A DNA stretch of 64,000 nt from Candidatus Poribacteria bacterium. Its GTDB lineage: Bacteria > Poribacteria > WGA-4E > PCPOR2b. The stretch spans positions 1 to 64,000 of the forward strand of contig PYIZ01000039.1 in assembly GCA_003635265.1 (NCBI GenBank), written 5' to 3'. The notes beneath the pieces are model-generated. The model saw nothing but the letters and a program-made list of their open reading frames with translations, did no database searches and was not told the DNA's origin. Within the stretch, counting starts at the first letter, position 1, and every line of letters starts with the position of its first letter. Below are positions 1-64,000 of the stretch, in pieces. Made by a program: the position numbers and the translations under genes.

Positions 1-884
1 AGCCTGTTTTAAAAGTCATTTGATACGGTTTTGCATCAAGTAAATGGAAGCAATGTACACCATCGCTTCAGCGGTTTCGGCAGAGCGTTCATAGTCCAAA
101 GTCAATCGGCGAAACCGACCGAACCAAGAAAAGGTGCGTTCCACAATCCAACGTAATGGAACGACCACAAATCCCGATTGCCTAAGAGATGGAGCAATGT
201 CCAATTGACACTGATGCGCCATATATAACCAGTCGCCTAATTTTCCACGATAGCCAGCATCGGCGCAGACTAACTGAATCGTTATGTGCCACCTAAAGAT
301 TTCTGTTAATAACTCTATTGCGACTTGGTTATCACTGATATTTGCATCAGTGACCTTCACCCGCAATGGAATGCCAATTGTATCGGTGACTATGTGGCGT
401 TTACGACCTTTGACTTTCTTATGTGCATCAAAGCCGCGAGTATCTGCCAGTTCGGTCGTTTTAACGGATTGGCTGTCAATGATAGCTACTGTCGGTGAAG
501 GTGCTTTGCCAATATCACAACGGATTTGCTCGTGAAGTGCTTGATGAATCATAAGCCATGTGCCATCAGTTTTCCATTTTCTGAAATGGAAGTAGACCGT
601 TTGCCATGGCGGCATCTGATGCGGGAGCATTCGCCATTGACACCCTGATTTGACTATATAAAAGATAGCGTTGATAATTGCACGCATCTTCCACTTGAGA
701 GGTCTACCTACCGGCGAAGGTTTTGGCAGATAAGGTAACAGTCGGCACCATTGGGCATCCGTCAAATCCGTGGGATAGTTTGTTTGGGTCATGTTTATGC
801 CTTTCATTGGAGTTGGATTCACTGCTCCAATGATTGAACGTAAACATTAACTCTTGAGTAGAAGTTTTCTTTTTAAAACAGGTT
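1..884. mobile_element. IS5-family insertion sequence
   Basis: A complete short insertion sequence. A 12-base perfect terminal inverted repeat is visible: CCTGTTTTAAAA at 3-14 and its reverse complement TTTTAAAACAGG at 871-882; the outer two bases differ slightly. Between them lies one transposase gene on the minus strand filling most of the element. The window starts at the element's left tip, so the left flank and any target-site duplication cannot be seen. The right end runs straight into the interior of a coding sequence, so the element has removed or separated the 5' part of that gene. Confidence 0.9.
16..792 (-). CDS. IS5-family transposase
   Basis: DDE transposase that cuts and joins the ends of its element. 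The N-terminal part has the TDLTDAQW and LPKPSPVGRP signatures of the DUF4096/IS5 type, followed by the helix-rich CQWRMLP segment. The catalytic triad is visible: Asp in AIIDSQSVKT, Asp in VCADAGYRG, and Glu in WIVERTFSWFGRFRRL. About 258 residues, the normal length for the IS1031/ISL2-like subgroups. An upstream ATG at 822 is in frame, but the ATG at 792 has AAAGG seven bases before it and begins with the family-typical MTQTNYPTDL, so it is preferred. Intact, so the element may still be mobile. Confidence 0.93.
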   Translation of the reverse strand: MTQTNYPTDLTDAQWCRLLPYLPKPSPVGRPLKWKMRAIINAIFYIVKSGCQWRMLPHQMPPWQTVYFHFRKWKTDGTWLMIHQALHEQIRCDIGKAPSPTVAIIDSQSVKTTELADTRGFDAHKKVKGRKRHIVTDTIGIPLRVKVTDANISDNQVAIELLTEIFRWHITIQLVCADAGYRGKLGDWLYMAHQCQLDIAPSLRQSGFVVVPLRWIVERTFSWFGRFRRLTLDYERSAETAEAMVYIASIYLMQNRIK

Positions 885-2984
885 CTAAGGTTGAACTTGA
901 ACAAAACCAAACGTCCATTGATGAAAAACGAACAGTCATTGAGGACCAACTTAGCACCCTACGTGAGAACCATGACCTGAATGCGGCAAAGGGAGAGTTT
1001 GAATCTGATGCAGACTATGCAGCACGGCTACGTCAACTGAATGAATTCATCGCTCAACGTCGCACAGAACTTGAGAGCGAGCATCTTTCACCCCTTTTAG
1101 AACGTCGCCTTGAGATTCAAGCCGAAATTGCACGTTTGCACCGACAAGGTATTTTTCACTAACGACATTACCGTGACCCTCGGAACTTATAATGCCAACA
1201 CGGAAATCTTTCCATTTACCCTTGAGGCAAACAACCAGCGTTTCAGCAGAATCCTGTATATTAACAGAAACGATGCCCCAAAACTCAAAAACGATTGGGA
1301 TTCGGTTGTCAAAACAGCCTACCTCTCAATTGACCCTGGCTATCGCCGGGGTTTAGCGCAGGTGAAGTTAAGCTACCCCCTACTTTTGGAATATGACCCT
1401 ACTTGGACGTTTCATGAGGTATATCATCTTGGTGATAACCATCAGGCGGTTGCCTTTAGTCCTGATGGAAAATATATCGCGACGGGAGACGATAGCGATC
1501 GCACAATTTGGGCAGTGAGCAGTGGTGAAGCACTTCGTCGGACGGCACATCCCACTCGCACCTACGCAGTTGCCTTTAGCCCAGATGGTCAGCACCTTGC
1601 AACAACAGATCGCCGTTATATGAGTCTATGGGAGGTGAGCAATGGGAAACTTGTTTGGCGCAGGCAGAAAGCCTATAGTTCATATGGTTTTACCAGATAT
1701 GCTGCTTTCTATGGGATTGCCTTTAGCCCGGATGGGCAGTTCCTCGCAGGCGGAAATGATCGTGGTGTTTTCGTCGTGGACGTGAATGACGGCGCGAATT
1801 TTTGGGGTAGGACCCGTTCCTATAGTGCATATGGTTCTACCCGATATGCTGCTTTCCATGGAGTTGCCTTTAGCCCGGATGGGCAGTTCCTTGCAACGGG
1901 GGATACTTATGGAGCCGCGATTATCTGGGATGCGAGCAACAGCGCGCACATCTACCAAATAGAACATAGTGATGACGTTTGGGCAGTTGCCTTTAGCCCG
2001 GATGGGCAGTATCTCGCAACAGGAGATAATGCAGGCAATGTGTCCATTTGTGAGGTGAGCAGCGGGATAAAACTCAAACAGATGCAACATACTGGAGGCT
2101 GGATTGGTGCTGTCGCCTTTAGTCCTGATGGAACTTACCTCGCTGTTGGGGATGAAAGTGGAGTAATAACCTTCTACCGAATGGGACAGGGACCAATTAA
2201 CATTGACTCAGAGATTACCAAGGAAAAAAGCATCCGGGCGAGTGGTGCTGTCTATGAATTAGCGTGGCATCCCTATGGAAATTTAATCTCAGATGGCAAA
2301 AAAGTTTACCGAACACTTCTCGACTCTATCTTAACCGATTTAGTCGCTGAACCTTTAAGCACGCCGAGGGATGTCAATCGCGACGGTATAGTAGATGTGG
2401 AGGACTTGGTCCTAGTTGCCTCCAACTTTGGCAAATCCTTCACGGTTGATGCGAATCCCAATCCGGATGTCAACCGCGATGGTGTCGTAGATCGGGCAGA
2501 CATCATAGAAATTATCATCTCGCTAGAAGCTGCACCAAGGGGTCCTGCCGCGTCTTGGCAGACGATTCCCACGTTCACTGCCAAAAACCTTCAGCACTGG
2601 ATTAACCAAGCCAAGAAACTCAACTATAAAGATAAAACCTTTCAAAAAGGTATCAGGACACTAGAACAACTTTTGGCAACGTTGATACAGGCGGAAACAA
2701 CCTTGTTGTCCAACTACCCCAATCCCTTCAATCCAGAGACATGGATTCCGTATCACTTGGCAGAGGACGCTTTCGTTACCTTGACCATCTATGACGGGAA
2801 TGGTCAGATTGTCCGCACCCTCGACGTTGGACATCGGGTTGCCGCAGTCTACGAGAATCGGTCGAAGGCAATCTATTGGGATGGCAGAAACGAGTTTGGT
2901 GAGCAGGTGGCAAGCGGTGTGTACTTCTATCACCTATCAGCAGGGGACTATTCCGCCACGCGGAAGATGTTAATTCTGAAGTAG
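884..2984 (+). pseudogene. WD40-repeat/dockerin secreted protein, truncated by IS and frameshifted
   Basis: Remnant of a large repeat protein. The first part (to about 1148) is a charged coiled coil rich in Glu/Arg, entered directly from the IS right end, so the signal peptide and N-terminus are missing. At 1148-1149 one extra G shifts the frame: removing it joins ARLHRQ to VFFTNDITVTLG. Downstream come seven WD40-like blades, each with an AFSPDGxxLATGD core (about 1435-2330), then two type I dockerin calcium loops (DVNRDGIVDVEDL and DVNRDGVVDRADI, about 2370-2520), then a C-terminal domain beginning LLSNYPNPFNPETW and ending RKMLILK, resembling the FlgD-like/T9SS-type sorting domains shared with 30069-31703 and 31858-33534. 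Probably a surface-attached protein before disruption. The single-base shift could be an assembly error; the IS junction is certain. Confidence 0.85.
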
Positions 2985-2993
2985 GAGTCAAAT

Positions 2994-3437
2994 ATGGACC
3001 GCGAAATGACTGAGTTATATGCAGTGCGTGCATCGAATCATTACAAGAGAGGCGATTATGAGGGTGCAATCGACGGTTTTAACCACGCGATAGAACGACA
3101 GCCAACCAACCCCAAGTTCTATTATGGTCGCGGCGAGACGTGCCGCAAAATAGGGAAGTATGACCGTGCGATCGTTGACTGCACCCAAGCGATAAAACTG
3201 AATCCAGATTTTGTTCCTGCCTACTACACGCGGGGAAACGCTTACTATGCAATGGACAATTATGATTGCGCTATCGCCGACTACACGAAAATCATAGAGC
3301 TGCGCCCCAATTTTGCGGAGGCGTATATGTGGCGCGGGTTCAGTTACACGCTCACTGGCGATTATGCCAACGCCATCAAGAATCAGAAAATAGCGGTGCA
3401 ATTAAAGCCTGAATTGGAATCTATCCTAAGACGCTGA
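2994..3437 (+). CDS. TPR-repeat protein
   Basis: A 147-residue protein made almost wholly of four tetratricopeptide repeats of 34 residues, each with the Y-x-x-G-x-Y/A-x-x-A-I pattern (for example YKRGDYEGAI, CRKIGKYDRAI, YAMDNYDCAI, YTLTGDYANAI) and the NPxFxxAYxxRG turn between helices. TPR arrays act as protein-protein scaffolds. No signal peptide is visible, so it is probably cytoplasmic. The start is supported by GTAGGAG six bases before the ATG. It begins 9 bases after the WD40/dockerin remnant ends, so the two may have been co-transcribed. Partner unknown. Confidence 0.88.
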   Translation: MDREMTELYAVRASNHYKRGDYEGAIDGFNHAIERQPTNPKFYYGRGETCRKIGKYDRAIVDCTQAIKLNPDFVPAYYTRGNAYYAMDNYDCAIADYTKIIELRPNFAEAYMWRGFSYTLTGDYANAIKNQKIAVQLKPELESILRR

Positions 3438-3610
3438 TTCGAGAGACAAGCGGATTGTGAGATGTTGTGTGTGACTCGCCGTGCGAGGTGATACAAGGAG
3501 TTTTACGGTGAAGTCGAAACACACGAAAAGACCGATTATCAAGACCAAAATTAGGAAATGGTATTCCCCGTTGATTTTCGGTCTGTTGATGATTATGGCA
3601 AGAGTAGATT

Positions 3611-3735
3611 ATCTTATGGTGGAGGCTTTGCGCCGCGCATTGGGAGGTTTTTTTTTAGTTAAACTCCTTAGCCTCTCAATGCGTGATGACCTAAGCCGAG
3701 GCGATGGTCATCTCCACCACCAGTCAGAATCGGAG
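3611..3735 (+). repeat. Structured direct repeat, copy 1
   Basis: About 125 bases, closely matched by 3916-4035. It contains two potential hairpins: CGCATTGGGAGG (3637-3648) against CCTCTCAATGCG (3672-3683), and GATGACC against GGTCATC about 14 bases apart just after it. The stems are kept in copy 2 apart from a few changes, although the loop sequences differ more. Confidence 0.75.
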
Positions 3736-3799
3736 GTGTGTGATGGTGTGCACCTCTGTATCAATGTAACAGCGGAGAATATCCGCCATGAAAACCTTG

Positions 3800-3837
3800 T
3801 TGACATACTCCCAAACCTAAAGGATTGGGATTCTTAC
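3800..3837 (-). mobile_element. Solo right end of an IS200/IS605 (tnpB-type) element
   Basis: Read on the minus strand this is an AATCCCAA...TTTAGG...TTGGGAG hairpin ending in TATGTCAA, which is the characteristic right-end palindrome of IS605/IS1341 elements. It matches 33563-33595, beside the tnpB gene of this window, over nearly its whole length (TTGACnTACTCCCAAA, CTAAAG, ATTGGGATT). No tnpA or tnpB lies next to it, so it is a remnant or a non-autonomous end. Confidence 0.65.
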
Positions 3838-3915
3838 GAGTCCCTCGCCCAAACACGAAGCGTTTCTGCGTGCGAATATCACTACACAGAAAGAATAGAT
3901 ATTTATCCGCTTGGC

Positions 3916-4035
3916 ATCTTATGGTGGAAGCTTTACGCTGCGCATTGGGAGTTCTTGTTGAACCTCCTTGGTCTCTCAATGCGTGATGACCTAAGCCGGG
4001 GCAATGGTCATCTCCACCGCCAGTCAGCACCGGAG
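3916..4035 (+). repeat. Structured direct repeat, copy 2
   Basis: Second copy of the repeat at 3611-3735, about 120 bases, beginning ATCTTATGGTGGA and ending CAGTCAGxxxCGGAG in both. The central stretch CTCAATGCGTGATGACCTAA is identical. The IS605 end sits between the two copies. Confidence 0.75.
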
Positions 4036-4045
4036 TCTATCCGTT

Positions 4046-4318
4046 ATGAAACTCCGTTATGAAACCTTGATAAGGACTGGCGAGATAAAACGGATCGTAA
4101 TGGGGGTCATACCATTTTGGGCGGTAACGCTGCTCTACGATCTGATCGCGTTGCATGTATCGTTTCTGCCATTTCTCCCGTGGGAACGATTGTTGATTAT
4201 TTTACCGATGATTATTTTACTGATCTGCTTGCTAATTTCTGTGTCGCTGTTATTGGGGCTAGGTGCCCTGATTTACGTTGGGGTCTACTCGGTGATTTCT
4301 GTGCTGAGAAACTGTTAA
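4046..4318 (+). CDS. Small integral membrane protein
   Basis: About 90 residues. A short polar N-terminus (MKLRYETLIRTGEIKR) is followed by two or three hydrophobic segments (roughly residues 17-37, 46-68 and 70-87), with little else. No lipobox and no known motif. An in-frame ATG at 4004 lies inside the second structured repeat, so the ATG at 4046 just outside it is preferred, though neither has a clear ribosome-binding site. Function unknown; it could be the displaced downstream part of the gene that begins at 3508. Confidence 0.5.
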   Translation: MKLRYETLIRTGEIKRIVMGVIPFWAVTLLYDLIALHVSFLPFLPWERLLIILPMIILLICLLISVSLLLGLGALIYVGVYSVISVLRNC

Positions 4319-4381
4319 GCGGCTTATGATGAGTGCCCCTCAATTGGATTCAATTTTTATCAACAACGAAAGGAATTTACA

Positions 4382-4849
4382 ATGAATACCAAAGTTTTCA
4401 CTGTGGCAACGGTACTGTTTTTGATTCTCGGACTCGGTGGGTGTGATCAGATTGTTCCTGTGATCCTTACCGAGCCGGAGGAGAACGATTTTGTCGGGGT
4501 CTGGACTATCCACTCGGTAGATGGTCAGCCCTTTAACGCAACCCAAGGGCAACCCCTTGCGGATTCCTTCAGCGTTTGGTTCTCCCCCGACGGACAATTC
4601 GAGTTGATATTGGGATGGACACCAGCCCCCAACGAGCAGGGCGTGTTCGATGTGCCGCAATTCTACTTCCGTATCGAAGGGGCTTATGCGTTGACGGGTT
4701 CAAAGTTTAGCTTGACGGCAGGACAATCTATCGGCTTCCTTGATACAGGAGACGATGAAGATGTAGGCGGCACTTGGGTCAGAGAAGGCACGACGTTGAC
4801 GCTTACCGGCGATGACGGAACGGTTTTGGTCCTGAAAGAAAAGCTCTGA
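4382..4849 (+). CDS. Secreted lipoprotein, lipocalin-like
   Basis: 155 residues with a clear lipoprotein signal: basic start, hydrophobic core, and lipobox LGLGGC at about residues 16-21, so it should be lipidated on Cys21 and held at the membrane. The mature part opens with a W-x-x-x-x-x-D-G-Q segment (FVGVWTIHSVDGQPF) and has alternating beta-strand character with a closing LTLTGDDGTVLVLKE, resembling small lipocalin-like lipoproteins that contain a VGxW strand. Ribosome-binding site AAAGGA lies before the ATG. It is followed 28 bases later by a STAS gene, and a similar lipoprotein/STAS pairing recurs at 5496-7059. Ligand unknown. Confidence 0.75.
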   Translation: MNTKVFTVATVLFLILGLGGCDQIVPVILTEPEENDFVGVWTIHSVDGQPFNATQGQPLADSFSVWFSPDGQFELILGWTPAPNEQGVFDVPQFYFRIEGAYALTGSKFSLTAGQSIGFLDTGDDEDVGGTWVREGTTLTLTGDDGTVLVLKEKL

Positions 4850-4876
4850 GATCAGCACATTGCAGGAGGGGAAGTG

Positions 4877-5221
4877 ATGGAGGTCAATGTAACAATCAGA
4901 GATGGGATTATCATCTTAAAACCGAGTGGAAGAATCATAGGCGTTGCAAGTAGTGAACTTGGGGAGGTGATTCAAGCGCAACTGCCAGATACTTCTGAAT
5001 CGCCCAAATTCCTGTTTGATTTTGCAGATGTCTCTCGGATGGATAGCAGTGGACTTGGGGCACTGATAGGATTGCATGTAACCATTGCACAGCAGGGCGG
5101 ACGTATCGGTGTGATTAACGTTAATAAGCCTATTGACCACCTCCTTGCGATGGGGAAACTCATTACTGTCTTTGAACATTTCGACAGTGAAGCCGAAGCA
5201 ATCGCCGGTCTACGAGCATAG
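4877..5221 (+). CDS. STAS-domain anti-sigma factor antagonist-like protein
   Basis: A single STAS domain of 114 residues, like SpoIIAA/RsbV, which are phosphorylated by anti-sigma kinases and release sigma factors when dephosphorylated. The diagnostic helix start MDSSGLGAL is present with both hydroxyl residues after Asp, so it should be phosphorylatable. The N-terminal strand GIIILKPSGRI and the FLFDFADV strand fit the fold. AGGAGG lies seven bases before the ATG at 4877; the GTG at 4874 is too close to it. No kinase or sigma gene is in the window, so the partner is elsewhere. Paralogue at 6709-7059. Confidence 0.9.
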   Translation: MEVNVTIRDGIIILKPSGRIIGVASSELGEVIQAQLPDTSESPKFLFDFADVSRMDSSGLGALIGLHVTIAQQGGRIGVINVNKPIDHLLAMGKLITVFEHFDSEAEAIAGLRA

Positions 5222-5495
5222 GGAACGAAATTAGATTTATTTGAGAGATTAGGATTGCCCGTGTTTTGCTGCAGGTATGGCGTCCTGCGGGCAGTTCTAA
5301 TAACGGGGGTATTCTTTACCGGGGTGCCCTCGTTTTATCAACAGAATGCGTTGACATTCCCTAATCTATCAATCACAGGGGTGGCTCCTGTTGTGATTTA
5401 CCTTGAGCCGTTATGAGATCGCTCCACTCGGCTCTAGCACTGCTTATGTGAGCGGTGAGATCTCAATTATTATAACCTAAAAAAGGAGATCCAAA

Positions 5496-5873
5496 ATGTT
5501 ACGAAAGACGTTGTTAGTGGTTACTTTGATTGGTTATGCTGCGGTGGTCATACTATTTCTCGGCTGCGGCGATCCCGATTATCAGGAAGAATGGCTAGGT
5601 TCGTGGCGGGACACCGTCACAGGCTGGACGATCACTTTCCGTGAAGACGGCACGGTGGGGCTAAAAGTAGAACAAGCCGGCGTTACCAGGGCGATTGATC
5701 AGGCAGGCACATACACCGTCGGAGAGAATACATACTCGCTCACAATCCAAGAACACGCCGGCACTGTGGAACGGCAAGAAGACCGGGGCGGATGGGAGCG
5801 CAAGGATAATCGGTTGGAACTTGACTCCAACACTATGGGATCGAGAGTTTTGCGACTCATCGACGACGATTAA
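5496..5873 (+). CDS. Small secreted lipoprotein
   Basis: 125 residues; signal peptide with lipobox LFLGC ending at about Cys24, then a mature beta-rich domain (EEWLGSWRD, WTITFREDGTVGL, GTYTVGENTYSLTI, RKDNRLEL) similar in style to small lipocalin-like lipoproteins and to 4382-4849. AAAAGGAGA precedes the ATG. The product probably sits on a membrane facing the periplasm. The following gene begins 17 bases after its stop, suggesting one transcript. No specific function can be assigned. Confidence 0.7.
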   Translation: MLRKTLLVVTLIGYAAVVILFLGCGDPDYQEEWLGSWRDTVTGWTITFREDGTVGLKVEQAGVTRAIDQAGTYTVGENTYSLTIQEHAGTVERQEDRGGWERKDNRLELDSNTMGSRVLRLIDDD

Positions 5874-5889
5874 TTTAATTCAACAGAAT

Positions 5890-6522
5890 ATGTCCAACAA
5901 AGACATTTTTCAGGAGCTACGCGAATTGATAGATGATGAACGAACCCAGTTTGTGTTATGGCTCAGTACGATTGCGTTTTTGGTGATAGTGTTGTTGGTC
6001 GTTTTAGGTTGTGCAGCATCTGTCCTCAACGCTCAAAGCGGGCTAAATCTAGTTCCTGTTGTCGCTGGCGCAGATCCCGCAGTGGAGGATAATCGGTCTG
6101 CTACACCGAAGATAGAACGTTCCCCACCGATTCCAAACCGCTTCGAGACTGCCGCTCTACAAATCGAGGCTCTGGTCGCGGCGGAACAGGACGCGAGCCG
6201 TGATGTTAATAAACTCGGTTGGTTTGGTGCGGGGGTTGCTACTAGCGTTATCATCGGTCCGCTTGCTGCATACGCTGGCAACGTCATCGGAGGCAAGATA
6301 GCCCCCGCAACAGGTTCGGGACTTTTGTTTTACGATGCGGTGAGCGACGGCGAGATAATTGGCACTTTTACAGTTTTTTTTATCGGTGTCTCAGGTCCAC
6401 TCATTCTGATTTATAACTATAATCCAGACCCGCCCTCGAAGCGGTTTGTCGGGCAACCGCCCGAATACATTGATTACTACACCATGACCTATAAAACAAA
6501 AGCGAAATCAATTCGGAAATGA
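5890..6522 (+). CDS. Membrane protein of unknown function
   Basis: About 210 residues from the ATG at 5890. An acidic cytoplasmic start (MSNKDIFQELRELIDDERTQ) leads into a strong transmembrane segment at about 22-45 (LWLSTIAFLVIVLLVVLGCA), then a soluble linker, then two further hydrophobic segments around GVATSVIIGPLAAYAGNVIGG and GTFTVFFIGVSGPLILIY. The tail PPEYIDYYTMTYKTKAKSIRK is basic. The frame is open upstream to 5695, but that part overlaps the preceding lipoprotein gene. No clear ribosome-binding site. I recognise no family. Confidence 0.55.
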   Translation: MSNKDIFQELRELIDDERTQFVLWLSTIAFLVIVLLVVLGCAASVLNAQSGLNLVPVVAGADPAVEDNRSATPKIERSPPIPNRFETAALQIEALVAAEQDASRDVNKLGWFGAGVATSVIIGPLAAYAGNVIGGKIAPATGSGLLFYDAVSDGEIIGTFTVFFIGVSGPLILIYNYNPDPPSKRFVGQPPEYIDYYTMTYKTKAKSIRK

Positions 6523-6616
6523 TCTGCGACCGCGGGGTGTCTTACTGGATGTCTGCTTGGTTTAGCAACATTGTTATTTCCATAATCTGAGGCAATGTCC
6601 ACAAAGAAGGCTAAAA

Positions 6617-6712
6617 ATGAACACCCAACGTTTTGTAGCACTCACACTGAGCCTAGCGTCTATGAACTCGATGAACAGTAAATCATCAATTCTACGGTGG
6701 AGGCTGATATGA
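6617..6712 (+). CDS. Possible 31-residue leader ORF
   Basis: ATG at 6617 preceded by AAGGCTAAAA; reads MNTQRFVALTLSLASMNSMN and ends in a TGA that overlaps the ATG of the STAS gene at 6709 (sequence ATATGA). The N-terminus looks like the start of a signal peptide, as in the neighbouring lipoproteins. It may be the stub of a deleted lipoprotein gene or a coupling leader. Weak evidence. Confidence 0.3.
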   Translation: MNTQRFVALTLSLASMNSMNSKSSILRWRLI

Positions 6713-7059
6713 AAATACAAAGCAAGACAAGAGATGGGATCGTTGTTCTGAAGCCAATCGGAAGAATCATCGGGCCTGCGAGCAATGCGTTCAGGAGTGC
6801 GATTATCGAGGAAATGAAAGGCAGCACGGAATCGCCTAACTTCCTGTTTGACTTTGCGGGTGTCTCGCGGATAGATAGCGTTGGCATCGGTGTATTGGCG
6901 GGGTTGCATGTGTCAATCGCACACAGGGGCGGGCAGGTGGGTATAATCAACGTGAGCGACAACATCAGCAGCACCTTTGTCATGGCAAAACTGATTACGA
7001 TATTCAAACATTTCAAAAGCGAAGATGAAGCGATCGTGAATCTGCGCTACAACGAATAA
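6709..7059 (+). CDS. STAS-domain protein, second paralogue
   Basis: A 116-residue STAS protein clearly duplicated from 4877-5221: both share RDGI-hhLKP-GRIIG, SPxFLFDFAxVSR and a KLITxFxHFxSExEAI ending. The phosphorylation loop reads IDSVGIGVL rather than MDSSGLGAL: the first serine remains but the second hydroxyl residue is Val, so phosphorylation may be altered. GGAGG lies five bases before the chosen ATG; an in-frame ATG at 6697 overlaps that site and is rejected. Likely a regulator of an anti-sigma or other kinase partner not present here. Confidence 0.87.
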   Translation: MKIQSKTRDGIVVLKPIGRIIGPASNAFRSAIIEEMKGSTESPNFLFDFAGVSRIDSVGIGVLAGLHVSIAHRGGQVGIINVSDNISSTFVMAKLITIFKHFKSEDEAIVNLRYNE

Positions 7060-7068
7060 ACGACTTAT

Positions 7069-7124
7069 GGCAGTTGGCATTCTTTTGCAAGGAAGAAGGG
7101 TGCATGGCGCGCTTGCCAACTGCC
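7069..7124. repeat. Inverted repeat with TTATGGCAGTTGG end
   Basis: GGCAGTTGGCA (7069-7079) and TGCCAACTGCC (7114-7124) form a perfect 11-base inverted repeat with a 34-base loop, directly after the STAS gene. It belongs to a family sharing TTATGGCAGTT with the repeats starting near 7563 and 12599. There is no T tract, so it is not a standard terminator. Confidence 0.7.
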
Positions 7125-7145
7125 TCCAAATGAGAGGTTAAGTTT

Positions 7146-7562
7146 ATGAAAGCATACACAGATAAAAGTTTAATGGTGGTAGTAGTTGTTGTCTGGCTGC
7201 TGGCATCGCTAGTTGGTTGTGATCAAGTCAATTATCTTATGAGTCCTCTGATTAACGCGGATGGCACTTCTGTTTCCACCTTGAGTTGGGGAGGATCTAT
7301 CGATCAGATCTATAGCCCTGGTCTTTTAATTATTATAGGCAATAGTGTTCAGGGCGGAACGAATCCCCGTATCACTTCGGTCTCCGGTCTGCCAAGTTGG
7401 CTATCTGAAGGTCTGCCGACTGTGTTTTCATCAGATTGGACGGAGAAATCATCTGTTGTTTTCACGGGAACAACTGAAGTCGGCACTTCGACGATTTCGC
7501 TGACTGCGATCAATGACGAAGGCGTAACTTCAAGCACATCGTATACATTAACTATTAAGTGA
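7146..7562 (+). CDS. Secreted lipoprotein with Ig-like fold
   Basis: 138 residues. Signal peptide with a long Val-rich core and lipobox LVGCD at about residues 22-26. The mature part resembles a bacterial Ig-like (cadherin/He_PIG-type) domain: ITSVSGLPSWLSEGL, VVFTGTTEVGTSTISLTAINDEG and a closing TSYTLTIK are typical of such putative-Ig repeats. GAGAGGTTAAGTTT lies upstream of the ATG. Third lipoprotein in this region, placed after the second STAS gene. Probably a cell-surface or periplasmic binding module; ligand unknown. Confidence 0.68.
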   Translation: MKAYTDKSLMVVVVVVWLLASLVGCDQVNYLMSPLINADGTSVSTLSWGGSIDQIYSPGLLIIIGNSVQGGTNPRITSVSGLPSWLSEGLPTVFSSDWTEKSSVVFTGTTEVGTSTISLTAINDEGVTSSTSYTLTIK

Positions 7563-7615
7563 TTATGGCAGTTGGTCACAAGGGTCATGTGGCTCAAACC
7601 CTTATTATCACTGTA

Positions 7616-7712
7616 GGGTCACAAGGGTCACTGCCACATATTGCGTCCCCCTGTAACTGTTTTTATTTTTTTTCTCGCGTCGCGTACTATGCAGTTGTGA
7701 CCCTTATGACCC
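7616..7712. repeat. GGGTCA-rich inverted repeat
   Basis: GGGTCACAAGGGTCA (7616-7630) is complementary at 13 of 15 positions to TGACCCTTATGACCC (7698-7712), and another GGTCACAAGGGTCA copy begins at about 7574. The flanks carry GCAGTT on both sides (TATGGCAGTTGG at 7564 and GCAGTTGTGACC at 7691). It occupies the intergenic space after the lipoprotein gene. Confidence 0.6.
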
Positions 7713-7891
7713 ATCAATGTTCATGCGGGTTCCGGGCGATCAAAAGTTGTGCCCCAAGTTGTGACCCAACAAAAAACGTCCGCGGACATTTCTGTGATTG
7801 GAGGTATCCCCTGTGAAAAACATAAAGGCTGTTGCACATTCGGTTTTAAATTTTTACATTTCCATTATGGCGGTGTAATATCTCGAATCTG

Positions 7892-8491
7892 GTGAAACAC
7901 ACCGATTTGGTTGTCTTGGGTAAAGTCACGGGCATGAAGTTTATTCTGCTACCCGATCGTTCAAAATGCTCAACATCTATTAGTATCAGAGTGGAGTCCG
8001 TGATAAAAGGCGATAAAGCGGTCGAGGACGGCACTTTGAGATTTACAGTTTGGGGCGATGCGGGTGTCGAAACATACAGAGACACGCCAACAGTCTGTGA
8101 ATTTACATCTAACGAGCGGGTATTACTCTTTCTGAATGGATCTAACGATAATTATGCGCTCCGTCTTTGGACTAGGGGCAAAGTAACGGTGAACGATAAT
8201 CAGGTGCTTTTCCCTTATACCTTTGAGCGGAAGATATTCTCGGAGCAATACAACGAGATGGGAGAGATACCTGTTGAATCGGGGGTTGAGCTCCCATTAG
8301 ATTTAGTTGTCACGGTCGCTGAGGCGTCTATCAAGGATTACAAGGCAATAGAGGTATTAGAGAAAAAGGTGGCGATAAGCGTTTCTGATATGCCGGTCGA
8401 TGATCACCCCAAAGTTACTGCCGAGCTGTATAAGTGGGTTGAGGAAAAAGCCGAGCAAATCCTTAAAAAGAAACCTGACGATAAGCAGTAA
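7892..8491 (+). CDS. Hypothetical protein, probably 5'-frameshifted secreted protein
   Basis: 199 residues from a GTG at 7892 with no ribosome-binding site. The body starts abruptly in what looks like the first strand of a soluble domain (TDLVVLGKVTGM), followed by beta-rich sequence and a basic C-terminal helix ending LKKKPDD. A far better start, GTG at 7813 with GGAGG upstream, opens a 21-codon signal-peptide-like frame (KNIKAVAHSVLNFYISIMAV) that stops at 7876-7878 in a different frame. Joining the two by a frameshift near 7876 would give a normal secreted protein. I recognise no named family for the body. Confidence 0.55.
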   Translation: MKHTDLVVLGKVTGMKFILLPDRSKCSTSISIRVESVIKGDKAVEDGTLRFTVWGDAGVETYRDTPTVCEFTSNERVLLFLNGSNDNYALRLWTRGKVTVNDNQVLFPYTFERKIFSEQYNEMGEIPVESGVELPLDLVVTVAEASIKDYKAIEVLEKKVAISVSDMPVDDHPKVTAELYKWVEEKAEQILKKKPDDKQ

Positions 8492-8522
8492 CTGGCAAGG
8501 GGCAAGGGAGTTTCAGTGACCG

Positions 8523-8789
8523 ATGAAAAAGAAGAAACCGTGGATCGCTTTTGTGCTGTCGCTGCTTGTCTGTGGTTTTGGGCAATTCTATAACGGGCAT
8601 CTGCTCAAAGGGGGCGTTCAGTTCCTTATCCCGATGGTGCTACTTGTTGAAGGTGTTGCGTTCCCTACAGGTGTCCTTCTCTGGCTTTTGCCTGAAAAAT
8701 TAAAGGGCGTGTTGTTAATCGTTAATTGGGGCTGGTCGATAATCGACGCGACACTATCGGCTCACAAAATAAAGGGAAAGGATTATTAA
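8523..8789 (+). CDS. Small TM2-like membrane protein
   Basis: 88 residues: basic start MKKKKPW, a first membrane segment ending CGFGQFYNGHLLKGG, and two further hydrophobic stretches ending NWGWSIIDA. The G-x-G-Q-x-Y-N-G-x-x-x-K-G turn between helices and the final W-x-x-x-D-A are the hallmarks of TM2-like proteins of bacteria. Function of these is not established. It starts 31 bases after the preceding gene and may share its transcript. Confidence 0.7.
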   Translation: MKKKKPWIAFVLSLLVCGFGQFYNGHLLKGGVQFLIPMVLLVEGVAFPTGVLLWLLPEKLKGVLLIVNWGWSIIDATLSAHKIKGKDY

Positions 8790-8850
8790 CTAATGGTGCG
8801 AGGTTCTGTTGGCATTTCATTGTAACTAGACAATCAAGAGGGTGCACAGA

Positions 8851-8889
8851 CGCAGGATTCTGCGTAGGGGTTGGGTCTCCCAACCCTTT
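8851..8889 (+). terminator. Tandem hairpins, possible terminator
   Basis: CGCAG/CTGCG (8851-8864) is followed by a perfect eight-base stem GGGTTGGG (8868-8875) and CCCAACCC (8879-8886) with a TCT loop and a short TTT. The short T tract makes this a moderate terminator between the small membrane protein and the TonB receptor; it could equally be a dispersed palindromic repeat. Confidence 0.5.
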
Positions 8890-8984
8890 GTTCACACCTC
8901 AGAAACGACATCCGGCTGCTGGCGTGTCGAGATATAAATCTCAACCTACAATCTACAATCAATTCAACCTAGAAGGAGATCTTG

Positions 8985-11474
8985 ATGAAAATCACATTCT
9001 GCGTTTTACTTTCAATTGTTGTGTTATATGCCTCTTCACTTACAGCACAGGAGGCAGAAGAAGATACAACCCCAGTCGTTGAGCTAGAAGAAATTGTCAC
9101 CATCGGTACTCGGGTCCCTGATCGGAGCCGACTCGATTCGCCGGTGCCCGTTGATGTCATCAGCGAAGACGAAATTCGCAAGACGGGGCATACTGAGGTG
9201 GGCCGTGTCTTGCAGACACTCGCTCCATCATTCAACTTTTCGAGCTCCTCAATCAGCGATGGTACAGACGCACTAAGGCCCGCAACGCTCCGGGGTTTAG
9301 GTCCAGACCAAGTGCTTGTACTTGTCAACGGAAAACGGCGCCACGGCAGTGCATTGATTCACGTCAACACCTCTGTTGGACGTGGCACGGCGGGGGTAGA
9401 TATGAATGCGATCCCTGCGAGTGCCATCAAGCGCATCGAAGTCCTGCGCGACGGAGCTTCGGCACAGTACGGCTCAGATGCGCTCGCCGGTGTCATCAAC
9501 ATTGTGCTCAAGGATGACTACAAAGGCGGATTCCGATCCTCCTACGGTTCCACTTACGAAGGTGACGGAGAAACATTCGTGTTGGGCGCTGACAAGGGGG
9601 TTAAATTCGGGGAAGATGGTGCCCTGCACGGAGCTTTTGAATACCGCGATCGACAACCGACCAACCGCGCCGGCTTGACGGGTGTGATTCAGTATCCCAG
9701 CACCGAAGTTGGGGAGGGTTCCCCCGTCCAGATTATGAAAGATTCCGGCAACAAAGAACACAACTTTGACCGCCAAAATTTCCGTCTCGGGGATGCAGAA
9801 TCCCGCCAGATTGCTCTTGTCCTGAATTTGGATAAGCCTATTGATAGCATTTGGGACGATGCAACTTTTTACAGTTTCCTGGATCTTTCCAATCGTCAAA
9901 ACACGAGCGCTGGGTTCTACCGAAGAGCCAATCAACTCGACCGCAACCCGGAAGGGTCTTCCTACCCCGACGGCTTCCTCCCGTTGATTAACACAGACGT
10001 GCTCGATTACTCCATTGGGGTCGGTCTTAAGCGGACTTTTTCTAGCGGTTTATTGATGGATGCAAGTGTCGTAACGGGCGGCAATACTTTTGGATTCAAC
10101 GTCAGCAATTCGCACAACGCCTCGCTTGTCACTGCGGAGGGCGCTAGTCCATCATCCGCTGATGCGGGAGATCTGCGGCTGTTTCTCAACACAGTGGGAC
10201 TCGATTTCTCACTCCCAATGAATTGGGGAAACGTTGCAGCGGGCGGTGGATTTCGTAACGACATTTATCAAATACGGGCTGGTGAAAAAGTCTCCTATCA
10301 TGACTACGATGGGCCTGGTGGTGCATCGGCTGGTATCCAAGTGTTCCCTGGATTCCAACCTTCCAATGAGGTGGACGAACTCCGAACCGCTTTCGCGTTC
10401 TACACCGATGTTGAAGTTCGACCAATCAAGGAAGTGCTTATCAATCCAGCGGCTCGCATCGAAAATTATAGTGATTTCGGATCCACAGTCAATGGGAAAT
10501 TGGCTCTGCGCTATGAACCGATCCAGATGCTTGCCCTACGAGGTTCGGCAAGCACAGGGTTTCGCGCCCCTTCGATGCAGCAACTGTACTTCAACAACGT
10601 CAGCACGCAATTTAACACCGTTAACGGTCAGTCAATCGCTCAAGAGATTGGAACGTTCCGAAATGATAGCGAGATTGCTAAAGCAGTTAGCATTCCTGAA
10701 CTGACGGAAGAAACCGCGCTCAATATGACTGCGGGATTCATCTTTCAACCATTAGATCGGTTGATGCTCACGACAGATTTTTATCGTGCTACCATCAGCG
10801 ATCGTATTATTATTAGTGGACGATTGGCAAGCGGCAATGAAGATATTCCGTCAGCAATTAGAAAGAGTCTTGAAGATTCAGGCGTTGCCGGCGCACAGTT
10901 CTTCATGAACGCTGCGGACACCCAAACACAAGGCATAGATGTTGTTGCGTCCTATGCGTATCCAGTGTTTGAGCAGGGGACACTCACGTTTAGTTTTGCT
11001 GCGAACTACACAGAAACTGAGATTACAGACGTCAATCTCCCCGCCAATCTCCCAGAATCGCTGTTCACCGAGCAAGATCGTTCTATCATTGAGACATGGC
11101 AGCCGAAAGACCGGGTTTCGATGTCAACCCGATATTCGGATAATACTATCGTTGTGGACTACTCGGTGCATCGGTACGGCGCATACACCGTGATTGATGG
11201 TGGTAAGAGTCAAACCTATATGCCTAAGTATCTGACTGATATTCAACTGAGCTACGGACTGGGTGAATATGGTCGAATCAAAATAGGTGCGAACAACCTA
11301 TTCAATGTTACCCCTGATGAAAATCAAATCGGTCAATCTCGAGGTGGAAAAATCGTGGATCCTTGGGGAAACATTGTGGTTGATTCGCCGGGCGTGTTCA
11401 CCTATTCACGGCGTTCTGCGCCGTTTGGTTTTAATGGTGGGCTTTACTATATTGGTTGGGAGCAGATGTTTTAA
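8985..11474 (+). CDS. TonB-dependent outer-membrane receptor
   Basis: About 829 residues. A signal peptide (to about residue 21, ending SSLTA) is followed by a short Glu-rich segment, a TonB-box-like VVELEEIVTIGTR, and a plug domain at about 45-165 with the classic motifs VDVISEDEIRKTG, TLRGLGPDQVLVLVNGKR, IPASAIKRIEVLRDGASAQYG and DALAGVINIVLK. The rest is a 22-strand-type barrel with TGFRAPSMQQL and a C-terminal aromatic residue (WEQMF), as required for outer-membrane insertion. Such receptors import siderophores, vitamins, sugars or oligomers using TonB energy. AAGGAG lies six bases before the ATG. The adjoining solute-binding lipoprotein may take up the same substrate. Confidence 0.95.
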   Translation: MKITFCVLLSIVVLYASSLTAQEAEEDTTPVVELEEIVTIGTRVPDRSRLDSPVPVDVISEDEIRKTGHTEVGRVLQTLAPSFNFSSSSISDGTDALRPATLRGLGPDQVLVLVNGKRRHGSALIHVNTSVGRGTAGVDMNAIPASAIKRIEVLRDGASAQYGSDALAGVINIVLKDDYKGGFRSSYGSTYEGDGETFVLGADKGVKFGEDGALHGAFEYRDRQPTNRAGLTGVIQYPSTEVGEGSPVQIMKDSGNKEHNFDRQNFRLGDAESRQIALVLNLDKPIDSIWDDATFYSFLDLSNRQNTSAGFYRRANQLDRNPEGSSYPDGFLPLINTDVLDYSIGVGLKRTFSSGLLMDASVVTGGNTFGFNVSNSHNASLVTAEGASPSSADAGDLRLFLNTVGLDFSLPMNWGNVAAGGGFRNDIYQIRAGEKVSYHDYDGPGGASAGIQVFPGFQPSNEVDELRTAFAFYTDVEVRPIKEVLINPAARIENYSDFGSTVNGKLALRYEPIQMLALRGSASTGFRAPSMQQLYFNNVSTQFNTVNGQSIAQEIGTFRNDSEIAKAVSIPELTEETALNMTAGFIFQPLDRLMLTTDFYRATISDRIIISGRLASGNEDIPSAIRKSLEDSGVAGAQFFMNAADTQTQGIDVVASYAYPVFEQGTLTFSFAANYTETEITDVNLPANLPESLFTEQDRSIIETWQPKDRVSMSTRYSDNTIVVDYSVHRYGAYTVIDGGKSQTYMPKYLTDIQLSYGLGEYGRIKIGANNLFNVTPDENQIGQSRGGKIVDPWGNIVVDSPGVFTYSRRSAPFGFNGGLYYIGWEQMF

Positions 11475-11513
11475 GTCCTTAACAACTGAGACTGACAATA
11501 GGAATATCACAAC

Positions 11514-12569
11514 ATGAACACTAAAAAAATCACAAACCTTGTGTCTATATTCGTGGTTATCATCCTCGTTGCGGGGATCACTGCCTGTGAACAACTTCAG
11601 CAACTTGTCCAACCTGTGATGCCATCGGAAGCCCACACAGAGGGCAGCCGTGTCCTCAATGTCGGTTTTTACGCCTATTTCTCGCCTGTGAGTTACAGTG
11701 CTTCAGCCGACCCAACTTCCGAGGACTTCAACATACATCTCGGCTATGAAGCAGACCTGTTGACGGCTCTCGAAGCGATGGAAGGTGTAGAATTGTCCTT
11801 TGTTCGCCACCCCATCGCGGTCTGGACGGACATCTGGCTCAAGTCCGCCGAACCAGAATACGATATTATTGGCGGTGGTATTACGATCCTCGATGCCCGC
11901 ACCAAAGATGGGACCGGCAACCAAGTGGTCACTTTCACGTCGGGGCATATCAAGTTTCGCCAATCGCTTCTGGTGCGAACCGAAGATTCACAACGCCTTG
12001 CCACCCATGCTGACCTGACGAGTGATGTGCGTGTGGGAGTGCTTGCTGGAACGACCGGGGAAGCACGGTTACTGGAACTGACAGGGCTCGTCGATGCCAA
12101 CGGTGTCCTTGCCGAGGGGATTCGCGTTGAAACACCACTCGGTACTGTCGTTGCTGATGGGACTGCCGCGTTCATGATTACCGCCGCCAACACCACTCCG
12201 AATCTGACAGAACGGAGTCATCTCTATCCACCTTCGGCAGATATGCCGCAAGTCATTTATCTTGGGCAGGAGGTTGGGGAATCGGAGCTTCTCAATGCGC
12301 TGGCTGAAGGAGAAATTGACGCGGTAGCTAGGGGAGAGATCGGAAACCTCGATGCTGTCCAGGCTGCTGGGGACGCATTCACTGTCACCGCCCTCGATGA
12401 GAAGTTTGAACTCGGCGGATTTACGCTGGCGGTCGAAGATACAGCGCTGGCTACTTACATTGATGAGAAGTTGAACTATCTGACGGATAACAGGAATATC
12501 GGCTATGCAGAATGGGTGGCAGATCCCTCGGTATTCATGCGCCGTGTCCAGATGTGGAACAATAGGTAG
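11514..12569 (+). CDS. Family 3 solute-binding lipoprotein
   Basis: 351 residues. Signal peptide with lipobox GITAC ending at about Cys25. The mature protein has the SBP_bac_3 arrangement: an opening strand LNVGFYAYFSPVSY, GYEADLLTALE, a WTDIWLKSAEPEYDIIGGGITI segment, and FTSGHIKFRQSLLVR, then the second lobe with VRVGVLAGTTGE and later LGGFTLAVEDTALATYIDEKLNYL. These proteins bind amino acids or small organic acids for ABC uptake, though some serve as sensors. No ABC permease or ATPase gene follows, so the transporter is elsewhere. Starts 40 bases after the TonB receptor. Confidence 0.87.
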   Translation: MNTKKITNLVSIFVVIILVAGITACEQLQQLVQPVMPSEAHTEGSRVLNVGFYAYFSPVSYSASADPTSEDFNIHLGYEADLLTALEAMEGVELSFVRHPIAVWTDIWLKSAEPEYDIIGGGITILDARTKDGTGNQVVTFTSGHIKFRQSLLVRTEDSQRLATHADLTSDVRVGVLAGTTGEARLLELTGLVDANGVLAEGIRVETPLGTVVADGTAAFMITAANTTPNLTERSHLYPPSADMPQVIYLGQEVGESELLNALAEGEIDAVARGEIGNLDAVQAAGDAFTVTALDEKFELGGFTLAVEDTALATYIDEKLNYLTDNRNIGYAEWVADPSVFMRRVQMWNNR

Positions 12570-12603
12570 CCTGACGTGCAGGGACACAGAAATTAGGACT
12601 TAT

Positions 12604-12708
12604 GGCAGTTAGCCATTCAATTAATCGATCAGAAGAATCAACTAATTAACTTGGTTGGTAAGAAGAATCGACTGATTAACTTAATAGATAAGGACCTGGC
12701 TGACTGCC
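12604..12708. repeat. Inverted repeat enclosing two 30-base tandem repeats
   Basis: GGCAGTTAGCCA (12604-12615) and TGGCTGACTGCC (12697-12708) match at 11 of 12 positions when paired. Between them AGAAGAATCaACTaATTAAC at 12631-12660 is repeated as AGAAGAATCgACTgATTAAC at 12661-12690 with a period of exactly 30. The left tip is preceded by ACTTAT, as at 7064, so it belongs to the TTATGGCAGTT family. Confidence 0.7.
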
Positions 12709-12750
12709 GCCATCTTGTAGGAGTCAACGATGACCTGAACGGAGCGAATC

Positions 12751-12972
12751 ATGGAATTGAATCTGATAGCGGACCTGCGGTTGGAAGTGGCACGGATACA
12801 AGATGTGATTAGGGACAATCCTACGAGTGTGAATCCAGAGCCAGTGTTAAAGGCACTTGAGAACTACGGTCGTGCATTACAAAAGAAGCAAAACGAATTG
12901 ATGCGCCGAGCTGGTGTGTATAACAGTCGGGTATCTAGGATTATTGGAGAGGCTACTTTTAAGCAGATCTAA
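12751..12972 (+). CDS. Small helical hypothetical protein
   Basis: 73 residues, charged and almost certainly helical (IADLRLEVARIQDVIRD, ALENYGRALQKKQNELMRRAG), with no signal peptide. A GGAG seven bases before the ATG supports translation. It could be a small coiled-coil adaptor. No family recognised; isolated between a repeat and a convergent SDR gene. Confidence 0.55.
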   Translation: MELNLIADLRLEVARIQDVIRDNPTSVNPEPVLKALENYGRALQKKQNELMRRAGVYNSRVSRIIGEATFKQI

Positions 12973-13023
12973 CCGCAAAGTGCTAGTAGGGATGGGACGA
13001 TAGGTGTATAGAAAAATCGTTCC

Positions 13024-13791
13024 TTACCGTGCCATCCAACCGCCATCGACTGTCAAAATATGTCCATGAATATATGAAGCCGCTTCAGATGCGAGAAAGA
13101 CCGCCGCACCTGCCATATCATCGGGCGTGCCAAACTTAGCCGCTGGGATTCGATCCATAAATTCCGCTACTCGCACCGGATCATTTAAGATCGCACCTGT
13201 CATGTCGGTTTTGATATATCCCGGTGCGATCGCATTCACATTAACCCCCTTTGAAGCCCACTCGTTGGCAAGTGCTTTCGTCAACTGGGCTATACCGCCT
13301 TTACTTGCGGCATACGCCGCGGTCCGGATGCCGCCGGAAAAGCTCAACAGTGATGCGATGTTGATAATCTTTCCGCTGCCACGCTCGACCATACTCCGTC
13401 CAACCTGTTGGGAGAGCAGCCACACCGACTTCAGGTTGACCCGTATCACATCATCCCACCGATCTTCAGGAAAATCGACGACAGCATCACGATGCGTCGT
13501 GCCGGCGTTGTTGACCAAAATATCGATCTGTCCATAAGCCGCATTCACCGCCGTAACCAGATCCGAAATACCCTCTGTTTGACTCATATCACAAGGAAAA
13601 ATCTCCACTTGAACACCAAGAGCCTGTATCTCCTGTTGTGCCTTGATGAGTGTCGATTCGGATCTTGCAACAAGCGCCAGATTCGCACCAGCACCGGCGA
13701 GGCCCATAGCGATGCCTTTACCGATCCCTCGACTCGCCCCGGTGACCAGCGCCACCCGCCCTTCTAGTGAAAAAAGGCTTAAAATTGCCAT
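13024..13791 (-). CDS. SDR-family NAD(P)-dependent oxidoreductase
   Basis: 255 residues, a classical short-chain dehydrogenase. Visible motifs: cofactor-binding TGASRGIG near residue 18, CDMSQ (Asp after beta-3), NNAGTT, catalytic Ser in NIASLLSF, YAASK with Tyr and Lys about 155-160, and the PGYIKTDM segment; ends with VDGGWMAR, typical of sugar-acid type SDRs. The closest functional styles are gluconate 5-dehydrogenase and 2-deoxygluconate 3-dehydrogenase, which interconvert keto and hydroxy sugar acids, but substrate cannot be read from sequence. GGAGGGATAGT precedes the ATG. Cytoplasmic. Fits the oxidised-sugar catabolism suggested elsewhere in the window. Confidence 0.9.
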   Translation of the reverse strand: MAILSLFSLEGRVALVTGASRGIGKGIAMGLAGAGANLALVARSESTLIKAQQEIQALGVQVEIFPCDMSQTEGISDLVTAVNAAYGQIDILVNNAGTTHRDAVVDFPEDRWDDVIRVNLKSVWLLSQQVGRSMVERGSGKIINIASLLSFSGGIRTAAYAASKGGIAQLTKALANEWASKGVNVNAIAPGYIKTDMTGAILNDPVRVAEFMDRIPAAKFGTPDDMAGAAVFLASEAASYIHGHILTVDGGWMAR

Positions 13792-13935
13792 ACTATCCCT
13801 CCAAACTGTAAATTTCCACGCTTAACCATAACTACTTAACGCTTGACACGGTAAAACAGGCGTCGGTATAATAACATAAGTTCGCATTTTCCACCATTGT
13901 CCGTCTGCAAATACAACTCTACAGAGGAAAATATC

Positions 13936-15333
13936 GTGAAAAACCGTTGCTTCTTTAGTCTTGTTGTGGCTCTTGCACTGTTTTTTCTACTTTTCGCCTG
14001 TAGCAAGGCGCAACTCCATCCCGCCGATCCGACCGACAACACCGCGTCTGGTGTCCAGTTATTAGAATCAATTGAAAATGCCTTCGTTAGTATCGCTAAA
14101 AGGAGTAACCCTGCGGTTGTTGGTGTCACTGCATCGAACGAAGAAAGGCAGGCGATCCCTCTTAGAAGGTCCGATCAACGGGAGGGGACAGGGTTTATTT
14201 TTCGCAAAGATGGCTATATTTTAACCAATAACCATGTTGTAAATGGTGCGAGGCAGGTTACAGTTCGCCTATTCGACGGCAGGGAGTTCAAGGATACCCA
14301 ATTGATTGGGGTTGACCCAAATACAGATGTCGCCGTGCTAAAAATTGATGTGCAGGAAGAGCTGCCTGTGCTTTCCTTTGCCGATTCGGATAAAGTTAGA
14401 GTCGGACAGTTTGCAATCGCAATTGGCAACCCATTCCAACTGAATTATACAGTGACCACCGGAATTGTCAGTGGAAAGGGACGCTCGCCGTTTCCAACGT
14501 TTACGATGCACTATCAAGATTTTATTCAGACCGATGCGTGGATCAACCGGGGAAACAGTGGCGGACCCTTGCTTAATATCCATGGGGAAGTCGTCGGTAT
14601 CAACTCTGCGATTCGACGTGCGGACGATTCCCCGGCAACAGCAGCAGTCAGAGCCGGTGCCGGTTTCGCTATTCCCATCAACCTTGTGAAGAAGGTCAGT
14701 GACCAACTCATTGTGAACGGACAGGTAATACGTGGGTGGCTAGGAATTTTTATGTCATCACACCCTGACGGTATCCGGGTAAATCGATTTTCCGCTCCAT
14801 CACCTGCTAGACAAGGTGGGATGGAGGTGGGTGATATCATCGTCGAATACAATGGGCAAGAAACGCGAGAAGTTCGTAAATTCAGATTCCTTATCGCCGA
14901 GTCGATGGTTGGCGAGGAGGTGATGTTTACAGTCATTCGCAATGGAGTACGCAAAAAACTCTCCGTAACGATTGGCAGGATGCCGCGACGTTTCACAGGG
15001 CTGGAAATGGAGCCAGAGTCGCCATCTTGGAAGAAACTGGGAATAACTGTCCGTGAGCTAGGTGCCTACGACTCTGAGCGTTACACCTACCTAAGTCTTG
15101 AAGATGAAGGAGTTATTGTTGAGGAGGTGCGTCCTGATGGTCCTGTCCTTAGCGCGGGGGTCCCGATCGGCACATTAATCGTGGCAGTCAACGACCAGCG
15201 AATCAAAAACATGGCGGATTATGAAAAAGCATTGGAAAACGCACTCGATAAATCGGAAATCACTTTTGAAATCAAGAATGTCTATACCGAGGAAGGAACG
15301 GAAGTGGTTACGGTTAAAATCGATCGAGAGTGA
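13936..15333 (+). CDS. HtrA/Deg-type serine protease, lipoprotein with two PDZ domains
   Basis: About 465 residues from the GTG at 13936, chosen because AGAGGA precedes it and the protein then begins with a signal peptide and lipobox LLFAC. The trypsin-like domain shows the triad: His in ILTNNHVVNGA, Asp in DPNTDVAVLKI, and Ser in RGNSGGPLLN. Two PDZ domains follow (about 260-350, with GWLGIF and GGMEVGDIIVEYNGQ; and about 375-465, with GVIVEEVRPDGP and VNDQRI). These proteases clear misfolded proteins in the cell envelope. A lipid-anchored form is less common than the soluble periplasmic DegP/DegQ. It is followed 110 bases later by a helicase gene. Confidence 0.93.
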   Translation: MKNRCFFSLVVALALFFLLFACSKAQLHPADPTDNTASGVQLLESIENAFVSIAKRSNPAVVGVTASNEERQAIPLRRSDQREGTGFIFRKDGYILTNNHVVNGARQVTVRLFDGREFKDTQLIGVDPNTDVAVLKIDVQEELPVLSFADSDKVRVGQFAIAIGNPFQLNYTVTTGIVSGKGRSPFPTFTMHYQDFIQTDAWINRGNSGGPLLNIHGEVVGINSAIRRADDSPATAAVRAGAGFAIPINLVKKVSDQLIVNGQVIRGWLGIFMSSHPDGIRVNRFSAPSPARQGGMEVGDIIVEYNGQETREVRKFRFLIAESMVGEEVMFTVIRNGVRKKLSVTIGRMPRRFTGLEMEPESPSWKKLGITVRELGAYDSERYTYLSLEDEGVIVEEVRPDGPVLSAGVPIGTLIVAVNDQRIKNMADYEKALENALDKSEITFEIKNVYTEEGTEVVTVKIDRE

Positions 15334-15443
15334 AACCTCATACCAATTTTTCTCCCCGCGTTGAGCGGATATTTTGGGAACAGCCGTTAAACAACTCCTG
15401 AACGCATCAGTTACCTGATTTCTAGCTTCCACGAAAGGGTGCG

Positions 15444-17441
15444 ATGAAAAAACATCTAGCAAATTTACGGGAAGTCCTTGGTCCCGATGGGTTGATTGCG
15501 AAACAGTTAACAGGCTATGAATTTCGACCGCAGCAGCTTGAAATGGCGGAGGCGGTCGCTAGTGCGCTGTCGTCCGATGAACACCTAGTAGTCGAAGCTG
15601 GAACAGGTGTCGGTAAAAGTTTTGCCTACCTCCTGCCGGCAATCGATCTCGCACTTAGCACCTACGAGCCGGTAGTAATTTCCACCAATACTATCAACCT
15701 GCAAGAACAGTTGATTTCCAAGGATATACCGTTTCTCCAACAGGTGCTCCCACAACCCTTCACCGCTGCACTTGCCAAAGGACGTGCAAACTACCTTTCA
15801 CGGCGTCGGCTAAATAGTCTGCTGACTTATGAACGGGGTCTATTTGATACAAAAGCAGAGGTGGATGATCTCGCTCGTATTGTGGAATGGGTTGAAGTTA
15901 CTGAAGACGGCAGTAAGGCAGACCTTGAGCCACAGCCAATGTTTGAAGTCTGGAATAAGATAGCTTCGGATACGGATAACTGCCTGCGACAGCGCTGCCC
16001 GACCTACGACACATGCTTCTATTTCAAAGCGAGGGCTCAGGTGAATGAAGCCGACCTGATTATTGTGAATCACCACCTACTTTTTGCGGATTGGGCGCTC
16101 CGAAAAACGAACCCGTATGCCGCCATATTGCCAGAGTATAGATACCTAATCATTGATGAAGCGCACCACCTTGAAGCAACCGCGACGGAACACACAAGCG
16201 TTGAGTTTAGCAATACACGGGTCAAGAGGTTTTTAGATTCTCTGTGTAATCCACAGGGGAAGGCGGGACTCTTTATCCGATTTGAATCAACGGGTTCTAT
16301 TCGACTTGTCGAGGACGCACGAGAAGAAGCAAATCAACAGTTCGATTCAATTATGAGTTGGTTGGAACAGCAAGGGGCGAGAGATCGGGGACATGGGGTC
16401 ACACAAACCGTAGATCAAGCCGATTTCGTGCACAATGTGTTGGATGCTCCTTTAAGTGAACTCCAAAGCCGGTTGAATTCGCTGAGAGATGCAGCGACAA
16501 CTGAAGACGATCAGCAGGAAATTGAAGCCCACCTGCGTCGCTGCCGTGAATTGCGTAACGACTTAGATGTGATGGTTAGCCACACATTGCCAGATTATGT
16601 CTACTGGATCAATACCTCAACGCGGGGACGCTTCGATCGGGTTGTGTTGCATGCGACCCCAATCAACGTAAGTGAAGAATTGAACACCCACCTGTTTGAA
16701 AAACTGGACAGCATCATCATGACCAGTGCCACACTGGCGACCAACCAGAATTTCGACTACTTTCGCCAACGGGTTGGTCTACCGCATTGCCGTGAATTAC
16801 TTGTCGGATCGCCCTTCAACTATCAAGAGCAGGTCGAGATCCATATCCCTTCGCGGATGCCGGATCCACGAGATCGCATCTTCACGCGGGCCGCTACCAC
16901 GCAGATCCTGAATTACCTCAGACTGACGCATGGCAAAGCCTTCGTCCTATTTACAAGTTACCGGATGATGGACGAGGTCTACGAGGAAGTTCTGCCTCAC
17001 CTTGAACAGCTTGGGATTGACGTGCTCAAGCAGGGAGAGGGGCTTTCGCGCAGCGCGATGTTGACGGAGTTCAGGGAGAACATCGATTCTGTTCTGTTTG
17101 GAACTTCCAGTTTTTGGGAGGGGGTTGATGTACGGGGCGAATCGCTCAGTAGCGTAATTATTACCAAACTACCCTTTGAAGTTCCCACACATCCGGTGAT
17201 AGAAGCGAGGGTCAAGCAAATTGAAGAGCGGGGAGGAAATCCGTTTATGGAGTTCAGCTTGCCGGAAGCGATTATTCGGTTCAAACAAGGGTTTGGACGT
17301 TTAATTCGCACCAAAACGGACACGGGAATTTTCGTTGCCCTCGATTCGCGCATCAAAACCAAGTTTTACGGTAAACAATTTTTGAGTTCGTTGCCACCTT
17401 GCAAAATCGTAGAGAGCGATTCATTGTACGATAGAATGTGA
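15444..17441 (+). CDS. dinG: DinG-family ATP-dependent DNA helicase
   Basis: 665 residues, superfamily 2 XPD-like helicase that unwinds DNA and R-loops 5' to 3'. Walker A VEAGTGVGKS at 50-59, DEAH at 238-241, motif VI FKQGFGRLIRT near the end. Three Fe-S ligand cysteines lie at 180, 185 and 191, the same spacing as Cys194, 199 and 205 of Escherichia coli DinG. The fourth ligand, Cys120 in that enzyme within NYLC, is Ser119 here (NYLSRRRL). No exonuclease domain is fused at the N-terminus, unlike the Gram-positive form. The stop codon lies in the first arm of a perfect hairpin. Confidence 0.9.
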   Translation: MKKHLANLREVLGPDGLIAKQLTGYEFRPQQLEMAEAVASALSSDEHLVVEAGTGVGKSFAYLLPAIDLALSTYEPVVISTNTINLQEQLISKDIPFLQQVLPQPFTAALAKGRANYLSRRRLNSLLTYERGLFDTKAEVDDLARIVEWVEVTEDGSKADLEPQPMFEVWNKIASDTDNCLRQRCPTYDTCFYFKARAQVNEADLIIVNHHLLFADWALRKTNPYAAILPEYRYLIIDEAHHLEATATEHTSVEFSNTRVKRFLDSLCNPQGKAGLFIRFESTGSIRLVEDAREEANQQFDSIMSWLEQQGARDRGHGVTQTVDQADFVHNVLDAPLSELQSRLNSLRDAATTEDDQQEIEAHLRRCRELRNDLDVMVSHTLPDYVYWINTSTRGRFDRVVLHATPINVSEELNTHLFEKLDSIIMTSATLATNQNFDYFRQRVGLPHCRELLVGSPFNYQEQVEIHIPSRMPDPRDRIFTRAATTQILNYLRLTHGKAFVLFTSYRMMDEVYEEVLPHLEQLGIDVLKQGEGLSRSAMLTEFRENIDSVLFGTSSFWEGVDVRGESLSSVIITKLPFEVPTHPVIEARVKQIEERGGNPFMEFSLPEAIIRFKQGFGRLIRTKTDTGIFVALDSRIKTKFYGKQFLSSLPPCKIVESDSLYDRM

Positions 17442-17485
17442 CAAGTGATGAATGATCCCAGCCGGTTTCACTCATCACTTGTCAC
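17438..17485. terminator. Hairpin between convergent genes
   Basis: A perfect 14-base inverted repeat, GTGACAAGTGATGA (17438-17451) and TCATCACTTGTCAC (17472-17485), with a 20-base loop. It starts on the dinG stop codon and ends 13 bases before the stop of the minus-strand lipoprotein gene. Its position suits a two-way terminator, but T tracts are poor. Confidence 0.6.
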
Positions 17486-17498
17486 TTATCGTTCACCG

Positions 17499-18278
17499 CT
17501 AGTATCGATGTGGTGCCGGTTGTGCAAGCCGAATCCCTTTAAAGTGTGCGAAAGGAAATTCGTATACTATTCTTTTATAACGAGTCGCGGTGCCTTCCGG
17601 CGGTTTTAACTCAAGCGGAATAATAACGGTTAATGTTTCGGCGTTGTGTTTCATCTGATAGAATGGGAGGAAGCCCTCAATGCTCTCGCCGGGCGGAATC
17701 CCCTTTTCTGTGTCTAGAAGTTGTGTTTCTATCAGAATCTCTCTCGCCTTTCTAAGTCCGTTCGTGACATATATTCCCGAAGCGCGAGACATATAGGTCA
17801 AACGTTCTTTTAGCGCGTCGTAATCTAATGACCCGTAACGGTTTTCCCCTTGATCGACCATCTCGCAGGGGACCTGGCGGGTGCCCTTGATCCGATAAAC
17901 AACGGGGGTGGCGGCATTGTTCGTGACTTTAACATAAAAGACATCTGTTTTATCGCCTTGGTGGAGTGCTTCTGTTTCATAGAATGGAGAGAAAGCATTT
18001 CCACGATTATACTTGCGATCAAGGTCTGCACGACGCCAGTAAACAATCTGAACCGTAATATTATCCTTGGTCATTGAGAGCACTCGTCCCGTGGGCGGCC
18101 TAATTTTGAATGCGGCTGTATTAGCCTCCTCAAGGACAATATTTTCTGGCAAAGTCTCAACAGGTTGAACGGCTGGAAGATTTTTTAGGGATGTCCCTGC
18201 TACACAGCCAGCAACTAATAGGATTAACACAAACAGCCCAGCGCTGCCTATCCATGCGTGTCTATTTAATCTTTTCAT
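17499..18278 (-). CDS. Hypothetical lipoprotein
   Basis: 259 residues. Signal peptide MKRLNRHAWIG..., hydrophobic core and lipobox LVAGC at about residues 21-25. The mature region is largely beta-strand (ITVQIVYWRRADLDRKYN, FYVKVTNNAATPVVYRIKG, ETLTVIIPLELKPPEG, KRIVYEFPFAHFKGI), consistent with an Ig-like or beta-sandwich envelope domain. GGAGG lies upstream of the ATG. No family is recognised. A 270-base AT-rich gap upstream (18279-18547) holds a CGCCTCG/CGAGGCG inverted repeat at about 18363-18403 and no gene. Confidence 0.7.
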   Translation of the reverse strand: MKRLNRHAWIGSAGLFVLILLVAGCVAGTSLKNLPAVQPVETLPENIVLEEANTAAFKIRPPTGRVLSMTKDNITVQIVYWRRADLDRKYNRGNAFSPFYETEALHQGDKTDVFYVKVTNNAATPVVYRIKGTRQVPCEMVDQGENRYGSLDYDALKERLTYMSRASGIYVTNGLRKAREILIETQLLDTEKGIPPGESIEGFLPFYQMKHNAETLTVIIPLELKPPEGTATRYKRIVYEFPFAHFKGIRLAQPAPHRY

Positions 18279-18547
18279 GGTGGATTTTACCTCCTTGTTC
18301 GTCCATCATTTGTGATGGACTTTTTATTAATAGAACATAACTATTTCAATATTCACGCTCTCGCCTCGGCACCCAGAAATCTATCGAATTATGTCGAGGC
18401 GTTTATATTATGTAACTCGACGGTGTCGAGGTCCTATCAATTCGCTAGTATAGCATACCTCCACTTTTAATTCAAACACAAAATTGATTCGATTTTTCAG
18501 AAAACTATCAAGAAATATAGACTAACCCTTCTAGTTGTGTCACAAAC

Positions 18548-19375
18548 TCATTCGGTTAGTCGCTCCATTGTTTTCTGATAGCGTTTTTCCATCTCTGGAC
18601 CCTGCAATTGCAGATATTCCTGTTCAGCACGACGGGCTACCTTTTGCGAGGGAGGCTCCGGGATGTCGATAACGGCAGCTGAGATCTGGTCGTTGCCCCA
18701 CTTATAAGCAACAATTTCGCCCTTGCTGATGATGAGGTTCATACCGACATTTGCCTCGACGATCGGTACGCCATTTTCCCGCGCCCGCGCAAGCACGGCT
18801 TCGTTTTGTCCCTTGCTCTTCGATCCATAGGAGGGGATAAAGATTAGACGTGCCCCATCGAGGACAAGTGTACGCGCTATCATCGGATTCCATCGATCAT
18901 TGCAGATGACAGCCCCGGCACGTCCGATCGGTGTATCAAAAGCACGTAGCGTCTTGCCGATACGGTTAAAGCTCCAAGAGGAGTGAGCACCTTCAGCGAG
19001 CTGCGTCTTGTGATATTTGCCACAAATTTCGCCGTTGTGATCAATGAACACGGCACAGTTATAAGCCTCATCGTCAATGCGTTCGGCAAAACCGAAGCAG
19101 AGGCAAATCCCCAACTTTTTGGCAAGTTGCTGAAAACGCTGAATGTAAGGACCATCAATCGGTTCCGCAACATCAAGCAGCCTCTCCGCCATTTCCCGAT
19201 TCTCGATGACCTCCATGACGACATAGCCCTCAAGCACCCCTTCTGTCGTCAAAATCACCTGCGGTTGTTCCTTGGCGGCTTCAACAAAAAATGCCTCCAT
19301 CTTATCAGCGTTTGCGGCTTTATCCCACTTCTGCGGTTTAATCGAAATTGCTGCGACTTTGATTGAGTTATACAT
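18548..19375 (-). CDS. Carbon-nitrogen hydrolase (nitrilase superfamily)
   Basis: 275 residues. The catalytic Glu-Lys-Cys set is visible: Glu in LTTEGVLEGYV (about 44), Lys in GKYHKTQL (about 125), and Cys in GAVICNDRWNP (about 158). The superfamily hydrolyses amides or nitriles (omega-amidases, carbamoylases, beta-ureidopropionases). The CNDRW pattern after Cys occurs in branch members of unsettled substrate. AGGTGAAGT precedes the ATG. It is the last gene of the minus-strand catabolic block and could release ammonia from an amide or carbamoyl product formed upstream; that link is inference. Confidence 0.9.
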   Translation of the reverse strand: MYNSIKVAAISIKPQKWDKAANADKMEAFFVEAAKEQPQVILTTEGVLEGYVVMEVIENREMAERLLDVAEPIDGPYIQRFQQLAKKLGICLCFGFAERIDDEAYNCAVFIDHNGEICGKYHKTQLAEGAHSSWSFNRIGKTLRAFDTPIGRAGAVICNDRWNPMIARTLVLDGARLIFIPSYGSKSKGQNEAVLARARENGVPIVEANVGMNLIISKGEIVAYKWGNDQISAAVIDIPEPPSQKVARRAEQEYLQLQGPEMEKRYQKTMERLTE

Positions 19376-19438
19376 ACTTCACCTCTTTATGTGTGAACCA
19401 AGCACTGCTTTCCACGAAACCAGAAATAAGCTGTCTAT

Positions 19439-20374
19439 TTAGTGAAAGGGCCATGTGCCCGGGTTGAGTTGATCCGGACTCACAACAATCTCTCGAATCT
19501 CGCTTAGTAACTCCGGCGGAAGCGCATCGCACCCTGCAAATGACACGATCTCCTCCAACTCATGCACTCGACCGGTTCCCACCAACGCGGTGGAAACAGC
19601 AGGGTGGGCGAGCACAAAACGGTAAGCCAGTTCTGGCAAACTACTATCTTGTGCACCGCACAATGAGTTTATCCCGTTGACCACAGTCCGCAATTCGCGG
19701 AGTTCATCGGGAAGATGTGCATAACGATGGGTCAATGCGCCTTTCAGGAGAACAGACCGAATAATGACCCCCACATCGCTTTCTTTAGCCAGCGGCAACA
19801 CCCGTTCTTCAAACTGACGATCTAATAGATTGTAGGCAACCTGTACACAGTCGAAGCGACCATCTTCTAACACCGCTAACGGTGCAGCTTCGCCATAGGT
19901 GGTCGTGCCAATGAAGCGAGCATAACCCGCTTCTTGCGCTCGCTGCATAATCTCTACAATTTCTCCACCTTGAATGAGTTCAGGAGTAGCATTATGGAGG
20001 TAGAGCAAGTCAATGGTGTCCGTCTGTAATGCTCGCAGGGATTCGGTGATTGATGCTTCTACCTGCTCTCGCAACTCTCTGCCGGTATACCCCTCCCAAT
20101 TCGAGGAGGAAATCTTTGTCGCAAGGATATATTCGTTCCGACGCGATTTCAGTGCCCGTCCAATAATGGCTTCGCTCTCCCCATAAGCCTGTGCAGTGTC
20201 AATTAAATTGATGCCTAAGTCGAGCGCGCAGTTGAGTGTACGGGCGGCATCCGCCTCGGACGGCTGTAGATGCTCTCCCCGCACAGGGATACCGTAGTCC
20301 ATTCCTAGCTCCACGGTTCCCAGCGAAATCTCCGATACTTGCAGGTTAGTCCGTCCCAAACGCCGATAGTTCAT
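19439..20374 (-). CDS. Aldo/keto reductase
   Basis: About 311 residues from the ATG at 20374, chosen over 20401 because AGGAG lies eight bases before it and MNYRRLGRTNLQVSEISLGT is the family-standard start. The (beta/alpha)8 barrel catalytic tetrad is visible: Asp and Tyr in LIDTAQAYGESE, Lys in YILATKISSS, His in LLYLHNA. C-terminal ALVGTGRVHELEEIV fits the NADP-binding segment. Reduces aldehydes or ketoses, or oxidises inositol-like sugars; the substrate is not determined. Similar genes lie at 58520-59524 and 63603-64000. Confidence 0.92.
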   Translation of the reverse strand: MNYRRLGRTNLQVSEISLGTVELGMDYGIPVRGEHLQPSEADAARTLNCALDLGINLIDTAQAYGESEAIIGRALKSRRNEYILATKISSSNWEGYTGRELREQVEASITESLRALQTDTIDLLYLHNATPELIQGGEIVEIMQRAQEAGYARFIGTTTYGEAAPLAVLEDGRFDCVQVAYNLLDRQFEERVLPLAKESDVGVIIRSVLLKGALTHRYAHLPDELRELRTVVNGINSLCGAQDSSLPELAYRFVLAHPAVSTALVGTGRVHELEEIVSFAGCDALPPELLSEIREIVVSPDQLNPGTWPFH

Positions 20375-20467
20375 AGTGCTACTCCTACAGGATTCAGCCA
20401 TTTGGATTGCATTGTCAAGGCAAATACCGTAGCACTTTGGCTCGGACTACAACAACTTGTTAGCCTC

Positions 20468-20737
20468 TCAAATTTCATTGAGCAATCGGTCATATTCAGC
20501 ATGAGGGCCGATCCAGAACCAGTGAATTGCCTCCCCCTCCCGTAAACCCAAAGCACGCCAACCGATTCCCACTCGTATCGAGTAAATCGGTTCAGTGGGA
20601 TGTACCCGCTTAAATTGCAAACTCGGATGGTTATGGTTTTGCTTCCACAGACGATAGTTCTTGCGAGCTTTCTCTTTAACGTTCTGAGGCAACCGCCGAA
20701 AGCAGACAAGAAAATCTTCTGTCAGATACGAATTCAC
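20468..20737 (-). CDS. RelE/ParE-family toxin
   Basis: 89 residues with the compact RelE/ParE fold signature: LTEDFLVCFRRLPQNVKEKARK (two helices), KRVHPTEPIYSIRVGIGWRALG (central strands with Arg) and a closing IHWFWIGPHAEYDRLL, where HAEYDRLL is typical of HigB/ParE-type mRNA interferases. Its ATG overlaps the antitoxin stop by four bases, so translation is coupled. Acts by cutting ribosome-bound mRNA or blocking gyrase depending on subgroup; which one cannot be told here. Confidence 0.87.
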   Translation of the reverse strand: MNSYLTEDFLVCFRRLPQNVKEKARKNYRLWKQNHNHPSLQFKRVHPTEPIYSIRVGIGWRALGLREGEAIHWFWIGPHAEYDRLLNEI

Positions 20738-20952
20738 AGTTCATCAAACCCCATTTTTGTGACTCGCCCCGCCTTAATATCAGCACGCACTTTTTCAGCA
20801 AGTTGAGCGAGTTTATCTTGTGATGCAGCAAAAGCCTCATCCCATTGCTGTTCATCTTCCAGTTCTTCGAGAATCACAGCCGCAATAGCATCCTGCTTTT
20901 CAGGCGGCAGTTTATAAACTGCGATGAGTGCTTTTTCAAGAAGTTGGGTCAT
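20734..20952 (-). CDS. Antitoxin of the RelE-type pair
   Basis: 72 residues, acidic and helical (YKLPPEKQDAIAAVILEELEDEQQWDEAF), ending VTKMGFDEL. The layout resembles short antitoxins whose C-terminal half wraps the toxin; the N-terminal half is probably the dimer and DNA-binding part. GGAAAGG precedes the ATG. Antitoxin-first order with overlap to the toxin gene supports the assignment. It probably represses its own promoter in the 21 kb region with the toxin. Confidence 0.82.
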   Translation of the reverse strand: MTQLLEKALIAVYKLPPEKQDAIAAVILEELEDEQQWDEAFAASQDKLAQLAEKVRADIKAGRVTKMGFDEL

Positions 20953-20997
20953 AATTACCTTTCCTTTCTCATATTGATTGATATTGGAAATTAAGGC

Positions 20998-21759
20998 TTA
21001 CTTGGTTCCCGGAAAATCGTCCCGCCGAAAATAACCGTTCTTGATTGTATCGATTTCACACATCGTTTGCGCGCTTGCCCAATGTGTGGCGTAACCACGT
21101 CGCCAGCGGTCAGATTCGTTACGATGGGACGTATGCAACGTCTTGCAATGGTGAAATACAACACCGCCCTTACTAACCTCCGCTAATGCCTCTTTCGATA
21201 GATCGATCAGTTCGGGTGGCGGCACAAGGTTATATGGCTCATCGGGATCTGGGGTTTCGTGTGGCAACACCGGTCCCTTGTGTGAACCTTCGATATAGCG
21301 GAGGCAGCCGTTCGACTCGTCTACATCGTCCATCGCAATCCAAGCGGTGATGACATGATCAGCCGGATCACATTTGAAGTAGTAGTTATCTTGATGGTAC
21401 GGTTTCGCACTACCGAAATGTGGTGGCTTCATGAAAATCTGATCGGTCACCAGCACCGGCTCTACGCCGATAAGGTCTTTGATGATACGTGAGAGACGGG
21501 CGTCAAGGACGAAGGATTGAAAGTCAGGTTCTTTGAGGAAAGGCGCGTTGATTTTTCGCGGTGCAATCGTGCCATCTTCCGCTCGATCAACGGCGTAACC
21601 GATTCCCTGATCCGTAACTTCTGGGGTTTCCATCTCACGGTCACTGACCTCAATGGCAATTTGAGCAATGCGTTCAGCTTCGTCGGGACTGTAGACGTTT
21701 TCGATGGCGACCCAGCCCTTTTCCCAGTAATGATTATAGTCGTTTTGGTTGATGTGCAT
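20998..21759 (-). CDS. Phytanoyl-CoA dioxygenase family protein
   Basis: 253 residues from the ATG at 21759, chosen because GGAGGTGAT precedes it; an upstream in-frame ATG at 21792 lacks this. Fe(II)/2-oxoglutarate dioxygenase: the HxD of the metal triad is in PYHQDNYYF, the distal His in TLHTSHRN, and the 2OG-binding Arg follows (RWRRGY). A GCLRYIEGSHKGPVLPH segment is typical of PhyH members, which hydroxylate diverse small molecules. The family is strongly expanded in this kind of genome. Neighbours suggest a role in degrading a nitrogen-containing or sulfated compound. Confidence 0.93.
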   Translation of the reverse strand: MHINQNDYNHYWEKGWVAIENVYSPDEAERIAQIAIEVSDREMETPEVTDQGIGYAVDRAEDGTIAPRKINAPFLKEPDFQSFVLDARLSRIIKDLIGVEPVLVTDQIFMKPPHFGSAKPYHQDNYYFKCDPADHVITAWIAMDDVDESNGCLRYIEGSHKGPVLPHETPDPDEPYNLVPPPELIDLSKEALAEVSKGGVVFHHCKTLHTSHRNESDRWRRGYATHWASAQTMCEIDTIKNGYFRRDDFPGTK

Positions 21760-21817
21760 CTGTATCACCTCCAGAAAATTGCTATGTCCCACTTCGTGAG
21801 GACATCATCGTGGTTTC

Positions 21818-23413
21818 TTATTCCAGAAACCGTTTCAGCACATTGTTAGTAATTCTTGAAATCGTGTCGTCTACTATCACAGAACAGGGATAGGTAATCG
21901 AGCCGACAGAGAATACGGCACCGCCGCCACCGGGTTCGTGGTAAACGATTTCGGCGCCGCCATCATCGGGATTGAGCCCCTTGGCGAGCAGTTGGGTGTT
22001 TTTAGGAGAGCTTTCGGAGATTTTGTCCATTTCGTGACCCGAAGCTCCACCGGGACAACGCATATGTAGACTCTTTTCCCCGAACACATCCCCGTTCTTC
22101 AATCCTGTACCCTCAAAAATCCAATGGGAATCATCAATTACCCGGTAGGGCGCACCGGTCATAATGCCGGTGTCGGTACAGACGACGCCCAAGAGATTGG
22201 CTTCGGATTCGTGACGCAGGTGGAATCGGCTTTCATACCCAACATCCTGCAGCGTGGTGAAGCTGCCGCTGCCACAGTTCTCGTTGTGAACGACCATCGT
22301 GTATTCGTCGAGAAATTCAACCTCACAGTTCAAGCCGTTGCCTCCGAGATACATCAACTTACCACCGCCCTCGAAGACCCACGCTTTGAGCCGAAAATAC
22401 ATATCCGCAGACCAGTATTCGGGGTGGGTGCTGATCATAAGAACTTTGTATTCTTCCAAGTTCAGAACGCCTTGGTGAAACTGTGTTTCGGCATAAAGAT
22501 CGTAATCATATCCTTCGCGCTCCAGCCAACCGAAGAGACGCCATTCGGCGGGGGCGACGTGACAGGCAGAACGCCCCTCGACTGGATCCGTAACTTCCGT
22601 ATCTTCAGTGATAACGTTAATCAATTCAGGACGATCAAACGACAAAGGGGCATATTCGTCGGCATCAAAGTGCTGGTGGTTGCGGTTGGTATATCGCTTC
22701 AGATCGAGGCGGGCGTTGATGGTGGGGGTCGGTGGAAACTGGTCGGGATGGATATAGTTACTCCGACCGCCGAAGTTGCTATAGGCGTTCCAGTTGATGT
22801 TGGAAGCCAATACAGCGATGGGTGCCTGCGGTTTCGCCGGCGCAACAATCCACGGAAAGGAAAAGAACTCGCCCGACTCCCCCTTGGCGTGAAAATAGTA
22901 AAGCCCGCTCCGAGCCGGTGCTTCAACGAACTGGAGGTGATGAGGATTCGTATATCCGAACTTGTTCCACTCGATCCCGGTTTGGGTGTAATCTCCATCA
23001 GGGGAGATCTGCATCGTTGCGCGAGGTCCATGCTCATCATGCCAGCCGAGGTCTCGGATAAATTCCTTCTTGAACCCATACCGCCACAATGATAGCTGAT
23101 ACGCCTCAACAGCGTGAACACGGAATTCGGATTTCTCGCCGGACCGCACCCACTTGGGCCAAGCATACCCCAGCAAGCAGTCCGAAAGCAAGCGAAACTG
23201 GTACGGCTCATCTTCTCGGATTGTCATATTAACGCTCTTAGCACCGAAGCCGGGCTTATAGAGCGTCACCTTGTACAGTCCCGGTGACAGATCCGCATAG
23301 ATCGCACCCGTCGCCCGTGAACGGGCTTCATACGAACCAGATTCGTTTACAAATTCTAACAATACGTCAGGAATCGCTACATAGCGTTCATCGCTGACAT
23401 ATCCAATCAGCAT
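21818..23413 (-). CDS. N,N-dimethylformamidase beta-subunit-like protein
   Basis: 531 residues. An N-terminal carboxypeptidase-regulatory-like beta domain (about 1-75: GYVSDERYVAIPDVLLEF, TGAIYADLSPGLYKVTLYKPGF) precedes the large DmfA2-type domain with ASNINWNAYSNFGGRSNY, EWRLFGWLEREGYDYDLY, LMISTHPEYWS and GGGKLMYLGGNGLNCEV. The dimethylformamidase catalytic subunit binds mononuclear iron through Tyr/Glu residues in this domain and cleaves formamides. No small alpha subunit lies beside it. GGAGG precedes the ATG. Probable amide hydrolase; natural substrate unknown. Confidence 0.87.
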   Translation of the reverse strand: MLIGYVSDERYVAIPDVLLEFVNESGSYEARSRATGAIYADLSPGLYKVTLYKPGFGAKSVNMTIREDEPYQFRLLSDCLLGYAWPKWVRSGEKSEFRVHAVEAYQLSLWRYGFKKEFIRDLGWHDEHGPRATMQISPDGDYTQTGIEWNKFGYTNPHHLQFVEAPARSGLYYFHAKGESGEFFSFPWIVAPAKPQAPIAVLASNINWNAYSNFGGRSNYIHPDQFPPTPTINARLDLKRYTNRNHQHFDADEYAPLSFDRPELINVITEDTEVTDPVEGRSACHVAPAEWRLFGWLEREGYDYDLYAETQFHQGVLNLEEYKVLMISTHPEYWSADMYFRLKAWVFEGGGKLMYLGGNGLNCEVEFLDEYTMVVHNENCGSGSFTTLQDVGYESRFHLRHESEANLLGVVCTDTGIMTGAPYRVIDDSHWIFEGTGLKNGDVFGEKSLHMRCPGGASGHEMDKISESSPKNTQLLAKGLNPDDGGAEIVYHEPGGGGAVFSVGSITYPCSVIVDDTISRITNNVLKRFLE

Positions 23414-23545
23414 AATGTTCCTCCAAAAAAGGATTCTGATTCTTAAGGTTAAATCAAAGCAAGCAAAAGTTTGTTATTCGTTGGGTTCTGTTAGCACTAC
23501 CGGAACAGAGGATTGGCATCACGATAAATCTTATGTTCCGCTGCG

Positions 23546-24691
23546 TCAGACTGCATAAGGGTTTTCTCGGTTCTTTAACGGGAAGGATACCCGTGTTTTC
23601 AAACGTTGCGACTCATGGACTGCCATAATCATCTCCAGTGCTGCGCGCGCATCCGCCCCACTGGAAACGGCAACCACATCGCGGTCCTCCTCAATGGCTT
23701 GGATCAGTTCCTTTACAATCATCAGGTTGCTGAGGTGCATCTGCTCCTGATCTGATCGGCTTGTACCGTCTGGGCGTTTCTCCCATTCGTCCAGAAGGAT
23801 ACGCTCCCATTCTGATTCCCTTGGAATCCACAACCCGTGAGGATAGAGGTACATCTCCCCGCAGGGGGAGTTTCGCAGCGAGATAATTCCATCGGTACCG
23901 TGAACTTCAAACCCGAACCAGCGGCTGCTAGAGTGATTGCCGGAGGGTTTTCCTCGATATGATTCATAGTGGGCGGTGATTCCGTTTTCAAAGACGTAAT
24001 ACGCCTCCACGCCGTTGCCAGCTAACAATCCAACACCCTCATCTCCTTCTCGGATGTCTGCGGACGTGACCTCACGACCATCTTGGGTCACATGCCCGTG
24101 CGCCCATGCGACATCGGCACCCGCAAAATACCGCATACTATCCATCATATGCGTTCCCAGTACCATCAAGTCCATCGCTCCAGCCCGGTGATCGGCTTTG
24201 CCGTGACCACGCAGCACCTGAATCTCTCCAATTACGCCTTCATCGACCAGTTGCTTGGCGTACTGTTCGTAGGCGCACGCCCGACGATGTGCGACGGCTA
24301 CCTTCACCCCGTTGTGATCGCAGGCTTCCATCATAGCGTCGGCTTCCGCAAGGGTTCGGGCGAACGGTTTCTCGCACAAAATCCCTTTCACGCCGGCGTT
24401 GGCGCAGGCGATGACCATCTCCGCATGACAATCGATCCAACGCGGACCGACGCTCACCAAATCTAGGCTCTCCTCTTCCAGCATTTCGCGATAGTCTAGG
24501 TAGCGTTTCTCTACCCCTATTCGTTCTCCAGCCGCCCGAAGCCCATCTGGATCTGAATCGGCGATGGAAACAATCTGCACGTCCGAACCTTCAATGGAAT
24601 CGGGGGGAATCTGAAATGCCACATCAAGACCATGGCCATAGTCGCCCCTACCCGTCCTTCCTATGACTCCTGCACGATACTTTGTCTTCAT
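23546..24691 (-). CDS. Gfo/Idh/MocA-family oxidoreductase
   Basis: 381 residues. N-terminal Rossmann fold with GVIGRTGRGDYG, ADSDPDGLRAA, and the family-defining EKP motif in LCEKPFARTLAEAD (about 108), followed by VAVAHRRACAYE. The C-terminal alpha/beta domain includes the substrate-side LMVLGTHMMDSMRYFAG with His. Oxidises or reduces sugars, inositols or their acids with NAD(P). GAGGAAAAACCC precedes the ATG. Part of the minus-strand block with 130-150 base gaps, each gene having its own ribosome-binding site. Confidence 0.92.
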   Translation of the reverse strand: MKTKYRAGVIGRTGRGDYGHGLDVAFQIPPDSIEGSDVQIVSIADSDPDGLRAAGERIGVEKRYLDYREMLEEESLDLVSVGPRWIDCHAEMVIACANAGVKGILCEKPFARTLAEADAMMEACDHNGVKVAVAHRRACAYEQYAKQLVDEGVIGEIQVLRGHGKADHRAGAMDLMVLGTHMMDSMRYFAGADVAWAHGHVTQDGREVTSADIREGDEGVGLLAGNGVEAYYVFENGITAHYESYRGKPSGNHSSSRWFGFEVHGTDGIISLRNSPCGEMYLYPHGLWIPRESEWERILLDEWEKRPDGTSRSDQEQMHLSNLMIVKELIQAIEEDRDVVAVSSGADARAALEMIMAVHESQRLKTRVSFPLKNRENPYAV

Positions 24692-24761
24692 GGGTTTTTC
24701 CTCAGTAATGATCTAGAGGTCTTAGCTAGTCGCAGGTCGAGATTCACATCTCGACACCCGA

Positions 24762-25511
24762 CTATTCAAATTGGCTAAAATAAGCCGCTACAGTTTCATG
24801 GTCAACCGTTTCGTCAGGTGTCATATCTAGGCGTTTATAGAGCTCTTCCCGTGCACGCATATCCGCCAGCAACACCGCACGCGCATGAATTGCAACCTGT
24901 TCAGCAAGTTCGATTGGCACAACGACCACGCCATCACCATCGCAACCGACAATATCGCCGGGACGTACCTGTACCCCGCCACAGCCGATGGGGGTTTGAA
25001 CCTCCACCGCTTGGATGCGACCGGGAATAATCGTGCGCCCACGTGCGCGGGAACATATTGGAGTCTGTTGGAGAATCAACTCGTCTGTGTCGCGACAGTA
25101 TCCATCGGTGATAATTCCAACCGCGCCCGACGCAATCATGTTCAAGCTGTTAGCTGATCCCCAAAAACCGACCTCCCGCGCACCGCCTGTGCCCGTTACA
25201 ATGACGTGTCCCGCCTGAATCTGATCGCGGTAACTAACGTTTCCAACCTCGTTAAACCAGACTCCGTGTGCCCGAACAACCTCTTCGGTGGTATCAAGTT
25301 TCCACATTGGACGGTTGGCGGGGACACAGCGGAGAGTAAAGGCAACGCCCCAGAATTTCATGCCGTGCCAGAGCGGTCGAACTTCAGGGGACATCAGCCC
25401 GGTGTCGAAGTGCCCAACCCCGTCCATCCCATCGCAAACATCAGCGACGCGGAGATATTTGTACAACTTGAGTAATTCAAATGGATTAACCGTTGATTCG
25501 TTAGGATTCAT
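24762..25511 (-). CDS. RraA-like / 4-hydroxy-4-methyl-2-oxoglutarate aldolase-type protein
   Basis: 249 residues from the ATG at 25511 preceded by GAGGAG; the frame is open to an ATG at 25550. The RraA/HMG-aldolase fold motifs are GSANSLNMIASGAVGIITDGYCRDTDEL (substrate Arg and metal Asp) and GDIVGCDGDGVVVVP. These proteins are divalent-metal aldolases or decarboxylases for 2-oxo acids; some members only bind RNase E, but a metal aldolase is more likely in a catabolic cluster. The Gfo/Idh gene follows. Confidence 0.88.
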   Translation of the reverse strand: MNPNESTVNPFELLKLYKYLRVADVCDGMDGVGHFDTGLMSPEVRPLWHGMKFWGVAFTLRCVPANRPMWKLDTTEEVVRAHGVWFNEVGNVSYRDQIQAGHVIVTGTGGAREVGFWGSANSLNMIASGAVGIITDGYCRDTDELILQQTPICSRARGRTIIPGRIQAVEVQTPIGCGGVQVRPGDIVGCDGDGVVVVPIELAEQVAIHARAVLLADMRAREELYKRLDMTPDETVDHETVAAYFSQFE

Positions 25512-25681
25512 AATATATGACTCCTCAAAGTCGTGGTGGTGCGTGTTCAATCAATCCCTTTCCAACGTAGATATCCAATCGCGGGATTATATGGTTTGCC
25601 GCGATCAAAATGAATGGCGCTATTATAGCATGTTTTTTGCCAAAATTAACAGGTCTTTAGTTGATCAATTCTGGACGCATA

Positions 25682-27154
25682 TCAATCCAAATAGTCCATC
25701 TCCGGTAGCAAATTCCATCGGTACTGCTCTGCGGGCTGCGTTTCACGGCCCCAACCCGCCAGAATTTTCGCCTGTGCGCGTTTCTCCTCCATTTTTGCCA
25801 CGATTGCTTCTGGATCCCAACCCTCCAAGACCCGTTGTGTCAATGTCTCTAGAACGTCTCGACACGCTGCATCACCTGCCCGGTCGTGCAGTTCCGCCGG
25901 ATCTTCCTTTAGATTGAAGAGCTGCGACGGTTGTCCGTGATAGTAATTCAGTTTCCAGTCGCCACTTCGGATCATCCGGTGATAGCAGCCATCGTCGGTG
26001 CAATACTCTGAGAAGGCGATATCCTCCCATTCCGCTCCTTCCTGCTGCAAGAGCGGGAGGACACTTCTGCCGCGGGAATTTGGCAGGGCGGGTGCTCCAA
26101 GGGCGTCTAGCATCGTGGCATTCAGGTCTAAGGAACTAACGATCCGATTGCATCTCACACCTTCGGGCAGTGCCCCGGGCCACGAAAGGATGGTGGGGAC
26201 TCTCACCGAATCCTCGTAGAAGGTCTGCTTCCACCATAACCCGTGCTCTCCCACCTGCTCGCCGTGGTCGGACATATAGAGAATAACTGTATTTTCCGCT
26301 AAGTCATTTTCTTGAAGCGCAGTCAAGATCTCGCCGATCATCAGGTCCATCCGCGTGACCAGTGCCCAATATGCTGTCCGTGCTCTGAGGATCTCCGCAT
26401 CGGAAACCTCAACGATGCCGCACTGCTCTCGCCACCATCGAAAATGAGGGTGCAATTCATCGGAGAACGGTTCGGAGTGTTTCGGCATCGTCATCCCCCC
26501 ATCGTAGAGATCATAATCCTCCCGCCGCGCCACAAAAGGTTGATGGGGTAACATGAATCCGACGGAGATGCTGAACGGTTCGTCCATCACACCTGCCCGC
26601 TTTCGGACGCCGAGACGATTCAAATAATCGACTGTCGCAACGGTCACATCTTCATCATGAACCTGATATGCGCTTTGACCGGGTCCCGACTTTTCGAGAC
26701 TAACCCGCGCAGGACCCGCCGTGCCCGTGAGCGCCCCGTGATCGACGCCTTTCCCGCCGAGATAGTTAGAGCCGTGGTCTCCAACCAACCGTTCAACGTA
26801 GCCATGTAGCTGATCCGGTCCTAGCGAATGCATCCGCCCAATCAGGACAGGACGGTATCCAACCGCCCCCATTGCGTGTGCAAAGGTCGGACTCCCGGAG
26901 TCAAGAATATGGCTGTTCGTCCAAACCTCGTTTTCGTGGGGATAGCGGCCATTCAACATTGACATCCGCGAAGGCACACAAATCGGGGACGGGCAGTAGA
27001 CATTATCAAATACGACTCCCCGCGCTGCCAACCCATCCAGATGTGGTGTCTGTACCAATGAATCGCCATAACAGCCGGTCACAGCGGGATTGTGTTGATC
27101 GGAATGAATATACAGCAGATTGGGACGTTGGGTCAAAGCGCCTTGATTGTCCAT
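25682..27154 (-). CDS. Type I sulfatase
   Basis: About 490 residues. The signature CVPSRMSMLNGRYPHE begins at Cys59, which is converted to formylglycine. Metal ligands in the N-terminal strand (HSDQHN) and in YMSDHGEQVGEHGLWWK are visible. No signal peptide is evident, so it may act inside the cell, as in some poribacterial and planctomycete sulfatases. Sequence ends with a normal C-terminal subdomain. GAGG lies five bases before the ATG; a GTG at 27160 overlaps it. Hydrolyses a sulfate ester of a glycan or small molecule; heads the minus-strand block. Confidence 0.95.
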   Translation of the reverse strand: MDNQGALTQRPNLLYIHSDQHNPAVTGCYGDSLVQTPHLDGLAARGVVFDNVYCPSPICVPSRMSMLNGRYPHENEVWTNSHILDSGSPTFAHAMGAVGYRPVLIGRMHSLGPDQLHGYVERLVGDHGSNYLGGKGVDHGALTGTAGPARVSLEKSGPGQSAYQVHDEDVTVATVDYLNRLGVRKRAGVMDEPFSISVGFMLPHQPFVARREDYDLYDGGMTMPKHSEPFSDELHPHFRWWREQCGIVEVSDAEILRARTAYWALVTRMDLMIGEILTALQENDLAENTVILYMSDHGEQVGEHGLWWKQTFYEDSVRVPTILSWPGALPEGVRCNRIVSSLDLNATMLDALGAPALPNSRGRSVLPLLQQEGAEWEDIAFSEYCTDDGCYHRMIRSGDWKLNYYHGQPSQLFNLKEDPAELHDRAGDAACRDVLETLTQRVLEGWDPEAIVAKMEEKRAQAKILAGWGRETQPAEQYRWNLLPEMDYLD

Positions 27155-27234
27155 AAACACCTCATTTTAGTCAAGTAGATGCTATGACTATAGCACATCT
27201 CTAATTGAAAGACAATCGTGATATCTGTTTTTTC

Positions 27235-27280
27235 TTGACACCCGTCATCTGTTAGATTATAATACTAATACATTAGTATT
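27235..27280 (+). promoter_or_regulatory. Sigma-70 promoter overlapped by a BlaI-type operator
   Basis: TTGACA (27235-27240), 17-base spacer, TATAAT (27258-27263): a consensus promoter. The palindrome AATACTAAT-AC-ATTAGTATT (27261-27280) covers the end of the -10 box and the start site, the right place for repression by the BlaI-like protein encoded 28 bases downstream. The TACTA...TAGTA core resembles Bla/Mec operators. Confidence 0.88.
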
Positions 27281-27308
27281 AAGGCTTTAGTATATGGGAG
27301 AAATTTGA

Positions 27309-27689
27309 ATGCAATCACAAAAACTGCACCGTTTGGAGCTTGACGTGATGAAGGTTGTCTGGCGACTCGGTAAAGCGACTGTCAACGACGTGCGCGATGC
27401 ACTCAAGCAGCCGCTGGCTTACACTAGCGTGGCAACGACTCTGAACCACCTTGAAAAAAAAGGGTTTCTGACTCACGATGTAGATGGGCGTACGTACGTC
27501 TATCGTCCACTGATTCAAGAAAACGAGGTTTCGCAGTCGATGCTCGGCGATCTCCTTGAGCGTCTTTTTGATGGTTCGGTAGAACGGCTTGTCAACACGC
27601 TTCTGGAGACCCGAGAAATATCGCTAGAAGAATTGGAACGTCTACGCAAATCAATTGTCACCTATCGAGAGGAGAACGGAGATGGATAA
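27309..27689 (+). CDS. BlaI/MecI-family transcriptional repressor
   Basis: 126 residues. Winged-helix N-terminus with the diagnostic LHRLELDVMKVVWRLGKATVNDVRDAL and AYTSVATTLNHLEKKGFL, then KxxGRTYVYRPL, and a C-terminal dimerisation helix region. In the family the protein represses its own operon and is cleaved after signalling from the BlaR1 membrane protease. It shares its last codons with the next gene (eight-base overlap, ATGGATAA), so the two proteins should be made together. The palindrome upstream is its likely operator. Confidence 0.93.
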   Translation: MQSQKLHRLELDVMKVVWRLGKATVNDVRDALKQPLAYTSVATTLNHLEKKGFLTHDVDGRTYVYRPLIQENEVSQSMLGDLLERLFDGSVERLVNTLLETREISLEELERLRKSIVTYREENGDG

Positions 27690-29799
27690 GCTAATCGTCC
27701 TATTAAACACCTCATGGCAGTGGGGATTAATAGTGGGAATTGTCTGGCTGCTGGCTGACCGGCTTCGGCGTGCCCATGTGATCTGCTATGCACTTTGGTT
27801 GACTGCACTGGTAATGCTCCCTATATTACTGGGTCTGAACGTTATCCTGCCCGGAATTTCGTTTCATCGGACGCAAACCGTTCATACTGTGAACGCGTCT
27901 CAATCACAACTAACGCATACCCCCAACCCTCAATCATCAATCGGCGGACAGTTAGCAATCAATGACCAACTTTCGCCAGCGATCGCAAATCATTCGTCAG
28001 GATCTCAAACGAAATCTCCACATATAACTTGGGGACACATCGTGTTCCTCGCTTGGGTAATCGGTATAGCCTTGTCTATCCTTCGGCTTTGTCATAGCGC
28101 ATGGCGACTCAGGCGACTCCATCGGTTGGCACTTCCTGCCGATGCGCAACAGCAGCAATTACTCAACAATCTTTGTGATCAGCTTGCCGTAAAACGCCCG
28201 GTTCGCTTGTTAGTCTCGAAAGAGATCAGCACCCCAATCTCATTTGGATGGTGGCATCCTTGTATTCTACTTCACGAAAATGTTGCGAATGATCGCCTAG
28301 AGTTCATTCTTCTCCATGAACTGGCACACCTGCAGCGGAAAGATTGGTTGGTGAACTTGCTGGTTCATGCCATCGGTATTCCCTTCTTTTTCCATCCGCT
28401 GTTTTATCTTGTGCGTAAGCGTCTAACAGATGTTCAGGAGCAGATTTGTGACGGTTGGGTTATCCAAGTGACAGGTAAACGGGCGGATTATGCACAATGT
28501 TTGGTGGATATGCTGGACCAATCTATTCAGCCCACAAAGTTGGCGTTGGCACTTGGATATCGGTGCTCACAACTAAGAAATCGTGTGAAAGCCATCCTAG
28601 ATAACGGGTCTCCCCTGAACCTCCACCTAAGTCAAAGAACAGGCATATTTATAGGTGGAGTTACGCTTCTGCTGGCATCGCTCTTGAGCATGGCACAGAT
28701 TATGCCGCTACGCACGATTTCTCTGTCTTTTGCCGAAAGCGAGCCGCAGGTGCTCATCCGGGGACGTATTCTGTCTCCTGATGGTAAACCGCTTTCTAAT
28801 ACCAAACTTGAGTTTTCTCTCCGTCAACTACGAAGCTTTGACCGTGGTTGGATCGAGCGTAGAGTTGAAGAGGTACAGACAGACGCTGAAGGGAACTATG
28901 AGCTCTCCTTAGATCATCTAGGGGTCTATGAGCTTTCAGTTCGATATCGGGGCAAGATGAGGTATGCACCATGGACCGTTCAGAGCAAACAGATTCGCGC
29001 CGAAAAATACGTCCAGATTGATGGGGTTGATTTAGAGGTCGTTGATAGGATTTCTGCGCTAATCGAAAGCGAGAGGTTTTCTGAGGCGGAAGTCAAAATG
29101 TTGGAGGCGAGGCGATTTCCTTGGAAATTTGACAAAACGGGAACAGAAATCAAACTTCCTGAAAATACCACCGAGAAGTTTCCTGCCAATGGCGATTTTG
29201 AAAACAGTTTAACAGGTTGGGCTAAATGGTTCGCAGTTGATAAAATGAATAGCCGGCGGACCTGTGAAGTAGTCTACGATATGGATAAGCGTTCGCAGGT
29301 CATTGAATTCAAAAGAACTGGCGGTGGGGCAGACGGTTCGCATGTCGGAGTGCATCAGGATATCTACATCGATCTGTCCAAGTATGAGGCACTTTACCTA
29401 CAGCTTGATGTCAAAAGTATCAAGCACACACTCACAGGAGGTGGTTGGGCGGGTAGCGGGGAGAATCCCGTCTGTATCGAACTTGGTTTCCTAGACCAAA
29501 AAGGGGTGCCACATCGATGGTTTCACGGTTTTTACCACAAAGGACTAGATACATACGACACCTCTACAAAGGTTCACCAAAACGAGTGGTTCACCTACAC
29601 TTCGCCGAATCTCAAAAAAATTATTCCCTTATGTGGTCACGAAGAAAACGTCCGTGACGATTGGTATGGTATTGAAACACACCCATACGATCCAGGTCTG
29701 AAGCCAAAGATAATAACGCGGCTAATCATTCGTGGAGGCGGCTGGGATTTCACCGGACGAGCGGATAATTTGCGATTTACAACATCGCTTAGTGAATAA
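27682..29799 (+). CDS. BlaR1/M56-family membrane metalloprotease with an unusual sensor region
   Basis: 705 residues from the ATG at 27682 (GAGGAGAACGG upstream). Three or four transmembrane segments flank the M56 peptidase domain, with HELAH at 212-216 and the downstream Glu/Asp of EQICDGWV. In place of the penicillin-binding sensor of BlaR1, the exterior half starts with a carboxypeptidase-regulatory-like beta domain (about 355-445, ILSPDGKPLSNTKLEF) and ends with a 200-residue beta-sandwich resembling carbohydrate-binding or galactose-binding-like modules (NGDFENSLTGWAKWF, YEALYLQLDVKSI, IIRGGGWDFTGRADNLRF). Probably senses an extracellular ligand and relieves repression by the BlaI-like partner. 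Confidence 0.88.
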   Translation: MDKLIVLLNTSWQWGLIVGIVWLLADRLRRAHVICYALWLTALVMLPILLGLNVILPGISFHRTQTVHTVNASQSQLTHTPNPQSSIGGQLAINDQLSPAIANHSSGSQTKSPHITWGHIVFLAWVIGIALSILRLCHSAWRLRRLHRLALPADAQQQQLLNNLCDQLAVKRPVRLLVSKEISTPISFGWWHPCILLHENVANDRLEFILLHELAHLQRKDWLVNLLVHAIGIPFFFHPLFYLVRKRLTDVQEQICDGWVIQVTGKRADYAQCLVDMLDQSIQPTKLALALGYRCSQLRNRVKAILDNGSPLNLHLSQRTGIFIGGVTLLLASLLSMAQIMPLRTISLSFAESEPQVLIRGRILSPDGKPLSNTKLEFSLRQLRSFDRGWIERRVEEVQTDAEGNYELSLDHLGVYELSVRYRGKMRYAPWTVQSKQIRAEKYVQIDGVDLEVVDRISALIESERFSEAEVKMLEARRFPWKFDKTGTEIKLPENTTEKFPANGDFENSLTGWAKWFAVDKMNSRRTCEVVYDMDKRSQVIEFKRTGGGADGSHVGVHQDIYIDLSKYEALYLQLDVKSIKHTLTGGGWAGSGENPVCIELGFLDQKGVPHRWFHGFYHKGLDTYDTSTKVHQNEWFTYTSPNLKKIIPLCGHEENVRDDWYGIETHPYDPGLKPKIITRLIIRGGGWDFTGRADNLRFTTSLSE

Positions 29800-30068
29800 G
29801 ATTAAACGTTGGAAAATTCAAATGTAATGAAGTTATTAACACAGCGATTATATTAACGCAAGTTGCCATTGACTGCCGCTGCGGGTTATCCAAAGCACCA
29901 CCTGAACAGATCTTTTTAAGTTTGCTTATTGTCCGATGTAGATATCGGGACAGGCTTGCAGGAATGTTACTATTTTTGACCATTGAGTATCGGATAAGGT
30001 TAGTGTTGGCATATCTCCGGGTTGTGCCACAAATGTCAACACGTCCTAAATAAACTTAGGAGATGTTT

Positions 30069-31703
30069 ATGACTGCCAAACATTCACAACTGTGCTACGT
30101 GGGTCTAATTTTTGGGCTAGGTCTGTTTTTTAGCATTGGGCTACCCCACACAACCCGTGCCGAGGAAACTACTGTCTTTCGGAAAGAAGCGGGCCCCGAC
30201 GCTTTTGGGAAAGCTGTTGACATCAGCGGAGACACCCTCATCGTTGGTGCACCGAGCAAACACGACGGTGAAGTCTATATCTTCACACACCAAGGAGATC
30301 AATGGATTCAGCAGCAGCGCATCAAGGCACCACGTCCGACCTTCGGAGGTTGGTTCGGCGGGGCAGTCTGTATTGATGGGGATACCGCTGTCGTAGGGGG
30401 ATTAACCTCCTTTCACGGCACCGGTGGATTTGCACCCCGTTCCGGTGTGGTCTATATTTATCAACGCGAGGAACAGAATTTTCGGCTGAAACAAAAGTTG
30501 ATGCCTAACGATAAGGATGACGGAGAGCGATTCGGATTCACGGTCGATCTGAGTGGGGATACTCTCGTTGTTGGATCTCCCTTTCATGGTAACGGTAGCG
30601 GGCCAGAGATTGGGGCGGTATATGCCTATGTGCGGGGTGAGGAAGGGTTTCAACTTCAACGGACATTCTTTGGTGAGTTGGGGAGCAGCAGATTTGGTTG
30701 GTCCGTCGCTATTGATAAGGACACTATTGTTATTGGTTTGCCGTTTCAGCGGGCATTTGGGGGTAAAGGCATGGCTGTTGTCTATGTCCGCAAGGGGCGA
30801 TTCTGGACGCGACAGGCGATGCTGTGGGCTGAGCGCGAATCTGAGTGGAGTATCTTCGGTTGGTCTGTTGACATCAGCGGGGACCGTGTCATCATTGGTG
30901 CACCATTTTGGCGGGAACGGGCTGGTGCCGCATATATCTTCACACGCCAAGGGGACGAATGGACGCAGCAAATAAAATTGACCGCCAGCAACATGGAAGT
31001 AGGTGCTAGGTTCGGATTTACAGTTGATATCGACGGCACTCAAGCGATGGTAGGGGCACCGTTTGAAGATAGTATCGACGAAGATGCAGGAGCGGCTTAT
31101 TTTTTTATGCGGGAGGATGATACATGGGCTGAAAAGGTAAGGCTCATGCCAAAAAGGGTGGTTCAGGATGAACCGCATAACATTTGGGAAGGAGATGTAT
31201 ACGGCAATTCGGTCGCCATTGCCGAGGCGGGTTCCTTCGCTGTTGTCGGGGCACCGGGAGATAATCTGCGTCTTGCGCCTCCTAATCCATCAGGTGCGGC
31301 GTATGTTTATCATACTAAAAAACAGCTGTTGGGAGCCCACTCGGTAGGACCCATTTCCCTAAGCGCAACGACATTGGGAGATGTGAAGCGAACGGCACTC
31401 TTCCAAAACTTCCCTAACCCGTTCAATCCTGAGACGTGGATTCCCTATCAGCTTGCGATGGAGGCGGAGGTGAGCATCAGTATCTACGATGTTCAGGGGC
31501 ATCGTGTTCGCCGAATTGAATTAGGTGAACGGTCTACGGGGTCGTATTTTACAAAGGAAACCGCGGCATATTGGGATGGACGAAATGATGATGGGGAATT
31601 GACCCCGAGTGGAATGTATTTCTATCAACTCCAAGTGTCTCCATCCCGATCTATCGGGGCGGGGGATTATACTGCGGTACGGCGACTAGTAATTCTCAAG
31701 TAG
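30069..31703 (+). CDS. Secreted FG-GAP beta-propeller protein with C-terminal sorting-type domain
   Basis: 544 residues. Signal peptide (about 1-28, GLFFSIGLPHTTRAEE). Seven FG-GAP-like blades of about 50 residues follow, each of the form FGxxVDISGDTLVVGAPxxxxxxGAVYIY (about 35-410), consistent with an integrin-alpha-like propeller. The C-terminal domain starts LFQNFPNPFNPETWIPYQL and ends VRRLVILK, matching 884-2984 and 31858-33534. Near the end, VSPSRSIG is an eight-residue insertion encoded by a palindromic repeat. AGGAG precedes the ATG at 30069 by six bases. Probably anchored at the cell surface. Confidence 0.9.
   Translation: MTAKHSQLCYVGLIFGLGLFFSIGLPHTTRAEETTVFRKEAGPDAFGKAVDISGDTLIVGAPSKHDGEVYIFTHQGDQWIQQQRIKAPRPTFGGWFGGAVCIDGDTAVVGGLTSFHGTGGFAPRSGVVYIYQREEQNFRLKQKLMPNDKDDGERFGFTVDLSGDTLVVGSPFHGNGSGPEIGAVYAYVRGEEGFQLQRTFFGELGSSRFGWSVAIDKDTIVIGLPFQRAFGGKGMAVVYVRKGRFWTRQAMLWAERESEWSIFGWSVDISGDRVIIGAPFWRERAGAAYIFTRQGDEWTQQIKLTASNMEVGARFGFTVDIDGTQAMVGAPFEDSIDEDAGAAYFFMREDDTWAEKVRLMPKRVVQDEPHNIWEGDVYGNSVAIAEAGSFAVVGAPGDNLRLAPPNPSGAAYVYHTKKQLLGAHSVGPISLSATTLGDVKRTALFQNFPNPFNPETWIPYQLAMEAEVSISIYDVQGHRVRRIELGERSTGSYFTKETAAYWDGRNDDGELTPSGMYFYQLQVSPSRSIGAGDYTAVRRLVILK
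31644..31659 (+). repeat. TCCCGAT-CT-ATCGGGG palindrome inside a coding sequence
   Basis: A near-perfect palindrome (CCCGATCTATCGGG core at 31645-31658). Comparison with the homologous domains at 2984 and 33534 shows 24 extra bases here, giving an in-frame VSPSRSIG insertion just before AGDY. Related copies: 34628-34664, 59641-59697 and a half copy near 29944. Confidence 0.75.
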
Positions 31704-31857
31704 GCACACAAATTGACCAGAGAAACTAAATTTTTCTAAAAAATCGGTTTCTGAAGTTAAAGCTGGTCTATCCTAATTCAGTTTTGATTACAAATAATGG
31801 GATAATTTTCTCATTCGTCCATTGAAGAGGGTTTTCAGTCTGAAAGGAGTGTTATTA

Positions 31858-33534
31858 ATGAAAGTCTTACAAATCTTTCTCGCTTGCTTTATTTTCTTAA
31901 TTGGACAGGTTGCATTGAGTTATGCCGTTGACCCTAAAGGGGAGGTTATTCCTGTACCCGTCAATGAAGGCATCCATTGGGGTGGTTCCGTTGACATCAG
32001 CGAAACAACTCTCATTGCTGGCTATGGATCGAAATTCGGTAACTTCGGTAACGATGACGGTGTCTATATTATGGAACAGAAAGGAGAAGAATGGGAAGTA
32101 TTGAATCACTTCCCGTCGCCTAATCAAGGTCGAATAAATTACTTTGGTCTTGCTGTTGCTCTTGAGGAGAACCTCGCTGTGATTGGTGCCCCCGAACAGG
32201 GTGGGAACCTACTCAAGGGTGGGCTCGGTCTTTTAGGCGAAGGTCCAGGCAGGGTCTATGTCTACCGACGTGGAAGTGGCGGGAACTTTGCCCTGATGGA
32301 AGCTTTCAGTGCCAATGATGCCCGAGATCTGGACCGGTTCGGGTTTGCCGTTGATATCAGCGGGACAACTCTTGTTGTCAGTGCACCTCTTCACGATCAG
32401 GAGAAAGGTGCTGTTTATGTCTACACGCTAGAAGGAGACGAATGGAAACAACAAGCCCAGCTTCAAGCGGACGACGGGGGTCGAAAGAATCGGTTTGGCT
32501 GGGATTGCGCGATTAGTGCTGACACAGTTGTTGTCGGTGCGCCACTCGCCGCCGCACCCGACAGACACTCTGGTGCCGCTTATGTCTTTAAGCGCAAGGG
32601 AAATGTCTGGAAGCAGACAGCAAAGTTGGCACCTCATGACGGGGATGGTGGCGATCATTTAGGTCTTTCTGTTGATGTCAGCGAGGGTCACGCTATCGTT
32701 GGGGCACATAGAGATGAGAATCACGGGAATCGGCGTGTTTCCGGTTCAGCGTATATCTTTAGCGAAGCCGGAGACACCTACACCCAAGAAGCGAAGTTGA
32801 CCGCGGACAAACCGCAGGAAGGTGCTAGCTTCGGGTGGACCGTTGCGATTGATGTCAACCGTGCCCTCGTTAGTGCCCCTTTTGCTGACACCAAAATCGG
32901 TGACGATTCTGGTGCCGTTTACGCCTTTTTGAAGGTCGGACCTAACTGGGTGCTACAAGCGATCGTCATGCCTGAAAGGGGACAGGGTAAAGAAGGCGGT
33001 GACCTTATGGGTTACGCGGTTGCCCTTGATGGAAAATTCGGACGAGATTTCAACTACGCTGCTATCGGTGTGCCGTGGGAGGCCACCCCGGAACATCTGG
33101 ATGAAGGCTCAGTATATCTCTTTGATACTGAAGATATCAACAATCTCAACATACCTTTAAGCAAAAACATCGAAGATTTCAAAATACCGTTGTCTGTCGA
33201 GCCGACTGATGATTTGGCACTCATCATGTTAGGGGACATTAAGCGGACCGCCCTGCTTCAAAACTTCCCCAATCCGTTTAATCCAGAGACGTGGATACCT
33301 TACACCCTCGCCAATGATGCGAAAGTAAAGGTTCGTATCTACGATGTTCAAGGAGTGCCGGTCCGCCAATTAGACATCGGACGGCAGCGAGCGGGGCGAT
33401 ATCTCAACAGACAAACCGCTGCATATTGGGATGGCAGAGACCAATCGGGTGCGTCGGTTGCCAGCGGGGTCTATTACTATACATTAGAGGCAGGGGCTTT
33501 TTCAGAAACTCGGCGCATGGTTATCCAGAAATAG
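31858..33534 (+). CDS. Secreted FG-GAP beta-propeller protein, paralogue
   Basis: 558 residues from the ATG at 31858 (AAGGAG upstream), with a signal peptide ending near VALSYA. Seven FG-GAP-type blades (about 45-430), for example FGFAVDISGTTLVVSAPLHD and FGWDCAISADTVVVGAPLAA. The C-terminal domain starts LLQNFPNPFNPETWIPYTL, contains VRQLDIGRQRAGRYL and ends TRRMVIQK. Tandem paralogue of 30069-31703; the two genes were probably duplicated together. No palindromic insertion here, which shows the other copy's state is derived. Confidence 0.9.
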   Translation: MKVLQIFLACFIFLIGQVALSYAVDPKGEVIPVPVNEGIHWGGSVDISETTLIAGYGSKFGNFGNDDGVYIMEQKGEEWEVLNHFPSPNQGRINYFGLAVALEENLAVIGAPEQGGNLLKGGLGLLGEGPGRVYVYRRGSGGNFALMEAFSANDARDLDRFGFAVDISGTTLVVSAPLHDQEKGAVYVYTLEGDEWKQQAQLQADDGGRKNRFGWDCAISADTVVVGAPLAAAPDRHSGAAYVFKRKGNVWKQTAKLAPHDGDGGDHLGLSVDVSEGHAIVGAHRDENHGNRRVSGSAYIFSEAGDTYTQEAKLTADKPQEGASFGWTVAIDVNRALVSAPFADTKIGDDSGAVYAFLKVGPNWVLQAIVMPERGQGKEGGDLMGYAVALDGKFGRDFNYAAIGVPWEATPEHLDEGSVYLFDTEDINNLNIPLSKNIEDFKIPLSVEPTDDLALIMLGDIKRTALLQNFPNPFNPETWIPYTLANDAKVKVRIYDVQGVPVRQLDIGRQRAGRYLNRQTAAYWDGRDQSGASVASGVYYYTLEAGAFSETRRMVIQK

Positions 33535-33608
33535 TTGCACTTATCCGTAGAGGCAACTTGGTTTGACGTACTCCCAAAGCTAAAGCATTGGGATTGTTAT
33601 CCACTATG

Positions 33609-34824
33609 TTAGCCAGATTTACATAGGTGCCAATCAAATCTGACACCTATGGGGGACGCCATCGCCCCAACTACGGGACTCAACATGAATCCCGATACTT
33701 TGTTCCAGAGGTTGATTGCACCCACGCCGTCTCGGTGATACTCAAAGCCACAATGGCTGCAGTGGTAGTTACGGTTTGTGTGTTTCTTTCGATTCCCACA
33801 CCGCGGGCAGGTCTGTGAGGTGTATGCCTCGGATACAAATGCCGATTTATCGAGCATCCTCGCTACGCGGGACTTGACCTTCAAACCCGCCAACTCCGCT
33901 TTGTAGCATATCATGGACTGGAGACGGGCAAACGCCCATTGGTGAACCTTCTGGTTAGATACTTTTCCAAACTTCGCTCGCTTACGGATGCCTTTGAGTT
34001 TGCCAATCACTATCGTATCTGCCTTCGCCTTGATGCAGTCAGATATAAATCGAGATGTGATTTTGTGTTCAGCGTCCTTCAGTTGAGCGTTCAACTTTGC
34101 CAGTATCTTGGTCTTAACTCGTTTGAGACGATACCAGCGATGACTTCGTTTGATACACCTATCCATTTTAGATTGGATATATGCTTTAAACTTGTTGATA
34201 TACTGTTTGATAGCCCGTAAAGCACGACCATTGTAGATTATGGTATGTTCGCCGTCATGTGAAACTATCGGGTGAATCTCACCCATATCTATGGCAACCA
34301 CTTTACCTGTCTCACGCTTGGGCGGTATTTGTACTTTGTAAACCAATGAAAAGTAGTAACTGCCCCGTTGGAAGTACATTTCAACATAGACGGGCTTTAC
34401 ATCTGATTTGAGGGTGATAGCCACATTCCCTTTACCATTTGATAGTCGGATAACACCATCTTTGAAAGTAATCCCATTTTGTATCCAACGCACCTTGTAG
34501 AAATGAGGAGTCCGCTTAGGAGGTTTCGCATCAGGATTGGACTTGACAGCACCAAAGTAACTCTTCAGTGAGTCAAAATAGGATTGGATTATCGCTTGCA
34601 CCGTCTGTGAATGCAGATTGTATCCACGTCCCGTATTCACGGGATCCCGATTCTATCGGGACAAGCATATACTTCTGGACAGCCCCTTGTGATAGCCAAA
34701 ACCCTTTCTTGCGCTTGACTTTCCAGAGTAAAGACACAACTTTGCAATAGACACGGCCAGACTCATGAGCAAGCATATCCAATTCAGGGGTCTTGTCGCA
34801 TTTGACTTTCTTGGTAGTATACAT
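33609..34824 (-). pseudogene. tnpB: tnpB, RNA-guided endonuclease split by a 37-base palindromic insertion
   Basis: TnpB nicks DNA using a guide RNA from the element's right end. The N-terminal part starts at 34824 (AAGGA upstream, MYTTKKVKCDKTPELD) and the body resumes from 34627. Between them 34628-34664 holds two adjacent palindromes; deleting these 37 bases rejoins AVQKYM to RGYNLHSQTVQ in one frame, which fits the +1 frame difference. RuvC-I Asp is in VVAIDMGE, and the zinc finger and last Asp in CPRCGNRKKH...HRDGVGAINL. The usual RuvC-II Glu site reads IVIGKLKG, with a Glu instead in FVSEAYTSQTCPRC, as in TnpB/Fanzor variants with a moved glutamate. As written the gene is inactive. Confidence 0.85.
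34628..34664 (-). repeat. Double palindrome inserted into tnpB
   Basis: Two palindromes back to back on the minus strand, TCCCGAT-AGA-ATCGGGA and TCCCGT-GAAT-ACGGGA, inside a 37-base insertion. 37 is not a multiple of 3, so tnpB is frameshifted. Shares the GTCCCGAT...ATCGGGAC core with copies at 31644 and 59659. Confidence 0.8.
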
Positions 34825-35226
34825 TGGGATTGTCCTTTCGGTCTTTCGTTTGCCTGTTCGATAGGGTGTGGGAAGCACCACCGTGCGGTGGTGTCGAACC
34901 TTCCCACCGAAAGACAAGACAAGTATACCATATTTCTCCTGCAATTTCAATGCTAAAGCAGTCTGTAGAGGCTGCGCCCCAACTGCTCCAAGCCTAAAGG
35001 ATTGGGATTTAGACCTAAAGGTTTTTTCGTTAATAATAACTCGAGTTGTCGCCTTTTCACAGGTTGGGGAACCCTGATTTCATTGAGGACAGACTCTACG
35101 CCACGAGGGTGTTGAAGCATTTTATTCTAACATGCCACAAAGTCAAGTAAGGATGATACTTTGTATCAACTGTGCAAGTTCTCACCGGTATTACACACTA
35201 TGCAGTAAGCATAAGGAGATAACACA
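34825..35226. other. Intergenic region between tnpB and the selenoprotein gene
   Basis: 402 bases. The tnpB frame remains open upstream to 34950, without family similarity. It contains the 34988-35006 hairpin related to IS605 ends and an AAGGAG at 35213-35218 that serves the next gene. Nothing else was identified. Confidence 0.6.
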
Positions 35227-36429
35227 ATGAAAACATTACAGATTGGGATTTTCATCCTTATTTTGATAAGTAGTCTGAGTGCTAATGAAGCCCCGATAAA
35301 TAATGACAGCAGAATCATGCTCAATCTTGATGCTGCATCAGAAGTGTTCGTCAATGCTTTTATTGACCCAATTGAGTTTACGCGATACGATTTTCACGTT
35401 GAATGGGACACATTGGCGAATCTACGAGCCGCCGAACCAGAAAAGCAGCACACCGCGTCGGTTTTCCGCGCTTTCCTGCCGAAAGGTCCTGTTTCCGTTG
35501 GTGAACTCTGGAAAATTGAGCCATAAGACGGTATCCTAGCGTTACTTAAACAACTCCACCCCAATCCACAGATGGATATGGTGATTGACTCAGGAGATTC
35601 CCGAGGTGCGTGGGCGTGTCTGCGCGCTTACAATGCACAATTCGCTGAAATCGCGTTTCGCATCCATGCACATTTTGTCCTTAAAGATGGTTTTTTCACT
35701 CCCTCACAATTTGCAGGTAAACTGATTATCGCGCGTAACGACGGGAAAATCGCTTTCTTCCAAATGCACGTTCCTGAAGGAACATTGAACTTTGATGTTG
35801 GTTGGGAACACGAAGATCACCAGTGGACCATCGGAGACAGCGGGTTTTGCCCAAGAATGGAACTCCTCGCAGGGACACAAAACAACCAGACGCAATTTGC
35901 TGTCAGTATTTCCCAAGAAGAGGTTGAGCGCAAATTAATCATACAGTTCTACAAGTCACAGCAAATCAACTGGATGGCAATGGACAAAGCGTTGGAGATG
36001 GCACAAATGCTGCAGAAGCCGATTCACGCGGTTGCGGTAGATGGCCCGCTTGATGACGAGTCCTGCTGAGGGAGCGGAAAAGGCTTGAGGGCAGTTGTCC
36101 TCTCCGACAAGCGAATTATTGAGTTCCTAAACGCAATCTTCATCAATACTTGGGTACTCAATACAGATATGAAACGACTCCGCGATGCGCACGGGATGGA
36201 CGCTATCTCCCCTTTGGCGCGGGCAATCATTCAAGGAAGGAAACAATACTCTCCCGTAGATTGTCTGGTTATCTCACCTGAACTTGAACTTTTGGGGCGG
36301 CAGCCGGTAAATGAACTTGCTTCAGGGAGACGCAGAGAAACCAAAATCAAGAGTTATCACGCATTTCTGGTTGAGGCATTAGCAGGAAAACACCCCGGAT
36401 TGAAGGAGGATAACCCGATGTCCCGGTAA
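35227..36429 (+). CDS. Probable selenoprotein with C-terminal C-U redox motif (one nonsense codon upstream)
   Basis: One reading frame of 401 codons, interrupted by TAA at 35524-35526 and TGA at 36067-36069. AAGGAG at 35213 supports the ATG; signal peptide MKTLQIGIFILILISSLSA. The text runs on sensibly across both stops: VGELWKIEP-DGILALLKQLHP, and DGPLDDESC-[TGA]-GSGKGLRAVVLSD. I recall similar marine/poribacterial proteins with SCUGSG at this point followed by LRxxxLSxxxIIxLLNxxF, i.e. a Cys-Sec pair in a thioredoxin-like C-terminal domain. The TGA is therefore best read as selenocysteine, while TAA looks like a single-base nonsense mutation or sequence error at a Gln/Glu/Lys codon. Central part is probably a beta-rich domain (FFQMHVPEGTLNFDVGW). 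Exported; role likely redox chemistry of envelope or metal/arsenic/mercury compounds, unproven. No sel genes in the window. Confidence 0.78.
36070..36112 (+). promoter_or_regulatory. Candidate bacterial SECIS hairpin
   Basis: Directly after the UGA, GCTT (36083-36086) can pair with AAGC (36109-36112) and GAGG (36087-36090) with CCTC (36099-36102), leaving loop GCAGTTGT, with a 3' bulge. The loop lies about 21 bases from the UGA, as bacterial SECIS elements require. The stem is short and was drawn by eye, so it is only a candidate. Confidence 0.45.
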
Positions 36430-36540
36430 CCGAGCCTAGAAAATCCTTCCTGTGCATGTTGTTATAATTTAATCCAAGAAATGACGTGGCTGATATTGAT
36501 TAGAGATCACAGAAGAAATCAGGCTTATGGCGGAATCAAG

Positions 36541-37011
36541 CTATAACCGCCGCAAGAGTGCTGATAGAAAGATTACGATTAGTCCCAAAATGAGCGTCAA
36601 ATTCAGCCACGGTGCGGGACGCTTCTGAATCGGTGCGAAAACGGGATAGGGAAACGTCAGCAACACGCCAAAGGTAAATATGACAAAAACGATAAAGAGT
36701 TTAACCCCCAATACAATGATATATGTGGATAGATTCTCAACAGGTTCTTTGGGAGCATCTTGGGACAGGGAACCCGTTGATCTCAGGAAGGCGATAAAAT
36801 TGTAGACACCTGAAAACAGAATTGTCAGCAACGCACTCCAGATAACAATCCTGAATCGGCGAAATGCTGCCTCTAGGATTTTGGGGCGCTGGTCTTCAGG
36901 AAGCACTTTGATGGCGGGCAGCAGAATAACACGAAGAAAGAAAAAGCCGCCAATCAGCAGCACAACCGATCCGACGTGAATCCATTGTATCAAAGCGGGT
37001 AGGAATGTCAT
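36541..37011 (-). CDS. CopD-like four-helix membrane protein
   Basis: 156 residues with four transmembrane helices. The first helix has WIHVGSVVLLIGGFFFLRVILLP, with His and the conserved Gly/Arg of the CopD/copper-export and related heme-binding membrane families; helix 3 has LGVKLFIVFVIFTFG. Proteins of this type move copper or support respiratory heme enzymes. No copper-binding CopC partner is adjacent. The start has no strong ribosome-binding site. Probably inner membrane. Confidence 0.7.
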   Translation of the reverse strand: MTFLPALIQWIHVGSVVLLIGGFFFLRVILLPAIKVLPEDQRPKILEAAFRRFRIVIWSALLTILFSGVYNFIAFLRSTGSLSQDAPKEPVENLSTYIIVLGVKLFIVFVIFTFGVLLTFPYPVFAPIQKRPAPWLNLTLILGLIVIFLSALLRRL

Positions 37012-37050
37012 AGGTATCTGATAAGTTGAATCAAGCTTACCGTGAATAAA

Positions 37051-38277
37051 TCATCGCTGTATCGGCACTTGTCTGCGTTGTCCCCAGCACCCGATTACGC
37101 CTGCGCCGAGAAGTAGCAGTAGTCCCATTGCCCAAAACATCGGTGAGAAGTTAAGCCAGTGAATCAGGAATCCCCCCAAGATAGGACCTGCAACCTTACC
37201 AGCATTTTTGAGTGTGCCGATGAGCCCCATCCCTGCACCGATGTGTAGTGCACTGATTTGCGTGGATACGAGTGCTACCGTGGATGGAAAGATAAGAGCT
37301 TGTGCAGCACCAATCAACACCGCCAACGCCATCAAGCCCAAAATACCGTGTGTCAACGTAATCAACGGGAGCGCAATTCCTGCGAGAACCATTCCCAAAC
37401 ATATTGCCCCAAAATATCCCAAGCGATCGCCAATCCTGCCTCCAACGGGCTTTAACACCATGTGCACTCCCTCCTGCACCGAAAAAAAAGCCCCTACCAA
37501 GGCGACGCTAATCCCTGTAGAAAGAGCATAGATAGGCAGAAATGCTTTGACAGCGTAGAGCGCAACAAACACAGTTGCTTCTAGCCCACCCGATAACCAG
37601 ACGGATGGCGTATGTGTGCCGGACTTTAGGGCATGGACAATCTGCTGACCAATTGGGGGACGGATAGCTTTGACGCGTGGCGCAGGCTCTGAGAGTAATA
37701 GAATCGGGACAAAAGCGAGGCAACTGAACAATCCGATGATGGTAAAAACAGTGACAGGACTCACTCCTGTTGCCAATAGCCAGCCCGCAGCCGCCGGTCC
37801 GACAATATAGCCCGCGCTACGAGCCATGCCGAACCAGCCCAACTTCTCCGCCAGTCGTTCTTTTACTCCTTCCGCCACGAAGGCGAGCGTTACAGGACCG
37901 TAAATGGCTGTGGCTAACCCGTGGATAATGCGTATGCCAAATAGTTCTGCCGGGGTATGAACAAAGCGATACAGAAAGGGCATACCGGCGAAAAAAATAG
38001 TTCCAGCAATCAGCCACCAGCGGCGTCCCCAGCGGTCAGAAAGTATCCCAATCCCTGGTTTGAGAACCATGCCAGTCAGGGTAGAAACGGAGACAATAAA
38101 CCCAAGGAACGCATCGGTCGCTCCCAGCGTCATTGCGAAGATTGGCAGGAGCGGTGTCTTTCCCATCTGATAGGCGGATCGCACAATGAAATCAGCACCC
38201 GTGATACTAATGAAATTGAGTGGGCGCTTCATTACCATATCTAAGGTAGGGATGTGAAAATTAAACTGGCGCATCAA
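37051..38277 (-). CDS. MFS transporter
   Basis: 408 residues, 12 predicted transmembrane helices. The MFS motif A between helices 2 and 3 is GILSDRWGRRWW, and a partial repeat lies between helices 8 and 9 (GGRIGDRLGYFG). Pattern matches DHA1-type multidrug or small-molecule exporters. The start is uncertain: no ribosome-binding site before 38277, and in-frame ATGs at 38238 and 38232 are possible. Ends about 40 bases before the CopD-like gene, so they may be co-transcribed. Substrate unknown. Confidence 0.9.
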   Translation of the reverse strand: MMRQFNFHIPTLDMVMKRPLNFISITGADFIVRSAYQMGKTPLLPIFAMTLGATDAFLGFIVSVSTLTGMVLKPGIGILSDRWGRRWWLIAGTIFFAGMPFLYRFVHTPAELFGIRIIHGLATAIYGPVTLAFVAEGVKERLAEKLGWFGMARSAGYIVGPAAAGWLLATGVSPVTVFTIIGLFSCLAFVPILLLSEPAPRVKAIRPPIGQQIVHALKSGTHTPSVWLSGGLEATVFVALYAVKAFLPIYALSTGISVALVGAFFSVQEGVHMVLKPVGGRIGDRLGYFGAICLGMVLAGIALPLITLTHGILGLMALAVLIGAAQALIFPSTVALVSTQISALHIGAGMGLIGTLKNAGKVAGPILGGFLIHWLNFSPMFWAMGLLLLLGAGVIGCWGQRRQVPIQR

Positions 38278-38300
38278 TAAAGATAAAAAATTTGTGCGAT

Positions 38301-38618
38301 TTAATCAGTCAGATGAGAAATAGGAGGCTGATGCTGACAGGTCGGGATGGTTTTAAGTTTCTCCCCCAGAGCATCCTTTGCAACTTCAAGGTTATAATGG
38401 GCTTGCAGGTTGGACCACAGAGAATCAGAAACCCCAAAGTAGCGAGAAAGAAGTAATGCTGTCTCTGCCGATATACGCCGCTGTTCTTTGATAATCGCTG
38501 TAATCCGATTCGCCGGCACACCAATATCCTTTGCTAACCGATAGGGAGTAATTCCCATCGGTTTTAGAAATTCTTCTCTTAAGATTTCGCCCGGATGAGT
38601 TGGTTGAATAACAGACAT
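38301..38618 (-). CDS. higA: HigA-type antitoxin
   Basis: About 105 residues from the ATG at 38618 with AAGGAG seven bases upstream; MSVIQPTHPGEILREEFL is the standard start of the HigA/VapI helix-turn-helix antitoxins. The HTH is ITPYRLAKDIGVPANRITAIIKEQRRIS, followed by LSRYFGVSDSLWSNLQAHYNL. Binds and neutralises HigB and represses the operon. Ends RTIPTCQHQPPIS-like tail. In higBA the antitoxin follows the toxin, as here. Confidence 0.93.
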   Translation of the reverse strand: MSVIQPTHPGEILREEFLKPMGITPYRLAKDIGVPANRITAIIKEQRRISAETALLLSRYFGVSDSLWSNLQAHYNLEVAKDALGEKLKTIPTCQHQPPISHLTD

Positions 38619-38635
38619 TTTTCGCTCCTTGGGCA

Positions 38636-38917
38636 CTAGTGATAATCAACAATTTCTACGTTGTAGGCGTTACCATTCCTGAACTCAAAGCAAACACGCC
38701 ATTGACGATTAATACGGATACTATATTGGTCTTGCCTATCGCCTCTCAATTTCTCGAGCCGATTAGCAGGTGGTACACTTAGGTCCGCTAACTGATTTGC
38801 TGCATGCAGATAATTCAGTTTTCTTAGTGCCACGGAAGCTAAATTCCGCCATTCGGGCGCAACTCCGCTGCGATTAAAGAGGCGCTTCGTTTTTTCACAG
38901 TTGAAGGACTCAATCAT
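38636..38917 (-). CDS. higB: HigB-type toxin (RelE superfamily)
   Basis: 93 residues; MIESFNCEKTKRLFNR, a central ALRKLNYLHAANQLADL helix, NRLEKLRGDRQDQYSIRINRQWRVCFEFR, and ENAYNVEIVDYH-type end are the HigB mRNA interferase pattern, with the conserved Arg and His of the RNA-cutting site. The antitoxin start lies 17 bases after its stop. Cuts mRNA at the ribosome when antitoxin is degraded. Confidence 0.93.
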   Translation of the reverse strand: MIESFNCEKTKRLFNRSGVAPEWRNLASVALRKLNYLHAANQLADLSVPPANRLEKLRGDRQDQYSIRINRQWRVCFEFRNGNAYNVEIVDYH

Positions 38918-39054
38918 AAGAGTAATGTATTATACCATAGTTATGTCACCCATAACTATGAGTATAGAGAACATATGTACTTCAACAAGCGGGTGCCAGT
39001 GTGGGGAATCTTCTTTAAATATCCGCTAGTAGAGATGCATTAATCTTGATATTT

Positions 39055-42000
39055 TTAGGTCACAATGGCTGGCAAACTAGCTTCGCTGATAAGGTTGTTA
39101 AAAGCAGCGACATCTTCCTCAACCACTGACTGGAGTTGATTCAGTTGGGCATCGATCTGGTCTGACAACTCTTCAAAGAGCTCATACGCCTGTTTCGGCG
39201 GGGCGAAGTCAGCAACTGACACGACACTAATCAACCCAGCGAGCTTACCGATTAACATGGTAGGCAGCCGAAGTCTATCACCGATGGTATCCGCTCCGGT
39301 CTGTATCAACTCTCCTTCGATGGCTTTCAGCTTTTCCTGTAAGGCGTCAGCAGCTTCACAGATTGCTTCGGCGTTGGTATCCTCCCCGGCATCTACGCGT
39401 TTCTTCCACTCATCTGCCTGTCGTTGTATGCGGCGGAGTTGGTTGATCGCTTCATGTGTCTCTGACAACTTATCACGAATCTGGCTCCATAGCTCAAACT
39501 GGGCATCAAAGTCCGCTTGACTAGCAGTTACTCGTGGATCTTTGCAAATCTCGAAGGTTTGCGTCTGCTTTTGCTCACCAACCTTGAGTCGAACCTGATA
39601 GGTTCCCGGCGAGGCGAGCGGTCCATTCTTCGGCTTATCTGGCGACTCATCCTGCTTGTCGATTCGCGGTTCCGTTATCGCTTCCGAATCTGAATAGCAC
39701 ATATCCCACACAAAGCGGTTCAACCCCGGTTGCGCTGGAATGTAGCGGTCTGCCTCATCCGAGTTTGCTTCATCATCTTCGGCGTCATCGGTGTCCTCTG
39801 GTTTAGTGTTGAATGTTTTGATTTCTGTTCCGTTAGCGTTGAGGAACGTGAGTTCAACGGAATCGTCGGGTGTATCTCCCAAGAGGTAGTAGACGATAAC
39901 GCCCTGCGGTGGTCCTTCTCCGGCGTCAAGGAATCTGCGGGTGCGTTCCCCTTCAGGCGATTTTTCCAGATAGAAGGTTGCGGCGGCACCCAACCCCATC
40001 AGATAGTTCTTTCCTGTTTCGCTACGGAACATTCCCGCACCCCATTGTAGCCAGCGGCGATAGGTGGCACGAGGCTCAAACAGGTGGGATGAAGCCTGTG
40101 CTGCCTCTTCTGCCATTTGGCGTAGTGGTGTTACATCGTCCAAAATCCAGAAGGATCTACCGTGCGTGCCGGCGACCAGATCCCCGTCCTTGATCTTTAG
40201 GTCGTAGACCGGGACAACCGGGAGATTGTTCTGCAAGCGACACCAATTCTTTCCATCGTTCAACGAAATGTAAATTCCTGTTTCCGTGCCGACATAGAGG
40301 AGACCTGACCGAACTGGATCTTCTCGAATCACGCGGGTAATCTCACCATCGGGGAAACTCCCACTGATTGTATGCCACGTCTGCCCATAATCGTCTGTCT
40401 TGTAAAGGTAGGGTTGATAATCATCCAGTTTGTATCGGGTAACGGCTACATACGCCGTCGCTGGGTCGTGTGGGGAGGCTTCGATATTGCTGATCAACGA
40501 CCACTCAAGCAGGTCCGGCGGGGTGATATTTTCCCAACGCTGTCCTCCATCTCTGGAGATATGGATCAAGCCATCATCGCTGCCAGCCCAAAAGACGCCG
40601 GGCTCGTGTGAAGATTCAACAAAGGCGTACACCGTTGCGTAATGCTCCGCGCCGCTGGCATCTTTCGTGATGGGGCCCCCTGATGGTCCCAGTTTCGTTA
40701 CATCATTACGGGTCAGATCCGGGCTAATCGGTTCCCAACTGCTGCCTTCGTCCGTCGAGCGGAAAATTATATTGCCCGCTGCATACAGGACGTTCGGATC
40801 GTGAGATGAGAACGCAATAGGGAACGTCCAAGAGAAGCGATACTTAAGATCTTTCGGTCCCAAGCCGATATACTCTTCGGGCCAAACGTTGACCAATCGA
40901 ATCTGACGGGTGTGATGATCGTAACGCTGGAGCACCCCACTTCCCCCCGGTGAGCTGCCTATCGCACCGATATAGGCGATATCGGGGTTGTCGGGGTGAA
41001 CCACAATGTCACCGCTCTCACCGGTGCCAACTGGATAACAATCGACCCAGTGGATACCGCCATATTCGCTGGCGCTTGGGGCACAGATACTGGAGTTATC
41101 CTGCTGTGTAGCGTAGACGCGGTAGGGGAATCGGTTGTCGGTGTCGATGCGATAGAACTGCGAGGTGAGTTGGTTGTAGATAGTTGTCCAGCTATCGCCT
41201 CCGTTGAACGAGACACATGCACCGCCGTCATTGCCTTCGATCATGCGCCGCGGGTTGTTGGGATCGATCCACAAATCGTGATTATCCCCGTGCGGCGTGG
41301 TAATCTCCGTGAACGTATGTCCTCCATCGGTTGACTTCCACATCTTGAGGTTCAGGATGTACACAGTATCCGGATCTTGTGGGTCAGCGAAGATGTGGCA
41401 GTAATAAAAGGGGCGATGCCACAGGTCGCGGTTAGCTGTCAACAGTTCCCACGTTTCGCCGCCATCGTCGGAACGGTGCAGACCGCCCTTCTCCGCTTCG
41501 ACGATTGCCCAGACCCGATCGGATTGGGCGGGAGAGGCAGCGACACCAATCTTGCCGATAAGACCCTTGGGAAGGCCCGGTTTATTCGTGATTTCCTCCC
41601 AACTGTCGCCGCCATCGGTTGATTTGTAAAAGCTGCTATCGGGTCCACCGCTCGACAGTTCCCAAAAATTACGATAGGTTTCCCATATCGCCGCGTAGAG
41701 AATGCGAGGGTTGTTCGGATCCATTGCCAGATCAACCGCGCCCGCTTTTTCGCTGCGAAACAGGATATTTTCCCAAGTTGCCCCACCATCTTTGGAACGA
41801 AAGACACCGCGTTCTTCGTTTGGTCCGAAGGCATGGCCCAAGGCTGCCACATAGACCAGATCGGGGTTCTGCGGATGAATGCGAATTTTGCCGATATGAC
41901 GGGTCTCCTTTAAGCCAACATTTTCCCAAGTTTTACCGCCATCGGTAGACTTGTACACTCCATCGCCGTAGGAGACATCGAGGCGGATAGTGGTTTCGCC

Positions 42001-42267
42001 GGTGCCGGCATAGATAACGTTTGGATCTGCGTCTGCTACCGCGATAGCGCCTACCGCAGCGCTATTGAAGAATCCATCTGAAACGTTTTCCCAGTACGTT
42101 CCGGCATCGTCGGTTTTCCAGACACCACCAGCACACGCGCCAAAGTAGAAGACTGCCGGTTCTGTGGGATGTCCTGCCACAGCAACAACGCGTCCACCTC
42201 TTGGGGGACCAATACAACGCCATTTGAGCGATTGAAACAAATTTGAATCTGGTTGAGAATTGCTCAT
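39055..42267 (-). CDS. Large BNR/sortilin-type beta-propeller protein
   Basis: 1070 residues. Many Asp-box motifs (SxDGGxTW) are spread through the first 700 residues: KTDDAGTYWENV, KSTDGGKTWENV, RSKDGGATWENI, RSDDGGETWELL and others, with the spacing of a Vps10/sortilin-like ten-bladed propeller. The last third is acidic, with a FlgD/Ig-like segment (about 790-850) and a helical coiled-coil tail (EAINQLRRIQRQADEWKKR). No signal peptide is visible at the ATG; AAGGAAAAC precedes it. Family members are often annotated as glycosyl hydrolases, but Asp-boxes are structural, and no catalytic residues can be assigned. Very long for a single gene here. Confidence 0.85.
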   Translation of the reverse strand: MSNSQPDSNLFQSLKWRCIGPPRGGRVVAVAGHPTEPAVFYFGACAGGVWKTDDAGTYWENVSDGFFNSAAVGAIAVADADPNVIYAGTGETTIRLDVSYGDGVYKSTDGGKTWENVGLKETRHIGKIRIHPQNPDLVYVAALGHAFGPNEERGVFRSKDGGATWENILFRSEKAGAVDLAMDPNNPRILYAAIWETYRNFWELSSGGPDSSFYKSTDGGDSWEEITNKPGLPKGLIGKIGVAASPAQSDRVWAIVEAEKGGLHRSDDGGETWELLTANRDLWHRPFYYCHIFADPQDPDTVYILNLKMWKSTDGGHTFTEITTPHGDNHDLWIDPNNPRRMIEGNDGGACVSFNGGDSWTTIYNQLTSQFYRIDTDNRFPYRVYATQQDNSSICAPSASEYGGIHWVDCYPVGTGESGDIVVHPDNPDIAYIGAIGSSPGGSGVLQRYDHHTRQIRLVNVWPEEYIGLGPKDLKYRFSWTFPIAFSSHDPNVLYAAGNIIFRSTDEGSSWEPISPDLTRNDVTKLGPSGGPITKDASGAEHYATVYAFVESSHEPGVFWAGSDDGLIHISRDGGQRWENITPPDLLEWSLISNIEASPHDPATAYVAVTRYKLDDYQPYLYKTDDYGQTWHTISGSFPDGEITRVIREDPVRSGLLYVGTETGIYISLNDGKNWCRLQNNLPVVPVYDLKIKDGDLVAGTHGRSFWILDDVTPLRQMAEEAAQASSHLFEPRATYRRWLQWGAGMFRSETGKNYLMGLGAAATFYLEKSPEGERTRRFLDAGEGPPQGVIVYYLLGDTPDDSVELTFLNANGTEIKTFNTKPEDTDDAEDDEANSDEADRYIPAQPGLNRFVWDMCYSDSEAITEPRIDKQDESPDKPKNGPLASPGTYQVRLKVGEQKQTQTFEICKDPRVTASQADFDAQFELWSQIRDKLSETHEAINQLRRIQRQADEWKKRVDAGEDTNAEAICEAADALQEKLKAIEGELIQTGADTIGDRLRLPTMLIGKLAGLISVVSVADFAPPKQAYELFEELSDQIDAQLNQLQSVVEEDVAAFNNLISEASLPAIVT

Positions 42268-42372
42268 GTTCTGTTTTCCTTCATCGTTGGGTATGAGATT
42301 TTGTCAAAGTATTTATCGAATCTCGCCGAGATGATGCCATTTATCCGTTGTGACTACCCTAGCTTAGGAATC

Positions 42373-42612
42373 CTAATCCGCTTTTTCGTCGAAATCTAAG
42401 GCGACAAATCGGTAACCGATTGTTTTCATCCGTTCCACAATTGTTTCTCGTATCTGAATGGCTCTGTCAAAATCGGCTTCTGCTACCTGTATCCGCACGA
42501 TCTTTCTGTGAGGATAGATTGATGCTTCTGGGATGCCAAGTTCGGATAAACACTGCTCGGCGAGTGTCACCATTTCATCTTCGTTGAGTTTTTGGGTTGT
42601 ATTTGATTTCAT
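42373..42612 (-). CDS. Stand-alone LarE C-terminal domain-like protein
   Basis: About 79 residues from the ATG at 42612, preceded by AAGAAAGTAGATAT. The body (EQCLSELGIPEASIYPHRKIVRIQV, RETIVERMKTIGYRFVALDFD) matches the C-terminal domain of LarE, the ATP pyrophosphatase that donates sulfur to the nickel-pincer cofactor. The PP-loop nucleotide domain (about 200 residues) is absent here and not found nearby, so this is a one-domain derivative, perhaps a separate subunit or regulatory binder. Frame is open upstream to 42723 but without family match. Confidence 0.72.
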   Translation of the reverse strand: MKSNTTQKLNEDEMVTLAEQCLSELGIPEASIYPHRKIVRIQVAEADFDRAIQIRETIVERMKTIGYRFVALDFDEKAD

Positions 42613-42837
42613 ATATCTACTTTCTTTCGAATAATAAAGCCAACTGCTAATTTGGAAAGTGTAGCAGAAATACTGACGGAGATCAATATAAATTTCATTG
42701 CATCGTGGGGGAATAAGTGACAACTTTCTTTCCTTGACAGCGACCCTTCGCTATGCTACACTAGGAAAAGTTGACATCTGTATTGAAATCATTCACTCAC
42801 CGCCCGGCTTTGACACAACGCACAAGGAGTTTCCACC

Positions 42838-43155
42838 ATGAGCATACCAATAGAGATCACGCAGCATCACATCGACACGGGCAAAGTGATGGATGCCTTC
42901 AACTGTGCAATCGCTGTAGGGTTGAAGCAAGAATTCGCCTACGAAATCAGCGTCACAAGTATGATTGTGATCGGGAAGGACGCTTACCGAGCGATGCCTG
43001 AAGTTGTTCGCTGGTTTGGGGATTTCGATAGAGGCAGACCAGTTAAACCAATCACGATTGAGCTTGTTTCATCTGACTGTGATATGGGAACCTATCGTCG
43101 GAAAGGTCGCGAACCGATTCCAATATGCGGCGAGGCAAGTGTGGTTGACTCCTAA
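42838..43155 (+). CDS. Small conserved hypothetical protein
   Basis: 105 residues. Reads MSIPIEITQHHIDTGKVMDAFNC, then a mixed alpha/beta body with FDRGRPVKPITIEL. I recall short phage- and plasmid-type proteins with the same pattern: ThxHIxxG, NCxIA, then a strand and FDxGxPVxP. No signal peptide or motif of function. AAGGAG lies seven bases before the ATG. Isolated on its strand; convergent with the preceding minus gene. Confidence 0.6.
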   Translation: MSIPIEITQHHIDTGKVMDAFNCAIAVGLKQEFAYEISVTSMIVIGKDAYRAMPEVVRWFGDFDRGRPVKPITIELVSSDCDMGTYRRKGREPIPICGEASVVDS

Positions 43156-43576
43156 ATCTATAGCACTAGGCTGCTTGCTTTGGAACTATGTGGGAATAAC
43201 CGTATGTCAACACCTTGCCGAGTAACGGTGTAGCATTTTTGCGACGAGGGTGTGGCACAGTTTCGACAACCGCTTTATAGCATGACACTCCCTCCGAAAT
43301 TACAATTCGTGTAAAAAACAGATGCAAAGTTAGATTGAGAAAGGGTTTTTCCGAAAAAATCGGTTTTGGCACAATCCGCTTCGCACGGTTCAAAATAGCT
43401 TTGGTATCTAAATTGCGTATGGTTGACATACCAAGTGAATTTCGTTTGTCAACGATTGGCGTCGGATTTTATCTAACACTGTTCAAATATCAACGTAACC
43501 TAAACTATCGTGTCAAAAGGTCATGTGTTCAAACCGGATCAGATTCCAACCCCGAAAGGGCATCAAGGAGAAGATC
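43156..43576. other. Intergenic region, repeat-like, possible minus-strand remnant ORF
   Basis: 421 bases. TATGTCAAC (43203-43211) pairs with GTTGACATA (about 43419-43427). A minus-strand frame of 87 codons (43166-43429, KAVVETVPHPRRKNATPLLG) has no convincing start signal and no family I can name. AAGGAG at 43565 belongs to the next gene. Confidence 0.35.
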
Positions 43577-44233
43577 ATGCACACCCATTTCTGCCACACC
43601 GCGTTTATCTTAGCCTTATGTATACTCCTAGTGAGTTGCGGACCACCACCTCAAACCGGAAAACTACCGCCTATTCCAAGTGCAAACCGTTCACAGTCCG
43701 CTGCAGCTTCAACACCGACGAAAACTCGGACCGCTTCGGCGACAGGAGCATTACCTGCTTCTGCTGCGGTTGATGTTACTAAGAAACCACTCCTGAAAGC
43801 GTTCTTCAGAGGTCAACATGATGTCAATCGGCTTGAAGATCTCTATGGCACCACAAGAGGGCAAGTTCAGAACCTCAGCATTGTATCCAACTGTAGTCTA
43901 GATGTATTAAAAGCGTTTATCACAACAGACTGGGCTCCGATTATCCTATCAAGACGTTCTGGCAAGGGACACTTAACAACGGTTATGGGATATGATGATG
44001 CCGATCAGCAGATTCAGGTCGGAAATCCGCTTGGTGCACAGAGAAGAGGACTACAGACTCGGGCTGGGCGTACCCTTACTTACTCAGAGTTTGAGAAAGA
44101 GTGGACAACTGGATCTAGACGAGCATGTGTATTGATTACACCGAAAAAACTCAACGAAGTGAGCATCCATGCCGCTTTAGAAAAGTACCTCCCTAAAGAA
44201 CAGGTCGCTCGAGTTCAGGTGAGGAGTCGATGA
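43577..44233 (+). CDS. Lipoprotein with peptidase C39-like domain
   Basis: About 218 residues from the ATG at 43577 (AAGGAG six bases upstream). Signal peptide and lipobox LLVSC (Cys about 21), then a low-complexity Ser/Thr/Ala linker to residue 65. The C-terminal domain resembles the C39-like cysteine peptidase fold: SNCSLDVLKAFITTDWAPIIL, KGHLTTVMGYDDADQQIQVGNPLG (His and Asp), then a helix. The catalytic Cys expected in a GxCG context near the start of the domain is not evident, so it may be an inactive binding form. Position before acnA is not obviously meaningful. Confidence 0.65.
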   Translation: MHTHFCHTAFILALCILLVSCGPPPQTGKLPPIPSANRSQSAAASTPTKTRTASATGALPASAAVDVTKKPLLKAFFRGQHDVNRLEDLYGTTRGQVQNLSIVSNCSLDVLKAFITTDWAPIILSRRSGKGHLTTVMGYDDADQQIQVGNPLGAQRRGLQTRAGRTLTYSEFEKEWTTGSRRACVLITPKKLNEVSIHAALEKYLPKEQVARVQVRSR

Positions 44234-44246
44234 GAAAGGAAGAATA

Positions 44247-44305
44247 AAACGTAAAGCGTAAAGCGTAATTAAGAACTATTTTTTTACGTTTTACGTTTTA
44301 CGTTT
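44247..44305 (+). repeat. Long hairpin of CGTAAAA-type heptamer repeats before acnA
   Basis: AAACGTAAAGCGTAAAGCGTAA (44247-44268) pairs along all 22 positions, with two G-U pairs in RNA, with TTACGTTTTACGTTTTACGTTT (44284-44305); 15-base loop. It ends nine bases before the acnA ATG, which has no Shine-Dalgarno. The same heptamer occurs at 60733-60772 and within the start of the 59734-60552 gene. Confidence 0.75.
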
Positions 44306-44314
44306 CACGCACCG

Positions 44315-47011
44315 ATGCACAATCTCTTTAACACACTGCAAACCTTTGAAGCCGATGGACAGCGTATCCATTACTACTCCCTTCCTGCTTTAGAAGCGCA
44401 GGGTATCGGGACAGTTTCTCGCTTGCCTGTTAGCATACGCATTTTGCTGGAATCGCTGCTGAGAAACTACGATAATCAACAGATTACAGAGCAGGACATC
44501 GTGGACTTGGCAAACTGGGATCCGAAACAGCCCAAATCTGTTGAAATCCCGTTTAAGCCAGCTCGTGTGCTTGCCCAGGATTTCACCGGTGTCCCCCTCC
44601 TCGTTGATCTCGCGGCGATGCGTTCGGCGGTAGAAGAGCTCGGCGGTGATCCGCAGATTATTGAACCGCTCGTTCCTGTGGATCTGGTCATCGATCACTC
44701 CGTCCAGGTGGATGCCTATGGAACGGCGAATGCGCTACAGATTAACACCCAAAGGGAATTTGAACGGAATAAGGAGCGGTACGAGTTTCTGAAGTGGGGG
44801 CAGCAGGCTTTTGATAAATTCAGGGTGATTCCGCCCTCGATCGGTATTGTCCATCAGGTGAATCTGGAATATCTCGCTAAATTGGTTGTTCCCGATGCGA
44901 TTAACGGCGAAACGATTGCCTATCCCGATACATTGGTCGGGACGGACTCCCACACCACGATGATCAACGGTCTTGGAATTGTCGGTTGGGGCGTTGGCGG
45001 GATCGAAGCGGAAGCCGCCATGCTCGGTCAACCAGTTTACATCCTGACACCGGAAGTGTTGGGGGTGCACATGAAAGGGACGCTCAAGGAGGGTGTAACA
45101 GCGACAGATCTCGTGCTAACGGTTGTGCAACGATTGCGAGAGACGAACGTCGTCGGCAAATTCGTGGAATTCTTTGGCGAGGGCGTGGAGGCGCTCTCAA
45201 CCCCAGATCGGGCGACCATCTCCAACATGTGTCCCGAATACGGTGCGACGGTCGGCTTCTTCCCCTCAGACGAAGAATCGGTGAACTATCTTCGGGCGAC
45301 GGGGCGCGATGAAGCAGATCTGGAATTAGTCACGACATATCTGCAGCAACAGAATATGTATGGCATCCCGAAAGCAGGCGAGGTGGAATATTCTGAGGTG
45401 TTGATGATTGACCTCGATGCGATTGAACCGAGCATTGCAGGTCCGAAACGACCGCAGGATCGGATTGAACTCTCAAAGGTTAAAGAGACGTTCCCTCGCT
45501 TGTTGACTGCACCGCTTACGGAAGGTGGCTACGGGCTTTCTCAAGGGGAGATTGAGGAGCACCGTCAGGGTGCGGAAACTACGGGCAGCATTACACACGG
45601 CGATGTCGCAATCGCCGCCATCACCAGCTGCACTAATACCAGTAACCCGTCGGTGATGATTGCTGCCGGTTTAGTTGCCAAGAAAGCGGTCGAAGGCGGC
45701 ATCCGCGTCCCTGATTCTGTCAAAACCAGTTTAGCCCCCGGATCTCGCGTTGTCACGGAGTACCTGCAAGGGACAGGGCTGCTGCCCTATCTGGAGAAGT
45801 TGGGCTTTAACGTTGTTGGATATGGCTGCACGACCTGTATCGGGAATAGTGGACCCTTAGACGAAGAGATCCAGAGTGCAATCGAAGCAGGAAATCTAGT
45901 CGCTGTCAGCGTGTTAAGCGGCAACCGAAATTTCGAGGCGCGCGTACACCGCGATGTCAAAGCCAGTTTCCTGATGTCTCCGCCGCTCGTTGTCGCCTAC
46001 GCCCTTGCCGGACGAATCGATGTTGATTTAACGAGTGAGCCGTTAGGTCATAATGACGCGAATGAACCGGTCTATTTGAGAGATGTTTGGCCCACACGGG
46101 GGGAAATCGCCGATCTAATCGCCCAATCGTTGGACGCCAGCACATTCAAACGTCTCTATGCTGAAATCGCCAATCAGGCGCCAGAATGGGATGATTTAGA
46201 TATCCCCACGGGCGAACTGTATCACTGGAGCTTGGAAAGCACCTATATCCAGAAACCGCCCTTCTTTGAAGGATTCGGGTTAGAGCCTGCGCCAATCACG
46301 GACATTCGAGACGCAAAGGTTCTCGCTATTTTGGGAGATTCTGTCACGACAGACCACATTTCTCCCGCCGGCGCAATTGGTGCGGACAGTCCGGCTGGAA
46401 AGTATCTAATCGAACACGGCGTTGAGAGAAGGGACTTCAATACCTACGGCGCAAGGCGCGGTAACGACCGGGTAATGAGCCGTGGAACATTTGCTAACAA
46501 CCGGATCAAGAACGCCATGCTACCTGATGTTGAGGGCGGTTATACCGTCACGTATCCCTCCGGGGAGCAAACAACGATGTATGAGGCAGGTCAACATTAC
46601 CTGCAGCAAGACACACCGCTCATTGTTTTCACCGGCAAGGAATACGGCTCCGGCAGTTCGAGAGATTGGGCGGCAAAGGGACCCAAACTATTGGGGGTCA
46701 AAGCCGTTGTCTCTGAAAGTTACGAACGCATCCACCGCAGCAACCTGATCGGCATGGGCATTTTGCCTTTGCAATTCAAAGAAGGCGAGAGTGCAGCGTC
46801 GCTCGGCTTGACGGGGAGTGAAGTCATCAACATCACCGGTTTCGCGGACAATCTGCAACCGGGGCAAACTGCCACGATGGAGTGGATTGACGAATCGGGG
46901 ACGACGCAATCGACGGAACTGCTAATCCGAATTGATGCGCCCATTGAGGTGGAATACTACCAACACGGTGGGATTCTGGATTACGTCATCAGAAATTTGA
47001 TGGCGGATTGA
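44315..47011 (+). CDS. acnA: Aconitate hydratase A
   Basis: 898 residues, full length for AcnA. Converts citrate to isocitrate through a 4Fe-4S cluster; the cluster cysteines are Cys439 (SCTNTSNPS), Cys505 and Cys508 ([10 protein letters not shown]), matching Cys435, 501 and 504 of Escherichia coli AcnA. Other signatures are [26 protein letters not shown] and the C-terminal [10 protein letters not shown]. Cytoplasmic, TCA and possibly propionate metabolism. No ribosome-binding site; the heptamer hairpin lies directly before the start and might affect translation. Terminator follows. Confidence 0.98.
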
Positions 47012-47035
47012 AGCAAGTTAAATAATTATACTCTC

Positions 47036-47072
47036 AAAAAAACACCGGCAGAGATCTTGTCGGTGTTTTTTT
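47036..47072. terminator. Bidirectional Rho-independent terminator
   Basis: AAAAAAACACCGGCA (47036-47050), loop GAGATCT, TGTCGGTG and T7 (47058-47072). The eight-base core plus seven A-T pairs gives a good terminator both ways, for acnA and for the convergent hydantoinase gene. Confidence 0.9.
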
Positions 47073-47094
47073 ATTGAATCGAGCCTGCTGCCAA

Positions 47095-49128
47095 TTAGCC
47101 TTCCAAAGTCAAGGTAAGAATGAGATTATAGCTTTCGTCAAGGTGCAGCTCCGTACCGGACGGCATGAACGTTGTCGAATCAATCTCTTCGATAATCGCC
47201 GGTCCCGAGAGCTGTGAACCTACTGACAACCCATCCCGCCGATAAACGGGCATCTCCACGGCGTGCGTTGCGGATTCATGAACAATGCGTGGTACATTGT
47301 GCTGGGTGGCTTCGGAGGTTGTTGACAAGTTTATCTTCGGATGCTGTGCAGCTTCAGAGATGGAGACCTTCAGGTGTACCAGTTCGATTGTCTCATCCTC
47401 AAAATGATACCCATAAAACTGATGATGCCGCTCGTGAAAACGACCAATCGCTCCCTGTAAACCTTCCTCTGAACGATATTTGATATCCTGTTCGTAGTTC
47501 TGCTGGTAATACCGCATACTGATAAACAACGTCTCCCGTGGCTCCCCTCGCACACCTTCCCGCTCAAGTTCTTCTCTCGCTTCCTGTCGCATAGGGGCAA
47601 ATCGTGCTTGGATGTCGCTGTCCGTAACGTCTGGGTCTCGCGCAGCAAAGGTGTGAACCTTTTCGACGCGCAGTTCGGAAATGGCAGCACCAAAGGCAGA
47701 ACATAGCCCCGGATGGGGCGGCACGACAACGGTTTGGATCCCCAATTTTTTAGCAATTGCGACGGCGTGGAGGGGACCTGCACCGCCAAACGCCACGAGC
47801 GCGAAGTCGCGGGGATCGATCCCCCGTTCGATGGTCAGTAAGCGGATGGCGTTCGTCATATTTTCATCGGCAATCTCGACGATAGCTGTCGCTGCCTCCT
47901 GTTCGGAAACACCCATACGGTTCGCCAGTTTTTCGATCGCTTCTTTAGCCAGCGCAGGATAGAGCGGTAACTCTCCACCGAGGAAGAAGCTAGGGTTGAG
48001 ACGCCCCAGTACCAAGTTTGCGTCCGTCACTGTAGCTTGCGTTCCACCTGTCCCGTAGCAAGCAGGACCCGGCACCGCCCCGGCACTCTCTGGTCCCACG
48101 TTCAGCATTCCCCCTTTGTCAATCCAAGCGATGGAGCCGCCTCCTGCCCCTAACGTGCGGACTTCAATAATAGGAATTGCGACCGGAAGTCCCCACTCAA
48201 TCTCAAAGGTTGTGGTAAACTGCTGTTCCCCATTGAGCACCAAACCGACATCGCAGCTAGTACCACCCATATCGAGGGTAATTGCGTTTTGGAATCCCGC
48301 TGTTTCTGCGAAGTACTTTCCCCCAACAATGCCACCAGCCAAGCCTGATAGCAGGATATCAACAGGACGTTCAGGTGCGTTGGTGAGAAGTGTGGTCCCA
48401 CCATCAGATTTGAGAAACGAACAGGGCCCTTTAACGCCATTGTCTTCCAAAGCGGTTCCAATGTTGTGGCAGTAACTTTGGATCAGTGGTTTGACAAAGG
48501 CATCAGCCAAAAGTGTGCTGGACCGCTCGTACTCCCGCCAAATTGGGGCTACCTGATGCGATAGGGAGATGGGGATGTGCGGGAAGGCTTCCTCAAGAAA
48601 TCTGCCTACCTCTACTTCGTGGGCGGGGTTGATATACGAAAAGAGTAGACACAGAGCAATCACTTCAACCGCTTGATTTTGCAACCGTATCTCAATTTCG
48701 GTCTTCAGGGCTGCGAGGGTATCAGCGGTCAGGGGCACGACAACCTCTCCTTGGGCGTTTATCCGCTCCTTCACACCGAGGCAGTTCCGCCGCTTCACCA
48801 GCGGCTCCGGCTTGAGCCAATGCAGATCGTACTCCTTCTTTCGATTGATGCGTTGGATGAACGGGACATCCTCAAAGCCAGCCGTGGTGACAAATACGAC
48901 ATTTGCTCCGGTCCGCTGAAGAATGGCATTGGTGGCAACGGTTGTGCCGTGCACGATACGTTCGATTGCCTCAAACGGTATTTCTGACTTCTCCAGCACC
49001 CCCAAGAACGCACGCATGGGTGCTTCAGGGGTGGAAGGATGCTTGGCAACTCTCACACTACCATCCCCCGAAATTGCGACTAGGTCTGTAAAAGTGCCAC
49101 CGGTATCAATGCCGATTGTATTGGGCAC
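47095..49128 (-). CDS. Hydantoinase/oxoprolinase A-type subunit (HyuA)
   Basis: About 677 residues from the GTG at 49128, chosen because GGGAGG precedes it and VPNTIGIDTGGTFTDLVAI is the standard start; an upstream TTG at 49155 is unlikely. ASKHA-type ATPase fold: phosphate-1 loop GIDTGGTFTDL, FVTTAGFEDV, LDMGGTSCDVGLV, FALVAFGGAGPLHAVAIAK. Members open hydantoin, 5-oxoproline, acetone or acetophenone rings or carbonyls using ATP, always with a HyuB partner. No HyuB gene lies nearby. The sulfatase gene is 34 bases upstream on the same strand, likely in one operon. Confidence 0.93.
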   Translation of the reverse strand: MPNTIGIDTGGTFTDLVAISGDGSVRVAKHPSTPEAPMRAFLGVLEKSEIPFEAIERIVHGTTVATNAILQRTGANVVFVTTAGFEDVPFIQRINRKKEYDLHWLKPEPLVKRRNCLGVKERINAQGEVVVPLTADTLAALKTEIEIRLQNQAVEVIALCLLFSYINPAHEVEVGRFLEEAFPHIPISLSHQVAPIWREYERSSTLLADAFVKPLIQSYCHNIGTALEDNGVKGPCSFLKSDGGTTLLTNAPERPVDILLSGLAGGIVGGKYFAETAGFQNAITLDMGGTSCDVGLVLNGEQQFTTTFEIEWGLPVAIPIIEVRTLGAGGGSIAWIDKGGMLNVGPESAGAVPGPACYGTGGTQATVTDANLVLGRLNPSFFLGGELPLYPALAKEAIEKLANRMGVSEQEAATAIVEIADENMTNAIRLLTIERGIDPRDFALVAFGGAGPLHAVAIAKKLGIQTVVVPPHPGLCSAFGAAISELRVEKVHTFAARDPDVTDSDIQARFAPMRQEAREELEREGVRGEPRETLFISMRYYQQNYEQDIKYRSEEGLQGAIGRFHERHHQFYGYHFEDETIELVHLKVSISEAAQHPKINLSTTSEATQHNVPRIVHESATHAVEMPVYRRDGLSVGSQLSGPAIIEEIDSTTFMPSGTELHLDESYNLILTLTLEG

Positions 49129-49162
49129 GTATGCTTTCCTCCCGTGTTTCCTCAATCAAGAA

Positions 49163-50644
49163 TCATCCTTCTGTTTCAGGGTAGATCTGTTCCCAAGGCA
49201 TAGGATAAGTTCGTTCCCAGCCGACGCGACCAAAGTCCGGGCTGCTAGAGTAGCTGTAGGTATAGGTGCGTTGTGGGAAGAATGCTTCTTGGGTCAAGCG
49301 CATTATTTCTGCCGTCAGTTCAGCATCCATGCGGTGGAATACATCAGCGGCTTGGGGGTCATGCGCTAAGTTGTGCTGCTCGTGTGGATCATCAGTGAGG
49401 TTAAACAGGTGCACCCCTTGAGCGTATTTACACAGCTTCCATGTGCCATCGAACCACATCCAACCGTTGTGCAAGAGCCCTATAATAGCGTCTCTACTGG
49501 CTTCATTCGCAATTCCTAGTCCGGGCAGGGGCGTGGCATCCATGTAGGCAGGGATCTTGCACCCCGCTATACCGAGTATGGTAGCAGTGACATCGGTAAG
49601 CGTGACGAGGTCTTTGCAAATACGAGATTCTTGGAACTCCGGATGGCTTACCAACATCGGAACATGACAAGCAGCTTCATAATACGACGCTTTACCGCTG
49701 AGTCCGTGATCTCCTAAATAATCTCCGTGGTCGGAGGCGAAGATAATCACGGTGTTGTCTCGAATACCCTTTTGGTCCAACGCCTCGACAATGCAGCCGA
49801 CTTCATGGTCAATCTGTTTAACCAATCCGGCGTAGTAGGCACGTTGTAACATGTAATGCTCGTATGTTGGGTTGTTTTCGTTCTGAATAGCATACCACGA
49901 TTTCTGGGATGATTCCGAGCGGGAGGGTTGCTTGGGTCGCATCAGTGCTGTATCTTCGAGGACAGCGGGAAGCGGTTCGGGCATATCTTCAGGTCGAAAG
50001 GTTGCGTATTCCAGCGCAGGGTCGTACGGGTTATGCGGGCCCGGGAAGCCGACCATCATTGCAAAGGGTTGATCGCCGTTGTACCCCTCAATCCACTGTG
50101 CCGCCTCGTTACCAACGAAGTGGTCGACCGAGTATTCCCATGGGATGGGGCTAATGAAGGCACCGAAATTTTTGTGATAGTCAGGCTCATCGTAGAAAGC
50201 GGTCTTGGTGTAGCCGTGGGCTTTGAGAAGGTGGTCATAGTCGTCCTGAATGTAGCCCCAAAGTTTATCTTCGGCAATGATCCTGCGCTGGAAACCCAGA
50301 CGCTTCTCCCACGGGTAAAAGTGCATCTTGCCGACAGCGATGGTGTAGTAATCGTGCGCGTTAAGTAGTTCGGGCCACGTCGCCAATCCACACGCGCGAT
50401 AATCAGGGCGTAGGAACTGACCGTTGTCAAGTACGCCAGTCTTGAGACCGTTCATGCCGGTCATGAGCGCGACACGTGCCGGAACGCATACCGGATGCTC
50501 CGAGTAAGCACGGCTGTAGCGAACCCCTTGTGTCCCCAGCGCATCAATGTGAGGGGTGTCAATGAAGTCAGCACCGTAGCAACTAAGGAAGTCGGCGCGC
50601 AGTTGATCGGGCATGATGAAGATGATGTTAGGTTTCTGGTTCAT
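49163..50644 (-). CDS. Type I sulfatase
   Basis: 493 residues. Formylglycine Cys53 in CVPARVALMTGMNG; metal ligands in FIMPDQLRAD and FASDHGDYLGDHGL; His/Lys of SGKASYYEAACHVP near the active site. No signal peptide, as in 25682-27154. It is longest and closest in style to choline- and aryl-sulfatase-like members, but substrate cannot be told. AGGATTCTT precedes the ATG. Operon with the hydantoinase gene. Confidence 0.95.
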   Translation of the reverse strand: MNQKPNIIFIMPDQLRADFLSCYGADFIDTPHIDALGTQGVRYSRAYSEHPVCVPARVALMTGMNGLKTGVLDNGQFLRPDYRACGLATWPELLNAHDYYTIAVGKMHFYPWEKRLGFQRRIIAEDKLWGYIQDDYDHLLKAHGYTKTAFYDEPDYHKNFGAFISPIPWEYSVDHFVGNEAAQWIEGYNGDQPFAMMVGFPGPHNPYDPALEYATFRPEDMPEPLPAVLEDTALMRPKQPSRSESSQKSWYAIQNENNPTYEHYMLQRAYYAGLVKQIDHEVGCIVEALDQKGIRDNTVIIFASDHGDYLGDHGLSGKASYYEAACHVPMLVSHPEFQESRICKDLVTLTDVTATILGIAGCKIPAYMDATPLPGLGIANEASRDAIIGLLHNGWMWFDGTWKLCKYAQGVHLFNLTDDPHEQHNLAHDPQAADVFHRMDAELTAEIMRLTQEAFFPQRTYTYSYSSSPDFGRVGWERTYPMPWEQIYPETEG

Positions 50645-50861
50645 AAGAATCCTTTTTTTACCAGTTTTGCTGTATGGCTGAATGCATCATAGCAAAATCC
50701 CTAGCATTTCGCAACGGTAAAATCGGCGTGCACGCAGTAATTGCCAATTAAGTCCGAAACTGAAATTGAGTTTTTTCGTATATGATGTCAGGTAAGGTTT
50801 TATATTTAATTATAGTAAATTAACAATCAAAATCCAAAAGTCGATATCGGAGAATAAATAA

Positions 50862-51017
50862 TGCTTAATAGTATTGGAATCATCTTGGGAGTCGCTTGCT
50901 CCCTCATAGGAATCGTAGGCGGATACCTGCTGCTTTCAACTGTTTTTGCTGGTATTCAGTTAATCTCCAAGCACCGCATGTTAGACCAAAGCATGGAGAA
51001 AAAACTTGACACTTGAA
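50862..51017 (+). CDS. 51-residue membrane protein
   Basis: Short ORF MLNSIGIILGVACSLIGIVG with one transmembrane helix (about 5-33) and a basic C-terminal tail (SKHRMLDQSMEKKLD). GGAG lies nine bases before the ATG. Composition and ribosome-binding site suggest a real gene despite its size. Function unknown. Confidence 0.55.
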
Positions 51018-51041
51018 CACCCTTCTGGGTAGCATATAATG
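51014..51041 (+). promoter_or_regulatory. Candidate sigma-70 promoter for endonuclease V
   Basis: TTGAAC (51014-51019), 16-base spacer, TATAAT (51036-51041), about 120 bases before the nfi ATG. A TTGACA at 51007 is at too great a spacing. Confidence 0.6.
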
Positions 51042-51164
51042 CAGTCTTACTACCTGTCATTATCCCTCTGCCAGCTTCGATATTGATGGTTTCAAACCTT
51101 TCCAAGGTTAACCCGATCTCGTTGATGTGCAAGGAAAAAGCTATCCATAAGCCGGTGTTCAACC

Positions 51165-51872
51165 ATGAATTATCAGCAGCTCCATCCATGGGAGATAACT
51201 CCCGCCGAGGCACGCCAGATTCAAAACGAACTGCGTAATCAGGTGATATCCCAAGATCGATTTGGTGACATCAAAACAGTCGCCGGGGTTGATCTTGGGT
51301 TTAAGCAAGACGTCGCCCGTGCGTCGGTTGTCGTTTTGAGCTTTCCAGAGTTGGAGTTGATTGATGGCGTCCTCGTTGAAAGTCCTGTCTCCTTTCCTTA
51401 TATACCCGGTCTATTATCTTTCCGCGAAACCCCTCCTCTTCTCAAAGCCTTTACTCAACTTAATACTGAACCGGATCTCATCATCGCTGATGGACAAGGG
51501 ATTGCCCACCCGAGGCGTTTTGGAATAGCGTCGCATCTGGGGTTAATTCTGGACAAACCGACGGTGGGGTGTGCGAAGTCACGTCTGTGGGGTAGACATA
51601 AAGAGCCCGCAAATGAAGCGGGTTCAATTGAATATTTGTACGACAAGGGTGAAATTATCGGCGCGGCGGTTCGTACACGGTCTAATGTCAGTGTGGTTTA
51701 TATTTCGGTCGGGCATCAGATCTCCCTAGATTCAGCAATTCGGTTGACGCTCGCCTGTTGTCGACAGTACAGACTACCCGAAACTACGAGATACGCACAT
51801 CAAGCGGCAGCGGGACAAATTTCCCTACCTCAAAAACCGACTGAAACAGAAAAACAACTTACACTCTTTTAG
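51165..51872 (+). CDS. nfi: Endonuclease V
   Basis: 235 residues, a deaminated-base (hypoxanthine) repair endonuclease that cuts one base 3' of the lesion. Motifs are clear: VAGVDLGF with the first Asp, LSFRETPPLL with the catalytic Glu, LIIADGQGIAHPRRFGIASHLG with the second Asp, and KSRLWG. The fold is RNase H-like. Full length. No strong ribosome-binding site. sucD follows 46 bases after. Confidence 0.96.
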   Translation: MNYQQLHPWEITPAEARQIQNELRNQVISQDRFGDIKTVAGVDLGFKQDVARASVVVLSFPELELIDGVLVESPVSFPYIPGLLSFRETPPLLKAFTQLNTEPDLIIADGQGIAHPRRFGIASHLGLILDKPTVGCAKSRLWGRHKEPANEAGSIEYLYDKGEIIGAAVRTRSNVSVVYISVGHQISLDSAIRLTLACCRQYRLPETTRYAHQAAAGQISLPQKPTETEKQLTLF

Positions 51873-51918
51873 AAACCCGTAGTAGGCACGCTCCGCGTGC
51901 CGTAAACAAGGAATTAAA

Positions 51919-52800
51919 ATGAGCATTCTTGTAAATAAAGATACAAAAGTGGTTGTTCAAGGGATTACTGGTCGATCCGGACGATTCCATACGCAGCAGT
52001 GCGTGGAGTACGGTACAAAAATCGTTGCAGGCGTTACCCCCGGCAGGGGTGGATCAGATGTTGATGGTATCCCCGTTTACGACACCGTTTCCGAAGCGGT
52101 TATAGAAGCAGGGGCAGAGGTGTCTGTCATCTTTGTGCCGGCGAGGTTTAACGCCGCAGATTCGATTATGGAAGCCGCCGATGCAGGTATACGGTTGGTT
52201 ATCTGTATTACGGAAGGCATCCCCGCCCTTGACATGGTAAAAGCCAAAAGGTATTTGGAGGACAAGCCAACACGGCTGATTGGTCCAAATTGTCCCGGCG
52301 TCATCACGCCCGGCGAGTGCAAAATCGGAATTATGCCCGGCTACATTCATCGCCCCGGCAAAATCGGTATCGTTTCTCGCAGCGGAACATTGACGTATGA
52401 AGCGGTAGATCAGGTGACCAAGTTGGGGATGGGGCAATCTACTTGTGTTGGGATTGGTGGTGATCCGGTCATCGGTACAAATTTTGTTGATGTGTTGGCG
52501 TTGTTTGAAGCGGATGCGGACACAGAGGCGGTGCTCATGATCGGCGAAATCGGTGGGACCGCTGAGGAAACAGCAGCGCAATTCGTAAAGGAAAACATGA
52601 CCAAACCGGTCGTCAGCTTTATCGCTGGACAGACAGCGCCGCCGGGCAAGCGGATGGGACATGCCGGGGCGATTATCTCCGGTGGACACGGCACGGCGGC
52701 GGAGAAGATTGAAGCGTTGGAAGCCGCTGGCATCGCCGTCGCTGAAAGCCCTGCGACGATTGGTGAGACATTAGTGCGGCAGCTTGGAGCAAGGGGATAG
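51919..52800 (+). CDS. sucD: Succinyl-CoA ligase, alpha subunit
   Basis: 293 residues, full length. The phosphohistidine His248 lies in [14 protein letters not shown] (His246 in Escherichia coli). CoA-binding [28 protein letters not shown] opens the protein, and [12 protein letters not shown] and [14 protein letters not shown] complete the family pattern. Converts succinyl-CoA to succinate with ATP or GTP formation. The beta subunit sucC is usually just upstream but is not in the window. Ribosome-binding site AAGGAATT. Confidence 0.97.
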
Positions 52801-52845
52801 ATATGATTATCTGATTGACTTCAAGTGGAAAATCGACTACGATAT

Positions 52846-52876
52846 AAAAAAGGTCGGGAGATTGCTCCCCCGACCT
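52846..52876 (-). terminator. Rho-independent terminator
   Basis: On the minus strand: AGGTCGGGGGAG-CAAT-CTCCCGACCT followed by TTTTT (T tract ends at 52846). Serves the heme lipoprotein gene that ends at 52901. In the other direction there is no T tract. Confidence 0.85.
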
Positions 52877-52900
52877 AGCGTGAGTGCGTGTTAATGTTCC

Positions 52901-53479
52901 TTAGTTATTTTTCGCGCCCTCATCGATCCAGTCTTTGAAGAGTTGAATTTGGTCAGCAGCCAACGGGGCGCCCGGTGGCATGCCACCGCCATCAATCCGT
53001 CGGATAACCACGCTACCGTTGCTATCTCCGGGGTTAAATACGCCACCTTTCTCAAAGTCCGCGTATGTCTCCAAATTGAGTCCTTTCGGTGGGTTGGGGG
53101 CAGCATGACACCCCGCAACAGCACAACTCGCTTGAAGAATGGGTAAAATCTCTTCTTGGAACGATACGCCGGGAGGCGGTTCCGGTTGAGGTGGGAGTTG
53201 CGGTTCGGGTTGTTGCTCTGGTTGACGCTCGGGTTGCTGTTCCGGCTGTTGCTCTGGTTGTTGTTCCGGTTGTTGTTGAGGTGGTGGCTCCGGTTGAGGT
53301 TGTTGTTCCAATTGTGGTGTCGGCTCTGGCACAGGCTCTGGATCAGGGGCAACGACATCGTCACCCGTGCTGTCGTCATCATCACCACTGTCGCCACAGC
53401 CAGTGACAAAGATAGGAAATACCAAAATAGCCAAACAACTAATTGCAGTTACTAACAGATTTAAGCGTGGACGCTCCAC
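52901..53479 (-). CDS. Lipoprotein with C-x4-CH heme motif and PEQQ repeats
   Basis: 192 residues from the GTG at 53479, chosen because AAGGAG precedes it by eight bases. Signal peptide, lipobox IFVTGC (Cys about 26), an acidic linker, then 15 or more PEP/PEQQ-type tetrapeptide repeats (residues about 45-105), then a planctomycete-type cytochrome c domain: ASCAVAGCHAAPNPPKGL with C-A-V-A-G-C-H (five-residue spacing instead of CxxCH) and the distal Met in GGGMPPGAP. Heme may be bound by this long form as in PSCyt1. Probably electron-transfer or domain attached on a stalk. Confidence 0.8.
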   Translation of the reverse strand: MERPRLNLLVTAISCLAILVFPIFVTGCGDSGDDDDSTGDDVVAPDPEPVPEPTPQLEQQPQPEPPPQQQPEQQPEQQPEQQPERQPEQQPEPQLPPQPEPPPGVSFQEEILPILQASCAVAGCHAAPNPPKGLNLETYADFEKGGVFNPGDSNGSVVIRRIDGGGMPPGAPLAADQIQLFKDWIDEGAKNN

Positions 53480-53576
53480 GGTTGTTTCTCCTTTCAAAGT
53501 TGAGAATATAAAATTTTAGGCTGGAAATCGTCTAAAATCTGTAAAGATGCTTCCAAAACCACGAGGAGATTGGCAA

Positions 53577-54521
53577 ATGAAAATCATGATTAATACGGAA
53601 GTTGAGCCGGAACACCTGCAACGTATTCAACTGGTTTCCGACGATATTCAGATCGTCCAACCCCAAGACAATGAGGCACAGCTCGAAGAGGTGGTAAACA
53701 CCGACGTGATCCTCGGTGGATTTAGCCGCCCCCTCTTTGAAAACGCCGGACAACTTAAATGGGTACAAACACTTGGCGCAGGCGTTGACGGAGTCCTTTT
53801 CCCCGAGTTTGTTGAAAGCGATATCATCCTGACAAGCGCGAAAGGGTTTGTCGGTCCCCATCTCGCGGATCAGACGTGGGCGTTAATCCTCGGCTTGCTC
53901 AGAGGTATTGGTCGTGCTGTTCGCGAACGGACTTGGGAAAACCGGATGTCCATTCGTGAAGAAACATGGGAACTTGAAGGATGTACGCTTGGCATCGTCG
54001 GGCTCGGCGGCACGGGGATTGATGTCGCTAAACGTGCGCAAGGCTTTGAGATGCGCGTCATCGCGGTTGACCCGGAAGACGTGGATCCACCGCCATTCGT
54101 TCATGAAGTTTGGAAAATGGACCGGTTCTATGACCTCCTTGAGGAATCAGACGTTGTGTCAATCTGCGCCCCTTTGACGCAGGAAACGCACGGTATGTTT
54201 AATGATGAAGCATTTCAGCGGATGAAACCGCACGCGCTGCTCATTAACGTAACACGCGGCAAGATCGTTGATGGACCAAGTCTTCTCCGCGCCTTGAACG
54301 AAAAACGGATAGGCGGCGCAGGGCTCGATGTAACGCCAGAGGAACCTTTACCGCAGGATAGCCCCCTTTGGGATATGCCTAGGGTTATCATTACGCCTCA
54401 TGCAGCGGGTGGCTCACCGATTCGGCTTGATCGGACGATTGGATTGTTCTGTGACAACCTCGAAAGGCTTATGGCGGATAAACCCCTGTTGAGCGTCATA
54501 GATAAGCAGAAGGGGTATTAG
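53577..54521 (+). CDS. D-2-hydroxyacid dehydrogenase
   Basis: 314 residues from the ATG at 53577 (GGAGATTGGCAA upstream); an upstream ATG at 53547 is unlikely. The NAD-binding motif LGIVGLGGTGIDVAKRA is clear; catalytic Arg is in NVTRGKIVDGPSLLRAL, Glu in DVTPEEPLPQDSPLW, His in IITPHAAGGS. Reduces glyoxylate, hydroxypyruvate or other 2-oxo acids. SPLW and lack of a regulatory domain match the short D-isomer group. Cytoplasmic. Confidence 0.93.
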   Translation: MKIMINTEVEPEHLQRIQLVSDDIQIVQPQDNEAQLEEVVNTDVILGGFSRPLFENAGQLKWVQTLGAGVDGVLFPEFVESDIILTSAKGFVGPHLADQTWALILGLLRGIGRAVRERTWENRMSIREETWELEGCTLGIVGLGGTGIDVAKRAQGFEMRVIAVDPEDVDPPPFVHEVWKMDRFYDLLEESDVVSICAPLTQETHGMFNDEAFQRMKPHALLINVTRGKIVDGPSLLRALNEKRIGGAGLDVTPEEPLPQDSPLWDMPRVIITPHAAGGSPIRLDRTIGLFCDNLERLMADKPLLSVIDKQKGY

Positions 54522-54606
54522 GTCGTTGCGGTTGCTTGCGTTGCACACCGTTATGTTTTTGACGCATACCCGCCAAATCTTTTGATTAAATAGGGCGTGA
54601 AAACTA

Positions 54607-56706
54607 TTGGGATTTCTTAATCCGATTTTTCTGTTGGGCATACTTGCGGCCGCTGTGCCGCTAATCATCCACCTTTGGAGACGGCATCAAGCGAAAACGG
54701 TGGATTTTAGCAGCCTGATGTTCCTCTTGGCCGCTTATCGCCAAAATGTTCGACGCATTCAACTTAAGCATCTGCTAATCCTGCTTTTGCGAGTGCTAAT
54801 CATCATACTGATTGCTCTCGCACTTGCACGTCCCCTGCTTAAAAACCAATTCGCCTTCGCCGGTGGAAGAACAAAAACCAGCGCTGTCGTCATTCTGGAC
54901 AATTCTTACAGTATGGGATATGGAGGGATTCAGGGAGTAAGGTTTGAAGTCGCAAAGGGGATGGCGCTTGAGATTGTTCAATCGCTTCAACGCGGCGACA
55001 GTGCCTCCGTGATTTTAATGTCTGATATCCCTAATCCACTCTTTCCAAAATTGACTAAAGACTTGAATCAGGTGAGAGAGGCGATTCGTCGTTCCCAGAT
55101 TGCTTACCGCGCAACGCTGGTCCCATCAAGCCTCGAAATGGCGCACGACATCCTTGAAGCGTCCAACGATCCAAACAAGGAGATTTACCTAATCTCCGAT
55201 TTTAATCGTAACGGCTGGACGGACTGGAATCGTGTGCCCAACCGATCTGGGGCAAGGATTTTTCTGCTTCCTCTTGATGATGAAGTTACCGATAATATAA
55301 GCATTGAAGAAGTTCAAGCCTCTAGCCAACTAATTGGTGTGGGATTGCCCATTGAATTGGGAGTATCGATAGGAAATCATTCCGATGCGCCCGTGGCTGA
55401 CACAACGCTGACGTTGTTTATCGACGATCAGAAACGGCGATCCATCAGCCCTCAAGCAGGAGCGGGTGAATCGGTGACATTAACCTTTACGCACCAATTT
55501 GAATCGCCCGGTACGCACACCGGCTATCTGGAATTGACTGCGGATCGGCTGCCCATTGATAATCGTCGTTACTTCGTCCTTGATGCTTATGGTCAAATTC
55601 GTGTGCTTTGCGTCGGTGTTCAAACGATGTATTTGGCGCTTGCATTAAACCCAGCGGTTCAGGGGCAACCAAGCACTGGTTCGTCTTTTTTACCTTCGAC
55701 TGCTTCCCTAGAGGCATTAGAAGACCTAACGCTAACAGAATATGACATTCTGATTTTAGCGGATGTGCCGGGGTTCTCAGCCCGCGTTCAGCAACAGTTA
55801 CAAGCGTTCATGCGGGCAGGCAAAAGCGTCATCTACTTTGTGGGGAATAACGTTGATACTACTAGTTATAATGCGTTTGCCGATTGGTTGCCCGCAGATG
55901 TAGGACAACCGATAACGTGGCAGCCGCCAGTAACCTTGTCAAATTACAAGGCGGATTCCCCGATCTTTGAGGTCTTTCGGGAGGAAGACTTTGCGGGACA
56001 GTACGCTCCACAATTTTATCGTGGTTTGGAGTTGAAGCCGGCTGAAGATGCAAAGATTGTTGCGCAATTGAGCGATGGGACACCATTCCTTGTCGAACGT
56101 TCTATTGACCGAGGGATAGCACTGTTCTTTAATGTGTCTGCCGCTCAGTTGGACGACGCGTCGAGTCTGTTGGTCAATCAGAACTTTCTCCCTTTGTTAC
56201 AACAAGCTGTGCTGTACACAAAGGCAGCTCAATCTGCACATCAAAAAAACCTAATTGTTGGCGAGTCCTACACGGCAAACTACCGCTGGAGCGGAGCAAC
56301 AACTACACAGATAACCCGCTTGGCGGATACAACCCATTCATCAGAGACGCTTTCACTTGCCGAGGATGGTTCGCTCACGTTTAGCGGGACAGATGCCCCC
56401 GGCATCTATCAAGTTGAAGGACAGGGTAGAAATACACTCCTTCAAGATTTTTTCGCCGTGAATGTTGATGCAACGGAATCGGAACTACGACCCATCCCCA
56501 TTCAGGAGGCTGCGGAGCGAATTGGGGCGCAGACAGAGGTTATTTCAGAATCAGAGGCTTTAGAACAGACGCTCAACACCTACCGGGTTGGAGTGGAAAT
56601 CTGGAGCGAGTTGTTACTTCTCGCTCTCGTTTTAATGTTGATTGAAGGGATTCTATCCAATCGAGAAAGTGCAATTCCTGATGATTCTGTACCAAGTCAG
56701 ACATGA
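54607..56706 (+). CDS. BatA/von Willebrand-domain membrane protein
   Basis: 699 residues from a TTG at 54607; an in-frame stop lies at 54598, so no earlier start is possible. The BatA-type N-terminus has two transmembrane helices (FLNPIFLLGILAAAVPLIIHLWRRH and LLILLLRVLIIILIALALARPLL), then a vWA domain with MIDAS DNSYSMGYGG (about 100) and a later DFNRNGWTDW. A beta-rich middle, then a final helix (LLLLALVLMLIEGIL) makes the C-terminus. Such proteins are usually linked with MoxR ATPases and aerotolerance. No MoxR gene lies upstream. The Omp85-type gene starts 21 bases downstream. Confidence 0.88.
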   Translation: MGFLNPIFLLGILAAAVPLIIHLWRRHQAKTVDFSSLMFLLAAYRQNVRRIQLKHLLILLLRVLIIILIALALARPLLKNQFAFAGGRTKTSAVVILDNSYSMGYGGIQGVRFEVAKGMALEIVQSLQRGDSASVILMSDIPNPLFPKLTKDLNQVREAIRRSQIAYRATLVPSSLEMAHDILEASNDPNKEIYLISDFNRNGWTDWNRVPNRSGARIFLLPLDDEVTDNISIEEVQASSQLIGVGLPIELGVSIGNHSDAPVADTTLTLFIDDQKRRSISPQAGAGESVTLTFTHQFESPGTHTGYLELTADRLPIDNRRYFVLDAYGQIRVLCVGVQTMYLALALNPAVQGQPSTGSSFLPSTASLEALEDLTLTEYDILILADVPGFSARVQQQLQAFMRAGKSVIYFVGNNVDTTSYNAFADWLPADVGQPITWQPPVTLSNYKADSPIFEVFREEDFAGQYAPQFYRGLELKPAEDAKIVAQLSDGTPFLVERSIDRGIALFFNVSAAQLDDASSLLVNQNFLPLLQQAVLYTKAAQSAHQKNLIVGESYTANYRWSGATTTQITRLADTTHSSETLSLAEDGSLTFSGTDAPGIYQVEGQGRNTLLQDFFAVNVDATESELRPIPIQEAAERIGAQTEVISESEALEQTLNTYRVGVEIWSELLLLALVLMLIEGILSNRESAIPDDSVPSQT

Positions 56707-56727
56707 ATAATATCTCTCAATTTACTA

Positions 56728-58494
56728 ATGAAATGTCTTTGCCCCCTCGTTTTTATCCTCTTAATTTTTCTTCCCCAGATATTACCTGCCGATTCGGTTC
56801 AAATCCGCAATATTATTGTGACCGGAAATGAAGCGTTTTCTAGCGAGAAAATTCTCGGCTTGATGCAGTCACAGGTTGGTGATGATTACGATCCCGACCT
56901 ACTTCACCAAGACTTTCAATGGATCGCTAGTTTCTACCAAATGCACGGGTATCAATTTGCTCGGGTTGATGAGGAGCAGCTTGTACTCCTAAAATTTTCT
57001 GATGGCGTTTATCTCAGAATCTACATTGACGAGGGAAGGATCGGACGAATTACAATAAAAGGAAATACCCGTACCAAAACTGATGTGATCAGGAAAGAGC
57101 TGCTTTTTAAACGCGGCGATGTCTACATACAAGACGATGAGTTGGAAAGTGAACGAATCCTGCGTCGAAAGCCGTATTTGGGAAGTGCGGAAATTCTGGC
57201 AACGCGGGACCCGGAAACTAATCTTATTCTAATAGAGGTTGAAGTTACAGACCTATGGACTTTTTTCCCCGCTTTAGATGTCCCTGCCTTTAGCAAAGAT
57301 AAAACCGGTTTTTTAGTTGCGCTGTCCGATTCAAATGTATTTGGTTCTGGGGACAGCGGTCGCATCCGTTACGAACAGATCCGTGAAGAAGGAGAAGATC
57401 CACGCCACCTTGTCAGTGGTCTGTATAGGGTATTCCGTCTGTTTGATTCACATTGGGAATTCGATGGCGTGTATACTCAGAAACGGGAAGGAGTCTCATG
57501 GGAAGCGAGTCTAAAACGACCCCTGTATTCGCTCCAGACCCGTTGGAGCGCGGCGTTTACAGCCGCTGAATCTGTGGATGAACGTCGTTGGTATGAACAG
57601 GGTAAGAAAACAGCTGTCTTTGATCGAAGCAGCCAATCGGAGTCCGGGCAGATCATCCGTTCCTTCGGTGACCGCCGTCGACAGACACAGATTGCGCTCT
57701 GGATGACCTCTGAGCGCGTTCTCTTTGATGAGGTTGAGAGATTGCCATCTTCTACCGCTAATTTTCAGGACAGAAACGCACGGCTGATTGGGGTTTCGCT
57801 CGGTCACAGAAAAGTGAACTTTATCCGCACACGGTTTCTCAACAAGATGGGTCGTGTTGAAGATATTGGCGTCGGATATGGGTACAGCGTGTCAATCGGT
57901 CGCGCTCACCCGTTTTACGGCTCAGATCGCAGAGAAACAAGGGTGAGTTTGTTTCTCAACGCCTCCCAAGCATATCAAGATCTACTCTTCGTCAACGGGC
58001 GCGCCGGGGTTACAACCCGTTTTGTTGCGCATGAAGAAGAGGATTCGGCGTTTGAAGCGAGTATCAAAGCAGTACGCAAGAATCTCTTTCTGCGTCAAAC
58101 CCTTGCCGCACGGATTTCAACGCAGATGCAATTCGGGCTTGAGGGAGAGCAGCAAGTGCTTCTCGGTGGGAACAGTGGGCTGCGAGGATATGATCCCCGG
58201 CAATTTAGCGGCACTAAAAGGATCCGCCTCAACCTCGAAAGCCGAACGATTTTCTGGGAGCACCCATTGGTTGTGATTGGATCAGCAATCTTTGCTGATG
58301 TCGGTTATATCTGGGAGGGTGATACCTCCGATATAGGAATCCCCAAACGGAGTGTAGGATTTGGGGTGCGTTTGGGGCTTCCCAAACTGAGCGGATCTCG
58401 AGTCTATCGTGCAGATTTGGCGTACCCGTTGGATGGACCGGAAAAACCATCGCTCATGCCGGTTTTCACCTACGCAATTGGGCACGCCTTTTAG
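56728..58494 (+). CDS. Omp85/BamA-type outer-membrane protein
   Basis: 588 residues. Signal peptide (about 1-21, LPQILPADS). Two POTRA domains: VQIRNIIVTGNEAFSSEKILGLM... (about 24-95) and IGRITIKGNTRTKTDVIRKELLFKRGD (about 98-170). The remainder is a 16-stranded barrel with the Omp85 loop motif NSGLRGYDPRQFSG (the RGY equivalent of VRGF) and an aromatic C-terminal residue (YAIGHAF). Inserts outer-membrane proteins or translocates partner proteins. Shorter in POTRA domains than BamA (5), like TamA or ShlB-type. Possible partner of the vWA protein upstream. Confidence 0.93.
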   Translation: MKCLCPLVFILLIFLPQILPADSVQIRNIIVTGNEAFSSEKILGLMQSQVGDDYDPDLLHQDFQWIASFYQMHGYQFARVDEEQLVLLKFSDGVYLRIYIDEGRIGRITIKGNTRTKTDVIRKELLFKRGDVYIQDDELESERILRRKPYLGSAEILATRDPETNLILIEVEVTDLWTFFPALDVPAFSKDKTGFLVALSDSNVFGSGDSGRIRYEQIREEGEDPRHLVSGLYRVFRLFDSHWEFDGVYTQKREGVSWEASLKRPLYSLQTRWSAAFTAAESVDERRWYEQGKKTAVFDRSSQSESGQIIRSFGDRRRQTQIALWMTSERVLFDEVERLPSSTANFQDRNARLIGVSLGHRKVNFIRTRFLNKMGRVEDIGVGYGYSVSIGRAHPFYGSDRRETRVSLFLNASQAYQDLLFVNGRAGVTTRFVAHEEEDSAFEASIKAVRKNLFLRQTLAARISTQMQFGLEGEQQVLLGGNSGLRGYDPRQFSGTKRIRLNLESRTIFWEHPLVVIGSAIFADVGYIWEGDTSDIGIPKRSVGFGVRLGLPKLSGSRVYRADLAYPLDGPEKPSLMPVFTYAIGHAF

Positions 58495-58519
58495 ACTATT
58501 CTTTGGGGATGACTTTTCC

Positions 58520-59524
58520 CTACTGCTCCGAGCGCCCCAATACGGGATACATGGGATCGTTATAGCCTTTCCCAGTATGCTCGCCGGGCGGCACAAGTTG
58601 ATCTACTGCCGCTTCGTCCTCCGGGCTGATGTCGCAGTCGAGACAGCCGAGATTGTCTTCGAGCTGCTCTAAACTTTTAGGACCAATGATAACGGAAGTA
58701 ATGGTTGGATTTGCGAGGGTCCAAGCCAAGGCAAATTGTGCCAACGTTTTATTGTGTGCCGCTGCCAGCGGTTGGAGTTTTTGCGCTACCTCGTAGCTTT
58801 CTTCGCGTAACTCGGTTTGCAGAATCCGACGGTCTTGACGTGCCGCCCGCGAGCCGGGAGGAGGCGGTTCTCCGGGGAGATATTTGCCCGTTAGTACACC
58901 ACGTGCCAGCGGACTATAGGACACGACCCCCACGTTATAAGCTTTACAAAACGGCAGCAACTCAACTTCAACGTCCCGATTGACAATGTTGTAGAGCGGT
59001 TGCAGACAGATAAATTTTTCTAAATTCATACGATCGCTCTTCCACCACGCTTCGCAGAGTCGCCACGCATCGAAATTGGAGCAACCGATGTAACGGATTT
59101 TGCCCTGCCTGACACAATCATCCAACGCACGAAGCGATTCCTCAATCGATGTCAGCGCATTCCAACGATGAAGGTAGTACACATCTATATGGTCTGTATC
59201 AAGCCGTCTGAGACTGTCCTCCACCGCCATCATGATGTGGTGACGACTCGTACCGGATCGGTTAAGTCCTTCGCCCATCGCTCCGCTCACCTTTGTTGCG
59301 ATAAGCACATCATCACGACAAGCTTGGACCGCCTTGCCAACAATTCGTTCCGATTCGCCTGCGTTGTAGACATTCGCCGTATCAATAAAATTGATTCCGG
59401 CATCTATTGCACGTTCGATAATTTTGATTGAATCACTCTCGCTTGTTGGGGTGCCAAACATCATTGCGCCAAGACAAAGTCGTGAAACTTGGACGCCAGA
59501 ATTGCCAAGCATACTGTATTCCAT
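58520..59524 (-). CDS. Aldo/keto reductase
   Basis: 334 residues, YajO/YdhF-like. Tetrad: Asp and Tyr in FIDTANVYNAGESE, Lys in VLIATKVSGA, His in VYYLHRWNA. The C-terminal SVIIGPKSLEQLEDNLG is the NADP-binding end. Reduces aldehydes or keto groups; substrate unknown. Convergent with the Omp85 gene (25-base gap). Confidence 0.93.
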   Translation of the reverse strand: MEYSMLGNSGVQVSRLCLGAMMFGTPTSESDSIKIIERAIDAGINFIDTANVYNAGESERIVGKAVQACRDDVLIATKVSGAMGEGLNRSGTSRHHIMMAVEDSLRRLDTDHIDVYYLHRWNALTSIEESLRALDDCVRQGKIRYIGCSNFDAWRLCEAWWKSDRMNLEKFICLQPLYNIVNRDVEVELLPFCKAYNVGVVSYSPLARGVLTGKYLPGEPPPPGSRAARQDRRILQTELREESYEVAQKLQPLAAAHNKTLAQFALAWTLANPTITSVIIGPKSLEQLEDNLGCLDCDISPEDEAAVDQLVPPGEHTGKGYNDPMYPVLGRSEQ

Positions 59525-59640
59525 TGATTAATACTCCTCTCAACATTTTTAAGTACGGGTTATAAGACCATGAATCAATGTTTTGTGCATTTTAGCACAC
59601 AGGGCGCTTGAGCACAAACGAAAAGGGAATTGCGTTCAAT

Positions 59641-59697
59641 CCCGCCTGTCCCGCCTGTCCCGATTTATCGGGGATTTATCGGGAATCCTATCGGGAC
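59641..59697. repeat. Cluster of GTCCCGAT palindromes
   Basis: Two tandem CCCGCCTGT units (59641-59658), then the perfect CCCGAT-TT-ATCGGG palindrome (59659-59672), then further ATTTATCGGG and CCTATCGGGAC half copies. Lies just past the end of the FGE-like gene; related to the copies at 31644, 34628 and 29944. Confidence 0.8.
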
Positions 59698-59733
59698 CCG
59701 TATGCCGTAATCATGGTGCAACAGCGGTCCCTG

Positions 59734-60552
59734 TCACTTCTTGGATTTGGCGCATCGAAACCCGATATGGTAATATGCGCCTGATAGGGCGTAAGCGCGT
59801 GCAGCGCAGCGCAGATCGAATATAGGATCAAACCAGCTTCCACCACGAACAACAAACGGTCCCTTCGCAGGAAGCGTTCGTTGATTCGCATTGTCTCTGC
59901 GGTAAAGCGGTAAATATCTATCCGCACACCATTCCGCCACGTTGCCTCCCATGTTGTAGAGGATGTAGCCATTCGGTGGAAAATAATCAACAGGTTTCAG
60001 GTATCGCTGCATATTTTTCAGCCCACCGCTGCGTATATCTCTTGAATCGTAGTTTGCTGCGTTTGGATCAACCTGATTTCCCCACGGATAGAGCTGCTCT
60101 AGCTGCCCGCCTCGCGCTGCTTTCTCCCATTCCGCTTCCGTCGGCAAGCGTTTCTCACGCCATTCGCAATACGCTTGTGCCGCTTCATGGGTGACATATG
60201 TTACAGGATACCGATCCATGCCAGCGGGAAATTCATTTCCGATCCAATGCCTGAGATAGTCTCGTTCCTTGACAGCGGACTTTTGCCATTGGGAATTTGC
60301 CATGACAAATGCTCGATAGTCAGCGTTGGTTGTTTCATACTTGTCGATATAGAACGCCTCCAACGAGACCTGATGCACAGGTGTTTCATTGGGTCTACCT
60401 TTATCACTCCCCATCTGGAAGGATCCGGCGGGGATAAGCACTATCTCCGACGATGCAAATGCTTGGAGATATGCGACCGCACCAACGAACAGCAAGGCGT
60501 AAAGCGTGAAACGTGAAACGTGAGACATCAGATTGCATAGATAGTTGCACAT
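59734..60552 (-). CDS. Formylglycine-generating enzyme-like (SUMF1-fold) exported protein
   Basis: 272 residues. The start carries a signal peptide (MSHVSRFTLYALLFVGAVAY...AFA); an in-frame ATG at 60528 would also give a shorter signal. The SUMF1 fold is clear: IPAGSFQMGSDKGRPNETP, FYIDKYETTNADYRAFV, RLPTEAEWEKAARGG, NVAEWCADR, RGGSW and GFRCAKSKK. The two copper-binding Cys of active FGE (Cys336 and Cys341 in the human enzyme, just after GGSY/GGSW) are absent: the segment reads GGSWFDPIFDLRCAARA. So this is an SUMF1-fold protein of another role, not a sulfatase activator. The first 35 codons include the CGTTTCA heptamer repeats. Confidence 0.85.
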   Translation of the reverse strand: MCNYLCNLMSHVSRFTLYALLFVGAVAYLQAFASSEIVLIPAGSFQMGSDKGRPNETPVHQVSLEAFYIDKYETTNADYRAFVMANSQWQKSAVKERDYLRHWIGNEFPAGMDRYPVTYVTHEAAQAYCEWREKRLPTEAEWEKAARGGQLEQLYPWGNQVDPNAANYDSRDIRSGGLKNMQRYLKPVDYFPPNGYILYNMGGNVAEWCADRYLPLYRRDNANQRTLPAKGPFVVRGGSWFDPIFDLRCAARAYALSGAYYHIGFRCAKSKK

Positions 60553-60895
60553 AACTCACCATTCTTTGTGGTTCCTTCACAGAACGCGCCTTACGGCCAA
60601 TTCGTTTGCAAATCCTACCTTTAGCTCAGTCTAACATACCGCCTAATTTTTATCAAGAATTGCACAATTCATTAGTAACCTTTGATATGAGTTGGTAAGG
60701 CTATCATTTCCACATCATTCAAACGTCACGAGTGAAGCGTAGACAGTTCCGCCTATCACGTTTTACGCTTCATTCTTTTGAAATTGACCCGACTCGAAAA
60801 ATCTGATAAGATGTCCCTAACAGGTTTTGCTGGCATGTCAAATCCACACGACAACATCTCACTATAACCCCCATCGCACAGAAAAGAGGAGAGCA
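60553..60895. other. Intergenic region with heptamer hairpin and promoter
   Basis: 343 bases without a gene. Holds a nine-base inverted repeat TGAAGCGTA/TACGCTTCA (60733-60741 and 60764-60772) of the heptamer family, and the promoter at 60784-60812. Nothing else was found. Confidence 0.7.
60784..60812 (+). promoter_or_regulatory. Candidate promoter for the Gfo/Idh gene
   Basis: TTGACC (60784-60789), 17-base spacer, TAAGAT (60807-60812), with TG at 60804-60805 as an extended -10 element. The downstream ATG is at 60896. Confidence 0.65.
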
Positions 60896-62107
60896 ATGGA
60901 ACAAACACATAAGGTTACGATGCTAGGGACAGGACTCATCGGTATGTTCTATACAATGACGCTTCACGGACAGCGGAGCCGGGACCGCGTTCATGTAGTA
61001 TACTCACGCACTGAAGAGCGGGCGAAAGATTTTGCAGCTGAATGGGACATCCCTAAATCGACGACCAACCTCGCTGAAGCGATTAACGATTCAGAAACCG
61101 ATGTGGTAGTCATCGGTCTTCCCAACGACCTACACGAGGAAGCGGTCGCAATGGCTGCCGAAGCGGGCAAAGCGATCCTGTGTACAAAACCGTTGGGGCG
61201 CAATGCAGCTGAAGCCAAAAGGATGCTCGATACGGTTGAAAATGCGGGTGTCTTTCACGGTTATCTTGAGGATCTGGTCTATCCACCGAAGACGCTCAAA
61301 TCGCTGGAATCTGTCAAAAACGGTGCGATTGGTCAGGTATTATGGGTTCGTTCTCGTGAAACCCATCCCGGACCTCACAGCGACTGGTTCTGGGATATTG
61401 AGCAGGCTGGCGGCGGTGCCATCGTTGACATGGGATGCCACTGTATCGAAATTATCCGTAACTTTATCGGCAAGGATATTAAACCCCTTGAAGTCATGTG
61501 TTGGGCGGATACCCTCGTCCATCCCGTTGAGGCGGAAGACCACGGAATTGCCCTGATCAAATTTGAAAACGGCGCAATGGGACAGTTTGAGGTGGGCTGG
61601 GCGTTTCGTGGCGGCATGGATATACGCGATGAAGTCTCCGGCACAGAAGGCACGATCTGGCTCAACCACTGGCTGAGGACAGGTATGGAGATGTTTACAT
61701 CGGGCGGACAGGGCGGCTACGTCGCTGAGAAAGCCGAAACTGATACCGGTTGGCTTTTCCCTGTTGGCGATGAGGTTGGGGAACTTGGATACCGTGATAT
61801 GTTTGTTGACATACTCAACGCCTTAGATAATGGCACGGAACCGATGGAAACCTTTTATGATGGATACGTTGTCAACGCCATCATTGATGCCTGTTATAAA
61901 TCAGCGAAATCGAAGCAGTGGGAGCCGGTAGAACTGGAGGATTGGCGTGGGGCAACTGGGGTGGAGAAGATTGGCGTTACCGCGGTTGAGGTTGACGGAG
62001 GTTATACATTGGTTAAGGAAGAGCGAATGCCCGATGGCCGTCTGAAACAGATTATCAGAGATAAGGAGAGCGGTGCTATCACTGAGCGGATTACAGATGG
62101 CGCGTAG
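60896..62107 (+). CDS. Gfo/Idh/MocA-family oxidoreductase
   Basis: About 403 residues from the ATG at 60896 (GAGGAG upstream); a frame-open ATG at 60827 is rejected. Rossmann motif [18 protein letters not shown] and an EKP-type motif with Thr instead of Glu: [19 protein letters not shown] (usual EKP), and the dehydrogenase-like active segment [19 protein letters not shown] with His. The C-terminal domain has [14 protein letters not shown](P)-linked sugar or inositol oxidoreductase; CTKP in place of CEKP may change the substrate or cofactor contact. Confidence 0.92.
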
Positions 62108-62158
62108 GAGCGTCAATCTCCATCGGCTCATATTTGTTTAACATTTGTTAAAAAACAG

Positions 62159-62187
62159 TTGACTTTCGTTACCGAATGAGGTATACT
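62159..62187 (+). promoter_or_regulatory. Orphan sigma-70 promoter
   Basis: TTGACT (62159-62164), 17-base spacer, TATACT (62182-62187). A second TATAAT overlaps at 62187-62192. No gene starts downstream on the plus strand. Confidence 0.7.
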
Positions 62188-62200
62188 ATAATCCGTTGGT

Positions 62201-62221
62201 GAGCAATTATAGTAATTGCTC
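62201..62221. promoter_or_regulatory. Palindrome at the orphan transcript start
   Basis: GAGCAATTA-TAG-TAATTGCTC is a perfect nine-base inverted repeat 13 bases after the -10 box; an operator or the 5' hairpin of the small RNA. Confidence 0.6.
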
Positions 62222-62293
62222 ACAGTTTTTCGTCTTGCTCTCAATATCTTTGAAAAAGACGTCAACTGGCGTTTTCTTCCTGAACGTCGGTAT

Positions 62294-62329
62294 TGCCAGA
62301 CCGCCTCCCTCACGGTCTGGCATTTTTTT
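62294..62329 (+). terminator. Rho-independent terminator
   Basis: TGCCAGACCG (62294-62303), nine-base loop, CGGTCTGGCA (62313-62322), then T7 (62323-62329). A perfect ten-base stem with T tract. Confidence 0.93.
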
Positions 62330-62470
62330 GATCAGATTTCAGTTGTTACTATTTTTCCCGCGTGTTCGATCATCTCACGTAACACATCCAGATTAATATC
62401 CGCCCGGTTACGAAAACTGATAGAACTTTTTCCAACCTTAATGGACCAATGCACTAGTGAACCCATTCAT

Positions 62471-63589
62471 CTATCCCTCAAACCGGCGTTTTTCCACTTC
62501 CTTCATCACAAGTTGGGAACCCAGCCCCGGTTTCGTTGGAAGTTGCAGATAGCCATTTTCTACCTGCGGTGGGTCGGTCAGTAGATCATTCCGCCACGGT
62601 GCATCCTGTTCATCATCGACATATTCCAATACAAGCGCGTTGGGGATATTTACCATTAGATGAACGCTAGCGAGAGTCGAGATGGCACTGTTAGGATTGT
62701 GCGGCGAAACCTGCATGTAGTAACTCTCTGCCATAGCAGCGATTTTCTTCGTCTCCGCGATTCCTCCCGCACGGACCACATCGGGCATGATCATATCCAC
62801 CGCCTGCGCGGCGATTAAATCGCGGAAGCCGAAACGCGTGTAACGCCGCTCACCGACGCAGGTAGGTGTGTTTACCGCTGCAGTGACCTTCGCAAGGGCA
62901 TCGATATTTTCTGGCCCCACCGGCTCCTCATAAAATAACAACCCGATCTCCTCCAACCTATTGCCTAAGCGAATCGCCGCGCTTGTAGTGTATCGGGCGC
63001 CCACGTCGGTTGCGATATCTACCTCGTCCCCCACAGCCTCCCGACACCGCTGCATGTGTGCTAGTGCAATCCGTTCCTCGTTCAGGGTGATGGAGCAAGG
63101 GATGTTGATGCGTTCCCCCGGTCGGGGTGTGCCGCCGGGGAAATAAGCCTTGATGGCGGTACAACCTTTCTCCGCCAAACGAGCACACTCCTCCGGATCG
63201 CCTGCATGACTATAAAACCGCACCCTATCCCGACAAGATCCGCCCAGTAGATTATAAATCGGCTGACCCACTGCCTGCCCCACAATGTCCCATAGCGCGA
63301 TTTCAATACCGCTGATTGCGGCAATCACCGCCCCTGTTTGCCCGATTTGTTGCAAGGCGTTATACAACAGATGGTAGATGTATTCGATGTTAAACGGATC
63401 TTCTCCGATAACAAACCGGCTCAACTCCTCAATCGACTGCTTAATGATCGTTCCGCCGGGCCAATTCGTTGCGTCCCCTAGCCCCACCACGCCCTCATCG
63501 GTGAATACCTGCACGAAAATCCACGGTGAAGGGATCACGGTGTTGCGGTTTGACCGCACGAGATGCACTTTGATGTCAGTAACTTTCAT
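62471..63589 (-). CDS. Mandelate racemase/enolase superfamily dehydratase
   Basis: 372 residues from the ATG at 63589, preceded by GGAGGAG; the open frame to 63748 is rejected. Enolase fold: capping domain VVGLGDATNWPGG; Lys in GCTAIKAYFPGG; metal ligands Asp in IATDVGARY, Glu in LFYEEPVGPE, and Glu in CVGERRYTRF; His base in VSPHNPNSAIS. Closest to galactonate/mannonate-type dehydratases that make 2-keto-3-deoxy sugar acids. The next gene upstream is an aldo/keto reductase with a 13-base gap, so sugar-acid degradation is likely. Confidence 0.93.
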   Translation of the reverse strand: MKVTDIKVHLVRSNRNTVIPSPWIFVQVFTDEGVVGLGDATNWPGGTIIKQSIEELSRFVIGEDPFNIEYIYHLLYNALQQIGQTGAVIAAISGIEIALWDIVGQAVGQPIYNLLGGSCRDRVRFYSHAGDPEECARLAEKGCTAIKAYFPGGTPRPGERINIPCSITLNEERIALAHMQRCREAVGDEVDIATDVGARYTTSAAIRLGNRLEEIGLLFYEEPVGPENIDALAKVTAAVNTPTCVGERRYTRFGFRDLIAAQAVDMIMPDVVRAGGIAETKKIAAMAESYYMQVSPHNPNSAISTLASVHLMVNIPNALVLEYVDDEQDAPWRNDLLTDPPQVENGYLQLPTKPGLGSQLVMKEVEKRRFEG

Positions 63590-63602
63590 TGAGTTCTCCT
63601 CC

Positions 63603-64000
63603 CTATCCGCCAGCTTGACCCGGCCACCTGTATGGTCGTCCAAACGGCAAGCCAAAAGGCTCTTCACTGGGTCGGAACGGTACCATATCCGCAATCTCCT
63701 GAAGCTCGGCGCGAATAGCCGCTGGCAGCGGTCCCGCTTCAACCGCACGCACGTTTTGCTCCACCTCTTCCACCGACCGTGCTCCCATCAATACCGTCGA
63801 GATTTCAGGTGTTGCTACCATCAGGCGGAGGGCAGCCTCTGGCAGCGTCATCTCAATTTCATCCAGAAATGCGTAAAGCCGCTGATACTGCTTCTGTCGT
63901 GGTGGGCTTAACCACGGTGCGCCTGTCTCTATTTCGGGGTAACGTCGCGATAGAGCGCCCTGCTGAAGTGGTGAACCGACGACAACGCCCATATTTTGTC
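63603..64000 (-). CDS. Aldo/keto reductase, C-terminal part (runs off the window)
   Basis: The last 132 residues of an aldo/keto reductase; the frame stays open to the window edge, so the N-terminus and catalytic tetrad are outside. NMGVVVGSPLQQGALSRRYPE is the segment after the sixth strand, and ATPEISTVLMGARSVEEVEQNV is the C-terminal NADP-binding pattern. The stop lies 13 bases before the dehydratase ATG, so they form an operon. Function otherwise as for 58520-59524. Confidence 0.88.
   Translation of the reverse strand, partial: QNMGVVVGSPLQQGALSRRYPEIETGAPWLSPPRQKQYQRLYAFLDEIEMTLPEAALRLMVATPEISTVLMGARSVEEVEQNVRAVEAGPLPAAIRAELQEIADMVPFRPSEEPFGLPFGRPYRWPGQAGG

Follow-up and report, generated by a model that had tools for sequence, protein, structure and literature searches.

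Does the in-frame UGA at 36067–36069, which directly follows a cysteine codon, end a gene or encode selenocysteine (Sec)? The question arises from a plus-strand locus of the window, a 64,000-nucleotide stretch of a Candidatus Poribacteria contig. On comparative sequence grounds we conclude with good confidence that this UGA is the Sec codon of a putative Sec-dependent family of thioredoxin-fold proteins, which belongs to one order of Poribacteria and has been amplified there into tandem arrays.

A gene copy interrupted by two in-frame stop codons

As assembled, the locus is divided between an ORF of 99 codons (35227–35526) and a second ORF (35572–36069), neither of which corresponds to the whole gene. 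The first-pass annotation had described a frame that runs on without a stop beyond a Cys-UGA pair; the pair is indeed in frame, and the reading that begins with ATG at 35227 stays open after the UGA until a TAA at 36427–36429, but an internal TAA at 35524–35526 had been overlooked, and TAA cannot encode Sec. The residues directly 3' of the UGA are GSGKGLRAVVLSD, in a Cys-TGA-Gly-Ser-Gly-Lys context, and the parts of the locus are as follows.

35227–36429, plus strand: family gene copy, 401 codons counting both internal stops, 83% identical to L011
35227–35283, plus strand: probable signal peptide MKTLQIGIFILILISSLSA, read from the sequence and like hydrophobic N-termini elsewhere in the family
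35524–35526, plus strand: in-frame TAA that breaks the window copy (codon 100; CAA, Gln, in the same-genus relative L011)
35899–36426, plus strand: predicted Thioredoxin_7/DsbH-like domain with active site C-U-G-S-G, modelled on paralogue L010 from the same alignment
36064–36066, plus strand: Cys codon TGC directly 5' of the UGA (Cys in 156/156 copies)
36067–36069, plus strand: UGA read as probable selenocysteine (TGA in 151/156 copies)
36087–36102, plus strand: bSECIS-like hairpin GAGGGC(AGUU)GUCCUC, six pairs, loop 36093–36096

The hydrophobic N-terminus resembles those of L011, L012, L013, L026 and other copies, and the earlier suggestion that the protein is exported fits this signal-like segment; elsewhere in the family, some copies appear to carry a signal peptide or a lipobox. 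In L011, from a genome of the same genus (G004; 83% identity over a 285-residue query), the TGA is retained and CAA stands in place of the TAA, so that the window copy has either been broken recently or carries a sequence error. Between the two copies dN is ~0.09 and dS ~0.39 overall (dN/dS ~0.22), and by segment the ratio comes to 0.19 upstream of the TAA, 0.17 from there to the TGA and 0.34 downstream of it. Purifying selection was thus still acting on the gene until recently, both before and after each stop. The window copy is without the C-terminal beta-sandwich domain typical of most relatives, as is L011. An intact paralogue, L010, is found on contig C53 of the window's own genome and encodes 523 aa with one TGA. 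Because the TAA interrupts the window copy, we restrict the selenoprotein claim to the family and to this intact paralogue; it does not extend securely to the window locus itself.

One in-frame TGA column across a Poribacterial family

We took 156 distinct copies of the gene from 86 loci (L009–L094), in which the codon at the Sec column is TGA in 151, GGA in two, GGC in two and TCA in one. A Cys codon at this position, whose occurrence in homologues is a usual but optional criterion for a bacterial selenoprotein, was found in 0 of the 156 copies, the alternatives being Gly (four) and Ser (one) only. All 156 copies have Cys directly before the Sec column, together with an invariant Gly three residues and an invariant Arg seven residues after it, and the invariant residues downstream of the UGA comprise G263, R267, L271, N281 and Y374. 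Homologue alignments run far past the UGA, nearly all with TGA at that column, as the first-pass annotation had anticipated for a Sec codon. That 151 of 156 copies sampled across the related genomes have TGA at exactly one column, with the frame preserved before and after it, is far beyond chance, and at the level of the family the UGA very probably encodes Sec, as was originally proposed.

Of 59 related genomes searched, 51 contained homologues, and almost every homologue has just one in-frame TGA. A search of the phylum by alignment placed the family in 65 of 85 genomes, all of one order, with ~560 matches summed across the search (the best 18 or fewer candidates per genome being scored), some of which may be sigma-factor C-terminal domains and fragments. 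Genomes of these sponge-associated Candidatus Poribacteria hold up to ~18 copies each under the same scoring of at most 18 candidates. A scan of genome contigs returned 220 relatives, the best 80 of which were all titled Poribacteria; the genome-wide family search covered this one phylum, and no member was found in the plasmid collection (tblastn) or in viral contigs. A tree built from 149 copies places the five without Sec inside Sec clades, with at least four changes needed, and this nesting makes Sec look ancestral within the sampled family and lost now and then to Gly or Ser.

A SECIS-like hairpin downstream of the UGA

The small hairpin that had been proposed just 3' of the window UGA is present, with a loop that starts 23 nt after the codon, and the family's copies carry GAGGGC-AG(G/U)U-GUCCUC or a variant of it 18–33 nt after the UGA. 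This element fits the published bacterial SECIS model (PMC13188914), taken here as a loop of 3–9 nt, a stem of 4–16 bp, a G among the first two loop nucleotides and a distance of 16–37 nt from the UGA. The full set of six pairs forms in 120 of 149 copies, and in most of the remaining 29 a shift of the register by two allows all six; two-sided compensating changes are seen as well, for example from GAGGGC...GUCCUC to GAGAGC...GCUCUC. A G at the first or second loop position is kept in 144/144 full-length UGA copies, all of which can form a hairpin of the bacterial SECIS type with this G, and it is lost in two GGC copies (L019 and L084, loop AACU), which is what one would expect where Sec no longer has to be inserted.

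The hairpin region is further marked by codon choice: synonymous constraint reaches 1.2–2.4 bits per codon at codons +1, +2 and +6 to +11, against 0.47 ± 0.22 elsewhere, and the codon of Arg +7 is AGG or AGA in 149/149 copies. In minimum-energy folds of the 42 nt after the UGA, 99 of 133 copies agree with the SECIS model, against 34% of synonymous shuffles; the other 34, the window copy included, fold without a model-compliant hairpin, and in most of these GGGAG immediately 3' of the UGA forms a competing stem with CUCUC. Rfam returned no SECIS match at five loci searched with a permissive threshold. A hairpin resembling a bacterial SECIS thus occurs in the place where the first-pass annotation looked for one, conserved by covariation and codon choice.

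Selenocysteine machinery and ordinary TGA stops

The Sec machinery named in the same annotation is encoded in the window's genome. On contig C10, selA, selB and a tRNA-Sec gene (UCA) are found in a row, with selA (identified by reading the sequence upstream of selB) directly upstream of selB (372 bits, over the cut-off) and tRNA-Sec directly downstream. The genome's selD has one in-frame TGA of its own, and its hairpin has an AGUU loop, the same as that of the window hairpin. SelB and Sec-tRNA-Sec would bind the hairpin 18–33 nt 3' of the UGA and insert Sec, a step suggested by the machinery, the hairpin and the hairpin's conservation. TGA also serves as an ordinary stop: the window gene at 37051–38277 ends in TGA, as does one family gene of the L065 array, where the ATG of the next gene follows directly.

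Tandem arrays and sigma-factor neighbours

The Sec genes of the family often form tandem rows, of up to eight. In the G024 array (L055), eight co-directional Sec genes are separated by gaps of −38 to 122 nt, and the L065 array holds seven, spaced 0 to 126 nt apart; counted from the downstream stop, the spacing is often 0–2 nt. Among known systems, the SAO operon, the largest named in a 2026 review, has six Sec genes and Tso has three (PMC13188914). These operons also hold several Sec genes in a row, but of different families, whereas in the Poribacterial arrays as many as eight genes in succession are paralogues from a single family.

ECF sigma factors that combine a hydrophobic segment with a C-terminal domain homologous to that of the family adjoin many of the arrays that encode proteins with a signal-like N-terminus; no ECF sigma neighbour was found at the examined arrays without signal peptides. 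L055, L057 and L058 have neither signal peptide nor sigma neighbour, and the same holds for many copies. In four genomes, an ECF sigma factor, a hydrophobic segment and the Sec domain are fused in a single protein of ~690 aa (86–100% identity).

L056 12356–13678; L059 13286–14632; L074 9102–10421; and others: array-adjoining ECF sigma factors, ~440 aa
L198 (= L048, G015), L199 (G083), L200 (G032) and L201 (G029): sigma-Sec fusions with a single TGA in the family's Sec column and an intact hairpin

To our knowledge, no selenoprotein is so far known among sigma factors, and such a fusion would be the first. The family member L039 (784–2595, minus strand, G030) is fused instead to a C-terminal ResA/TlpA-like redoxin domain. 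As a separate observation, the same genomes are rich in sigma/hydrophobic-segment proteins with other C-terminal parts.

Predicted fold and active site

The usual protein consists of an N-terminal beta domain, a Trx_7/DsbH-like domain and, in most cases, a C-terminal beta sandwich. AlphaFold models of paralogue L010, built with 50 alignment rows, reached a pLDDT of 88 at full length and, for the isolated Sec domain, of 89.5. Foldseek matches of the full-length model were mostly to beta sandwiches (collagen-binding domain, CorA), and because these dominated, the thioredoxin domain was modelled by itself. The top PDB matches of the resulting model are a DsbH-domain protein, a Thermus thioredoxin, DsbH, AGR3 and AGR2, with a probability of 1.00 and a best E value of 2.5e-4 against DsbH-type proteins. 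The Sec domain is accordingly one with a predicted Trx_7/DsbH-type thioredoxin fold, which agrees with its earlier description as thioredoxin-like. Searches of the PDB by sequence gave no match for the family; PU.1, which appeared only as weak PDB matches by sequence profile, was discarded.

When the family is aligned by hhalign with Poribacterial UGxC Trx_7 selenoproteins (92.7%, E 4e-7), U is matched to U and the second Cys to the invariant Gly, and the active site is therefore read as C-U-x-x-G. In this alignment Sec is at the putative attacking position, the first of CxxC, the usual resolving Cys is lost and a new Cys adjoins Sec. Neither a CxxC nor a UxxC active site was found in the family, the second position being Gly in 156/156 copies.

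Relation to known selenoproteins

The Thioredoxin_7 (PF13899), DsbH and DsbD C-terminal-type thioredoxins, including Trx7/PDZ (NF041199) and the Poribacterial WUGxCKRLDA proteins, have the same predicted fold in the same register, with U on the first Cys/Sec and a shared W...KP...U..xK.L.......F pattern. Unlike them, the family has an invariant Gly for the second Cys, an invariant Cys before Sec and extra beta domains on both sides, and it has no Pfam or NCBIfam score. Related genomes hold other likely Trx_7 selenoproteins, namely WUGxCKRLDA proteins and a double-Sec FRUxPU protein (L166–L168, L170–L172, L174–L178, L184; L173, L195).

A vicinal Cys-Sec pair is also present in mammalian thioredoxin reductase, where it belongs to a C-terminal Gly-Cys-Sec-Gly and can form a selenenylsulfide. 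This is a resemblance only: the reductase carries the pair on the flexible C-terminal tail of a flavoenzyme, whereas that of the family lies at the start of the thioredoxin helix. Catalogued Cys-Sec selenoproteins (SaoC, SaoB, HgcA, MerB-like SaoL and KCU-star) share the C-U dyad but are other domains and families, none of them listed with C-U-x-x-G in a thioredoxin fold (PMC13188914 Table 1), and the 119 selenoprotein families and subfamilies of that 2026 review include no corresponding entry.

The family domains have no match in Pfam, where the PF13899 cut-off is not reached, and no family of NCBIfam (June 2026) scores for them; thioredoxin-type matches in both were traced to one alignment member, and identical Pfam values are obtained with L039, in keeping with the redoxin domain fused in that protein. 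We found no paper joining "selenoprotein" and "Poribacteria" in a search of open-access papers. The family is very probably new, and "undescribed", the term of the first-pass annotation, is apt with regard to Pfam, NCBIfam and the 2026 catalogue.

Alternative readings

Were the UGA an ordinary stop, the locus would be a pseudogene or encode a truncated protein, and the homology downstream of the UGA would be a relic. The additional in-frame TAA of the window copy and the way ordinary gene finding splits it at both stops would suit such a reading, but it is already contradicted by the family, 151 of whose 156 sampled copies retain the UGA in a frame that is conserved before and after it; dN/dS below 1 after the UGA and the close succession of array genes behind the downstream stop make it very improbable. 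Genome-wide reassignment of TGA to a sense codon (Trp, Gly or Cys), to which the Gly at the Sec column of some copies could point, is extremely improbable given that TGA terminates ordinary genes, that tRNA-Sec, SelA, SelB and SelD are all present and that nearly all family genes have a single TGA, at one column. The Sec reading of the family is also compatible with the window locus being a dying copy, struck by a nonsense mutation and deprived of its C-terminal domain. Its TAA at codon 100, the missing domain, the higher dN/dS after the UGA and the lack of any copy in three of five same-genus genomes searched argue for decay; relative to L011, however, there is one nonsense change and no frameshift, L011 is likewise without the C-terminal domain, the SECIS and active site of the window copy are intact, and a single-base metagenome assembly error would give an identical picture. 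Decay is about as likely as not, and the chance that the window copy is still a working gene is about even.

With regard to function, a thiol or peroxide redox enzyme with a Cys-Sec pair is the most likely, at roughly an even chance, a reading that draws on the fold and on an active site from which the resolving Cys of CxxC is missing. Sec would react with an oxidised or electrophilic substrate (peroxide, disulfide or sulfoxide), resolution could come from the adjoining Cys through a Cys-Sec selenenylsulfide, the presumed working state, or from an external thiol, and a partner thioredoxin would then re-reduce the protein. The main rival, tentative and for part of the family, is sigma-factor sensing, in which the proteins would signal to the envelope, or protect it, through a membrane-tethered ECF sigma factor as sensors of redox state or electrophiles, or else as a sink for metals or reactive species. 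The ECF sigma proteins with a family-homologous C-terminal domain beside many arrays, the conserved fusions in four genomes and the absent resolving Cys all lend themselves to it; against it stand the many copies with neither signal peptide nor sigma neighbour, the redoxin fusion of L039, which points to electron transfer, and the recurrence of the sigma/membrane module with other C-terminal parts. We consider it possible, if somewhat unlikely, that part of the Poribacteria use Sec in transmembrane signalling, via membrane-tethered ECF sigma factors that carry exported C-U-x-x-G selenoproteins or adjoin arrays of them. If so, a Cys-Sec pair on the outer side of the membrane would, on oxidation, set gene expression within the cell. 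The conserved sigma-factor fusions allow the idea of a Sec-based redox sensor to be tested directly.

Significance for the Poribacterial selenoproteome

A selenoprotein is as a rule encoded by a single gene and has relatives that contain Cys. In the present case, one lineage holds hundreds of copies of one putative Sec protein, with Sec kept through many duplications and no Cys form in 156 copies, which suggests a strong and specific need for selenium in these bacteria. Since ordinary annotation cuts the family's genes at the UGA, their selenoproteome is probably much underestimated. A study of sponge symbionts reported SelA and SelB as enriched, with both present in the majority of the symbiont bins and not among their relatives (PMC5649159), and the family is a candidate reason for this enrichment in Poribacteria.

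Other features of the window

Apart from the Sec locus, the window appears to encode a TnpB/IS605 OrfB-like transposon protein on the minus strand (33609–34950), in two overlapping frames with an apparent frameshift near 34600, and, also on the minus strand (38301–38917), two small overlapping genes that resemble a HigB/HigA toxin-antitoxin pair. Two adjoining FG-GAP-like repeat proteins on the plus strand (30063–33534) have a common C-terminal FQNFPNPFNPETWIPY sorting-type motif.
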